A program made the translations under genes and the position numbers. From Labia minor (taxonomy: Eukaryota > Arthropoda > Insecta > Dermaptera > Spongiphoridae): a stretch of 64,000 bases of DNA. How positions within the stretch are numbered: position 1 is the first letter of the stretch; every line of letters starts with the position of its first letter. Under the pieces are notes generated by a model. That model made no database searches. It was not told where the DNA came from and worked only from the letters and a program-made list of their open reading frames with translations. Positions 1-64,000 of the stretch are shown here, one piece after another. The stretch is from positions 58,696,528-58,760,527 of the forward strand of contig OY720345.1 of the NCBI GenBank assembly GCA_963082975.1. The letters are read 5' to 3'.

Positions 1-395
1 TTGTTGTAGTTAAATAAAAAAAGTTTTGGTGATTAGGTTTATTTTCAATTCAAAGAACAAAGTTTCAGCGATTTTTTTTCCTGAAACCAAAAAAACCGAA
101 TTTAATTATTTCCAATTTAATAAGATGAATAAAACATCTATTCACGCTAATATTATTATACAATATATATATATATATATATAGTCACTTAAGCTTTAAC
201 CAGGCTATCTCAAATTCAGGATAGTATGATAACTTTACTCATTTACTTGTAGTTAATGGGAATATTTCATAACTTTGTGAAAGTACTCCCATCTTAATCT
301 TCAATTGATTAATTTTGTGACCTTTGAAAACGATTCAACGCCAAATTTTGTGAAATGTAAAAAAAAAAATGATATATATTTACTACACTGTAATC
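1..395. other. AT-rich non-coding, nothing recognised
   Basis: AT-rich DNA with a short (TA)n tract near 163-182. No open frame or repeat match that I can support. Confidence 0.6.
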
Positions 396-935
396 TCGAG
401 GCTAGTTCATCTAACTTTCAAGTTATGATCCCAGGTTAAGTTCCTAACCCAGGGATGTCCAACCTTTTAATTTAATGGGCCACATCGCAAACTTAAATAT
501 TTAACTGGGCCGCAAAATTACCAGAATATGTTAAGCCTAGCTAGTGAATGTCTCAAAACTTATGGAGATTTTTGGGGATAGAGGTGTTTTTTTGTTTTTG
601 AATGTTGCCCCCAGCCTTTTTTTTATAGCCTCAAAGTTATAGGTCGCTTGCCGGACTGTGAATTCTTTAAAATTTAACTCCAAAATGAGTCGATAGTGGG
701 CCGCATCAAAAGATTGAGTGGGCCGCGTGTTGGACATCCCTGTCCTAACCTGTCATGGGAATATTTCTCTTACTGAGGTCTATAGGAACGATGTCGACCC
801 ATCCTACATGATCAAAATTGAGAATTTACTAGTGAAATAAAAATTAGCAGCCTCCTTTGAAGAAAATTAAGATAAAGATATGTTGTACTGATCATATAAC
901 ACCGCTACCCCGGTTAAGATAGATACTGTCAAAAC
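396..935 (+). repeat. tRNA-derived SINE (SINE-w copy 1), split by a hAT MITE
   Basis: The two parts, about 396-449 and 743-935, make one element once the insert at 450-742 is removed. The head is tRNA-like, with a box-B-like stretch GGTTAAGTTCC. It aligns over its length with the minus-strand copy at 40826-41092. The body shares GATCAAAATTG, then AGCxGCCTCC and a TGATCATA block, with that copy and with the copy at 13806-13985. The box A is weak. The copy is old and diverged and has no clear tail. Confidence 0.6.
450..742. mobile_element. hAT-family MITE with perfect 8-bp target duplication
   Basis: The ends are perfect inverted repeats: CAGGGATGTCCAAC at the left and GTTGGACATCCCTG at the right. 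The 8-bp sequence TCCTAACC flanks both sides (442-449 and 743-750). CA..TG ends with an 8-bp duplication are diagnostic of hAT transposons. At 293 bp it has no transposase, so it is non-autonomous. It contains repeated GGGCC/GGCCGC motifs near both ends, common in hAT subterminal regions. It inserted into the tRNA-like head of a SINE. Confidence 0.9.
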
Positions 936-947
936 AGATTCAAAAGC

Positions 948-982
<35 letters not shown>

Positions 983-1985
983 AAAAAGTGCAATTTTTTA
1001 ATTCCTAAGTTCTTAGAATAATTATTCTTTTGATTTCTCTTTTTTCAAATTCACCGTGTTAATATTCTTCTTTTTTCGCTGTTCACAATCAATATATTAG
1101 CATAACAATAATTTAATTTATTTGAAAGAGATTTATTTATTCTTTCTGAACGGTTATGAATTAAAAAGATTACAGAATATATAGATATATCATATTTTAC
1201 AAGTAATAAAGTTTGAAAAAGGTTTTTTTTCTCGCATATTTAAGCTACATTAATCCTATAGCATGCATGCTCTAATGAGTTTCCTCCTTAAATGAGTCCA
1301 CTCTTTGCCAAATCATATTTTATAGGAAGCAATATAATTTTTTTTTCTTCAAGTTTAAATCAGTTCAAAATTTTTGAATATTTAATGGATTTAAAGGAAG
1401 CCTCAATGATGATCGTTATAGTATTTTTTTCTCTTTTTAATCTCGAATATTATATTCAAATTAGATTTTTGATTTATCTCGTTTCATTTATTAAAACAAA
1501 TTATGGGTTTCTAGAACAAAGTTTATCATTTTTGAAATCTATTATATGTACTTAATAAGATATTTGTCAAAGATTAAATAATATTTATGATACTAAATAA
1601 ATATTCATACTTAATCAATCTTATTTTCAATGGCTATGATCTTAGTTGAAAAATTTTCAAATAATCTTTTTAATTTATCTAATACTATAAATTTCTTTAT
1701 ACTTTCATTAATAACTATAATAAGAACTGTTTGAAGTGTGTTTTATATTAAATCAATTTTATATTGTTTTATATTATAGTAATATAGTATACCTGGAAGT
1801 CTGAGCTATTCCTCGACCTTTTAACAAATTTATATAATTTATTATTATAATATGCGTTTCTAAAATATATTTAAAATAAATATTGTTTTAATTTTATTTC
1901 GAAATGAAATAAAAAATTTTAAAATATTTTAAATATAAAAAATATTAATACAATATCAATTAAAAAAAGAATGGCAAGAGGCTAA
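936..1985. other. AT-rich non-coding, (AT)n microsatellite
   Basis: Low-complexity AT-rich sequence with an (AT)n run near 953-978. The open frame at 1292-1555 is Phe/Ile/Leu-rich and looks like a chance frame. Confidence 0.6.
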
Positions 1986-2160
1986 TTTCAATATGGTTGA
2001 CATAATTTGTGACGTCATATAAATTTACTATGTTAAATTAAGAAAATACTGATAAAGTTGATTTTTCTCGAGGCTGAAACCAATACAGATCGATTTTTCA
2101 TTATAAATATTGTATGGTGTGAATTTCAAAAAAATCCATCGATCGGTTTAATATCTCAAA
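1986..2160 (+). repeat. HINE-B-related fragment (diverged subfamily)
   Basis: It shares with HINE-B the TGACGTCA palindrome, the TTAAATTAAG block and a block reading TTTTTCTCGAGG followed by AAACCAATAC. It is also homologous, further to its right, to the inverted fragment at 3640-3778. The two therefore define a subfamily distinct from the long copies at 19, 38 and 50 kb. Both ends are missing. Confidence 0.55.
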
Positions 2161-2164
2161 AATA

Positions 2165-3090
2165 TACAAATATTATATTTATATATATAATAAGTAATAA
2201 GATAAGAAAAGATATATATATTTGAGAAAAAAGAAACGCCAAATAACTCTAAAAGAGTGTGTTCATTCAAAATTAGTAGACAAAGAAATCGGTATTACAA
2301 TTATAATTAAACTACTATAGAGAGTTATAAAAAACCTATGTTAAAAGAACAAGAGAAACTATAAAAATTTGAATCCCATACTTGTGTTATTGACAAATAT
2401 TTAAAATATTTTTAACTCTATTATCATTAACCTTTGAGGTTAATTTTATCAATTTTTTTCTCACTTTTTTCTTATTATTTTTTAGTACCATTTTTATTAA
2501 ATGGTATTTTTTTAATTTTTTTGGTTTTATTAATTTTTAAATTTTTCATTTTCGAATTAAAAGTACAAATTTCAAATTCAAAAATATTTTTTAACAGAGC
2601 CGTAAAAACTTTAAACATTTAAAAAGAAAAAATAGATTTTTTGGATGAAAAATAACATAATATTTATTGTTTTTGTATCCAGGAAACAAAAAAATTGACA
2701 TATTCTGGAAAAACAGCTTAGAATTACCAAAAAATTATTAATTCTTAAGATAAACAAACAAATTACATGAATAATCCTGTGAAGAGGATTTGAGTGAATT
2801 GTGAGATAAAAATGGGGTTGAATCTCAGCTCCGAGAGATCACATCGAGAATCCAATTTCAGATTACAAATTTAGAATATTAAATTTTAATGATATTAATC
2901 CACTGCGAAAATATCTTATTTCATTCTATATTACCTACTATAAACTTAACGACCCATTTTTTTGTTTTTTTTTTTTTGTTTATTTTATTTTATTAATATT
3001 ATTTTTATTTATTTTTTGTTTTAATTGCCTTAAATTAATAGGGTATCAGTTATTATTTTTGTTTTTGTAATCAATTCTTAATGAAAATAA
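2165..3090. other. AT-rich non-coding, nothing recognised
   Basis: Low-complexity T-rich and A-rich DNA. The 62-residue frame at 2434-2622 is almost entirely Phe/Leu/Ile/Ser and is best read as poly-T-derived. Confidence 0.55.
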
Positions 3091-3330
3091 TGAAATTTCG
3101 TTATTCAGTAACGATGAATGCAGATTAAAAAAACGTGCTTGGTTAAATAAAGACTAAACCCCTGGTCTTAAACCAAACAATTCCACCAGACGTATGCTTT
3201 GTGTTTACTTCCGATGTCCTTCATGAATTCATTATAACGCCCACTTGTTAGCATTAAAGCTCTCTAAAGACAAACCCTAACCCCATTTAACCGAGTGCTT
3301 AACAAATTCAAGGAACACAATATGCTTTTT
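3091..3330. other. Unique, more complex non-coding block
   Basis: This stretch is clearly less AT-biased than its neighbours and matches no repeat elsewhere in the window. No open frame or splice site pair stands out. It could be a conserved non-coding element; that is inference from composition alone. Confidence 0.25.
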
Positions 3331-3639
3331 TGATATTTCCTTCCTTCTTTCAGTTTATTTTATTTATTTATTCATTCATCACAATGTTTTTATAGCCTAG
3401 TAAAAATCGTGGAGCAGCGGTTTAAATCCTTCACCCTACTTCATCATCTTGAAAAAAAAAAAATTAAGTTCAAAAATTGAATTTTCTAGAGATTTATACT
3501 AAATATTTATTCTCTCCTTTGAAATAAAATCAGATCAAATATTTATCAAATTTAATTTTTTTTTAATTTGATATTTTATTTGATGTTCAAAGATTTATAT
3601 AATGTTTTTTTTTTATTATTTCTGTAAATTTTGTTACGA

Positions 3640-3778
3640 ATTATGAAGTGGACAGCTCTCTAAGAATTTTTTGGAAATTGACACCACAAATAATTTTTAT
3701 AAAGAAAAATCGATTTATATTGGTTTCAGCCTCGGGAAAAATCATCTTTGTAAGTTTTTTCTTAATTTAAAATAGGAA
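3640..3778 (-). repeat. HINE-B-related fragment
   Basis: On the minus strand it reads CGAGGCTGAAACCAATA, then an ATCGATTTTTC block and a GTGGTGTCAATTTCC-like block, matching the fragment at 1986-2160. It also keeps the CTTAATTTAAAAT segment of the long HINE-B copies. It lacks both termini. Confidence 0.55.
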
Positions 3779-3825
3779 TATTAATAATAATAAAAAAATG
3801 GCGCCGGACAACTCTTCCTTAAATC

Positions 3826-3985
3826 TATCTATCTATGTATCTCTGTGGCTCTACGGAACTCGAAAGTTCTTGGCCGCAATAACCACACTTATCCAAGTAT
3901 CCCTATTCTGAGTCACAACCCTCCAATCCTTACCCTCTCCCATCTCTCCTATTTCCCTATCTACATTATCCACCTACTCCTTAAA
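3826..3985 (-). mobile_element. LINE-1w 3' fragment
   Basis: This is the 3' tail of a non-LTR retrotransposon. Read on the minus strand it ends with a stretch shared by several copies (GAACTTTCGAGTTCCGTAGA), then runs into a (GATA)n tract. Identical tails occur at 18.2, 21.2, 36.0, 52.8 and 53.4 kb. It is strongly 5'-truncated, as is usual for LINE copies made by target-primed reverse transcription. Confidence 0.7.
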
Positions 3986-6260
3986 TACAAAATATTATAA
4001 ATAAAGTAAAATTAAAAATATTTTTTTTTAATAATATTTTGGAATCAAATTAGAAAATATCTATTATGTTATATCCACAGGGCATAATTTTCTGTCTTTC
4101 AGTGCATTAATACGTACTTTTAAGGACTGTATGTTTTATGACTATTTTTTTTTTTTTGTTTTTTTAAATTATTTGAAATTGTTTAATATATTTTGTCATT
4201 TATTTATTTTAAATAATAATTTTAATCTTAAATATTTCTAGTTCATAAGGAATAATTTTTTTAAAGAACCGAGCGGAGGCTTGGTGAACCATGTACTAAT
4301 ATTTAAAATGTAAATATAATTGATAGCCATAATATAAGCAGAATAATGGTCATAATATATTTAATGTGTAGTAACACAAGAATAACAGAATTTGTTTCAT
4401 TTTCCTATTATCAAATCATGTGAATTACAAAAAAAAAACTTTCTTCCTAATAAATCGACATCTTTTCAATTTATTTGATAAGTATATATTATTAATTGAA
4501 AATTTCAATAGGAAAAGGTTGGTCATTAGTAGTAAATTAAACTTAATAAGATTTCGAAACTGACAGTGTTTGTCCAGGTCCTCCCCAACCAACCAAACCT
4601 CCCCATTTAGGGACCCTCCTTCTCCATTTAGACTGATGGTGAGTGTTGATAGAATAAAACATACTCTTGATGTTATTGATAGATCTTGGGTAGAAGGGGA
4701 TGTAAGCATAAAAAAAGAAACAAATTACATTTATTAAAGTTTTTTCACTTAACACACCTTGAAGCATTACTAAGAAATCCCCCTTTAACTCATTTCATTT
4801 TGATTTTCATCAAGTTTGTAGAAATTTGATCAATGATTAAAAATAAGAATTAGTTTTATGTCCGGAAAGAATAAATAAATGTTATTTTTTGTCCATAATT
4901 AAAATAAACAAATTTCATATTCCACCAATTTTTAAAAAAAAAAATTTTTATAATTTTTTATTTTTTTGTTTGAAAATCAATTTTATATGGTTTTGTTTAA
5001 CAATAAAATTGGAATTAAAATTGGATAAGACAACATGTCTAATTAATTTTATTTTATTATATTAATATTAAATAAATTATTATTATATTTTAACAGAATA
5101 TGATAATGTTGCAATATGTACTCCTATCAGATTATTTTTATTTATAATTCATATTATATTCATTATTTATTTATTTATTTATTTGATATTCCAAATAAAA
5201 TATTAAATAGAAAACGATTCAATAAATAAGAATTTCATGTGTAGTTGAAAGAAATCAGAAAAAAAAAATTATGAAGATGAAGGATGGTTGTACCAACGGT
5301 AATAAATTACTTACTTGAATGCGTTATTTTAATTTGATATTTTATTTTTATGAATCGTGAATGAAAGAAATATAATATTTAAAAAATAAAAAAAAAGAAA
5401 TAGAGACCATCATTAATATTTTTGTTTATTAAATATCTTATTATATTTTGATAAAGAACTGAATATCATCAATTTTTGTTAACATTTTTCTTTCAAAAAA
5501 AAGACAGAATTTTTCTAATAATTATTAAAATATGGCATTTATTAATATCATCATAACATATATAAAAATATGTTAAAATAAACATTGGTAGAAAAAGATA
5601 TTATTGGATGAAATCGAGATTAAAATATGGGTAATATTATTTGAGGTCACAAGCATCAAACTTGGTCGGTTTGTCTCCTCGTATAATAACTGAATCGTGG
5701 TTTTAATCGATTCTCCATTCTCTTGTCGTTTGTAATTGAAGTTGTCGGAGATGATAGGTCCTTTGTTGTGATCTTTTGCCAACTTTAATCATAAAACAAG
5801 GATTTTATAATTAAAATATCCTTCGTGTCGGGTATTTTGTTGAAATTGGTGGAAAAAAATTGCACATCACCAACACACGGATTCTATCTGTATTTAAAAT
5901 ATGAATTAATCAAAAGAATATCCAATATACAATAAATTTTAAAATATATATTAAATAGAGATAATTTATATTTTTTGTTATAATTGAGTGTTTTATCAAG
6001 TTTCAATCCAATTATATTATACTATTACGAACACATCTCGAATTTTTCTTAGAAAGACTTAATTTGAATTTTGTCCTGACTGCCAGAATTAGTAAAATTA
6101 GGTAAAATTTAAATTTATATTTAATTAATACTTTTTATATAAGTAAATGGCTTTTAAATAAAAGTTCTTAAATATACGATATATATATATCGTATATTAA
6201 TATATTGTCTATATAGGTATATTATATAGTAAAGTCTGGAAGGACTTTAAGCTCTATAAT
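3986..6260. other. AT-rich non-coding with two less biased patches
   Basis: Mostly low-complexity. The patches at 4540-4780 and 5570-5790 are less AT-biased and have no repeat match in the window. The minus-strand frames there (4425-4767 and 5573-5782) show no motif I recognise. Confidence 0.45.
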
Positions 6261-6929
6261 CCCAAACAAGGGTGTGTGTATAAGAACTACCATAAGGTAA
6301 TACCGAGGGATATCACAAGGTAAGGGATATAACGTGATTTCTATATTTCAAAACTAGACCTTTTGGCATGTTAAAGGGATTGAGGATGATAGTAGTCACC
6401 TACACGACCAGGTGAAGAGTGTCTACATTATTTAGAAGATTATTTAAAGATCAAAACAAGCGAAATTTCATCATATTTATATCAAAGTCTGGTAATTTGT
6501 TTCCTTTTGCAATTTCTGCAAGTATAGTAGTATCTTTGCAAATTCTTTAAAATTAATATTAAGACTTATTTATTCTCATATCCCTCATTGTTTACTATTT
6601 ATATGTCTGTTTCTAAAATTGTTGTCAAATGCTCGATTTGACGCGTTGAGTATGCGAGGGATATGGCCTGCGTTTTACCTTTGCTTAACAGTGAAAAATT
6701 GAACACCCCAAATAATTTAGTAAGAGGGAAATGAATAATAATAATAATAATAAAATATTATTTATTGTTTAAGTTATGTCCTTTTTTAATTCTTAAAGTT
6801 TACCTAATTAAATATTTAAACGTTTCAACTATATGAGTTTTATTTTCGTTTTACATGTAATTTCTTTTAAGCAATATCCCTCAGTCCATGTTAGGGATAT
6901 TGCCGAAAAGTTAACTTTTTTATTTTAGT
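6261..6929. other. Unassigned block with repeated GGGATAT motifs
   Basis: GAGGGATAT or its complement occurs near 6303, 6582, 6655 and 6885. The flanks carry a loose inverted repeat: TATAAGAACTAC near 6270 and GTAGTTCTTATTA near 6930. It may be an old DNA transposon with worn ends; no coding frame supports this. Confidence 0.3.
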
Positions 6930-6932
6930 AGT

Positions 6933-7845
6933 TCTTATTATATATATAAAAGCCATAATGTGTGTGTGTATGTATGTATCACTCATTTTCACCTAACCAC
7001 ATAAGTTGTCCCCAAAGACACACTAGGTGGCGTCTCTGTTCTTTCAGTGGGTCTTTCAAAATAAACAAAATTATTCTATAAATGGTAATTTGATTTTTAT
7101 GTGTTTTTAAAAAATGATAATTGAATACTAGATTTCGTATTGAATATATATACCTATATTTTATTATTTTAATCCAATTTCTTCTTAGCGTTTGAATTTG
7201 TTGATAAATTAGTTCCTATTAATATATTTATCGATAATTTTTATTTTTCATGTATTAATATAAACTATTATATTATTATATTATATAAGTTTTATTTGTT
7301 TTATAAAATAAATAATATATAACTATCATTATTAAAATAAAACATTTAATTAAATTAAATTATTTGATTTTTATTTAAATATTTAAATTATTATTTAAAT
7401 TATATATTCATATATATACACTGGCAACAGCCCAAAGATTAGCGTAACCAACAAATATCAATATTAAACATGAACTTATCGACAAAAGAGATCGTTTTTT
7501 TAATTTTTTAATATCCACGACTAGACCAACATCAAAACAAAAATTAATTTATCGTTTAATTAAATAGTTCTTTGAAAACAATATTTTTCGTATACTTAAT
7601 GATCATTTTTAAACATGAACTTATCGACAAAAGAGATCGTTTTTTTAATTTTTTAATATCCACGACTAGACCAACATCAAAACAAAAATTTTTAAAAAAT
7701 TAAAAAAACGATCTCTTTTGTCGATAAGTTCATGTTTAAAAATGATCATTAAGTATACGAAAAATATTGTTTTCAAAGAACTATTTAATTAAACGATAAA
7801 TTCATTTTAAATTGAAATTGCAAACACTGTTTGCAACGGATTCAA
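6933..7845 (+). mobile_element. Helitron-D copy 1, non-autonomous, with internal palindrome
   Basis: The left part has a Helitron-like 5' start (a TATATATATAAAAG block followed by GTGTGTGTATGTATG). The right end has a hairpin GCAAAC-ACT-GTTTGC followed by GGATTCAACTAC. In the second copy (62.1-62.5 kb) the same place reads GGGTTCAACTAG before a T, which fits the CTRR|T rule of Helitron 3' ends. No Rep/helicase coding region is present. The middle is rearranged into a long inverted repeat (separate entry). The exact 5' base is uncertain. Confidence 0.6.
7541..7806. repeat. About 265-bp palindrome inside Helitron-D
   Basis: The left arm (about 7541-7670) and right arm (about 7688-7806) are near-perfect inverse complements. 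In addition, a block of about 80 bp at 7468-7545 is directly repeated at 7611-7690. The copy at 62.27-62.46 kb has each module once, so the extra modules here are derived, not ancestral. Template switching during replication is a likely cause. Confidence 0.85.
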
Positions 7846-9400
7846 CTACTTTTAAGAATAAAACTGTAATTTTTGCTATGAATACCTAATGGTCCTAGGT
7901 ACCATTAACCCAATAATCATCTCATAATAGTTATTAGCGCTTTAGATTTAACAAAAACCCGATTTGTGCGTCATATCCCTCCAGTTTATCTTATACCATA
8001 TTTCCTGTTGGTATAACTTTATAGAATATAATCAGAAGACCATTTTAAAAAATTGTATTAACTACATAATTATTTCTAAAAAAAAAAAGAAAAATAATTA
8101 ACTTTTTTCAACTTATTGTTAGTTGCCTATAATAATAAAATATATAAGTATATTTTTAATAAACTTCAACATATTTTCAATTATATTTTTTTTATAATAT
8201 TTCTAAAAATAAAAATCAAATCTTTAATTTTCTTTTTGTAAATTTTTAAGTAAAGAAATTTTTCATTGGATTCCAATTGAAATGCAGGTTTTTTTTTAAC
8301 TGTATAAATACTCAATATTTGAATATAGATGTCTGATTCCCTCACTTCTGAACCTCTCCACCATTTTAATTAAACTCCAATCATGACATGCTTACCGTAC
8401 ACAAATGAAAAAAAACATCATTAAGCTACAATTTACCATGAAAAACGTTCAATATATTTTTTTTATTTTTCTTTTTTAATAAAAAACAACTTAGATGAAA
8501 CATGAGGAAATTAAATTTTAATCATAATAATACTTTTTACTTGTTCTTATAGGTTCTATATATATATAGGTAAGGTTCTATAAAAAGAAAAAAAAAACAA
8601 GAAAAAATATATAATTGAAGTTTATTAAAAACTTTTTTTTTCAAAAATAGCTTGATAACTAAAAGTTTAATGTAGAATAATTTAAAACATTTATAAAAAC
8701 GAAGTTTTAGTTAGAAATTGGATATTTAAAGTTATATACATATATATTTTATAAGTATATTTTTTTAGTGGGCTATTAATATAATAAAATTGAGATTTTG
8801 TTTGTTCTCCGAAATTTAAAAATTTTTCTTATTTATTTAAAAAAACATGAATATTTATCACAAAGAATGGATCATCATCATCAATTCCTCCTTTTATAGA
8901 CAATTCCTATATTTATTGTAAGCCTACCATATTTGTTAGTTATTCTATTCTGAACCTTTTTGTTATCACTTATTTTTTTCCCCTTTCTATTTGATTATTA
9001 GTTTTGGCACTGAAAATTAAACTTTTCTTTCGACTTCTCTTCGGCTACGATTCAATATCGTCATTCTTTAGATTCGTTTTCTATGAAAAGAGTTATTTTT
9101 ATTTCATTCTCATTTTTTTCTTTAATGTCTTCTGTTGAAAAGGCTATTTTTGTAATCAATATTTATTTCATGTTTTATTTTTTTGACCTAACCGTATATA
9201 AATATTCTGTATGTATTTAGAATTCAAATATATATAACATAAATACAACATAAATACAATGAAACGAATTTAAAATAAACAAATAGGAATAACAAAAAGG
9301 CTAGTATAAATGAATAATTTTTATTTAATTTATTTTTCCCAGATTAAAATGGTTTCATATAAAGATCTCTATCTCTATAAACAATGTTTATTTGTTAAAC
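7846..9400. other. AT-rich non-coding, nothing recognised
   Basis: Homopolymer-rich and AT-rich DNA. A small CAT/ATC repeat lies near 8872. No gene or repeat family that I can name. Confidence 0.55.
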
Positions 9401-9460
9401 CAGAGATGCTCAAAATCCGGCCCGCGGGCCAAATCCGGCCCGTCATCAAATCTGTTCCTC
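9401..9460 (+). mobile_element. hAT-like terminus (one end only)
   Basis: It begins CAGAGATGCTCAAAATCCGG and continues with a CCGGCCCGCGGGCC palindrome, the usual look of a hAT terminal and subterminal region. No matching inverted end was found downstream, so this is probably a truncated copy. Confidence 0.55.
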
Positions 9461-10615
9461 TAAGAGTTTTTGAAAAATATTGTTTTATTTTTAAAAATAA
9501 ATGTAAATGTATAACAATATATAATATAGAGATATACTGTAATTGAATCTTATTTGTTTAGGATTTACATAATTTACGATTAACAGATAACAATGAAATG
9601 AGACAGAGGTAGTTTAACACGAAGTGCATTGTCCTATTTTTATAACGAAAATTGAAAGGAATAAATTTTTTCCCTCAAAAGTTTATGTATTCAAAACAAA
9701 AAAATTCCAAGAAATCGTTTAATTTTTATTTTCCTTTTCATTTAATAAATTTATGTATTTTTTTATTATTCATCAATTAACAATTGTTAAGTTTTATGAG
9801 TAGTTTTTATTCCTATTTAATGAAGTAAGAAATAATTTATGCTTTTACTTGAATAAATCTATGAATAGCTTTAAATTAATCAATGATTTCCAAATAAAAC
9901 AAATTGAAAATACTCTTATGATATCTACTTTAAATATATAAATATTTTTTTTTTCATTAACACTATACAGGTAGATAAGAAGGAAATGGGTAAAGATGGT
10001 TAATGATAGGGAAAGTTTTAGAAATATAGAAGAACTTTTGAGCGTCAGAGATTTGAAGAAATACATTTTCTGGAAAAAATTAAGAATTGATATTTGAAAT
10101 GTCTTTTCTAATAACAAAAGAACCTAAATGAATTTTGAAAAATCTTTTTTATTTAATTATGTGAAACTTAAATAGATTTCTAAACAAATTATATTTAAAT
10201 GTTGGTTTTTAAATCGAAAAGTAAATATAAAATCTATTTAAATTTATAGAATTCAAATAAAACAAAAACGAAAAGAGATGATTGTACTTTTTAAAAAATT
10301 TTAAATTTAATGTTAACACAATATACAGCAATTAGAAGGGAGGAGTAATTATTTAAGATATTTATATTATATAAAAAAATTGTGATTTTACTTCAAATTT
10401 TCAATTATCCTATTATTTTACTGGTATTTATGATATAAAGATGAGAATATATATATATACGGTACTTCACCATAATCTTTGATAGGATCGGATAGAAAAA
10501 AAAACGATTTATGGACACCATCACTTCTTTCAAGATAAGCAATTTTAAATTTTGATAATAGAAAACACATCTTCGTCAAAAGATAGGATAACCGCTGGTC
10601 TAAATATTGTTCAAG
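9461..10615. other. AT-rich non-coding, nothing recognised
   Basis: No repeat match and no convincing coding frame. The open frame at 9845-10117 is low-complexity. Confidence 0.5.
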
Positions 10616-10671
10616 TGTCTTCTATTCTCTTTTTTTCTCTCCCACCTCCAACTTCTTTTTTATCTCTTAAG

Positions 10672-10766
10672 GAAGCGATCAAGAACAGGAAGCCGTTCCT
10701 CCGAGTACCTTTCGAGTGACGGTTGCTGCTCTGAAGAGGTACTTTGAAGAGGTGGGTGGCTTTTGA
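10672..10766 (+). CDS. Candidate host coding exon, unknown protein (partial)
   Basis: A long pyrimidine tract (about 10615-10669) ends in TTAAG, a strong 3' splice acceptor. The following frame encodes SDQEQEAVPPSTFRV then TVAALKRYFEE, a balanced composition unlike the chance frames around it. Two endings are possible: a donor GAG|GTGGGT at 10751/10752 giving an 80-nt internal exon, or read-through to VGGF and a TGA at 10764-10766. An AATAAA near 10894 favours a last exon. I do not recognise the protein. No upstream exon was found in the window. Confidence 0.4.
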
Positions 10767-10892
10767 TGTGTCAATATAACATTCAAGGATGCTAAAGATT
10801 TGCCACCATTCTGAAAGAAAATCAATTCTCTTTCGGATGAATTATTTTCAACAATAATTAAATTCATAACTCATTTTATTTTATTTAATGAA

Positions 10893-10898
10893 GATAAA
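10893..10898 (+). terminator. Possible polyA signal (AATAAA)
   Basis: AATAAA lies about 130 bp after the stop of the candidate exon at 10672-10766. The motif is frequent by chance in this AT-rich DNA, so it only supports the exon in context. Confidence 0.25.
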
Positions 10899-10904
10899 TA
10901 AAGC

Positions 10905-12660
10905 TCTTAGGGGAATGGTTTGATGATTTTTTTTTTACCGCCTCTGGTGTGTATATACATAAATTTTCGCCCAGGACATTATTATCAAATATTTTTTTCT
11001 CTATTTTAATCATAAATTATTAGCGTGAATCTAGACTGGAAGATGCTTATCGTTTCAAAAGACTCTGAGATTGTTTTATTAGAAGGAATGAGTAAATAGC
11101 GTGAATGTAATATTGTCATTGAGGGATTCTATTCGGAGCTCAATGGCCCGGAGGGAACTTTTCACCAGTGAGAAATGAGGGCCAACACCCTCCCCGCAAA
11201 AATACCAACCGACGACTCACACTTTTTATCTTATATTTCAATGAGATTTATATTGAGTGCATTTTTTTCATCTCCCTTCCCAGACTCTCCACGCCCTCAC
11301 GTTTTCGATACAATACAACTTTCTCCCATCATACACTTTCATAAAAAAGCCAGCATCAATTTGAAGAGAACATTTTTCCTGAAAAAATAAAGAACAAACT
11401 GGGAAGGAAACAAGAAAAGTTATTCCTTTCTTTTATAAAAACCAATATGAAATTAATTTAGAGGGTTTTGAAAAAGAAGGAGGTTAGATTTGTTTCATTC
11501 CAATCAATTGGGGAACGCAATTGACCAGAGGATATAGAAATATCTAGTCCATTCAACAAAAAAAGAATATAATTAAATTTAAATTTAACAATCAATAACC
11601 TATAATTTAAAAAACAACAATTAACCATTTTTTTAAACATGCCTATTTAAAAAGTAAAATAATTATTATAATTCTAAGTAAAATTTCTGAATTTAGATGT
11701 AGTATTTAATTACATTCTACAATTTCTAATTTTTTTTCTCTATTTGTAAGGATTTTTAGTAGTAATTTTTTTATAAAAACTAATTACTGGTTAATCTATA
11801 ATTGTATATACACTCTCTATTTAAACTGCAGAAAAATAAATTATGTTTAACTCAAAAATTCAATGAAAATACATGTTTTTTATGGAAAAAATTATCTAAG
11901 CGTTAAGTAATCTCTTCTTTTGAATGTTTGAAAATAAAACATACAAGTGTAATTTGGGTTCAATGAACTTATAAGTAAACATTATAAATTGTTTTCAAAC
12001 TGAGCAAGACAGAATCCTGAGGTGGAAAAATAGAAATATGATAAATTCGATTATTACGATTAAAATAGTTACTCTTATTGAAGCAGTTACATAAGACATG
12101 ACAAGGAAATTATTTGGGTCAAGACCTACTAGCCATGAGCATTACAAAGGTTATTTATTTCTTTTATTCCTATTGTACTTGCTAAGGAAATGTTAATTAA
12201 GTTAATTTGGATATTTTATTTATTTTTCTAATTGAAGGTTAAATATTTGAAGTTTATATTCTTACAATAAATTTTTTTATTATTTTAAAACCAGAAAATT
12301 AAATTTAAAAAAAATAAACAATTTAATTAGGAGGATTTAGAACTTACTACACTATAAGGGGAAATGCTGTGAAATGATTGTGTTTTTATATGCATTTCGG
12401 TAGTTACACCATCATCAGAAGATATGTTCACGATTTAATTTAGAAGATTAGAATGATACCGGTAAAAACCAAGGAGAATAACTGCAAGAATATTTCTTGT
12501 TCAGGCAATTTGAAAGTGCTGAAATATGAGTAAAATTTCAAAGATTTAACTAATAATATGAGTAGAATGTCAATATTGTATATTCTATCCTTATTTAGGC
12601 GAATAATCGATGCCTCGGTTGATTCTACACTTCTTTCTATTTATTCCTCAAATTTGGTAG
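10905..12660. other. Non-coding; less AT-biased patch at 11130-11390
   Basis: The patch at 11130-11390 contains an open frame (11175-11390) without recognisable domains or flanking splice signals. The rest is AT-rich. Nothing is repeated elsewhere in the window. Confidence 0.4.
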
Positions 12661-12667
12661 TCTAGTT

Positions 12668-12942
12668 CAGTGCTTCTCAAACTTTTTTAAGTCACGGCCC
12701 CCTTCGAACGCAAATCAATATGTCACGGCCCCCCTATTTTTTTTTTTTTAGTTTAGATTAAATTTTAAATTTAAATTTTTATATGCGAACTTTTACTAGT
12801 CAATACATGCATTTACTAATGTTAACAACCCTTTCTAATGTTAACAAACCTTATTTAATTATTATAATTTATGTGTCACATTTTTCGAAATTCCACGGCC
12901 CCCCTGCGGGCAGTCCACGGCCCACCACTTTGAGAAGCCCTG
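12668..12942. mobile_element. hAT-family MITE with perfect 8-bp target duplication
   Basis: The left end is CAGTGCTTCTCAAACT and the right end, inverted, is CAGGGCTTCTCAAAGT (14 of 16 match). The 8-bp sequence GTCTAGTT flanks both sides (12660-12667 and 12943-12950). CACGGCCCCCC runs lie just inside both ends. At 275 bp it is non-autonomous. The ends differ from the MITE at 450-742, so it is a separate family. Confidence 0.9.
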
Positions 12943-13774
12943 GTCTAGTTAACAAAAATTAACCGAAAAAACAAACTTAGAATTTTAGAAAAGATTTGGT
13001 CACATAACTCGTTTAATTCTATAATGAAGAACAAAATAAAGATAAGAAAAAATTAGGGTTTTGTGATTATTAATTTAGTTTAAAATTTAAAATCATTAAT
13101 AAAATTGAAAAAAAATATGTAAGAAAATTAATTTTCAAATAGATGATAATAGATCAAAAATTATCAGTGACCTTAGTTCAAAATTTTAATTTAGTCCTTA
13201 AATTAATGTTTATATATTTCTCGATATTGACTATCCATACTTATTTTTCAAACAATGAAATGCATTCATATAGAAAATATATTTCCAATCGTTAGATATA
13301 AATTATTTTCTTTTTTTTTTTTTCCTATTATTTTTTTTTATTTTATTATTCAAAAGTCTTAAGAGGCTTTAAATTTTAAAGATAATCCCACTCTGAGTCG
13401 TTATCTTTTGTTTTCTAATTTCATTTTAGTTCCAACACTCGGAGGGGTTGTTGATCGCAGCCACTGCTCGATACTATTAGTAATTTCAACCACATGTTGT
13501 TTATTCAACGATACCAGATCGCAACTTATTAAAATGGATATAATAGTAGAAATTTATATTTTCTAGCAACAAGTTGCAATATGCAAGAATTAGGAATGAA
13601 ACTTTTATCAACAAATAATAACTTTTATTAAACGTTCTTTTAGATATTAATTATTTTTCGATTATATTAAACTTTTTCATAAACCATTCATTTTTCAGAA
13701 ACGTATTTATATAAGTGATTTAGTTCATTATCATTATTATATACCGTGTTTTACATATTAAATGTATTATTAAA
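12943..13774. other. AT-rich non-coding
   Basis: No gene recognised. A less AT-biased stretch lies at 13430-13540 without a repeat match. Confidence 0.5.
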
Positions 13775-13804
13775 CAATACCTCCCTTACTATCGTCGGTC
13801 GGTA
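13775..13804 (+). repeat. Solo HINE-B 3' terminus
   Basis: These 30 bp run from CAATAC to the final CGGTCGGTA of HINE-B and are identical to the isolated terminus at 61800-61829. No HINE-B body lies next to it. Confidence 0.75.
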
Positions 13805-13805
13805 A

Positions 13806-13985
13806 AAACAACTTTTACTTTTCTTAAGGAAGGACCTTCCAAGTGGCTTGCCACCTAAAGCAAGTAGAGGTATTGTATTATCAGTAAAACAGGTCATCTT
13901 TCTTGATCGGAGTCCGCTACTTTATATTTCAAGTATTTTAGTAGTCCCAATTTTTATCACGTAGGTTTCTATAGACCCGGGAAAT
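13806..13985 (-). repeat. SINE-w body fragment (copy 2)
   Basis: On the minus strand it shares the ATAAAAATTGGGA, GTAGCGGACTCCGATCAAGAAA and downstream blocks with the copy at 40826-41092. The tRNA-like head is missing. It abuts the solo HINE-B terminus. Confidence 0.5.
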
Positions 13986-13989
13986 AATG

Positions 13990-15300
13990 TTTAATTATCT
14001 AGATTAAATAGATATGTGTGTTATTGATATTAATGATTTTATATAACTGGTTAATTAAATTAGTATTTCTCTGGTTAAATACTAATCATCTCTAATTTTT
14101 ATATAAATCTCTTGCATACAGGTATATCAAACAACAGAGAGCTATTCTTTGAATGGGTTTTCTAATTAAAGTACATAACGCATTGATAACTTTTAGAAAT
14201 ATGATATAGGTTTTGTTAAAATATGTATTATTTTGGGTATTAATTAATTTAATACACCTCAAGTTCCAAGAATTATAAGAACTGTTGAAAGACAAAGAAT
14301 AGCAGTTACTGGTATGATGATAATATTTCATCAATTATAAAATGACAGCAATCGGTTTCTCCCTTTAAAAATAATGATTTTGATATATTAGGCAGCTGAA
14401 AAAGAGAAAAATCAAGTGAAAAAAAATGAACAAGATCATTATTCACAACCATTAAATATAGATTGTCAATTTTGTGACGTATAAAGAAAATAACTTATAA
14501 AATCTTAAAATATAAAAATACTTCGAATACTTTTTATCAATGGATTTTTTTTTGTAATTAATTTTAAGAAATTTGCTTTTATATTTGCATGTAATATAAT
14601 AATAATGACATTGAAGAAATTGATTTAATGCCTTTATTAAAATTTAATTGAAAATTCTTCATTAAAAACTACCCTTTATTATGTTTAAAATTTTAATATA
14701 TTCACTCAATAAATAATAAAGTGATGAAATGAAAATTTGATTGGTCCTTATCATATAATGATTTTTTTTTTTTATTTTAGAAAATCCATGTATTAAAATT
14801 GCGTAAGTAGCCTCACCTTCACTTTGTAACTAATTTAAACAAAAAACAGATTGAAAAAGAAAAAAATTGACAACCAAAAGTTAGTGATATGATTTATGTG
14901 AATTAGTCAAGTGTAGTTTAGGAAGAAAATTAATTTAGTGAAGTTTTATTTTCTCTTAAATCAATATTTTCACATATCAATTAAAGATTTATGTAATTTA
15001 ATTAATTAATAGTAAAATATCTGATTAATATATATTTCTATATTGAATTCCCACAAGCAAATATTGATAATTTAAGTAAATGTATAAAAACTTTTAAAAA
15101 ATTTATAATTAAAATAAAAAATATATTCAATTATAGATCAATAGGTAAATTATTGATCTAAGGAGCTTGAGAACAAGGGTTCAAATCTGGGTTCAAATAA
15201 ATTAAATTGGCTGAACCGATCACTATAAATATTCTTATATACCCATATTTGTGAACATACATACACCAATATCTATTCAACAACCAAAGAAATTTAATTT
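13990..15300. other. AT-rich non-coding
   Basis: No gene recognised. A tRNA-box-B-like GGTTCAAATCTGG at about 15178 may be a worn SINE but has no clear box A. Confidence 0.45.
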
Positions 15301-15314
15301 TTAAAAATTTATAT

Positions 15315-15905
15315 AACACCCTATTTTGTTCATCCAGTGCCTCTTGAAGCTCAGTGAAGGACTCGATTCATTTCCAACAATGAACCGTGATACCGTGTAG
15401 AAAGAACGATGTTGGTTTGGCAACGATGCAATCATCGATCTATTTTCGCACTTCTTTGGCATGACGAGACCGTGTGCCAGCTAAGCCATTCTGAATAGAT
15501 CTGAAATAGTGGTAATCAGAAGGCGCTAGGTCTGGTGAGTAGGCTGGGAGCAGCAGTACTTCCCATTCGAGCTGGAACAGTGAATCCTTCACAGCTCTTA
15601 CAACTGGCCTAGCATTGCCATGCAAGAGGATGGCATTACGTTTGTTAATCCTATTTTTTTGCAACAATACGTCATTCAATTTGTTCAGTTGACGCCGGTA
15701 GACTGCAGTTACAGTTACATTAGATTTTAGCAGCTATAATACACTACACCTTGCTGATCCCGCTATTTGCACAACAAGACTTTATGGCCATGATTATTCC
15801 GCTTTGGTGTCGATATGGATGACTCTCCTGGACTAACCCATAACTTTTTAGACCTGGGAATGTCGTAGTAGCAAGGAATGAAACCACGATGTTGAAACAG
15901 TTCGA
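15315..15905 (-). pseudogene. Mariner transposase relic, middle and C-terminal part
   Basis: The minus-strand reading shows typical mariner transposase motifs in order: SPGESS then PKRNNHGHK, DQQGVVYY, LNKLNDVLLQK, and the catalytic C-terminal YSPDLAPSDYH. The second catalytic aspartate, normally in the HDNARPH motif, is replaced: the copy reads HGNARPV. The region upstream of DQQGVVYY contains stops, and the N-terminal DNA-binding domain is absent. This is a dead copy. Confidence 0.85.
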
Positions 15906-15909
15906 GATG

Positions 15910-16275
15910 ATTCTTTTAAATAATACTTTAATATTTGAATATTTAATTATAATATTAAAATATAAGTATATTATTTAATTATTATTTTTCATCCAACTTG
16001 GATGGGTAAATGAATTGGTCTGGGGTAGGACTCGACTTATAAGTTTTTTTTTTAATCTTAGGAGAATATTAAAGCGGATTAAGGCCAAATCAGACAACAT
16101 TAGATCAAATCTAATCTCGCCAAAAACATTCAATATGTACATCAATTATGATAACCCACAAGTTTAAATTAAATCATTTTTAAATTAAAAAAAATAAATA
16201 TTTTAATTTAATTAAACTTTATATGAGATTGGGAGGAGACCAATTAAGATACAAAATTAGTTTTAGTTTTATAAA
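15910..16275. other. AT-rich non-coding
   Basis: Nothing recognised. Confidence 0.5.
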
Positions 16276-16279
16276 TCAA

Positions 16280-16372
16280 ATTAATGGACATTACATACAG
16301 GCTTTCAACCAAATAATACGTATTATTTCGGAGGTATAGGGGGCAAAGCCCTGTTTATATATAACACGATGA
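16280..16372 (+). repeat. Helitron-E 3' region fragment
   Basis: It shares TTTCAACCAAATAATACG and the following GGGGGCAAAGCCC hairpin-like block with the Helitron-E copies at 20.1, 55.1 and 60.4 kb. It stops before the terminal hairpin and CTAG. Confidence 0.55.
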
Positions 16373-16374
16373 CA

Positions 16375-18175
16375 CTCAAAAATATTATCTAAAAGATTAA
16401 AGTAAACAAATATTTATTGATTCTGATTTTTGGAACTATGAAAAGAAAGTAATTGTCCTGTCAATCTGGATCAGGAAGTTTAAGATGAATTTAGAGTTTT
16501 CGAGGGTTTTAACGTGATTGATAAGAAGTGAAAGATAAATAAATGATAAGAAACTAACATTTTTCTTCTTTTTCTGGAAAACCCATTCATATTAATTCTT
16601 TAAGGTTTATTAAAATCCATCTTATAAGAATTTCATTTAAAAATACGTTATTTATGTTTTATGATATTTTTTATAAATATAATTATAAATAATATATAAT
16701 ATAATATAATGCATTCTATATAATATATATAATTCTGGTTTAATTCAATTTAAATTAATTATATTTTTTCTTGATTTATATTTATATATATATTCATAAA
16801 AATTTTAAGAATCATTTAAATAAATTTTTTATTATAATATTTATATTTTTTTTTATATAACATTTACTTATCTCAAATCATTATCTTAGAATTTATTTAA
16901 TATTGTATTAGATAAAAATTCAGGGCTATACCTTCCCTCCAATTTCATTTCATTTTATTTCATCTGAATAGAAAGGAGAACTATTTGGTTGGCAATTTCA
17001 ATTTCTTTAAACACATAAATTTCCATTTTACGATTCAATTATATAAATTTAAACCTATAAACTAGTGCAATCGTATATAAAAATAAAACTAATATAAATA
17101 ATACCATGTATAATATTCGTCATATAAAATAATAACAAAAATATTTAGTAATAAAATTAAAATAAATTTTTAATTAAATTTTCATTGGTCCATTTCAGCA
17201 TGCAGGCCCAAATATATTATAGTGGTAAACAATTTATTATTTAAAATATAATTATTAATATTTTTATGATTATTTAATTAATTATATATTAAATTTAAAC
17301 TTGATGCTTTAGCATGCACCGTCCTGATCAAACTAAATTAATTTACTTTTTAAATAAATAATTATGATAAACATAGTAAAATATCAAAGAGGCTAATTAA
17401 TATAATTACTCTAGAGTGTAATAATTTATTAAATATTATTGATAATCAATAACTTTGTGTAGTGTAAATTGACAGTTTAAGTGATTAGTATTAGAAGAAT
17501 AAAAGTAGGGAGTTTTCTAATAACAATATTCATAAAATATAAATATATATTAGAGCCAGTTTCAAAAAAATAATAATAATAATATATAAATATTTATAAA
17601 ATAATAAATAAAATAACATATATTCTAATTTTAAGTAAATGTTCAATTAATATTAAAAGTTTAATTAAATGATTTTGTATGGATTATGAATCCACACACA
17701 CACACACACACACACACATTTTTTAATAAAATATAGTTGTTGTATTAATTATAACAACTTTTCTCGTTCTCTGAGGAATAAATTAATTTGCTGTTGTTTA
17801 TTTTTGATGTTGACTATTTGGTTATCATTTTAATTCGGCTGTATTTCTCCATTTACAAGTTCAGATTAGTTTATCATCTTTTCATACATGAGTGATTGCA
17901 AGAGAACCGTGGGATTTAATAGGACATGATGTCTGGTCACTAAACAACGAGCTATCCCTTCCCAAATTATATATATATATACGTGGCCAGAGTTATCCAT
18001 AAACAAGAAAACATTTCATTTGAATATATAGAATCTACATTGTTTACAAAAATATACTCGGTCCTTTTTCCGTATATTTATGCAATACAAATAGTATACT
18101 CATCAATATACTCTAAAACCAAGAATGAATATAAATTCTGACATAACCTCATATTCTTATAGAACCAATTTAATA
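16375..18175. other. AT-rich non-coding with (CA)n
   Basis: Very AT-rich. A (CA)n run lies at about 17694-17718. No gene or known repeat. Confidence 0.6.
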
Positions 18176-18177
18176 TA

Positions 18178-18460
18178 TCTATGGTTCTACAGAACTCAAA
18201 AGTTTATGGTCGCAGCAACTACACTCCCCGAAATATTATTATCCTAAGCTATCCCTATTCAAATCCTATTTTCTCCCATATCCCTCGCATCCCCTCTTAT
18301 ATTGACTGCACATCGAGTTCTTGATCTGCTTTGTCTTACCATTCTATCCTCTCCCATTTTAGCTATTAAATCTTTGGATATGTATAGAGGTTTTGCAGTC
18401 TTCATCATTCCACGTCCTTTTTCGACTCATAAATGTGCTAAGAAGAAACCTATTTTCTAC
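18178..18460 (-). mobile_element. LINE-1w 3' fragment
   Basis: On the minus strand it carries the common tail (AAGTTTTGAGTTCTGTAGAA variant) preceded by coding-derived sequence matching the better copy at 21236-21662. Diverged, 5'-truncated. The small open frame at 18302-18484 is on the opposite strand and spurious. Confidence 0.6.
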
Positions 18461-19005
18461 CAAAACCCATATAATTTAATTTAAAATTAACTTTCAAATT
18501 AAAATTACTTGAAATATTTGCTTAGAGAAGAATTTACTTTTAGTAGATAAGTTTTGAATCGAATTCTTTAATAATTGTTTTTTAAACAAACAAGAACGTA
18601 TGATGTCAATAATTTAATTAACGGTATATAGTACATATCAATTTCTTATGTAATTCAGTACTGTCGGATAGTCATGGATGACTTATTTCAAAGCCGGTGA
18701 AAGGTGAAATCAAATCAAAGAAAGGAAATTAGAATATTCCATATGCATTATATTAAAGAGAATTATTTAAATTCAATCATAATTAAATAATATTTTCTTA
18801 TTTAAAATAAATTTGGTAATATTTTTGATATTTAAATTTATATTTTGAAAAATTGTGCAGTTTGGAAATATGAATGAAAAGACGATCCAAATGAAATTAA
18901 ACGCCGATTGGCTAAAGAAAGAAAGAAGGGCACGATGGTTATCTCGGCAAAAATATTTGTATAAGTTAAACTGAAGTTCGCAACTAAAATAAGTCCGTAA
19001 ATTTT
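18461..19005. other. AT-rich non-coding
   Basis: No supported feature. The minus-strand frame at 18773-19042 runs into the HINE-B end and has no known motif. Confidence 0.45.
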
Positions 19006-19660
19006 TACCGACCGACGATAGTAAGGGAGGTATAGTTTTCACACCAAATTTAACATGTGGAGATTTTTACATATCTCCACGAATCATGAATTTTCTTAAC
19101 AGAAAAAAGTATTTTTAGCATGATGTCTATCCGTCCGTCCGTCTGTCCGTCTGTCCGTCCGTATAGATGTGTACAGCCTGAACGGCTCAACGGATTTTGA
19201 TGAAATTTGGTATATTTACTTAATGCATCAGTGGGATGAATTGATCAACTTTTGGTGCAAATCCGGAAACCGGAAGTGGTAGTATTAGCGATCGACGATA
19301 GGAAAGGAAGGGTTATTTTCACACCAGATTTCACATGAGGAGATTTTTTTATATATCACCACGAATGTATTGGTTTTATCCTCAGGAAAAATCATCTTCA
19401 TTAAGTTTTTCTTAATTTAAAATTATATGACGTCACCCAGCCTTTCATGACGTCACAGCCTCCGTATTATGATCACGGGCAACACCGGCTACTTCAGCTA
19501 TATATTATAAATAAAATAAAATTAAAAATATTTATGTTCTATCCATATCTGTTTTTTATTACATTAATAGATATATTAAAATTATTTGAAATTGTTTCTG
19601 TAGCTGGAAATTAATTTATTTCAAACCGTCGGTCGGTTCGGACCTGGCCACAGGTCAACT
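19006..19660 (-). mobile_element. HINE-B copy 1 (Helentron/DINE-1-like, non-autonomous)
   Basis: Reading the minus strand, the 5' end has a hairpin GACCTG-TGGC-CAGGTC, then the subterminal repeat ACCGACCGACG. The 3' end has CAATAC, an imperfect stem-loop and the inverse complement CGTCGGTCGGT. The centre has a GGAC-unit microsatellite (CCGT on the plus strand, 19132-19161). The body includes two TGACGTCA palindromes at 19428 and 19448 and a Helitron-terminus-like segment at 19475-19500. There is no coding capacity. Hairpins, subterminal repeat and central microsatellite match the DINE-1 plan. Confidence 0.75.
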
Positions 19661-20105
19661 TATTGTTTATGATATTGAATTGCTATTTTCTTTATACACA
19701 TATTTTATAGAATTATTTATTTCTTGATATATTTTGTTAGATTGTATTCGTTGTATATATCACTTAAAAGTACTAGTAAAATTTATAAGGTAGCCCATTT
19801 TATTTAATTTTATTGAATATTTTTTTTAAATAAGATGTCCTATGATGATATAAATTAAACATTGGTTTATTAAACCATGTTTATTTTTCTGAGGACATCG
19901 ATACAGATATTTCCATACAATAAAAGAACGTGTGTTATCATTATTTATATGGTAAATAAACAATTTAAAAGTCGAGAGAGAAAAAAAGAAAATATACTAC
20001 TTAAAAGGGATCAACAAAGGAGTTTAACTATATAACCTGAACCCCGTCGTGGACTGGGCCTTTTCACCATATTTTAAATAAGAACACAAAAAGATATGAA
20101 TATTT
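19661..20105. other. AT-rich non-coding
   Basis: Nothing recognised. Confidence 0.5.
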
Positions 20106-20109
20106 TAAT

Positions 20110-20222
20110 ATACTGAATGAATTAAAATGAATTAAAACCTTTTGCAAACAGATTTTTAACCAAATACTATGTATTACTTAGGGGGAACAGGGGACAAAGC
20201 CCCCTCTCTAGATACGTAATAT
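20110..20222 (+). repeat. Helitron-E 3' region fragment
   Basis: It reads AACCAAATACTATGTATTAC, then GGGGACAAAGCCCCC and TCTAGATAC, in parallel with the copy at 60.40-60.46 kb. The terminal hairpin and CTAG end are missing. Confidence 0.6.
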
Positions 20223-21230
20223 ATCATAAAAAATTGAATGTATTTAAAATTAAAATTATTTATTTTTAATTTTTATTAAAAAATTGAATATTATAGAATC
20301 ATAGATATATACAAATCTTTTCAATACAATCCTTGCTTTATCATCCGATCACCAAAAAGAACTGATTACTTAATGATTGAGTAATTTGAATATAATTTAA
20401 TTCTAAATAATTGATTTTATATTGTTTTATTATTTATTTAAAAAGCAAATCATCAGATATTTTAAAAATGATATAATTAGGAATTGGCTGTTGCTATTTT
20501 TTCTTGAGAAGTAAGGTTTACCAGCTGTACCCTCCACCTTCAACACCCTCCATTCTGTTCCAATGAGAGACGTGAGTGGGATTAAAAGTGTCGGAAAACT
20601 AAACCCGAACAATTTGTATTTCAAAAGATTTCCAAAAGTTTCAAAAAACTTGATCCCTTCTTTACTAATTACTTATTAATTAAATTACTACAAATTGTTT
20701 CGTAATAAATTCGATATTTTTTAATTAAAAAAATATTAATTAAATAAATTAAATCGATTTTTTTTATATAGGGGAGAGTGTCTCACCTTAGGAGGCTTTT
20801 TTCTTGTTTCTAATTTTGAACTAATATTGAATTATATTCAAAATTTACCTAGTATATGTTAACCTTTTTCTACATTATTAAATAACTTTCAAATTTAAAA
20901 CAAAATATTATTTAATAGACTACAATTTACTTGGAATTGTTTCTTCAAGAAAAGAAAATTATTTAAAGTAATAAGGAATTAGAGTTAAATTGATAAAACT
21001 GTTCTTATTTTGTTTACAATAAACTGTTTTTTTTATATATATTCTTTTTTTATTTCTAACCCTTGGACATTATTTCCTACAAAAGAAATAATAGTGATTA
21101 AAAAACATTGGTTAATGTAGATTAAATAAAAAAATATTGTAAACAAAATATGTATCAATCTCTGTTTAAAGTAATTGTAGTCATTATTGTTTTTAGTTTC
21201 ATTACGATTGTTAATGTACCAGTAATATGA
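20223..21230. other. AT-rich non-coding
   Basis: No supported feature. The minus-strand frames at 20430-20624 and 21033-21236 have no recognisable motif. Confidence 0.5.
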
Positions 21231-21235
21231 AGTCA

Positions 21236-21662
21236 TCTTCTATCTATCTAACTCTGTGGCTCTACGGAATTCGAAAGTTCTGGGCGACAAAAAGCGCATT
21301 TCTCCAAGTGTCCCTATCCTGAGCTATAACCATCCAACCCCCACCCTCTCCCGTCCTACATTGTCCACCCATCGTGACCTTGGACTTCCAATCGGACGTT
21401 TCCCTATCGGTCTCCCCACCAATATATTTTCGCGATTCGTTTCTCTCTCATTCTGCCCATGGTAGCCTTCTCGATTTTATAATTCTAACTATATCTGGAG
21501 ATGCATAGAGGACCATGCAATTCCTCGTTATGCGGTCTTCGCCATTTCCGGGTAACCCCACCTCTCTTTAGCCCATAAATGCTGCGAAGAATCCTATTCT
21601 CAAATACTCTAAATCTACCCTCGACTCCCAGGGTAGATAGACCATGCCTCACACCCATAGAA
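21236..21662 (-). mobile_element. LINE-1w 3' coding region and tail
   Basis: This is one of the better copies of the 3' portion. On the minus strand the frame carries GRFRVFENRILRSIYG, then WRRPHNEELHG and a RLEVQGHDGWTM-like block, the C-terminal part of a non-LTR polymerase protein. It then runs into the shared CGAATTCCGTAGAGCCACAG tail and a GATA-like tract. Some shifts are present. Neither endonuclease nor RT catalytic domain is included. Confidence 0.75.
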
Positions 21663-21899
21663 GTAATATGAAGTAATTTTCATTTTTAAGTTGTGGTAGA
21701 TTTATAGTCAAATTTATAGATTTTATTTTATTATTTTTTTGTTTTCAAAAATATTATTTTTATAGAGATTCATTTAATAAAAAAATGTTTCTTGAAGTTC
21801 TTTATGTTCAACAATTTTTACAATTTTGATTTTAAATTTTATTTAATTTCAAAAAATAACTATAAATTTAAATATTCAAAACAAATAAATTAATATAGG

Positions 21900-21972
21900 A
21901 TAATGATTGCCCATCGCAGCCTTCTCGATTTTATAACCCTAACTATGTCAGGAGATACATAAGGGTCATGGT
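21900..21972 (-). mobile_element. LINE-1w short fragment
   Basis: It repeats part of the neighbouring LINE segment (CGCAGCCTTCTCGATTTTAT, then a GTCAGGAGATACATAAGGG block). It lacks the 3' tail. Confidence 0.55.
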
Positions 21973-21974
21973 AA

Positions 21975-22605
21975 ATAAAATATATTTTTGTAAAATAAAA
22001 TATAACTTGACATATCTTGTGACTCAAAGTTCCCCCCTCAACCTGTCCCAAGGTGTACCATAAACAAATTTAGAAACTTTATAATGTTATGTTATTAGAG
22101 AGAGAGGCTCGACACTAGATCAATTATTACGTGTTAGTTTTAAAGAAAATACTTTAAATTTCATTATAGTACATTTTATTTAAAAATATTTTCTTTAAAA
22201 ATGCGCTTTATAACTTTTAAAAATTTTTTATAAAAAGTTACTAAAAATGTTCTAAAAATAAAAATCTTAATTTCAATTGAATCAAACAAAACACATCTGT
22301 TAATTTGATTGTGTTACACATTCTCTAAATTTGTAAGAACTAAGAGTTGATACAAAATTTAGATTAAATAATAAAGTTGTTCCAAAGGGGAGCCACTATT
22401 CCTTATATATATTATTAAAATGAAAAATAAAAAAAATTAAATAGTCTGAACGTTGTTTTGATACATTATTTTATTGAATTATTAATAAACGAATCTTTAT
22501 CAAAATATTGGTTATCTTTATCGTTATTTAATGGATCCTTTTTTTTTATTTGTATCAAAAAATTGCCCAATTTAATTTCTAATTAATTTGTCAAAATAAA
22601 TAGCT
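21975..22605. other. AT-rich non-coding
   Basis: Nothing recognised. Confidence 0.5.
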
Positions 22606-22609
22606 ATCA

Positions 22610-22865
22610 ATATAGTGAGCTTCGTGACCTCGAAATAAATCAACATGACCTGGCTTTAAGTTTAATGTCACTTGTTTGGCTAGACTTTGACACGAAACGC
22701 AAATCAAATCCCACGAAAATCGTAAAATCGTTTAATCAATCTATCCGAATCTCTTAATAGAGCCAAAGAGCCATCGGCCATTAAAGGGAATCGATGCTTG
22801 GGGGATTTACATTGGCTTTATCTTGATCGGTCCGATTTCCGAATTTAGTCAAACGAATGGATATA
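22610..22865. promoter_or_regulatory. Candidate conserved non-coding element
   Basis: A 250-bp block of complex, balanced sequence in otherwise low-complexity DNA. It has no repeat match in the window and no coding frame. It contains homeodomain-like and paired-like sites such as TTTAATCAATC, GCCATTAAAG and ATCGAT. Function is inferred from composition only. Confidence 0.25.
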
Positions 22866-22869
22866 AATC

Positions 22870-24078
22870 ATTTTTTTTTTCTTTTTTGTTTTTATTGAGA
22901 GAACACACAAATTCTATCATCTTAAATTTATTTATTTATTTTTCAATGTCAATAAAGTTTTTGATTGTTTTTTACGGCAAGTGAAAATAATTAATATAAA
23001 TTGGTGGATTAGTTTTACTATTATTTTCTGGAACATTAATTAATTGTATTAAATAATAAGTTATACCATAACCTCGATAAATTTTCATTTATATATATAT
23101 AATATCTAGTTAACAAATTCGGGATTTATATAAATTGAACAAAGAATGAATGATACCGTAAAAAAAGGAGAATATTCCTACTCTATATTGCGAGAAACCA
23201 ATAAAAATAAACTACTTCACGGAAATCCGGGAAAGATTGTTCAATTTGATTAAATTTTCAACAAATCTAGCTGATGGTGGCAAATTTATCTGAACACTTT
23301 ATTAGAACCATATTCTTTTACTTTTGTTATGCTATAAAATTATATTTTAGCAATTGTTTGCACTTGTTAAAACATCTGATAAAGAAAATTTGAAGGGTTA
23401 TCCTATCAGCAATTCGGGTAGGTTACATTGTTTTTATGTGGTAGTTTGGTGACCTAACCAATCTTCATTGATTTCAATATCAATAACCTTAATCATTTAT
23501 TCTTTGAAAAATGAAGATGTATGATTTTTTATCATAAATCAAATATTATACTAATTTATTTTTGTATCTGTACAAACAAAAAGAAAGTTAAATGAGAGGA
23601 AGGGGTTTTTAAATTTTTGATATTTTTGGAAAAATATAATGATTCTGGTGAAAAAAATTAAGTGGTAATGTGCAATTATAAAGGATTTTCTTTATATGTA
23701 GTAATATGTGAAATATGTGCATTGATTGTAATTCTATATAAGGATATAATGAGCAGGACATGTGTGAACCAAATTATTAGCAAAACGGGTATTCGAAGAG
23801 ACATCCAATAATGGGAAAATCGAAATGGTTAGAAGGGGAATGGGTTTGTAAATTGGTTTTCTGTTTCATGTTTTATGAATGGCATTATTCATAATTTTTT
23901 CACACTATAATTAAAATTTGTAGGTACAAGTTTTTCATAGATCTCATACAAGGAAAAAACATACTAAAATATATATATATAATTGTGGAATAAAGACATT
24001 ACAATTAAAGAAAAAAGATAATTAAGAAAACTTCAAAATTAAAACAAAAAAAAACGAGATTAAGCTGTAATTGAATTA
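22870..24078. other. AT-rich non-coding
   Basis: No gene or repeat recognised. Confidence 0.5.
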
Positions 24079-24079
24079 G

Positions 24080-24731
24080 TTATCTTCTTGTTTTTTTTCC
24101 TCGTAAGAGATAGTATTGCGATCACGAAAATTTTCGAATTTTTTATACGTTTTGAAGGCTCCCGAGTCATTTTCACTAAGGTTGAGAAAAATGTCTCTAT
24201 GTGTGTATGTAGACAAGATTACGCAAAAACGGTTTGAGCTAGAATAATGAAATTTGGGACACATTTGCACGGGCATTATTCAAAATTCGTAGTTTTTATC
24301 AACTTTTGAGAAATGTAGCTAATCCGGAAGAGGGTCATTACCTACCACGTATTCATTTTTTTCCTCTAAACTGACCGTAAAAATAAAGATATATGTTTGA
24401 TAGTTTTTCACATGATTAAAAATTATATAAAACTGCTATGTGTAAAATTTCAACTTGATTGAAAGTATACCTGAATTAATTTTTTAAATTTTGACTTAAA
24501 ATTGAAGGTAAAGGTTTTTTTTTTTTTTTTTTTTGAAAAAATCAAAACACTCTTGGTATTATTTGATTGCCTTCTTATTTCATTCAAATGTTATCTGTGA
24601 AAATTATGTTAAAAACCTTAAATCCTATGATCGGTTAGATTAAAATTTTAATTAATTTTCAAATATAGAAAAAAAAGCTTGATTTTCCAATTCAAATTTG
24701 CGAGATATAGTCGAGTGGATACATCCCATAT
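24080..24731 (-). mobile_element. HINE-A copy 1
   Basis: On the minus strand the 5' end keeps a worn hairpin and GACTATATCTCGC (subterminal repeat with a 2-bp insertion). The 3' end has CGCAATACTATCTCT and a decayed second arm. The body carries GTTTTTGCGTAATCTTG and GAAAATTTTCGTGATCGCAA, shared with the copies at 27.2 and 41.4 kb. The 66-residue open frame at 24076-24276 lies inside and is spurious. Confidence 0.7.
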
Positions 24732-24734
24732 TTT

Positions 24735-25370
24735 TTTATTTATAAAATTTTAAATCTGAATATAATATTTTATTTTCAAAATTCTGTAAGAAAGTACTTT
24801 TTTATTTTTTAATATATATATATATATGGTTAGAAAATACATAATTAGGAGTAAAAATAATAAAAATATCAACAAAGGGCTGTGATAATATTGGAATGAA
24901 AAATAAGATTGGATTTATTTAACTTGAAATTTTTTTCCTCGTTTCTGTTTCAGAATTTGAGATTTTAAAGGGAAACTACCATTAGTGAGGATCGAACTCG
25001 TAAAGCAACGGTTTTAATCTCTTTAGCATAACATTGAATATTTTTTTTATAATTTTAAAAAATAAATATAAATAATAAATATTTTTTGAAATGGAATTAT
25101 ATTGATAAAATAATTTATATATTGAAGACAGACTTAACCAGATAGGTAGTGTGATATTATAGCACCAGATGGGAAAGTTTAAAATGATGGCGACAGACTT
25201 ATATTATTTTATTTTAATAAAATAAGTTTTTTTTGTTAATAAAATTATTAAAAAAATGTATTACAGATATAAACTATAATAATTAAATAAAAATTTAAAT
25301 AAATACTTAGATGTTCATAGATAACATAAAGTACCTCGAAAATCACAAAAATAACAAATTATTGATATAA
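24735..25370. other. AT-rich non-coding, possible tRNA-like relic
   Basis: On the minus strand near 25005-24970 the sequence GAGTTCGATCCTC matches a tRNA box B, preceded by a weak box-A-like stretch. It could be an old SINE; it does not fold as a tRNA gene. Confidence 0.3.
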
Positions 25371-25372
25371 AT

Positions 25373-25824
25373 CAGGGGCGAGGAACCTTTTATTATCAAA
25401 GCGGCAAACGAAAGTTCGAAATTTCTTGACGGGCCGCAGATAACAATTCAACTTAATAAATTATTAAACCTTAAATATCTAATTAACAATTCACAAATTC
25501 TTTTTGCAATTGATAAAGCCTCTTTCTGGAGATCAAAAAATCGTTTCATTGTTGAAGCAATTATTAGAATATATATTTCATTTAATCAAGTGAAAAAAGT
25601 TTAGGATTTCAATAAAAAGATATGGTAATAGAGGGACGGACAAATTAGTTGCTCATCCCTCATAAAATAGTATAATATAATTGAATAACATTTTAAATAA
25701 ATAAAAAATAAATATTACTCTATGTGCTTTACATTTGAAGAGTCTTAATATTGTATTATAATTGTATTTGCCTTTTAGCACATTTCACTTGTGTTTCCTT
25801 TATCGTTCGGCGCACGGTGCTCTG
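25373..25824. mobile_element. Probable worn hAT non-autonomous element
   Basis: It starts CAGGGGCGAGGAACCTTTT and ends in GTGCTCTG, with an internal GGGCCGCAGATAA motif. The flanking octamers ATATAAAT and ATATGAAC match at 6 of 8 positions. The inverted ends match only partly, so the copy is old or the right boundary is wrong. Confidence 0.5.
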
Positions 25825-27150
25825 ATATGAACAATAAATTTAAATAAAAATGTTATATGGAAATAATTTTTATAAATTTTAATTTGGTAGTCAAAAATAT
25901 CTTTCAACTATTTCTAAATTTATATATAATGTATAATAATAATAATAATAAATATATTTATTATAGTTTATCGAAAAAGGATCTAAACGGATTGAAAGAA
26001 TCCTAATTTAGGTAAAAAAAAAAACTTAAAACACCTAACTTATATAAATATTATTATATTAATTTCATTATCCTCATTTACATTTCATGTATTAACCTAC
26101 TATATATGCATAAAGGTGTTATAAAGGTTAATTAATGAAACTAAAATGATCTTTGACATAAAAAGGGTTTGGGGAGTCAATTATCGAATGCAGAGATGTT
26201 AATCAACATCCATCAAAGTCAAAAAGCGATTAATCCTAAATTGATTTATAACGTTGAATTAAAAAATCAATGAAGGATTGAGTATTTAATATATATATAT
26301 ATATAAATTATATGTAGGTATATAAAATTTATTCTGTAAAAAAAAATCATAGCCAAATTTTATTTTTAAATGTCACTTAATATAAATTGGAAAATGCAAC
26401 TGCAAGTTAAATAACAACCTAATTTATTCTTTTATATTTTCCAATATGGTTTATCATCATTTGCATTTCCACCCTTTATTTTTTATTGATTGCCAGGGCT
26501 TGGCCTTTAAGGGTGAATTTGATTGTCTGTTTTTTTTCATGCTAAACTCAACTACCGATTATTATGAACAATAAAATTATAGATAATAGAAAAGAGTAGA
26601 AAATATTTTTAGAATTAGTAGATGTATATAAATCTCAATTATAAAATTCGAAAACATATGAATTCTTTGATGTCCACCCCGAAATTTATAATCCATTGTC
26701 CGGTTGTCATTCAGACAATCTATTATATTTGTCCCACGCGTACCCTTTTTACCAAATATCTATCTATCAAAGTTGTATTAATAAAAAATATTCTTTATTC
26801 AGGAAGAAAATGAATAGATTTCATTGGGGAACTGTCTAACTTATATCTTTATTATAATATATATATATATATATAATTTTTTCTATCAAAATAATTTTGA
26901 CATCTCTATTAAAGAATTTATTTTTTTTTTGCTAGGCTTGTATTTTTTTTATTGGTATAAATTTTTCTGTTCATTGAACTTACTGGAAAATTTTTTTTTA
27001 TATTTTTTAATGTCTAAGGTCTCACAATTTTCCCATCAATTTCAGGTAGCTGTTATAAAACACAGGTAAGTTTCAGAAAAGTTTCTTTTAACCTTTGTAA
27101 AAATTCGTCAAATAATTAAATTACTTGAATTCTTTGAAAAATGTTTTTAA
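25825..27150. other. AT-rich non-coding
   Basis: No supported feature. The frames at 26622-26813 and 26824-27069 are low-complexity. Confidence 0.5.
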
Positions 27151-27154
27151 AAAA

Positions 27155-27777
27155 ATCTGGTGTGTCTCCACTCGACTATCACGCAAATTTGAATTAGATT
27201 AATTAATATAAATTATATTTAAATTAAATTTAATTAAAAAATTATAAATTTTAAATTAATAAATATATATTAAACCAGCGCATGTTTGGCTTTTTGTTGA
27301 TGGTACCACATCACGTGCTGGTGCGTGATTTGCAGACGTGTTAAAAATTAATTCCGGTACTTTCAGCGATTCAATCAAGCTGAAATTTTACACATAGAAG
27401 TATTATACAATTTTTAATCATATGAAAAACTATCAAAAATTTATTTTTACTTCAGTTTAGAGGAAAAAAATGAAAACATGGTAGGTAATGACTCTCTTAG
27501 GGATGAGCTACATTATTTAAAAGTTGATAGAAGACTACGAATTTTAAATAATGCCCGTAAAACAAATTTCATGATTCTAGCTCAAACTGTTTTTGGGTAA
27601 TCTTGTCTATACACACACACACACACACACGGAGAGAGAGAGAGAGAGAGAGACACAGATATTTTTCTCAACCTTAGTGAAAATGACTTGGAGACCTTCA
27701 AAACGTATAAAAACATCAAAATCTCGAATTCGAAAATTTTCGTGATCGCAATACTATCTCTGGCGAGATAGTAAAAA
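27155..27777 (+). mobile_element. HINE-A copy 2 (full length)
   Basis: The 5' end resembles GAGTG-TCTC-CACTC (here GTGTG-TCTC-CACTC), then GACTATCACGC. The centre has (AC)n followed by (GA)n at 27610-27652. The 3' end has CGCAATACTATCTCTGGCGA, a perfect 8-bp stem ACTATCTC/GAGATAGT with loop TGGC, followed by an A-run. The 10-bp GCGAGATAGT in the 3' stem is the inverse complement of the 5' subterminal repeat in undamaged copies. No coding capacity. Confidence 0.8.
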
Positions 27778-27779
27778 TT

Positions 27780-30185
27780 ATAAAAAATAATTATTTGGAA
27801 TTATAATTAATTAATTAAATATATCATTGATCAAATAAAAAAAGTTGATGTTTGTCAATTATCACAAAAACATTTATTTATTCATATTTATAAATATTTA
27901 TGTTGAACTTAAAATGATTATGACAGATTCATGTTAGACATAAGAAGTCATCTACGAAATCATTTGTCGAAAGATAATTTGGTATTATACTAAACTTGAT
28001 CTTTTGGAAGTGAATTGTTAGCTCTTATTTTAATGTAAATTTAATAAAATAACTAATCTTTATATCAAACTCTATGATTCAATAAATTAAACCTAATAAA
28101 TGAACTCAAAATTAAAATTAATTTATTTCCACAAATATATTTCTATAAATAATAATATATTAAATTAACTAAATTATGGATAAAATATTTATTTAAAATA
28201 AATAAATAAACTAATATACTTCTTAAAAATTATATAAATAAATGAAGTAACCAGAGTTATGGGGAGTAGTCTGGAGAGTAGCTTGGATGTGAATCTATTA
28301 AAATTCTGATATTGCAAAAGTTAACTTAATTTCTTTTCATTTGAAACGAAGTTAAAGTTCTCTTATTATACGAATTGAAATCATTAATTTGAAATGTTTA
28401 AATTACAATGAAGTTTAGTAGGTGGTTAATATATATATTATTTTATTATATTAGTAAAGTTAAATTTAATCAAAAATTTTGTATTTTATTTTATTTTATT
28501 TTAGATTAATTTTTAAAATAATATATAATATTGGGAATTATATATATCTTATATATAAATTTTTTAAAATAGAATATAATTCTTAATAATCCTCAATAAT
28601 AAATAAAATCATATATAATAACATACTCTAAGGAAAAAAGAAAAGTTTTAATTCACTTTCAATTATATTGAGATTGAGATTTTTGGTCTGATTATTTTTT
28701 TTAATAGATTGCATTTTTTAATAAAATTAAGATCATCAAATATTCATATGAAAGTTTAAATAATAACCATGATCAATTAATTAATCAATTTATTGAAATT
28801 GAAATTGTAAAAAATATAAGCTTATTTATGTATGAATAAATGTGCTGAACATCTTCACCACTATAAATAAAGACTTTAATCAACCCCTATTAAGGAAGTT
28901 GTTAATTATTAGGCAAATGAAAATAGTAAGGTAGCAGCATTACGTTACGTATATATATTTATTTATTTATTAATTTTTACTAAATTCCTTTTGCAAATAT
29001 GTACAACATATAAATAATTGAAAATGATTGTAGATTTTATTTTAATTTAAGAAGAAATTATTTCCCAATTATTGTTTCAATATTATTGTTTAAATATATT
29101 ATTATTTCAATATTATTGTTTCAATAAATTATTGTTTCATCATATTCACAATATATACAATATCTCACATATGTTACTATCGTTTTGAGTTGGTGCACAT
29201 TGGTGCAGCGCTATCTATTGTTCGTGTGGGGCACCATATATATATATATATATTTATATATAAGAAAAATATTAAAATTAAAATCTCTCAGATATCCAAT
29301 CCAGCGTTGTTTTGACATTAATAAAATCTCATTTATAATTACATATAATATTTATATATAATAATTTATATGCCTAAAAGTTTGTAATTAAGATAACCAA
29401 AAAGCCAATAGGTGTTTCTGTGAAGAAAATTTTTTGATATTAATAATCAAATTTTATTTTGACCTTGAATGAAAATAATATGACTCAATGAATAATGACA
29501 TTTAAATATATATTTATTTATAGAATGGGGAAAATTTGAATTAGTATACAATAATAAATTATTATAATACTATAATCTGAATATATGGTATATATATATA
29601 TATATATACTATTCAAATCCTTGAAATCCTTGACAAAATTATCATTAAAAATTTAAATAATTATTTATATTATTTTGATAGAATGAAGTTATTTTAAATT
29701 TTTGATCAATATAATTTTATACGATTAATAAAATTGAAAAATTAATTTTAAATGAAATATTTTTCTAAATATTTAATTTATTTGATTTATTTTTTATTCA
29801 GAAATTTTCATATAATTTTTTATTGTATTTTATACCTTTCTTTTTTATGTGAAGAAATTACATATTTATAAGTATATTTAATTTAATTTATAAAGTAAAT
29901 TTTTTCCATATTGGAAATGCTAATTAAATATAATATCATTTATAGGAATTTTTTTTATTTGTAAAAGTATTTTTATATTTTTAAAATAAATATATGTGTT
30001 TTATAATCGTTTTTTTAGTTTTTGAATTTCTTTAACACTTTTAAAAATTTCATTTTCAAAAATTGTTTTAAAAATAAATACATAATATCAAATTAATTTA
30101 AATAATTTATAAAGATCGAAAAGTCATTGAAGGGGAAAATTTATTTGAATAAAAGTAAATAAACCTATATAATTATTTTGTTGAA
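27780..30185. other. AT-rich non-coding with several AT microsatellites
   Basis: Low complexity throughout. A small unique block at 29180-29236 has GGTGC and GCACC at its ends. No gene. Confidence 0.55.
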
Positions 30186-30189
30186 CAAA

Positions 30190-30900
30190 ATGTGATTTCG
30201 AATCTTTATCTTTCTAGGTAAGATTCTATTAAATTCACCTTGGCAACCGGTGTTCGCCTGTTTATTGTTTTGTGAACCCTTGGGGAGAAACTCAAGACAC
30301 TCACCCTTAGTCAGCCATGGATCGATCTTTGGAAGGGTGTCTACCCCTCGTTGAAGTCTCCTGGAGACAACACCTGTCGCACGCCTCGCCTTCCGTTTAA
30401 CAAGAGTCACTCTCGGTTCCAAATTGATAACCCACTCGAAATAAGATCTTGTGAGGCACTACCACTTTCAATAAGTTTTTATTCTTATCACTGTTTGATA
30501 GGGATAAACGTCAAATGGGGGGAAACGAACATGCAAAGGTGAGAGTCACGATGGATCCATGAATCTACACCACTTTTACTATTCTAAAGAGATCAAGATA
30601 GATGGCTAAGGGTGAACGTCGGAGTGGGAGTAGTTGGAGCAAGAGAAGGAGGAGGAGGAGGGAGAGGCAAATACGATGTGAACTAAGCTGGGCAGGATGA
30701 CTGACTGACGCACTGACTGCTTGCCGCAGGCCTTCGCTTCAGTCAAATTGTTTTGATGACAATGCGCACGCATGCAACTGTGTGAGTGCATGTCGCTGTT
30801 TTTGTTTATGTGAGAGGGTCTCTCCCCTTGGAGAGTGCGATTCCCCTTCAGCAAAGAGGGTCTCTCTGTCTCAAATCAGGCCAACTTTCGGCAACTGGAT
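30190..30900. promoter_or_regulatory. GC-richer unique island, possible promoter or exon region
   Basis: This is the longest stretch of balanced composition in the window. It is not repeated elsewhere here. It contains GAGA-type purine runs (30640-30665) and restriction-site-like palindromes, and open frames on both strands. Arthropod promoters and first exons often look like this, but I see no TATA/Inr pair that decides it. Confidence 0.35.
30239..30458 (-). CDS. Candidate host coding exon, unknown protein (partial)
   Basis: An open minus-strand frame of 220 nt reads FEWVINLEPRVTLVKRKARR and on through VDTLPKIDPWLTKGECL to NTGCQ. It ends in CCAAG|GTGAAT, a good splice donor. It is rich in Arg and Lys, and codon composition is unlike the AT-rich surroundings. 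The acceptor side is not clear: the frame is preceded by a stop at 30459-30461 and no pyrimidine tract is seen. A second possible donor (G|GTGAGT) lies inside. I do not recognise the protein. Confidence 0.3.
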
Positions 30901-31765
30901 TGAAAATAATTTTAACCTACATAAATTGCGGAAAAGAGTCCATTTCCAGTTGAATGTTATTTTCGTAGCAAGAACCGGAAATTTGCAATTTTTTTTTGTT
31001 TCAGCCATTAATTTTAATTTTCGAGTAAAATGCGATCATCATAAAAATTCGACTGTGATTTTTGTTTCTCTACATTCTAAAAATGTATAATATTTATACA
31101 TTGATCTCTTCAATTATATTAAGTGTATATATTGTATATTTTAGCATTTCAACTGAATGCAAATTTAGTTTAAAAATTTGTAAATAGGAATGATGATCAT
31201 GATGATCATGAACATATCAATTATAATATCTATATATAATTAATATAGTTAATTTATTTAATTTAATTTATTTATTGATTTATTTATTTAAAATATAGTT
31301 AATTTATAGAAGTTTAAATAATATAATAACTTATTTTTAAAAATTTGTAAATTTATATTCGATTTTCTGATAAAAACGTATAATTAAATTAATACATATA
31401 TTAATAATACATAATAAAAAAAATATATTAACCTATCATTAATTATTTTAGTTCAAATAAATAATTACTAAACTATATTTTATAAAATCAAACTTTCTGG
31501 AGATTCTAAAAAAAAACAATTCAAAAAAGGTGTTTTTAGAAAAAAACCTAGTTCGAATTTTTTGTTTCTATAAATAAATTGCTAAAAAAAAATATTAAAA
31601 ATTTTTATTTTTAAGATTAATTCTTCGTACTTCATGAATTTACCTTTTATATCTATGTGAAGCTATTAAATTAATATTTTTTAAATGGATTAAAATAAAA
31701 TAGTTTTTGGAATAATTAAATATGGATTTAAAAATTATTAACACTTAGGAAGTAGAAAGAATTAA
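30901..31765. other. AT-rich non-coding
   Basis: A frame at 30782-31090 extends from the GC-richer island and has no recognised motif. The rest is low-complexity. Confidence 0.45.
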
Positions 31766-31768
31766 TAC

Positions 31769-31952
31769 CTGTTGTGTGACCATGAGTCGATGTTGGGACT
31801 TTGGGTTGAATGGGTAGAGGATTTTGGACTTGCTCTGTTCCCAAACTCCGAAGCTCCGAAGAATCCTTGGCATTAACACTACTACTGACAGAGTCTGCTC
31901 TTGACGACAGCCCGAAGTCGAAACGTCGGAATCCAAATTTCACATTAGACAT
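31769..31952 (-). CDS. Candidate first coding exon, unknown protein (partial)
   Basis: The minus-strand frame starts at ATG 31952 and reads MSNVKFGFRRFDFGLSSRAD, then a Ser-rich region and PLPIQPKVPTSTHGHTT. It ends in ACAACAG|GTATTAAT, a good splice donor leaving phase 1. Composition is balanced and Ser/Thr/Pro-rich, as in disordered N-termini. The frame also opens upstream to two further ATGs, so the start is not certain. Joining to the open frame at 30239-30458 does not keep phase with any acceptor I can see, so they may belong to different transcripts. Product unknown. Confidence 0.45.
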
Positions 31953-31954
31953 GA

Positions 31955-33055
31955 AAATAATCCGGAAATAATTTTTCATAATAATAAAAATTTTCATGGT
32001 AATCTAAACGAACAAATATATATATATATATGGATTAAAGAGAGAAGAGAGGGAGAAATCTAATCTTAGTATTCTTACGAGGCCATTTGGCCCCCACAGA
32101 AGCAAATGTATTCCATACCAATTGGGCAGTATTCCAAATTGCCCACCTGCCCATGTGAATATTAAAATACAATTTTCCTCTTTGATTTTACAAAGTATGT
32201 GATTTATAACATGTATTATAATAAGATGTTTAAATATTTTCAGAAGAGTTTCTGCTTTCTAATCTGAAGTGAACAAAAAATTTGTATTGATGAAATATCA
32301 TCAGTAGTTTTTAATATTCATATTATATTGAGTTAAAACCTTATTCATTAACTTTTCAAATATAATATCGATCGTGTTTATTTATATAATTAAGTTGAGA
32401 GAGTCATTAATTATTTCCTAATATTATTCTTATAATCAATTCAAATGGAATTTCTTGAGTGACATGAATCGTATTGATTCAGTTAAGAATACTACTAATA
32501 TATATAATTAAATATAATATCGAATGAAATCATTTTTTAATTAACAATAAAATTGCAATTAAATTTAAGTAATTAATTTAGTATTTAATTGCCAAAAGCT
32601 GTAGATTCAATGAAATAAACAATCATTTTCTGTTTCTGTTCAGTTCTAATTGGAAAGTTTCAGATATATCACACAACAGATGAATATAATTTTCAATATA
32701 AAACTTTTGTATTTGAATATATATATAATATTTTAATTTTAATAAAAAAATAAATTAAATTATAAGTGTATTATATATAAATTCATTAAAATATATAATA
32801 TTTTTACAAGAAAACACAAATAAAGATATTTTACATTAAAATTTATTCATTTTGAATTGTCTTTGCAAATTTTTCTTATCCATGTGTGTTTGATTATATT
32901 GATTATTCATTAATTTTTATTTATTTTTTCAAGAAATATTTATACATTGTTTCTTTCCCTTTTTAGGGCAAATTTCTAAAATATCCCTTTGTAATGAATC
33001 TATAAATGTTCTTGTTTGAATATATTAAAATGATTGTGAATATTTTATTTACATA
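31955..33055. other. Non-coding; complex patch at 32070-32160
   Basis: The patch has GGCCATTTGGCCCCC and a TTGGGCAG/GCCCACC inverted pair, unique in the window. The rest is AT-rich. Confidence 0.4.
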
Positions 33056-33057
33056 TA

Positions 33058-33494
33058 CGAGGGTGGACTGAAAAGTTTCCGACCTGACCAAGAAAAACTA
33101 TGTTTTTCAATTTTTTTTTTTGCTATATTTTTCAACATAATCTCCATCAACACTGATACATTTCTCATAACGGTGTTCTAATTAAATTTGATTCAATTTA
33201 ATTTAAGTCTCATCAACAGTTATGAATCGACGCAAAAATTCGTTTGGATTACGCCTACAGCGCCACATTGTCGTTAGAAATGGTTTTTCGAAGCAATTTT
33301 TGGTCTAACGCTAGGAAATGCGGCACCCACGTTGCACACAGCTTTCCATATTCAAATGATTTTGCAAAATATTTCGCACACGTTCAGCTGACATCGTACA
33401 GGTCTCAATTATCTTGAATTTTGAAAAATAAAACAAAAAAAAAATTGAAAAACACCGTTCTTGGTCAGGTCGGAAACTTTTCAGACCACTCTCG
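33058..33494 (-). mobile_element. Mariner deletion derivative with long inverted repeats
   Basis: TA duplications flank it (33056-57 and 33495-96). The ends, CGAGGGTGGACTGAAAAG and the inverted CGAGAGTGGTCTGAAAAG, agree at all but two of the first 37 bp, and similarity continues inward for about 75 bp. On the minus strand the interior encodes a transposase N-terminal half: SAERVRNILQNHLNMESC, then RRNPNEFLRRFITVDET. It stops at the first catalytic aspartate region; the rest of the catalytic domain is deleted. Non-autonomous. Confidence 0.9.
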
Positions 33495-33633
33495 TATACA
33501 ACATTAATTAATTACACATATACAATAAGGTAAATTTAATCTGTCTGTTCTAGAAGACGGAAGACGAATGCCTGAAGCATCAAAACTGCGGCCACCAGTC
33601 ATCGATAGATTATAGAAGCTAAAAATCTAAAAA

Positions 33634-33958
33634 TCTGGAATGTCTCCATTCGACTATCTCGCTAATTTGAATTAAATTAATTCACATATATTACATTTAA
33701 AAATTAATCCTAATTAATTATATAAATTATAAATTAAAATTAATAAATAATATGTGTTTGGCTCTTTGTTGATGACACCACTGCACGTACTGGCGCGTGA
33801 TTTGCAATGTTAAAAAAATTAATTCCGGTGCTTTCAGCGATTCAATCAAGCTGAAATTCTATATTTAGCAGTTTTATACAATTTTTAATCATGTGAAAAA
33901 CTATCAAAAATTTATTTTTAATTCAGTTTAGAGGAAAGAAATGACGAGATAGTAAAAA
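33634..33958 (+). mobile_element. HINE-A copy 3 (internally deleted)
   Basis: The 5' hairpin region and GACTATCTCGC are kept. The 3' part jumps directly to GACGAGATAGT and an A-run, losing the central microsatellite, the CAATAC block and one arm of the stem-loop. Confidence 0.75.
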
Positions 33959-33959
33959 T

Positions 33960-35280
33960 GTGAAAATACTTTTATACATTATCATATTTAAGGAAATATA
34001 TATTTAATTAGAAGATTTTCTTAAAGTAATTATATATTCATTCATACTCTAATTCAATTAAGAGTAATATTTGTATTTTACAGATAAAATGAAAAGAAAT
34101 AAAATTTACAATATATTGGCACAGATTGCATAATGAGGAATTACATAATTTCTAGAACAATATCGAACATAGAATAATTATTATAATAATTTTGATGATA
34201 AAATATGTTTAAACACTAAATAAGTATAATAGCATTGAATAATCATACCAAAATATTATTACGAAAATAATCTATTTATGATTGAATATGAATCTCGATA
34301 CTGTAATTAAATATGTTTTAGACCAATGCTTCATTAGAATTTCAAATTTCTATAGTTTCCATTTAAGCAATATATATATATAATATTAATTACAATTCAA
34401 TATTGAAAGGATATCGAAATAATACTGAATCATCTTTGATTCAGGCTATTGATATCAATTTCAATTGATAATCATCGTTTGGAAAGCAAATTATTTTAAT
34501 GGAGTTAAAGTGAAAATGATAATTAAAAAAGGTGTAAGAGAGATAAAATAAAAAAAAATGTTGACTAGTGAGAGAAAATTTAGAAATTAAGTCATTTTTC
34601 GCCTCGTTGAATTTTAAAATGTTTGAACTAAATTACAGAGGTCAGAGGAATAAGAGAGAAGTCATATTTTAAACAAGAATATATTGTATTGGTTATATTT
34701 CCTCCAAGGACATATTCATTTTACTTAAGTAGTTATTAGTATACCTTTTAGTGTCTTTAAAAAAACAGTCAGTAGTAATTTTACCTTCTTTTGGTAATTA
34801 TCATTATATTTTACTTAGAATGAAAATTGGACTAAATTGCAGTGAAACAAACATTTAAATTTAGTTGATTTTTTTGAACTCTAATACAAATGAAAATAAA
34901 ATCAATACTACAATTTTGAAATGTATATAATGCTGTAAAATTTAATTTAGCACTTATACTCAATCAAATAAATAAATAAAAGGTATTATAAATGTATTTT
35001 ATTTTCAATTGAGTTGAGTTGTAAACTTGTTTAATTGCTTACTTTTTTAAATTGTAGAAACTCAAGAAAGAAACTGTTACATCAATATCATAAGTATATT
35101 TTGAAATTGGATAAAAAAAAATTTTCAAAGGACTTAGGTATATATAAGACCAAAAATAAATTCATCCAATTTATAAAATAAATTTTACAAATACAAAGAA
35201 TAATTTTTAAAAAATATTTATTCAAAACAAAAATGAATCAAATTTGAAGGAATTATATATATTGTGTTTCCTACAATTAT
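33960..35280. other. AT-rich non-coding
   Basis: No gene or repeat recognised. Confidence 0.5.
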
Positions 35281-35284
35281 GAAT

Positions 35285-36052
35285 AAAGTCATACTGGAAT
35301 ATGTGATTAGACAAATTGGGAAAAAATCAAACGAAATCCAATTAAACAAAAATATTAGTAAGTTTTAGGATGATTACGCAGACGACTTAAATATAACAGG
35401 AGATTAGGCAATTGCAATTAAAGATAGATAGAAGCAGGAAAAGAGGTGGGGCTTGAAATTAATAGTGATAAGACAAAATATTTAGTAACAGAGAGACTTA
35501 GTATTAACACACAAAGTATTAACATACGAAACGTAGAATTAGAAAATGTACAAAAATTTAAATACTTAATCACAATGGATAATAATATTTGAGAAGGATT
35601 TAAATCGAGGTTGCAATCTGGTAACGTCTGTAATGCAGTAAAGGGTCTATGATCATGGGGGACGAGAGTATATTTAGAGTATTTGAGAATAGGATTCTTT
35701 GCAACTTTTATGGGTCAAAGACAGATGAGATCTCAGGGGAATGGCGAAGAAGAAATAACGTGGAATTGCATTTCCAAACATAGTTAGGGTTATAAAATCG
35801 AGAAGACTCCGATTGGCAGGGCACGTGGCTAGAATGGTAGAGGAAAAAAAAAGGCGAAAAATATATTGGTGCAGAAACCGATTGGGAAACGTCCGCTTGG
35901 AAAACCAAAAACGCGGAGGGTGTTCAATGTAGAAAGGGAAGTGAGAGGAAAATGCTTCGAGGGTTGTGGCTCAGAATAAGGATACTTTGAGAAGTGTGGT
36001 TGCTGTGGCCAAGAACTTTTGAGTTCCGTAGAGACACAAAGATAGATAGATG
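35285..36052 (+). mobile_element. LINE-1w reverse transcriptase to 3' end
   Basis: The plus strand reads LEYVIRQIGKKSNEIQLNK upstream of the catalytic YADD box (codons 35375-35386, context DYADDLNI). It continues with RVFENRIL, GEWRRRNNVELHFQT and WAGHVARM-like sequence, then the family tail GAGTTCCGTAGAGACACAAA and (GATA)n at 36040-36052. This order is the second half of a non-LTR polymerase. Several shifts and stops break it. The minus-strand open frame at 35708-35908 is spurious. Confidence 0.85.
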
Positions 36053-36054
36053 GA

Positions 36055-37570
36055 TGAATAAAGTCAAATTATCATTATCGTTTATCGAATTGTTTCTACA
36101 TTTCTGATATGATTGAAATTTGTGTATGAATCTAGTTTCATATATTATTATTTTAGATAGTTAACAAAAAAATTATTAAGAAGGATCGAAATGGATGTTT
36201 AGTTAAATGAACCAGAAAAGCTCTATGAAATTAATAAAAGTGAATAAAAAGATAACATCACAAGAAATAGATTATTTTTATTAGGGATAATAAAATAAAT
36301 ATTATTTGATAAATTTAAAAAAAATAAACAAAAAATTATTTCAAAAAATCATTAAAAATCAATGTTAATCATGTTAATTACCTATTACCCATACTGAACC
36401 ATGTATATTCTCTTTTTATAGATTGATTGATCAATTTTCACGAGGGTTGTCAACTCTTCCCCCACCATGGTGTTTGAAGTGATCGTTGGTTATCCTCACT
36501 GGAAATATATCATTATACAAAATCAGTTTTTAATTATTTATGCCATTTATATTTTATATTTTATATATATCTATGTAGATTTGAAAAATATTTGATGGTA
36601 TTTATTAGGAAAAATAATTTCACTTTAATATATTGAGATATGAAATAATAAATTTCTAATTTTTATTAAATATGTACAAGTATAAAAAAAAATAAAATAA
36701 CATAAATTATTTAGAGATTTATTTAAAAACGTTTACATATATAAAAATTCAATTTATGAAGCGTTATTATTTAATAACAATAACATAAAATGGCGGGCGT
36801 GAACTAAAAACGTGATATATTTGAAAATGTTATAATAAATTATAATTCGTCGGAATATAAATTATATAAATAGAAATAAAATCATAGATAATAAATTACT
36901 TATTTTTAGAAAAAACAATTTAATTCAATTAATATATATATCTATATATATATTTAAACCATCCAGTACATTCATTTAACTGTAGAATTTTATAACAAGT
37001 AAAAATTTAAATAAATAAAAATATTTTTTTTTTTATATTTAAATCTTTATTATTTTTTTTAAAACTTAATTCACTAAATTGATATTAATTTTTCTTTCAA
37101 TAACTTTTAAAACAAGTTCAATTAATGAAAAGTATTGACTACTAAATATATAAAACAAAATTAAAAGTTTTGTAATCAAAAAAAGATTTGATTGGTTCAT
37201 AAATTTACTGATTATTTAATTTTAGAAAATTAGAAAAAAAAATATAATTATTATGAAATTCAAAATAACCATTATTCGATATGAATTAGAAAAAAAAGTT
37301 ATTTTCTATAGTTGAGAATTTTGATATTAGACCTGATAAATCTGCTCAATTATCTTTTAAAACAATCTTATGCATAAATAATCTATACATAAATTATTTA
37401 TATTTCATTGTCCGTAATCCAAAGCTAAAAATTTAATTCTAGTAATTTTTAAAAAAAAATTGAATATAGAATAATTAAAGGTAATTATTTACAAAACGGG
37501 AAGCTTCAGGAATTTAGATGAAGCTTTGGCAGTAGATTTGTTTTTATTTATCTCGGGGACATATATAGAA
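36055..37570. other. AT-rich non-coding
   Basis: Nothing recognised. A slightly more complex patch lies at 36420-36510. Confidence 0.5.
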
Positions 37571-37713
37571 TAAGCGGGAGTGTCCTCCCCTAGACTTTCC
37601 CGCATATAAATAGGTATAAAGAGTTGTGAATGAATATTTAGAATGTGTAAACTTGGTATTGATAAAGAGCCAGTTCGTATTAGTTTATTAGTCAAATTTG
37701 ATATTTGGTAACA

Positions 37714-37744
<31 letters not shown>

Positions 37745-37767
37745 TAAAGTGCTACTTCCGGTTAACT

Positions 37768-38289
37768 GATATTTTAAATGTAAAAAAAACAGATATGGAT
37801 ATAATATAAATATTTTTAATTTTATTTTATTTATAATATATAAGGGCTGGCTGTGACGTCATGAAGTGCTGGGTGACGTCATATAATTTTAAATTAAGAA
37901 AAAACTAATGAAGATGATTTTTCTCGAGGATAAAACCAATACAAAGTGCATAACACGTGGAGATATGTCCTCACGTCAAATTTGATATGAAAATAACCCT
38001 TCACACTTCCTCTCTTCGATCGGCAATACTAGCACTTCCGGTTTCCGGATTTGCACCAAAAGTTGATCAATTCATCCTACTGATGTATTAAGTAAATATA
38101 CCAAATTTCATCAAAATCCGTTGAGCCTTTCAGGCTGTACACATCTATACGGACGGACGGACAGACATCATGCTAAAAATACTTTTTTCTGTTAAGAAAA
38201 TGCATGATTCGTGGAGATATGTACCTAAAAATATCCATAGGTGAAATTTGGTGTGAAAACAATACCTCCCTTACTATCGTCGGTCGGTA
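37768..38289 (+). mobile_element. HINE-B copy 2 (5'-truncated), nested in HINE-C
   Basis: It starts within the HINE-B body (CAGATATGGATA block), so the 5' hairpin and first subterminal repeat are missing. It has paired TGACGTCA sites at 37854 and 37874, the GGAC-unit microsatellite at about 38151-38165, and an intact 3' end from CAATAC to CGGTCGGTA. It lacks the Helitron-terminus-like insert seen in the copies at 19 and 50 kb. Confidence 0.8.
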
Positions 38290-38577
38290 AAAAAGAAACG
38301 CTACTTGTATAGGTAAAATGTCACTTCCGGTAGTCAGATCATGATGAAATTTGGTATCTCAATTTTTTTCATATTTTTAAATCTATATACAAAATATGAA
38401 GCAAATATCTCGAAGCAAACTGGTACTTTACTTGAAAGGTAAACGCAACCAGTGTAGGTAAAGTACCACTTCCGGTTAACCGATTTTGACGAAATTTTGA
38501 TAGAAATCTACAAACTGTGAATAATATCGGTGTACCAAATTTCGAAGTCCTAGCTTGATTAGTTTTTGAGTAAATTT

Positions 38578-38579
38578 GC

Positions 38580-38610
<31 letters not shown>

Positions 38611-38630
38611 CATACATACATACACACACA
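38578..38630. repeat. (CATA)n / (CA)n microsatellite
   Basis: Perfect CATA units followed by CACA units, in the central position expected of a microsatellite in a DINE-like element. Confidence 0.9.
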
Positions 38631-38769
38631 CAGACATAATTCGAAAAATGGTATTTTCCGACTCAGGGAGGTCTAAAACGTCAAGATCTATCGAAATCTC
38701 GAAGTCGAAATTTTTGACGATTCCAATACTTCCCTTATACGAAGTATGCGGGAAAGTAAAAAGGACATT

Positions 38770-40820
38770 TTCTCTATGTCAGTTGAGAGGAAAACTCCCT
38801 CTACTTCATCGACGCTAGTACTGATTAATAAGAATTCATCATTAATTTTAATGCTATAAAATATTATTAATTATATTCAAAATGAAAATCTATCATGAAA
38901 TCAATATTTATGCTTCAGAATACGTTAAAAAAAAATTAATCGGAGCAATACAAAAGGAGTTAGTTACTAAAAGTAATTAATCGCTAATTAATTACAATTC
39001 ATTTATGTTTCTTCTCAGTCTATCTCAATTTAAAGATGAAAAATCGATTTTAATTTGTCAAAAAAGCGAACAGACAGACAGACAGAGGGACAGACGCCAA
39101 GTGAAGTTAAGAAAAACGTTATAAGAAGAGAATCAATCTTTATGACAATGAAAATGAATTTTTCTATCTATGACCTTTAATCAAATATGCAACGTTTCCT
39201 ATTTTAGAAATATTTCTTTTGTCAGCAAATCAAATGAGGTCAAAGATAACCACATTAAAAATATTTTTCTGATATTATAATTATGATATAAGTATAAAAT
39301 GAAATAAACAATCTTATAATATTATACACAAATTATACATATTAATAAATCTAGTTTATAATTTAATCTGACATGTCATAAAATAATAATAATAATTAAA
39401 ATATATAAATATTTACTTTTGAAAATTTAATTAGCTTTAAATGAATGTATGAACTAAATTCAGTTAATTATTTGTTTATAATAAATTGATTAATTATTAT
39501 GGTATAGTTAGTATTAAAATAATTTTCAACACCTCAATTGCGTGTATTTTTTTAATCACTTTAAATTTTAAATTTTAAATTTACGAATAAAAATTATTTA
39601 TAAAATGTATGGTTGCTAATTATTTCTCTTCTAGGCAGTTTCTATTCTCTTTAAGGAAGATCATTAATAATTTTAAACAAAAATATATGAAATCTTAATG
39701 AAACTATATTGTATATATAATCACCATAAAATACATTTAATAATCTAATCTCTAATCGATTACAGCTAACAAGAAAGTTTTTACAAGAAAGGTTGTCATA
39801 ACTATTAGTATTCTTTAGTGGTAAATCAATATGGAATATTAATAGCTAAGATAATTAATAGTTAATTATTTCCATATTATATCCCAAATAGCCCAAGCAT
39901 AATGGGAGATACATTAAAGACATTAAACACTTTATTAAACTAAACTATAATGCAAACAAGAGAGTAAAACAATTTATTAACTCATTAAAGCCTAACTAAA
40001 ATGAGGAAGTTCAGTTTAGTTAATATTTTTTAATGAAAGCATCGAAGAATTTATACCATTTTAGAAAAAAAATATTTCTTACTTTTTGTTAAGATATTTT
40101 TCTACTTTATTTAAATATATAAGAGAGTTTTTCTCTCTTAAGAATTCACAAAAATAAAAGCATGTTTGTTTAAAGGGAAACCAATAGAGAAACTAGTATA
40201 TGAGGAAGGACAATATATGGGTAAATTTAAAAGAATTGAAGAAATATATAAGTAAATTTAGTTTTTTTTTAGTTTATTAGCCAATACATATAATTATTTT
40301 TCCCATAACATCAAAAATTGTATTACAATATATTTTCTAAATTAATTGATGATTTATAGGTCGAACTAAATATAATTATATACTAACATATTTTTTCATT
40401 TTTAAATATGTTACAATATTTGTTAATACACTAAAATCTATAGCGAAATTATTAATAATCAAATCTAGGAAAACGAATATATTAAAAACAAATTTAATAG
40501 CTAACACATTCTATTTAAAATATTAAAAATTATTTGAAAATCACAAAATAAACGCAGTTTATGCTTCTTGATTCGATTCCGAGACATGAAGTTTCTAAAC
40601 CAGCTTAGACATTGCAAGACAAATTTATATCCTGCTAAATATAAGATAATTTTTTTCTTCTTTATAGAACTATAATAAAATTAATCAATTAAATTTAATT
40701 ACTGAAATCATATCTGAAAAAACTGTATTGCCATCCACTACAACTAAAAGTTGAAAAAATGTATTTAAAGTTGAGAAGATAAAGAAAAGTATTAAGAAAA
40801 AACCTCTGACTTTTGTTAGT
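38770..40820. other. AT-rich non-coding
   Basis: No gene recognised. A CAGACAGACAGA tract at about 39069-39090 resembles the centre of a HINE but lacks termini. Confidence 0.5.
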
Positions 40821-40825
40821 CCTAC

Positions 40826-41092
40826 GCAAGAACAATGCCTATCACGTCGGTATTATTATATTAATGAGATGTCCTATGATCAGAAGAACGGGTCCTATCA
40901 ACCTTTATCTTGATTTTCTTGATCGGAGGCGCTACTTATTTTTATCAAGTAGCTTCCCAATTTTGATCCCGGAAGCTAGGTTGACTCCGTCCTATAAACC
41001 ACAGCTAGAAAAATTCCCTTACCAGGCCCGGAACTGGAACCCGGGACCACGATCTGAGCCAACTATGCTACCTCCCACCTTGTTGTGCCTTT
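40826..41092 (-). repeat. tRNA-derived SINE (SINE-w copy 3, best copy)
   Basis: On the minus strand the head reads GGAGGTAGCATAGTTGGCTC, with box A TAGCATAGTTGG (41059-41070), then box B GGTTCCAGTTCC (41030-41041). The A-B spacing is shorter than in true tRNAs. The body includes GGGATCAAAATTGGGAAGC and AGCGCCTCCGATCAAG, shared with the copies at 0.4-0.9 and 13.8-14.0 kb. The plus-strand open frame at 40813-41094 is spurious. Confidence 0.7.
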
Positions 41093-41099
41093 GAAGAAA

Positions 41100-41365
41100 A
41101 GTAAAATTTGTATAAGACAAATATGTAAATTTAAATGCATAGAACTAAAATGTAGTAGGAAATAAAAACAAACCTAGACTAAGAAATAAATTGAATGGAT
41201 ATTGAGATGACTTAGCATAAAATTGGTTGGAAGAATGTGATTGCTGAATTGCTAAATTCAAAGTTACATTATAGTTATTATATTCTTTAGAAGTTCAGTT
41301 AAAAAAAAATAATAGATATTTTCCTTCTATTTTCAATATTGAGTTAATCTTTATGAATAATAAAA
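41100..41365. other. AT-rich non-coding
   Basis: Nothing recognised. Confidence 0.5.
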
Positions 41366-41366
41366 A

Positions 41367-41920
41367 TCTGGAGTGTCTCCACTCGACTATCTCGCAATTT
41401 GAATTGGATTAAATAATATATATTAATTTAAATTAAATTAAATTAATTAAATTATAAATTAAAATTAATAAATAATATGTGTTGGCGCGTGAGATTTGCA
41501 ATGTTAAAAAATTAATTCTGGTACTTTCAGCGATTCAATCAAGCTGAAATTCTATATATAGCAGTTTTATACAATTATTAATCATGTGAAAAAGTATCAA
41601 ACATATATCTTTATTTTTACGGTCACTTTAGAAGAAAAAAAAATCAAAACGTTGTAGGTAATGACCCTCTTCCGGTTGACCCACATTTCTCAAAAGTTGA
41701 TAGAAATCTATGAATTTTGAATAATTCCCATGTACCAAATTTCATCATTCTAGCTCAAACCGTTTTTGCGTAATCTTGGTTACATACATACACACACACA
41801 GACATTTTTCTCAACCTTAGTGAAAATGATTCAGGAACCTTCAAAACGTATAAAAACATCAAAATCTCAACATCGAAAATTTTCGTGATCGCAATACTAT
41901 CTCTGGCGAGATAGTAAAAA
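41367..41920 (+). mobile_element. HINE-A copy 4 (full length, best preserved)
   Basis: The 5' end reads CTGGAGTGTCTCCACTCGAC: hairpin GAGTG-TCTC-CACTC followed by the subterminal repeat GACTATCTCGC. The centre has (CATA)/(CA) repeats at about 41784-41802. The 3' end is CGCAATACTATCTCTGGCGA, then GATAGT and an A-run. No coding capacity. This copy is the best template for the family. Confidence 0.85.
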
Positions 41921-41924
41921 TTTT

Positions 41925-42830
41925 ATACAATATGTATTAATGTCAATTTAAGCAATCAAATAAATATTTATAATATTATAACTAAACTAAATTCTAAATG
42001 AATAAAATTATAAAGAATAAACTTTAACGTAAATTGCATTCATTAGCCTAGAAATCTAAATGTTTACACAACACTTGTCTAGAATAATTCATCGTTGTAC
42101 TCTCTTTCGTGAAGATGCATTCAAATTGGTTCTGGCTGGCTGGTTACACATGTGTTTATTCGTGGTATATCCAATTCACATACTCGTGCAGACCCTTCGC
42201 GCATCCATATGGGACAGTTGTACCCTCTCCGACTTGTCCCATGTCACTTGCTGACTGAAATCACCCTTCATTAATTCCACCCGCCACAATGCAGAAGAGG
42301 GACTCTCCCCAATCTTATTTGAATAAAGACTTTAGACAAGATAGACAGGCAACGTATTCAAACTTTTTTTAGGTGAGAGGCAGAGACCACCCAACTGAAT
42401 AGTTTTTATAAGAATAAATTATTTAACTCTTCATCAAAATAATATTGATTAATTCAATTAATAATCACTGTAGTTTCTGATTACTAAAGTTTCGTACGTA
42501 GTATGCCCTTTTTAGATATATTTTTTTATATTAAAATGAAAATAAACTTTTTCATTGAGAAATCAATTTTCGTAAAGTTCAAATATATTTTCGTCTAACC
42601 TTTTTCATTAATTTAATGGATGAGTAAGTACTTTGGTTAATTGTTTCGTATTTTCATTTAACTTGAATTCTTAGAAATAACTTATTAATAGAAATAAATA
42701 GAAACTTTGTATCTTTTATTAACAACTTACATATAATATATCCATATATTGCAACTTTTCATCATTATATAAATAATTGTATTTAATGAAATAATTTCAT
42801 ATAACTGGAGTAGTCATTTACGTTTTAGTA
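41925..42830. other. Non-coding; complex patch at 42055-42310
   Basis: The patch is unique in the window and less AT-biased. An open frame at 42060-42254 has no recognised domain and no clear splice flanks. Confidence 0.35.
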
Positions 42831-42837
42831 AAATTAG

Positions 42838-43275
42838 ATACGAGGACAGGTCAATAAGTCCATAAGTTCAACGTAGTCTCCTTTGAACTCTATTCACTTC
42901 ATCCAACGTTTCTCCAAATTTTTCATTACTTCCAAAAAAATAAGATTTGTCTTGGCCTTCTTTGGTGCCGATTCATCTTGAGAAACTCACTGTTTTGACT
43001 GCTGTTTGGTATCTGGTGTGTTTCATCCACGGTTACGAAACGGCGTAAAATATTTTTTCTTCCAAAAATAATGCTTGATGAACGAAATTAACTTTTTACC
43101 ATTTTCTTCTCAAATCTCGAGGTAGTCTTTTATTAATGGATGTCAAACAAACACTAAAAAACCCAGCTGGTTCAAATTTCGACAGGAGTCAGCTGATAGT
43201 TGCCATCTGACTGGAACAGTGTCGCCATTTCACTTAAGAGACAGGAAATTCAAAAAGTCACGGGCGCTACAAAAA
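42838..43275 (-). mobile_element. Second mariner deletion derivative
   Basis: The left end is TACGAGGACAGGTCAATAAG, a typical mariner terminus. On the minus strand the interior holds RRFVTVDET (first catalytic aspartate), a short SAPKKAK-like stretch, then the extreme C-terminus EFKGDYVEL. Everything between, including the other two catalytic aspartates, is deleted. The inverted partner of the left end is not clear near 43275. Confidence 0.75.
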
Positions 43276-43284
43276 GTTTGAAAT

Positions 43285-43938
43285 TGATTACTATATAAAT
43301 AATTTTTATTCTTTAAAATATAAAGCTATAATTTTTCTTAAAAATTGAAAAAAAATTAAAAATTAAAATAAATAAAATAATTCATTTAATTATAATTTTT
43401 TATAAATTTATTTAAAAAGAAATTGTAGCCTTCAATAATTTCTAAATCTTTTAAGAGAAACAGTTTTTTCTATTCTATTATCTATTATAATAAATTCGAG
43501 TTCATATATATATATCTATTCAAGACTTAATATTGCAAAATACCACTCACATTTTCTTAAACTCTAATGGATCGATAATTTTATTGATATAAAATGATGT
43601 TCATTTATTAAATTGTCGATTTGATGAAAAAAATACCTGGGCGTTCAGAAACGTCTTCATAGTTATGTCGATAACAAATTAAAAATAAACATACCTAGTG
43701 GTAGTGTACTATGTTATTTTAGACATCCTATAATAAGAAAACTAATCAAATTAATATAATATAATTTATATAAAATGAATATATCAAAAGATATATAATT
43801 AAAATAATAATATATATATTATTATATTCGAAATATTATATAAAATAATTTCAAATTGTTAAACCATCTTTAAAAGTTTAAAACATTGAATACAATTGTA
43901 AAATATTTCAAAAGAATAATACAATAATAATACAAAAA
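43285..43938. other. AT-rich non-coding
   Basis: Nothing recognised. Confidence 0.5.
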
Positions 43939-43940
43939 TA

Positions 43941-44376
43941 TCTGGAGTGTCTCCACTCGACTATCTCGCAAATTTGAATTGGATTATTTAACACATATAT
44001 TATATATTTAAATTAAATTTAATTAATATATAAAAAATAATATTTATTAAAGCACCGTGTGTTTGGCTTTTGTTGATGATTCCACGTCACGTACTAGCGT
44101 GTGATTGGCAGTCAACGTGTTAAAAAATTTAACAAATTAATTCCCGTACTTTCAGCGATTTAATCAAGCTAGAATTCTATATATAGCAGTTTTATACAAT
44201 TTTTAATGATGTGAAAAACAATCAAACATATAACTTTATTTTTACGGTCCGTTTAGAAGAAAAAAATGAAAACGTGGTAGGTAATGACCCTCTTCCGAAT
44301 GAGCTATATTTCTCAAAAGTTGATAGAAAACTACGAAATTTGAATAATGCCCGTATCTCTGGCGAGATAGTAAAAA
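43941..44376 (+). mobile_element. HINE-A copy 5 (microsatellite region deleted)
   Basis: Intact 5' end (GGAGTGTCTCCACTCGAC, then TATCTCGC) and intact last 3' bases (ATCTCTGGCGAGATAGT). The deletion removes the centre and the CAATAC block, joining ATAATGCCCGT to ATCTCTGG. The open frame at 44211-44399 is spurious. Confidence 0.8.
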
Positions 44377-44379
44377 ACA

Positions 44380-46170
44380 ATAAAAAATTTTATCCATAAA
44401 ACAACTAATATGGTATATGGTATATTTTATTTTGTGATTTTATACTTCAGGTTGCATATATCCTAGAAATATGACAGTTAGGTAGGCAAAAAATTCTGTG
44501 ATAATTGACAACTCGACTTTTTGACTGCCACAGCGATTGAAAAGAAAAAGTTTTCTCTTCATTAACATTTAGTTAAGATACAAAGGAAAATATTTTTAAA
44601 ATTTCAATTTATATTTAAAATTGTAAAGTATTTTTTCAATTTGTGTAATCACTTTAATCATATAATCAGTGTAGGCTGACGTACGTATTGCATAAATAAA
44701 ATTCAAGGAAATTTATTTAATCATATTCATTAGGCCTTTTATTAATTTACATTTCATTCGATTTAAAAATGAGCCAAATTCAATCAACTGTAATAGGGTT
44801 TTTATTTTATAAGAGTAGGTGTATAATTTCGTTCTATATTTATTTTAATTATGGCATGTATATAAATAGAAAGAAAAAAATAAAAATGAATAATTCTTCA
44901 AATTTTTGATCTAATATTTATTTATTTATTTTTAATTTTTTTTTTTAATTTTCAAGAGAAAATTTTACTTATAAAATAAATTATATTCAAAACAGAAATA
45001 AATTAATAATTTAAAAACATGAAAAAAAGATTATACATACATATATTTAAATTATTATAGGAGAAAACATAGGCAAGAAATGTAGGCAAAAAACAAGCAG
45101 GACTACCAATGTATAAGCATATGGTTTGTGAAAACTTAATTGTTCCAGAAAAATTTTTAGGCTAATTGTAAATTTTAATGCATTTCCACTAAACAGTTCA
45201 ATAAGTTTAAAATTATTCCCAGGTATTGAGAAAATTAATCGCTTCTCCATATCTCAGCAACGATCCATTGCCAACATTCTTTGATTTTGCCTACCAAAAT
45301 TCTAAATAAGTTTTATAAGTTATGATCTCATAATTTTTTTTTTTGAAATGTATATGTTAATAAAAATGAAATTAATTATCTAACATCTATCCTATTTAGG
45401 TACTATTTTTTTTTTGTTTCTTTATTCTAAGATAATTTAATTTTAAATCTCTTATTATATTTTGAATATATATAGATGTATAATGATAAAAGGACATTTA
45501 TTCCCATGTTATTATTTAAATTGAAGTTCACTTAATTGAAATTGATTAAATCATCGAATAATTCTTCTCTTCTATTAGAGTTGAATGCCTACCAGCATCT
45601 TAAATAGAAGGAAAGTTAAGCTTCTAGACGCCTTTTGGATCCCTTTAGATTAGACCGACATTCCTTTGGGAGTTAAATGCTATCATTCGTAGCGTTTTAA
45701 ACAATTCAATTAAAAAAAGGAAAATGAGGGAGAGAGAAAAAGATGAAAATTCATTTTTTTTAATATAGCCATCTACCATAACATGTTTTTCTTAATATAC
45801 ATTTATTTTTATTTCGTTTCGTAAGGCTGCGATTTTAGTGTATAAAAAAAATTCGGATAAATTAGTTTTTTTTTTTTTTATATTTTAGTACATTTTTATC
45901 TTTTTTACGGTGATGTCTAAGTGGAAGGGGGAGAAGGTGAATTGATGTGTCCTGCTGCTCAAACCAATTCTTTAGGGATTCTATTCAAAAAACAATTAAC
46001 TTCGAAATTTAATTTAATTTAAAACCAATTTCTCTTTTTTATAAGATTCATTCATTCATTGAGGTATTATATAAAACCTACACAATCAATAAATTTTATT
46101 CATAAGATTTAATTTGATTTAAATTTTCATTTTTTATTTTTAGTTAGTAATTCTTAACAGTCGAATATAT
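44380..46170. other. AT-rich non-coding; complex patches
   Basis: Patches at 45580-45700 and 45905-45985 are less AT-biased and unique. The frame at 45047-45250 has no recognised motif. Confidence 0.4.
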
Positions 46171-46175
46171 ATAAG

Positions 46176-46507
46176 CAGCGCCAGCTCTAGTTTTTTTGCC
46201 GACAAATTGCCGCCCCTTTAAACAAAATTTTTTTTTAGTCAGAGCAAAAGTTTAAGACGAATAAGATATTTACAATAATTATTTTATAGAATTTTACCAA
46301 AACCTTCGAAAAAAAATTTATAATATTTTTACTTTTACTGGACTTAAACTTTTGGCCTTTTAAATTGAACAATTAACAAAAAATCAACAAATATATATTT
46401 TGATTAACTGATTATCAATATTTTGTGTCAATAACGACCAAAATCCCGCCCTTTAGATTTGCCGCCCGGACAAATTTCCGGGTCAGCCGGCCTTGGATCG
46501 GGCGTTG
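46176..46507. mobile_element. Probable hAT-like non-autonomous DNA element
   Basis: The left end reads CAGCGCCAGCTCTAG then a TTTTTGCCG block; the inverted right end reads CAACGCCCGATCCAAG then GCCGGC. Both flanks are followed by TTGCCGCCC-type motifs near the ends (about 46212 and 46461). End similarity is partial and the flanks are too AT-rich to prove a duplication. Confidence 0.5.
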
Positions 46508-46509
46508 AT

Positions 46510-47588
46510 ATATATATATATTTGCAAATTTTTAGTATAAAAAATATTTATTTTATTTTAGTTTAAATAATTTATAAATAAATGTATAATATTTTATTTA
46601 ATGTTAAATTAATGATCGTTTTTCTCAAAAAATATAAAATTTATCCTAGAATTTTTTAATTAACATTTTTTTTTTCATTTTTAATTCTTAATATTTATAT
46701 TTTAATTGCTCACAGAACATGATAAATTCTCATGTCAACCATCTGGTGGACGAGATGATATGTTTATATGATATAATAATATTATATTTATGCCAGTGAA
46801 TAAATCCCACTTTTTTAATTTATTGCTAATTCTTAGTATATTTTAATGCTAATTTTAATCTTTATAAAATAAATTATATAATTCTTATATATATATATAT
46901 ATATATATAATGTTCATTTTTTTGATCGATTCAAATTATAAAAATTATTATTATTTAGAAATATATAAAATATATCTTTCCTTTCATTCTTTGATTTGTT
47001 ATTGATAAATTTATTAAATAACTATTCGTATAAAAATAAAATTGAAAAAAAATTTTTTTTTTAATATGGAAGGTATTTGATGATCGAAATGAGGAAGATG
47101 GCAAAAATCAATTACCTTCTTTCTTTAGTCAATGAAAAGAAAATAAAAAATTTAAATTGAATGCACACACACACAGGCTCATACATACACAACAACATTG
47201 AATACGATATGAAGAAATAAAAATATTTTTCTAAGTCAAAGACAATCCAAATTCAATAAAATTTGATTTGGTAATATGTTTTTGTTCTCTATTATGATAG
47301 TGTATTTTTTTAAGTTTATTTAAATCTAGTAGATTTATATAAATATATATACTATATATATATATATACAATTTTCAATTTATAAACGATCTGAAAATTA
47401 ATAATAAATCAACAGGTTAAAGGTAAGTCATTAAAACACACGGTTTTAAATTTCAAGATAAATTTTTATTAAACTTGATGATCATTTCTCGACTGTTACA
47501 TCATAATTAGAAGTTTGCACTATACTCAACGAGAGTTGTCAGTTCAATCTTTAAATTTAATTCAAAACATATAAATAAATAATAAATC
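46510..47588. other. AT-rich non-coding
   Basis: Several (AT)n runs, for example 46888-46910. Nothing else. Confidence 0.55.
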
Positions 47589-47589
47589 T

Positions 47590-47752
47590 GGTCTCATCAT
47601 CAAAGAGCCAAACACGCGCTTGTTTAATAAATATTATTTATTAATTTTAATTTATAATTTATATAATTAATTAAATTTTTAATTTAAATATAATATATGT
47701 TAATTAATCCAATTCAAATTTGCGAGATAGTCGAGTGGAGACACTCCAGATT
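47590..47752 (-). repeat. HINE-A 5' fragment
   Basis: On the minus strand it starts CTGGAGTGTCTCCACTCGAC, then TATCTCGCAAATTTG, and stops after the AGCCAAACACGCGC block (seen inverted). The centre and 3' end are missing. Confidence 0.75.
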
Positions 47753-47754
47753 TT

Positions 47755-48655
47755 TATTTTAATGATAAGAACAAACAAATTTCATATCATTACTCAACAT
47801 GAGTAATTAAAGAATAATTTAAGTTATATTCTATGCCAATTTATATTCAATATTAGTATGATCATTAATAAAATAAATTTCCAGTTTTTTGATATCTTTA
47901 ATAATTTTTCTCTTCATAATGATTCTTCAATCCACATTTTTTAAAGAGATATGCTATTTTAATAGAAATATTCGTCCGAAGGGTATTTATTCTTTTAAAA
48001 CAAATAACATTACACCAAAAAAAAAAGAATATAATAAAATATAAAAGACATTTTTCAACAATATACAAACATTATAAAACCCAAACTTAGGCCATTTAAA
48101 TTATTTTTCTATTTAATAAATTTGCATTTGTTGAATGAAAATATTTTCTTTGTTTAAATGACATCCAACTCGTCAGTATTTATTTATTCGAGCTCGTTAG
48201 TTATGAGGAAATATTATAAATTGAAATGACGGTTGTAAAGAATAATTAGTTTGTCATTGTTCATGCAACTTCCAGTTTTCTCGGGTGCATCATTCACCCA
48301 TATGACAACCTCTTTTCATTTGGGTAGTCGAGTTATTCTTTTTCATTTTGAATTGACAAATGAGAATAAATTAATGGTCTCATAAAGATAAATTTAAGAA
48401 AGTAATAATAAATTTGAACTTTTTTTTATTCACTAAAATTGGAAATATTATATTACAATTTATACCTCCTTTATTAAGTAATATTAAAGTTTCATCCTTC
48501 AAAATTGTGCTTATGACATTGATTTTTACAATCATGATATTATATACATATATATATTATAAAGTCCCAAAAATTTCCTTCTCAAAATTATCAATTGTTA
48601 TTATTTAAATAGTAATTATTATTAATTATTATTTTTATATAAATTCTGAATTATA
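47755..48655. other. AT-rich non-coding; complex patch 48170-48330
   Basis: The patch is unique and balanced in composition; no coding frame. The remainder is AT-rich. Confidence 0.4.
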
Positions 48656-48660
48656 TTTTA

Positions 48661-48780
48661 GGTTGTTCGGAAAGTAATTTCGCCTTTTCAAGGCTGAGGG
48701 TTAATTTGTTTTTCCTTGCACCTTCACACAACTTCACACTTAAGCCGTATAACCATTTATGTTTATATATTTTGAATTCC
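48661..48780. mobile_element. Mariner terminus (cecropia/Hsmar-like type), one end
   Basis: After a TA dinucleotide the sequence reads GGTTGTTCGGAAAGTAATTT, then CGCC, typical of mariner inverted repeats of this type. No matching end or transposase of the same type follows, so this is a truncated copy next to a different mariner. Confidence 0.6.
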
Positions 48781-48807
48781 TAAAAAAATCCGGAATTTTT
48801 TTTCATA

Positions 48808-48837
<30 letters not shown>

Positions 48838-48839
<2 letters not shown>

Positions 48840-49170
48840 TTGTGATAAAAAAGTTTCTGAAATTTCTAAATAAAACGCAAAATAGTTAATCTTATTCAAT
48901 ATTTATTTTGTCTCCTTAAAAAAATGCCCCTTCTGAAGCAACACACATATGCCAAAGCTTCTTCCAATCTTCGAAACATTTTTTTTGGCCGGGATGGCGT
49001 ACAGCTCTCTCGTCACATTCTGTTTTATGGTCAGTAAGGAGTCAAAACAAATTCCCCGGAGTAGGAATATTAGATTTGGAAAGAGGAAAAAGTCACACGG
49101 GGCCAGATCTGGACTGTACGGTGCCTTGTCAATGGTATTTATCGAGTGTATTGCCTTAAATGCATTCACA
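48838..49170 (-). pseudogene. Mariner transposase relic, C-terminal part
   Basis: On the minus strand it encodes APYSPDLAPCDFFLFP, holding the third catalytic aspartate region, then IKQNVTRELYAIP and a worn GDYFEGDK-like C-terminus. It continues to a terminus-like AAACTTTTTTATCACA. Only about the last quarter of the protein is present. The opposite-strand open frame at 48949-49182 is a shadow. Confidence 0.85.
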
Positions 49171-49174
49171 ATAT

Positions 49175-50150
49175 ATATTTAATATTAATTTAATTTATAT
49201 ATATAATGTATTTTTGTAAGATTTGAGATTAGGGCATTTTGGCTCTATTTTTAAGAGAATAAAAGGCATTCAAGAAAATAAAAAAATCTTCTATTATGTT
49301 TCTATTTCAGTGAGATTTAATTATGACCTTCAACTACGTAAATCAAAATTAATTTTTTTTTCCTTAAATTAAGAGTGGACGAGTAAAACATTGTAAATTG
49401 AAAAAATTCAATGAATTAGGAAGTTATAATATTAATTTATGACGTTCATTTTCCAGCTCAATTAATTTATAATATAAATGGAAAAAAATAAAAATAAAAA
49501 AATTCGTCTTGGAATATTGTGACTTGATTATTTCTAGTTAAGTAAATAAATTCTCAATTTAGAAAGTTTTAATTGAATAATTCACAAATTTATGAGTCCT
49601 AAACTTTTCTAAAAAGTTAAAATATATGAGGGCAAAAAAGTTTTCAAAATGACTACAAGTTCAAGGTCTATGCCAAAGGATTTATAGGAAATGATATATC
49701 ATTTTCATTTGATGCTCTTGAGATCAAATATTTCCGTTTGGAAGATAAAAAGACGAAAATAAAATGAAATATATTTAAATATTTTGCATATCATGATAAA
49801 TGACTGGTACCCAGTTTAGTTATAAATTATAAATCGTAATAGAATTAATCTTACAAGGAAGATTAAGAGACATCAATAACATATATTGAAAGAGATACAG
49901 ATACAAAAAGATCCTTTTTTAAATTAGATGGAATAAGTAAAATAAATAAATGATTAAGTAAAAGCTTATCTTTGATTGAGCGTTGTAAATTATGTAGACC
50001 TGTAATTGAAAGTATTTGCCATATTTAGAATTACAAAACAACATTTATACAGTTGCTTGTAAAGTGTAAATCAGGCCAAAGTGATCTATTTAACAGTACT
50101 CGATCTGACCCAAGGGGTCGAATATATTCTTCTTAAATATTATTATCTTT
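49175..50150. other. AT-rich non-coding
   Basis: Nothing recognised. Confidence 0.5.
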
Positions 50151-51360
50151 CGTGATTACATTCAATTTTTCTACATATTTAAATTCTACATTTTGTATAT
50201 TAAGATTTTGTATGCTAATACTTACTACTAACTTACTTAATACTTGTTACTAAATATTTTTACCGACCGACGATAGTAAGGGAGGTATTGTTTTCACACC
50301 AAATTTCACATGTGGAGATTTTTACATATCTCCACGAATCATGCATTTTCTTAACAGAAAAAAGTATTTTTAGCATGATGTCTGTCCGTCTGTCCGTCCG
50401 TATAGATGTGTACAGCCTGAACGGCTTAACGGATTTTGTTGAAATTTGGTATATTTACTTAATGCATCAGTGGGATGAATTGATCAACTTTTGGTGCAAA
50501 TCCGGAAACCGGAAGTGCTAGTATTAGCGATCGACGATAAGAAGGGAAGGGTTATTTTCGAACCAAATTTCACATAAGGAGATTTTTTTACATATCACCA
50601 CGAATGTATTGGTTTTATCCTCGGGATTAATCATCTTCATTATGTTTTTCTTAATTTAAAATTATATGACGTCACCCAGCCCTTCATGACGTCACAGCCT
50701 CGGGTAACGCCGGCTACTTCAGCTATATATTATAAATAAAATTAAATTAAAAATATTTATGTTTTATCCATATCTGTTTTTTATTACATTAATAGATATA
50801 TTAAAATTATTTGAAATTGTTTCTGTAGCTGGAAATTAATTTACTTCAAACCGTCGGTCGGTTCGGACCTGGCCACAGGTCAACTTATTTCTTATCACTA
50901 TTAATTTCAAACCCCATCTCTTTTCCTACCTCCATTAATTTTTCCTCGCTATCTGTAATTGCAATTCCCGAATCTCCTATTATATTATTTAAGTCGTCTG
51001 GGTAGCCTAATATTTTACAATTGATTTCCGCATCTTACTCTTTCTTTACTACCTTTAAGACAAATTTGAAGATCAAAATTTGAAAATTCGATTGAGTCAT
51101 ACGTATGTTTTACTAAAGTCTACAAATAATTAGTGAACAGAAATATTGAATTTGCGGTTTTTTTTCTAATATCTGCCTTAATAAAATTATCTGATGTAAT
51201 GTTGATCGATTTGGCCTGAACCCGCATTGATATCCTCCTAATATTTCCTCCGCCTATAGTTCGTAAGTATTGTATATGTTATAATAGAGTATAATATTTC
51301 TCAATCAGTTCATTTTGATATTTTATTTTCATTGAATAATTTTAAGGAATTTATTCTTTG
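50151..51360 (-). mobile_element. LINE-1w reverse transcriptase region, split by HINE-B
   Basis: On the minus strand the right part (50887-51360) encodes CGFRPNRST, an RT fingers motif, then a YPDD version of the catalytic box. The left part (50151-50260) continues the same LINE (TAATACTT and GTTACTAAATATTTT blocks match the copy at 35.5 kb). The homology to the copy at 59.35-60.27 kb extends upstream to about 51360. A HINE-B lies between the two parts. Confidence 0.8.
50261..50886 (-). mobile_element. HINE-B copy 3 (full length), inserted in a LINE
   Basis: On the minus strand: 5' hairpin GACCTG-TGGC-CAGGTC, subterminal ACCGACCGACG, paired TGACGTCA at 50667 and 50687, Helitron-terminus-like segment about 50699-50727, microsatellite at about 50385-50400, and 3' CAATAC to CGGTCGGTA. 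The flanks are two adjoining pieces of one LINE, so the boundaries are set by comparison with an uninterrupted LINE copy. Insertion lies in a T-run without an obvious duplication. The open frame at 50288-50521 is spurious. Confidence 0.85.
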
Positions 51361-51524
51361 CGTAGTTTTAAAGATTCAAGGGAACATAGGGATAGTGAAA
51401 TCGACTTTGTTTTATACTATGTAATGATTGTAAATTTGCTGATTCTGAAATAGAAACGTTGTGTATTTTTTGTGTTTTGAATAAATGTGTACAATAAAAT
51501 ATCAATATTTTCATTGTCCCCCAT

Positions 51525-51554
51525 GGGGTGTACGCTCCAAGTTGGGAACCACTG
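51525..51554 (-). mobile_element. hAT-like terminus (one end only)
   Basis: On the minus strand it reads CAGTGGTTCCCAACTTGGAG, then CGTACACCCC, the common hAT end style. The partner end was not found. Confidence 0.5.
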
Positions 51555-52080
51555 TTCTATTACTGTGATAATCTTCTACAACTTGATCTATTGATAATTA
51601 AAAGTGAATGAATTCTTCTTGGTTTAGTAATTTATTAGTAATAAAATTTTGTAATTAAATTATAGAATATCATCATTGTCAGTAATCAATAAGTGAATAT
51701 AGATGTATTATTAATTTTAATATTAATAATTATATATTTTTCTATTTTATATTTAATTACAATATCCTCTTATTTTATAGATCCACAGTTAGTTGGTAGC
51801 ATCCTGTTCTTCCGATTGAAGAACCACAGTTATAAATTAAATGGTTTGTAAAATTTTGTGGTAATTAAATATTAGAAAAATTAAATGTTTAAAAATTGAG
51901 CTAATGAAAAAATTACTTTTTCAAACCTTTATGGAAATTGATTTTTTTATAAATATGTTTGATAAAATAATTATATTCTTCAATTATCTTGATTCAAATA
52001 AGCGAGTAAAAGCTAATGAGAAGTTTGTTTAAGGGGAAATTAATTGGGAAACGTTGTACAAGTATTCAGTAAAATGGCAA
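51555..52080. other. AT-rich non-coding
   Basis: Nothing recognised. Confidence 0.5.
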
Positions 52081-52084
52081 TATA

Positions 52085-52216
52085 AAGGGAGGATGTAAAG
52101 GAATTGGGACAAGAATAGATTGAATGGAGGTGGTTTCAGAATATGGATGCTGGAGTTGTGGTTGCGGCCATCGGCTCTCGAGTTCAGTATCACCACCAAG
52201 GTAGATAGATAGATCT
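52085..52216 (+). mobile_element. LINE-1w 3' fragment
   Basis: Plus-strand tail: GGTGGTTTCAGAATATGGAT, then GTGGTTGCGGCCA and a worn GAGTTC tail ending in (GATA)n at 52200-52215. Confidence 0.65.
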
Positions 52217-52219
52217 ATT

Positions 52220-52835
52220 TACATTTTCTTATTTGAATAAAATATATTTGAATTGGTATGCGTCTCTATGCAACTGGATGAACTCTTTCAAACCGTTTCA
52301 AATTAAACTCGAGATTTATCGATAAATATCAAGAGCCTCTTCCGGATTGCTTATCAATGAAACAGAGACCAATCGCTGCATTTATATTATAATTAAGAAT
52401 TTTTTAAAACACGAGTTAAGCGTTCTTGCATTTTAAGGTTAATTTCTTATGTAAAACGTTAAGGATATGCTTCATTTTATTTTCAATAGATTATATTTTA
52501 TTTAAAATATGAGTTAAAAAAAATAATTGACATATACACATTAGTTTTATGTACTATATATTTATTAAATAATATACAATATATGTATTGACAAACACAT
52601 ATAAAAAGTTTGACAAATATATGTTTGTTTTTTCTGCTTTGAGGAGGTAGTTTAATCATCATGTATTAACCGTTAATGATTGTTGTTTAACAAGATAGGA
52701 CCGGACTTTTTCCGTCTAAAAATCCTACCACTTCATGCTTGTAAATTACCTTCTAGTAGAATTATTTTACCGACTTTGAAAATTGATGGAAAATAAGCTA
52801 CATCGTTATTTTCTTCCATTATTCCAAATATGGTT
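52220..52835. other. Non-coding; complex patch 52255-52400
   Basis: The patch is balanced in composition and unique here, with an ATTTATCGATAAAT palindrome at about 52315-52328. It could be regulatory; composition is the only evidence. Confidence 0.3.
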
Positions 52836-52836
52836 G

Positions 52837-52900
52837 GTGTATCTATCTATCTCTGTGACTCTACGGAACTCGAAAGTTCTTGGCCGCAGCAACCACATAC
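52837..52900 (-). mobile_element. LINE-1w 3' tail
   Basis: Only the last 60 bp of the LINE: on the minus strand TTGCTGCGGCCAAGAACTTT, CGAGTTCCGTAGAG, then (GATA)n. Confidence 0.75.
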
Positions 52901-52989
52901 TATAAATGAACAAAAAATATGAAAACGTATTATTCAAATGCTTTTTATTAGAATACTTTTGAAATATATCAATATTGTTTATTTGTTTT

Positions 52990-53345
52990 TCCTTTTGGGG
53001 TGTCGTCTTGTAGATACTCTTATTCCCTCTCTGGTACTCTTTTGTCTAACAACTGGACATTGAATGTTGTAGAAGGATAGTCAACTCGGTGATCAGTTTC
53101 CATTATCGTTTCCCAGAGCTCTAATTATTCAGATATGCGCGGGCTTGGCCAGCAACGTATCGGTTTCTAATCTAGCGAGTCATTGCTCTTCTGTTGCAGA
53201 TAAACGCGATTTCGAATGGTATACCGGTTTGATATCCATTCTCCTTTCCCGAATCGACCTTCTGGTACAGAAATACTCGGGCCTGAACAAGTTGTACCGA
53301 CTAGGATCCCATTCTCGTTAACCACTGCGCTCTTTTGTTTTAGAT
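52990..53345 (-). pseudogene. Coding-like relic, unknown family
   Basis: A single minus-strand frame of about 118 codons is open apart from a few stops. It includes SAVVNENGILVG, GRFGKGEWISNRYTIRN and, further on, LWETIMETDHRVDYPSTTF and LLDKRVPERE. Composition is clearly protein-like and unlike the surroundings. It lies directly between two LINE-1w tails. I do not recognise the family: it may be another mobile-element gene or an old host sequence. Confidence 0.4.
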
Positions 53346-53371
53346 GAGCGGGATTGAGCAACCATGGCTGG

Positions 53372-53550
53372 TGTAACTATCTATCTCTGTGACTCTACGG
53401 AACTCGAAAGTTCTTAGCCGAAGCAACCACACCCCTCCAAGTATTCCTATTCTGAGCCACAACCTCCCTATCCCTATCCTCTCCCACATTATCCACCCAC
53501 AGTGTCCTTGGTCTTCCAAGTCGACGTTTCCCACTTGGTCAATCATACAA
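53372..53550 (-). mobile_element. LINE-1w 3' fragment
   Basis: On the minus strand: LWLRIGILGGVWLLRLRTF, then EFRR, the last codons shared by family members, followed by GAGTTCCGTAGAGTCACAGA and (GATA)n. Upstream it has KTKDQG-like and WERIG remnants. Confidence 0.75.
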
Positions 53551-53554
53551 TTTA

Positions 53555-54014
53555 CTGAAGAATAATCTACGATTTGATTTAAGGAGAATACAGGAGATTT
53601 ATGAAAATGTCCAAAAACTCCAAACATCCTTGATTATAATTGGAATAGCGAAGTAGGCACATCGAGCAATTAGCAAAATAAGAAATGTTAACTAATTTCA
53701 GATAGTCAACTACTAGAACAAAAAATAGGCTTAGAAGAAAATTTAAAAAAAATATTTAAATATACATTAACCGAATGTTTGTGTTACAGTGATAATTAAA
53801 AATAGTTATAACACTTGTTTTGTTGTTATCTCACTTTTATTACAGAATAATAGTGTTTATTTTGAAAATTTGGGGTCCTTTAACTTATAATTGAAGTAAA
53901 GGAATTGGAAGAAGAATAGAATTGAATGGAGATGGTTTCAGAATAGAAGATTTTATTAATTATAATCCTGTTAAATTCTCATATAAAAATAAATATTAAA
54001 AGATATCTTGCTGT
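53555..54014. other. AT-rich non-coding with a LINE scrap
   Basis: At 53893-53947 the plus strand has GAATTGAATGGAGATGGTTT and CAGAATA, a short LINE-1w piece without the tail. The rest is AT-rich. Confidence 0.5.
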
Positions 54015-54236
54015 GGGATATAAATTTACGAATAAGGAATTTGGAGCCCAACTTGGAAAAACAGCCAGGTAGAAAAATAAATACTTTTATATTTGAATGT
54101 CGACGTTTTTTTTTGACAATTTGTTGCTTTGAAGATGAATACGCATGCGCAATCAAAACGTCGAAAGTTTTTACTTTTTTACTTGACTGCTTTTCTCGGC
54201 AAGACTCCCAATTCCTTTTTTCCAAATATATATTAA
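54015..54236. mobile_element. Palindromic MITE-like element
   Basis: The arms at 54036-54087 and about 54164-54215 are imperfect inverse complements over about 52 bp (GGAATTTGGAG against GGAATTGGGAG), with weaker similarity to about 54015 and 54236. The centre has GTCGACGTTTT and AAAACGTCG as a second inverted pair. Because it is a palindrome, both strands show similar open frames of 83-84 residues; neither is a gene. No target duplication is certain. Confidence 0.65.
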
Positions 54237-54389
54237 ATCATAAAAAAAAGAATTATTGAAAAAATAAATATCAACAAAAAAAACGAAAAAAATATTACTT
54301 GAGTACTTTGAATGTGATTTTTGAATCTGATCGGATCTATAAGTCTTTTATATTTTTATAATGATTTTTTTTTCCTTTTTTAAGACATT

Positions 54390-54572
54390 CAATAGTAAAG
54401 ATATATGTTTAATAGTTTTTCACATGATTAAAAATTGTATAAAAATGGTATATGTAGAATTTCAGCTTGATTGATTCGCTGAAAGTACCAGAATTAAATT
54501 TTTAACACTTTGACAGGCAATCACGCGCCAGCACGTGACATCAACAAAGAGGCAGACCATATTTTTTTATTT
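54390..54572 (-). repeat. HINE-A internal fragment
   Basis: Contains, inverted, the ATTCTACATA...GCGATTCAATCAAGC-type block and the ACGTGCTGGCGCGTGAT block of HINE-A. Both ends are missing. Confidence 0.65.
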
Positions 54573-54574
54573 AA

Positions 54575-54900
54575 ATGTCACTGAAACAAATTATCATAAT
54601 TTTTATCTACAGCAAATTTTTTATAGCATTATCAACATCTATAAATTAGAATTATAATGAATTATTTATTCGTTTTAAGGATTCGTTGTTTTTTTTATAG
54701 CGATTAATTTATTATAATTATAAGAGTATTGATTTATTGGTTTATAAATAATATTATAATTTTAGTGAATAAAACTATAATTAATTGTAAATATAATAAA
54801 GAAAGAAGTTTAAAATAAATAATTAAAATTTTTTTAATCTTTTCTAAAGTATGTCGAAATTATTTATGGAAATTAATTTTTTTTAATAGTTGTTTTATAT

Positions 54901-54941
<41 letters not shown>

Positions 54942-55026
54942 TGTAATATTTAACCTTATTCATTTCATTTCTTTATAATAACTTTAAATTTAAACGGTAA
55001 TCGTTAATATGGTATCTATTAAATCA
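54575..55026. other. AT-rich non-coding, long (TA)n
   Basis: (AT)n at about 54908-54938. Nothing else recognised. Confidence 0.6.
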
Positions 55027-55315
55027 AACTAGCTGCTCCGAGCGCCTTCGGCGCTCTTCACACCTAGACGGGGGCTCCGCCCCCTGTACCCCCGAGTGAT
55101 ACATAGTATTTGGTTGAAAGTCTGTATGTAAAAGATTTTCATCCATTTTGTTTCAATCAGTATAAGTAGATAAGACATGTATTTGTTTTCTTGTAAAATA
55201 TATCTAATCCAAAACATACCTGTTAAAAAGGAGGCCAAGTTCCTATCGGTTATTTGTTTGCCTAAAAAAGGGTTCAAATCCATCCCAATGCCAAGTTTAG
55301 ATGCACTTGTTTGAT

Positions 55316-55600
55316 AATTATCATCCCATGTCCCTTGCTTCATTGTCCACCCACCTTGGTCCTTGGTCTTCCACCGGATGTTTCCCAATCGGTTTCTCCC
55401 AATTTCTAGTTTCTCCAATTCCAAGCACGTCCCCTTCCCATCCCAGCCTTCTTGATTTTATAACCTTAACTATAACTGGACATTATATCTCGTTATGCCA
55501 TCTCCGCCATCCCCCAGTGACCTCATCTTCTTTTGGCCTATAAATGCTGCGAACAATATTAATCTCACAAATACTCCAAATCGTCTCCCAGAGTCATCGA
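55316..55600 (-). mobile_element. LINE-1w fragment inside Helitron-E
   Basis: On the minus strand: RLGNIRWKTKDQGGWTM, the same region as in the copy at 21236-21662, preceded by CGCAGCATTTATAGGC-like sequence. The LINE 3' tail is missing, so it was truncated at both ends. Confidence 0.7.
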
Positions 55601-55781
55601 TAGGGTGACCAAACGTCCCGTCTTTAGGTGCTCTGTCCCAAAAAAGTCTTCGGGACACCCTACTGTTTTTTCAATATTTAGGACATTTCGTAATTTTTTT
55701 TTCAAAATTTTTTCAATTTAGTTCTAAAAAAAAGGTATACCGTTTGTCCCGGTTTGGTGTTTTCGAAATATGGTCACCCTA
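55601..55781. mobile_element. hAT-family MITE with perfect 8-bp target duplication
   Basis: Ends TAGGGTGACCA and TGGTCACCCTA are perfect 11-bp inverted repeats, with related inner sequence (ACGTCCCGT and ATACCGTTTGTCCCGG). GTCATCGA flanks both sides (55593-55600 and 55782-55789). 181 bp, non-autonomous. Different family from those at 450 and 12668. Confidence 0.9.
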
Positions 55782-56239
55782 GTCATCGATCAACATGAAA
55801 AATAATTGTTTTTTCAAAATCATAATTCTTGAATTTTTTTGTTTAATTACATTTCGGTTGATTTTTCCCCAATTTCTCTAATCACATATCTCCTCTTCCA
55901 GTCCAATTCATTTACCTGGCTTAAAAATTTTTTTAAAATTTTAAATAGAGGGAGAGAGAGAGGTTCTAATTATATATATATATATATATATATCTGTTTC
56001 TATGACAACAAAAAAGCAAACAAATTACATACATACAAATACTCTCCTTTATATATATTTCTGGAAAATGGAACACCCGCAGCTCAGCTCAGGAGTTACC
56101 TAAGATTCTAATTTCTTTTTTATTTTTCATCATTTGAGGTACCCTTCACCTCAGAAAAATTTGGTTACCTTACTCCTTGTAGTTTAGGCTCTGGAGTTTT
56201 TTGCGTACAGACGGACACTAGCGTATTAAATATATAGAT

Positions 56240-57222
56240 TATAGATATGAATATAATGTTATAAATAAATATTTTAAAATATCAAAAATACTTTATTAAT
56301 TGAAATTATTGGAAATAATTTATTATTAATATTAATATATTGCATTGTTAATTAAATACTTATCAAAAATATTTTTAATACAAAAAATGATAATATATTT
56401 TAATTAAATTCTAAAGGCAATGAATGGGTCTCACCTGAACAATTTATTTGGCTAAAATAGTTTTCTTTCGTAAAATGATAAGCCAGTTTATTTTCTTAGA
56501 AAAAGCATAGAAAATAATTTTTATCAGTTTGCCTTGAAAAATGAATAGGAGAAGACACACCAATTAGGCTGTCTCATTGAATGATGGTAAGTAATTAATA
56601 ATTATTTTATTATAAATCTTATTAATTATTTATATACATATATTTATAACTTATTAATATATATATTAATATTAATAATATTAATAGTTATTTGTTTTCT
56701 TCTATATTCTAAATATACCAATATATATATATATTAAAAATTTATATTAAATTATAATTATATTAAAATTTTCTTTTAAATTGCCTTAAGTATAAAAAAG
56801 TTGTTTTTGATCGATAATTTTATTTTTGTTGGTAGTACATCAACTCAAATTAGAGAAGAAGAGAAAGCATTACAAGGGTTTTTTATTCAGTTCATGATTT
56901 TTTTTGAGTAAGGAAATTATTTTATATTACATATACTTACTATGATTAGTTAATAATCCCTTACCAAACCATTTTATCACCAACCAAATAACTTGACACT
57001 GTTATATTTTATTGATTCGTTAATATTGCCTGATAATTCATTAAATTTTATTTCAGAAATTTCATTTCATTAATGTGTGTGAATATTTTAAATATTTATA
57101 ATTTAATAAATAAAAGAAATTCAAATAATTTTTGTAAATGTTATTTCCATTTAACATTTTGAGAAAATTTTTTTTTATTTTTTCAATTTTTTATGAATAT
57201 GTATCTATGATAAATAAAGAAG
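56240..57222. other. AT-rich non-coding; small complex patch 56415-56590
   Basis: No gene recognised. The patch ends in ATGATG|GTAAGT, a donor-like site, without a convincing frame. Confidence 0.4.
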
Positions 57223-57225
57223 ATA

Positions 57226-58338
57226 TGGACCGTTTATTTTGAAAGTGGTGTAAGTCCATATTCTCTTGTTTCGAGAAAATTAGATGTTAGCATATCTGTC
57301 AATTAAAAAATTCAGGCAGGTTGTATGAAGTCTGGCAATGTCTCTATTGTTTTACAAATATTTAATTTCATTATATAGATATGTTTAAGGGGAATTAGAC
57401 TACAATAATACATATTTATGGGCTGTAAATGGACTTACACCACTTTCAAAATTAGGCAACTGTAAAAATCGTTTAATTTCAATTTAAAAAAATCAAAAAG
57501 CACTTAAAATATATTTCATTGTAATCCAATTTTTTACAAATACTCGTTACAAGACATAAAATTTAATTTTAGACACTAATTACATTGTAAAAATTAAATG
57601 ATACTGATAGTATTTACTTATGCTCTGCATGTGGCAGTGTTTCGAAATATGCATGATGCACCGGAGGTATATAGGGTAGTAACTGCTTCATGTCTTTATA
57701 TTTTTCGTAAGTAATAGGCCTGGCATTTTCGTACAAGGGCGCCAGGGCGATTTTTTCAAACTTTAGCGGTCTTCCAGGACGTGTAGGTAATAAATTTATA
57801 GTTTTAAATTATGCTTCCTTCATTGATGTTTTATAAAAAATAGTATATGGTGCACTTTTGAGAAATTTCAACCAATATATTTGCAACCAGTTGACTTGTT
57901 CGCCATTAGTGTTTTCCTTTACCTGTTTTTTAATCGCATTTTGAAGATTTTTTATTGAAACAATATCCTCTCGTCTCATTTCATGTAAAATGAATTTGTT
58001 ATGTTTTCTACATTGTTTTATCTCATCATAATAATCCTGTGGTGTGTATAGAAAATTATTATATAAAATTATATGCCATTTTTATAATGCCAAAATCTGC
58101 ATCATTCGGAAGATATGAATGCCCAGAAAGTAAAACCTACCTTTGTCAATTGGACGTATACCACTTTCATAATCGATAAGTATGCAATTTCATTTACCGA
58201 CCGATTTTAAGTTGTAAAAAACATGGGAATTTTTTAAGAAATTAAACCCGAACTAGTTATACATAAAAATTTACATCAAATTAAGCATGAAATTTTTTTA
58301 AAAAATGGACTTACACCACTTTCAAAATAAACGGTCCA
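57226..58338 (-). mobile_element. Compact DNA transposon with perfect terminal repeats
   Basis: The ends are 36-bp perfect inverted repeats (57224-57259 and 58305-58340, counting the shared TA), starting TGGACCGTTTATTTTGAAAG. TA on each side is compatible with a TA target, as in Tc1/mariner-like elements, but the repeat sequence matches no family I recall. Two more copies of the inner repeat lie inside (about 57430-57458 and 58150-58172). A short intron-containing frame occupies the minus strand (next entry). Perfect ends suggest a young insertion. Confidence 0.85.
57614..58170 (-). pseudogene. Intron-containing small gene of the 57-58 kb transposon
   Basis: Exon 1 is 58141-58170: ATG and nine more codons, MKVVYVQLTK, ending ACAAAG|GTAGGT. 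The intron is 58037-58140 (104 bp), ending in CACCACAG. Exon 2 continues in phase: DYYDEIKQCRKHNKFILHEM, RREDIVSIKNLQNAIKKQ, then WLQIYWLKFLKS. A TAA at 57809-57811 interrupts after about 85 codons; the same frame then continues with LLPTRPGRPLKFEKIALAPL, and YIPPVHHAYFETLPHAEHK before the final TAA at 57614-57616. It is basic and coiled-coil-like in the middle, with no DDE motif visible. Product unknown; it could be a remnant of a larger transposase or a separate accessory protein. Confidence 0.6.
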
Positions 58339-58344
58339 TATAAT

Positions 58345-58628
58345 TTTTGTGAGTGGGAGTAAATTTAAGACTATATTCTGAGTGCACTTCGTACAGAGAT
58401 CATTTGTCGCAGATTAAATAATCTGGGTTTCTTGACCATTAAGTAAAGTCTATTAATAATCAATTAAACAAAAAATGTTTTTAAAAAATTTGCTGTAACA
58501 AATAATACTTTAATTTTTATTTTTAATACATTCATTACAAGAACTGTAAAATTAAATATAATTAAAATTATTATAACAACTCACTATTTCTTTTTAATTC
58601 ATTAATGGAATTCTTATTTTTATTCATA
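58345..58628. other. AT-rich non-coding
   Basis: Nothing recognised. Confidence 0.5.
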
Positions 58629-58631
58629 TTA

Positions 58632-60499
58632 TCTATATATATAAAGGAGAGTGTTTGTATGTATGTATATATATATGTATGTAATTTGTTTACTTTTTTG
58701 CTGTCATAGAAACAAACAAAAAAGAAATTTCCTACTTAACCGACACTTTACCGGTAATTTAGAATTATGAATATCAAAAAATAAGAAACGATTTCTATGA
58801 AATTACATCACAATATTCTTATATATCTCTATGGTAACATAGGCTATAGATTTTATTAATATCTAATTCTAATCAATAACCGCAGAATTTAATTTTTTAA
58901 AGTTTATATAGTTCTCCGTGTTGTTCATTCAAGAGCCAGGCGTGGCCCACTGACTGGCGGACTCATTTTACACAATGTATATAACTAGCAATCAAAGAAT
59001 TATTATAATATTTAACTTTTTATTTTAAATTCTAATATTCAAATATCATTTCAATTAAATAATTTATTCTAAAAGTTCTCATTTTAATTAATATAATAAA
59101 ATATTTAAATCATATTTAACTTAAATTATTTTGTATTTATTCTTTCTATATTTGAATACTTCTTTTATTTTAAGGGAGGGAATTAACTATGATCTAAAAA
59201 AATTAATAAATGAACTTAATAATAAAAAATCAAATAAATCCATTAATTTAAATTAATACTATTAATGAATGTTAATTTACCTTTAGTTTTATCAATACTT
59301 TTATACCGTTAATTTTTATAAATTGTCTCAAGTCTCTAACTTTGCATTTTCTAAAATTTTATTATAATTAAAAATATTCAATAAAAATCAAGCAATGAAA
59401 TTAAAATATCAAAATGAAATGATCAAGAAATATTATACTCTATTATAACATATACAATACTTATAACTATAGGCGGAGGAAATATTAGACGATATCATTG
59501 CGGGTTCATGCCAAATCGATCAACATTAATTAAGATATTTTCATTATGACAGATATTAAAAAAACCGCGAATTCAATATCTCTATTCACTAATTATTTGT
59601 AGACTTTAGTAAAACCTACGCATGACTCAATAGATCCGGATAAACTTTTTCAAATTTTGATCTTAAAATATATCTTGAAGGTAGTAAAGAAAGAGTAAGA
59701 TGCGGAAATCAATTGTAAAATATTAGGTGACCCAGACGACTTAAATATAATAGGAGATTCGGCAATTGCAATTACAGATAGCGAGGAAAAATTAATCGAG
59801 GTAGGAAAAGAGATGAGGTTTGAAATTAATAATGATAAATAAATATATTTAGAAACAAACAGGAGCAGTATTAACATACAAAATGTAGAATTTGAATATG
59901 TAGAAAAATTGAATGTAATCACGAAGAATAATAATATTTGAGAAGAATTTAAATCGAAGTTGCAATCGGGAAACGCATGTTATCATTCAGTAAAGAGGCT
60001 TATCTCATCAAAATTATTATAAAAGGGAATGAAAATTAAAATATATAAAACAATTATTTTGTCTGTTGTATTATATGAGTGTGAGACATGGTCTATGATC
60101 TTAGGAGATGAGAGTGGAATCAGAGTATTTGAGAATAGGATTCTTCCCAGCATTTATGGACCAAAGATGAGGACACCAGGGAATGACGTAAGAAAGATGG
60201 AACAGAGGCTCAGGATAAGAACACTTGGAGAAATGTGGTTGTAGCTGCCAAGAACTTTCGAGTAGATAGTTATAACATATTCAATAAAAATATATATAAT
60301 TAATTTACTGATTAAATTAAAATATATTTTAAATAATCACACAATAAGAAATGAATGTTTTATGTTATACATTGATTGAAACAAAATGGATGAAAACCTT
60401 TTACTACTTTCAACCAAATACTATGTACCACTCGGGGGTACAGGGGGCGGAGCCCCCGTCTAGATGTGAAGAGCGACGAAGGAGCTCTGAGCAGCTAGT
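58632..60499 (+). mobile_element. Probable second Helitron-E copy carrying a LINE
   Basis: The right end (60350-60499) matches the copy at 55 kb: a GATTGAAACAAAATGGATG block, CAACCAAATACTATG, GGGGGCGGAGCCCCC, and GAGCAGCTAG before a T at 60500. The left end has TCTATATATATAAAGGAGAG after an A and about 80 bp shared with an internal part of the 55-kb copy. The terminal hairpin is worn. That both ends belong to one element is inference. The interior is AT-rich plus LINE sequence. Confidence 0.5.
59350..60270 (+). mobile_element. LINE-1w reverse transcriptase to 3' region
   Basis: Plus-strand motifs in order: YHCGFMPNRST (RT fingers), PTHDSIDPDKLFQ, a changed catalytic box in context ILGDPDDLNIIG, then EEFKSKLQSGNACYHSVKRL, LYECETWSM and RVFENRILPSIYG, and the tail at 60262. 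The order matches the copy at 35 kb and extends further upstream. The catalytic box has lost the Tyr-Ala of YADD. Several shifts; inactive. The small open frames at 59650-59922 (minus) and 60029-60244 (plus) lie inside. Confidence 0.85.
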
Positions 60500-60504
60500 T
60501 CATA

Positions 60505-61234
60505 ATAAAATTGATGTTCATTATGATGTTCATCATTTAATAAATTATTTATTGCATTTGGAGAAAATTGTTTTACATTTCTATTCTGAGTTTCAATAAA
60601 TGGTTACTAAATTTTACGAAAAAGGTAGAAACATTTATACATAATTATATCTTTCTGTTTAATTGCTATCAAAATTTAGAAAAAAAAAAATTAATTTTCA
60701 CGGGGTTACTAAATTATATTTTCTTGAAAAGGGAGAGGTTGGCCAAATAAGTTTGGGATCCGCTGGAATAGAATAATTAAGATTTTTGAAATTTAAAACT
60801 GCTCAATTTTAAAAGGGTAATTATTTTAATAAAATTATTTTTTTCATTTATTAAAAATTAGATAAAATAATAAAATAGTAAAAATATTTTTTGATTCTGT
60901 GTTTCAAATATTATTTTTGACGTTATCCAAATTTAAAGAAAGCGGAGATTAGGTAGTTAAATATATTAAGTGTTTTGTAAAAAACTTAGAGAATTTTGAA
61001 TTTAAGAAATTGTGTCTTAAGGATTTAATATTGAATTTAATTCGAAACCTGACTTCTTTTTAAATGAAGATGCCTCGATTTCTTTAAACATTCTAAGCTT
61101 ACATTTAACTTCATATAATTCAATTTTCATTAAATATTCAATTGTTTTTTTTATAAAACGCAATCGATTCTACTATATCAGGAAATAGTGTGATTTTTTT
61201 TAAAACACATTCACTCTAAAAACTTAATTAAAAA
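60505..61234. other. AT-rich non-coding
   Basis: Nothing recognised. Confidence 0.5.
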
Positions 61235-61235
61235 T

Positions 61236-61784
61236 ATGATCTGTGGTCAGGCAAAGACCCGACCGACGATTTGAAATAAATTAATTTCCAAACAACATTA
61301 TATATAAATATATAAAGTATCAAAAAAAAAAATTAAAACTTGAATTAAAATGACTAAATTATATTATCTTAGTTTTTATTTTTAGTTTAATTAATCAATT
61401 ATTAATTACTACTATATTTTAAGTGAAATATTTTCTGACAATAAATATAAAATTAATACTTTGTAAACTATCACTTCCGGTTTCCGGATGTACACCAAAA
61501 GTTGATGATTTCATGCTAGTGATGCATTAAGTAAATATACCAAATTTTATCAAAATTCGTTGAGCCGTTCAAGCTATACACGTGTATACAGACATAATGG
61601 ACAGACGAACGGACGGACAGACGAACAAACATCATGCTAAAAATGCATTTTTAATTCTTAATAGAAATATTAAGAAAATGGATGATTCGTGGAGAAATGT
61701 AAAAATCTCCACATGTGAAATTTTGTGTTGAAAAATATTTTTACTATTTTAATATTTTCCTTCTCTTCCTATCGAAGGTCGGTA
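61236..61784 (+). mobile_element. HINE-B copy 4 (diverged)
   Basis: The 5' hairpin and subterminal region are worn (CTGTGGTCAGG, then CGACCGACGATTTGAAATAA). The centre has the CAGACGAACGGACGGACAG tract. The 3' end is TTCCTATCGAAGGTCGGTA. The TGACGTCA pair is missing. A second, well-kept 3' terminus follows at 61800-61829. Confidence 0.7.
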
Positions 61785-61799
61785 AAAATCCATTATTAA

Positions 61800-61829
61800 C
61801 AATACCTCCCTTACTATCGTCGGTCGGTA
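61800..61829 (+). repeat. Solo HINE-B 3' terminus
   Basis: 30 bp from CAATAC to CGGTCGGTA, identical to 13775-13804. It sits 15 bp after the worn end of HINE-B copy 4. Confidence 0.75.
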
Positions 61830-62034
61830 AAAATTTAATTATGATTAAATAATAATTATATTTGTTAAAATTATTTTCTACAAGTATAGATGGAGATTAA
61901 ATTGTACTTTTTTTTAATAATTTTTTAATAAAATTATATAGAGATGTCCGGGAAACTCAAGTGCTACGATGGCAACCGATAACAACGGATTTCAAATTTG
62001 ACTCTACATTTTAATTAGAAATTTTTTTTACAGA

Positions 62035-62142
62035 ATGCCACCGAAAAAATCAAATTTAAGTAAAGTCTCTGGCGCTCCAAAATTTCGCATCTCTGATATA
62101 GACAGTGATGAAAATAACTTAAATATCTTATTTAACAACTAG
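62035..62142 (+). CDS. Candidate short exon or element gene start, truncated
   Basis: After a T-run ending in TTTACAG (acceptor-like), the frame ATG at 62035 encodes MPPKKSNLSKVSGAPKFRI then SDIDSDENNLNILFNN. It ends at TAG, which is part of an inverted Helitron-E-like CTAG terminus. The original frame was probably longer and was cut by that insertion. It could be a host exon or the N-terminus of a transposon protein; basic, low-complexity N-termini like this are common in Helitron replicases. Confidence 0.35.
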   Translation: MPPKKSNLSKVSGAPKFRISDIDSDENNLNILFNN

Positions 62143-62503
62143 CTGCTCAGAGCAATTAAATTATTTGATTTTTATTTAAATATTTAAATTAGTATTTAAA
62201 TTATATATTCATATATATACACAGGCAATAGCCCAAAGATTAGCGCAAGCAACAAATGTCAATAATATTAAACATGAACTTACCGACAAAAGAGATCGTT
62301 TTTTTAATTTTTTAATATCCACGACCAGAACAACATCAAAACAAAAATTAAAAAAACCTCCGCTCAAGGCAAATTACTAAAAAATGATCATTAGGTATTC
62401 GAAAAATATTGTTTTCAAAGAACTATTTAATTAATTGCCACAAGCCACGATAAATTAATTTTAAACTTAGATTGCAAACACCGTTTGCAACGGGTTCAAC
62501 TAG
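62139..62503 (+). mobile_element. Helitron-D copy 2
   Basis: The right end has hairpin GCAAAC-ACC-GTTTGC, then AACGGGTTCAACTAG before a T, a good Helitron 3' end. The interior matches Helitron-D copy 1 (CAATAGCCCAAAGATTAGCG, the ACTTACCGACAAAAGAGATC block), each module once. The left edge is a Helitron-E-like terminus in the other direction (CTAGCTGCTCAGAGC), so the 5' end is truncated or composite. Confidence 0.65.
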
Positions 62504-62509
62504 TTGTTT

Positions 62510-63283
62510 AATATAATCAGATAAATCAACCCTTTTCTTTTATATCAAAATTATTTAATAAGAAACATAATAGAAATTTGAAATAATATCTATCTAGTAT
62601 AGAAAATCAATCTCGATCTGAAATAAAAAATATTATTTTTATTTGATTCATTTTTGAAAGGATTTTCTAAGATTTACATATTTGTTAAACAAACACATTG
62701 ACCCACAGGGGAAATAACTTTCCTAAACTCCACCCCTCTGATTCACTTTATCAGAAAGAAAAAGGATGGATAAAAATAAACTTTTATTCCAATAAAATAA
62801 ATATGTAAATAATGTTTGTTTATTTTTTTTTTTTATAAATTCCCTTCTTATAATAAAGATATTTTATTTTCTTCTTTCCCCTGCTGTGAATAGCCATGTT
62901 GTTAAATGATTGAGATTTTACAATGCCTATTTTTATTTAGTAATCCATGTGGAAAAACCGTTCGTGAGTTTCTTAAAATTCTTCTTTTCTTTCCTTTTCT
63001 TCATATAATATATTGAGCTTTAAATTTCCCAAATGTCTGATAATGTAATATAATCTAGTCGCCTTCTTTTGAAGCTGACGAAAAATATACCAATCACACC
63101 CTATACATATAACTCTTTATTGGTTATAAATTATCTTATAAAGTTCTTTTTAGTATTAAATTGCTTGTTACTAAATTAATAACTGATAAAAATGTATCAC
63201 ATTTAAAATAAGTAAGTATGGTTAGAAATATTTACTCATATATATTTTTAAGTATAAATTTTAATGATTTCATTCAATAGTGT
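62510..63283. other. AT-rich non-coding
   Basis: No gene recognised. Confidence 0.5.
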
Positions 63284-63284
63284 C

Positions 63285-63770
63285 TCGACAGAGAAAAATG
63301 TTTGTGTGTGTGTGTGTATGTGTGTGTTTGACACGAGATTACGCAAAAACAGTTTGTGTAAGAATAATGAAATTTGTTACACGGGCATTATTCAAAACTC
63401 GTAGTTTTCTATCAACTTTTGAGAAATGTTTTGATTTTTTTTTCCTCTAAAGTGACCGTAAAAATAAAGATATATGTTTAATAGTTTTTCACTTGATAGG
63501 GTTAAAAATTGTATAAAAATGGTATATGTAGAATTTCAGCTTGATTGATTCGCTGAAAGTACTGGAATTAATTTTTTAACAAGTTGACTGGCAATCACGC
63601 GCCAGCACGTGACGTGGTATCATCAACAAAAGGCCAAACACGCGCAGGTTTAATAAATATTATTTATTAATTTTAATCTATAATTTAATTAATTAAATTA
63701 AATTTAAATATAATATATGTTATTTAATTCAATTCAAATTTGCGAGGTAGTCGAGTGGAGACACTCCGAA
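63285..63770 (-). mobile_element. HINE-A copy 6 (3'-truncated)
   Basis: On the minus strand the 5' end reads GGAGTGTCTCCACTCGACTA, then CCTCGC. The body and the (CA)n microsatellite at about 63300-63328 are present. The CAATAC block and 3' stem-loop are missing. Confidence 0.8.
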
Positions 63771-63774
63771 TTTC

Positions 63775-64000
63775 TTTTTAATGTATTAGCTTAATTTTCT
63801 TTTTTTTTTCTTTTTATATTTATATTATTTTTATTTCTCATTTTTTGTGTTAATTAATTAGTCAAAAAGAAATTAATAATTAGGATTTTAAAAGTATTGA
63901 ATGTTACAATGGATATTTTTTTTTTTTATATAATTTTTTTTTATACAATTAATTTTCACTAAAACCATTATTCTGTTAAAATTACACGTAAAATATTGTA
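63775..64000. other. AT-rich non-coding
   Basis: Nothing recognised up to the window end. Confidence 0.5.

Follow-up and report, generated by a model that had tools for sequence, protein, structure and literature searches.

A 1,111-bp transposon of Labia minor is very probably an internally deleted element with a decaying remnant of a DUF7869-related transposase

Sola2 transposons make 4-bp AT-rich target duplications, given as ATAT, AAAT, ATTT and AWWT in PMC3627910, where short derivatives lacking most of the transposase are also described. Other groups follow other rules: according to PMC4482050, ISL2EU elements have ends that usually start with GG and an AT-rich target, and Spy elements make no duplication; IS3EU elements have TA..TA termini and a 6-bp duplication (PMC10045372). 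MITEs and other internally deleted derivatives keep their ends and lose their gene. The window analyzed here, a stretch of 64,000 nucleotides of the dermapteran Labia minor (contig OY720345.1), contains an element of this last kind, with ends kept, gene lost and copies of 276-1157 bp; nothing fundamental separates it from MITEs, and the window element retains a coding tail. We are confident that it is an internally deleted, non-autonomous cut-and-paste transposon from a parent whose DDE-type transposase was related to Pfam DUF7869, and that the tail is a decaying C-terminal remnant of that enzyme.

The stretch from 57227 to 58337 is a real DNA transposon, bearing perfect 33-bp inverted ends. 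The perfect inverted match at its edges extends over 37 bp (57223-57259 and 58305-58341) because the flanking ATAT is its own reverse complement; the outer 4 bp are the target duplication, and we obtained the 33-bp ends by subtracting ATAT (57223-57226 and 58338-58341) from the match. The longest inverted repeat in 30 shuffled windows (at least 16 bp, within 3 kb) was 21 bp. An earlier note on this DNA, made from its letters alone, had described a compact transposon with perfect ends at this place, and both descriptions hold. Family A ends run GGACCG..GTGGTGTAAGTCC, and the element combines ends and duplication with several copies and no intact transposase, as expected of a non-autonomous DNA transposon. 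Its features are:

57223-57226, no strand: target duplication ATAT, left copy, 4 bp
57227-58337, no strand: non-autonomous DNA transposon of family A, 1111 bp, ends GGACCGTTTATTTTGAAAGTGGTGTAAGTCCAT
57227-57259, forward strand: left terminal inverted repeat, 33 bp
57429-57452, reverse strand: exact 24-bp internal copy of the end's inner part
57614-58036, reverse strand: transposase C-terminal tail, containing one premature stop in addition to the natural terminal one
57809-57811, reverse strand: premature TAA, absent from six of six other aligned copies
58069-58072, reverse strand: 4-bp insertion, approximately placed, disrupting the frame from block to tail and absent from six of six other aligned copies
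58077-58136, reverse strand: transposase block VLLSGHSYLPNDADFGIIKM, within the supposed intron; its K codon at 58080-58082 is E in six of six other aligned copies
58148-58173, reverse strand: second internal copy of the end's inner part, imperfect (85%), containing the start codon proposed in the earlier note
58305-58337, reverse strand: 33-bp terminal inverted repeat on the right, mirroring the left one perfectly
58338-58341, no strand: target duplication ATAT, right copy, 4 bp

The exact internal copy at 57429-57452 is, from its sequence, a possible additional transposase site.

The element had been credited with its own gene, a two-exon frame of about 150 codons interrupted by a 104-bp intron. 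The proposed exon 2 (57614-58036) is broken by the in-frame TAA, which none of the six other aligned family copies shares. The proposed intron (58037-58140) does have GT and AG edges, but when read in another frame it is a conserved transposase block: the same stretch in all six other copies reads PNDADFGIIEMAL and leads in an open frame to DYYDE, with which “exon 2” begins (L026 among them lacks SGHSY owing to a small deletion), and the core-bearing relative L042 is unbroken across the point of the supposed intron (..FLIPGHSFLPNDRDFAVVEMALKKNNLLYVPQDYY). Only the window copy has the 4-bp insertion in the stretch between block and tail, along with K instead of E. We reject the intron because in six of six other aligned copies and in L042 an open frame runs from the block into the tail, a continuity that we judge decisive. 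The “two-exon gene” is the frameshifted, stop-broken 3′ end of a transposase. The length of open frames is weak coding evidence by itself, as the longest open run (90 codons) is matched by 156 of 1000 shuffles, and the longest run with one stop (155 codons) by 9 of 1000. The remark that no DDE motif is visible agrees with our reading of this copy, whose core is deleted and whose putative third catalytic E, present in the six others, is K.

Copies were sought in the host assembly (604 Mb, 71 contigs), whose other repeats give the impression of an insect. A search with the whole element gave at least 110 match rows from the 40 candidates scored out of 197. Identity to the window element is 94.8, 93.3, 92.9, 89.0 and 94.1% for the five long copies L003-L007, in that order, the last value covering 959 aligned bases only. 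A 31-bp stretch of the end, with up to three mismatches allowed, occurs at 107 sites in the 604-Mb genome (57 forward, 50 reverse), and its reversed control pattern at none; the earlier note would have given up its reading had the genome held no second copy, and many are present. The ends are indeed identical, as was said, but they argue only weakly for the recent movement read from them: identity to the nearest of the five long copies compared is 94.8%, a level at which two unbroken arms of 33-37 bp would be unsurprising. Among the 100 end sites listed of the 107, 16 facing pairs lie less than 20 kb apart, all with spans of 276-1157 bp, so these 100 sites include no long two-ended element. 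At six further places with good ends, tblastn (E 0.01) matched neither core nor tail in any; L080 and L082 are short copies, L084 is a 764-bp copy, and L081 and L083 show a single end within the 4651 bases taken. Because a full-length family A partner with the same ends was not found among the sites examined, we infer the parent of family A. A 1157-bp element at L079:89-1245 (G000:C9:41160738-41161894) has the same ends and ATAT flanks around a different interior, without a match to the tested transposase pieces or, apart from the ends, to the window element.

The target duplication was counted over 27 distinct two-ended copies, taking at each locus the two outermost ends that had no more than five mismatches apiece; L001, L052, L054, L056, L057, duplicates of one place and internal motif copies (recognized by their constant neighbors) were left out, and L078-L084 stand outside the count. 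The 4-bp flanks are identical in 19 copies, match at three of four bases in five, and at one of four in three, so that 3 of the 27 lack a duplication. One of the 19 identical pairs is AATT and the other 18 are ATAT, a palindromic sequence that a target preference could also produce on its own. In L058, AATT stands on each side, which excludes a 2-bp duplication there, and the L031 flanks AAAT/AAGT are a non-palindromic near match. Ten two-ended copies measure 344-388 bp, which leaves no room for the tail, and contain no internal motif copy at up to four mismatches, and six of them have an exact duplication; neither tail nor internal motif therefore seems essential for movement.

Longer relatives in the genome carry a catalytic core upstream of the tail. 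Scoring 150 of 420 candidates gave the tail at least 150 match rows, and the core piece of L045 returned 32 (44 of 44 scored) at 24 places, four of which also carry a tail row, judged by eye among the tail rows listed. A distant relative from this genome, L078, is similar to the L045 core (E 5.9e-8) and scores 39 bits against Pfam DUF7869 (PF25273), whose cut-off is 26; the matches of three other core pieces, L042, L056 and L057, fall below the cut-off, the L045 core piece has no match to the model, and a genome search with DUF7869 returned L078 as its sole match (2 of 2 candidates scored). By sequence comparison, the family appears tied to DUF7869 above cut-off through the single locus L078. 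Sola transposases probably look like the core of these relatives. Judged by eye, L045, L056 and L057 have a putative catalytic D within an FDLQK-like motif, at a position that is N in L078 and falls in a part that L042 does not cover; another putative D lies in an SDxC/CDNC (SDxCxGQN-like) motif in all five of L042, L045, L056, L057 and L078; and a putative E lies in a GHS..IE block in L042, L056, L057 and L078, the frame of L045 being broken there. On re-check this catalytic reading was weakened by the N in L078 and the gaps in L042 and L045; the odds of the main claim are unchanged, since that claim draws its support from intron, ends and copies.

Two loci have a structure of their own: L078:1462-4759 is a distant DUF7869 element in which 13-bp inverted repeats (AAGGGCCAATCTG) flank a broken transposase frame, and L052:3142-4200 has a reverse transcriptase-like start (RVT_1, 17.3 bits, cut-off 29.6) running into the N-terminal part of the transposase, in a chimeric frame or a nested insertion.

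With the tail as query, sequence searches of Pfam and PDB returned no credible match; the top PDB row (E 1) and the single PHROG row (E 0.081) are RNA polymerases and were taken as chance matches. Scans of viral and prokaryote contigs found no relatives apart from L001, a phage protein with only KQLLPYIPP in common, also taken as chance, and phage records gave no match. No solved structure was found with the core profile, and an AlphaFold model of the tail (single sequence, premature stop set to Q) was poor, with a mean pLDDT of 44.2. In the full text of open-licence PMC papers, no paper was found under DUF7869 names, and a text search with the end sequence and tail peptides found none; three papers matching core peptides concerned plant antimicrobial peptides and were, by listing, irrelevant.

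The deletion junction lies just before LLSGHS in family A and, in copies intact there, just before DFGVVE in family B; in L011, a piece ending NVNMYV is joined to one starting KFILHEIK in a different frame, with stops. These distinct junctions indicate that at least three different deletions made the short versions. No DUF7869 core is present in the family A copies found, and a fragment occurs only in the related L011. Pooled dN/dS within family A is 1.10 (7 loci, 21 pairs). Between three family A loci and five family B or core-bearing loci, it is 0.11-0.23 in 14 of 15 pairs and undefined in one, values that are rough, with synonymous differences of 0.61-0.74 near saturation. This contrast suggests that the tail is a real protein domain, apparently free of constraint in family A. 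Within family B, pooled dN/dS is 0.65 over 66 pairs of 12 loci, selected from a larger number, or 0.54 for 13 loci with L042 and L045, which argues against a pure passenger in that family.

The ends, the duplication, the copy number, the deletion junction, the homology of the tail and the lack of any sign of selection within family A are observations, and we would explain them as follows. A parent element would have encoded a DDE-type transposase related to DUF7869. A deletion, perhaps through faulty gap repair, would have taken the gene up to just before the putative third catalytic block, leaving both ends and the C-terminal tail. The shortened element may then have been mobilized in trans by a DUF7869-type transposase made elsewhere, which would recognize the common ends, possibly by binding the GAAAGTGGTGTAAGTCC motif, and insert at ATAT, or at times at AATT or a similar site, duplicating 4 bp. 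In family A the tail would be a drifting passenger.

This reading has to be weighed against others. We give almost no credence to a small transposon carrying an intact gene of its own, in two exons and of unknown function: the GT and AG edges and a start codon (58168-58170) exist, but so does the premature stop in frame, the “intron” codes continuously with the tail in the other copies and L042, and dN/dS shows no constraint within family A. That the tail is kept in short elements for its usefulness, perhaps as a repressor that binds DNA or as a helper protein, has more in its favor, since tail rows far outnumber core rows, the tail survived different deletions in A and B, and both pooled values for B are below one; we nevertheless think it very unlikely, given the family A ratio, the many copies with broken frames, the failure to find an in-frame ATG before the block in the family A copies printed, and the 344-388-bp copies, all ten too short for a tail and six exactly duplicated. 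The values below one in family B may themselves derive from source elements.

Superfamilies with a 2-bp or 6-bp duplication (Tc1/mariner, ISL2EU, IS3EU) are barely conceivable as a home for the element. The ATAT flanks of the window copy would on their own also permit AT or TA, and ends starting GG in an AT-rich target recall ISL2EU; however, the duplication here is 4 bp and not AT, the AATT flanks of L058 exclude in that copy both the 2-bp AT of ISL2EU and the 2-bp TA of Tc1/mariner, no 6-bp duplication of the IS3EU type lies beside the window copy, and the core-bearing pieces scanned have no YqaJ, THAP, rve or mariner Pfam match. Spy was ruled out by its lack of a duplication. Our best guess is Sola2, at roughly even chances, and it is drawn from the duplication rule and not from sequence: the 4-bp AT-rich duplication, exact in 19 of 27 copies, fits the rule given in PMC3627910, where the amoebozoan families have ends of 12-21 bp in contrast to the 33 bp found here. 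A distinct non-Sola2 group, defined by a DUF7869-type enzyme, 33-bp GG ends and ATAT, whose C-terminal domain is repeatedly kept through independent deletions because it is still useful, seems to us distinctly unlikely.

The window holds other inverted repeats. A perfect 111-bp pair (7546-7656 and 7692-7802, 35-bp spacer) is longer than the ends of the element, and a further arm at 7464-7511 is a 48-bp partial repeat of one of its arms. A short element at 33060-33494 has 27-bp perfect inverted repeats (33068-33094 and 33458-33484) and a frame inside it without a Pfam match; it looks like a deleted mariner copy.

We conclude that the deleted transposon is real, explained and ordinary in kind, and that a false gene and a false intron are removed from the annotation. 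Its mild interest lies in the repeated retention of the tail and in the function it suggests for a Pfam domain of unknown function, DUF7869 being likely the core of a DDE-type transposase.
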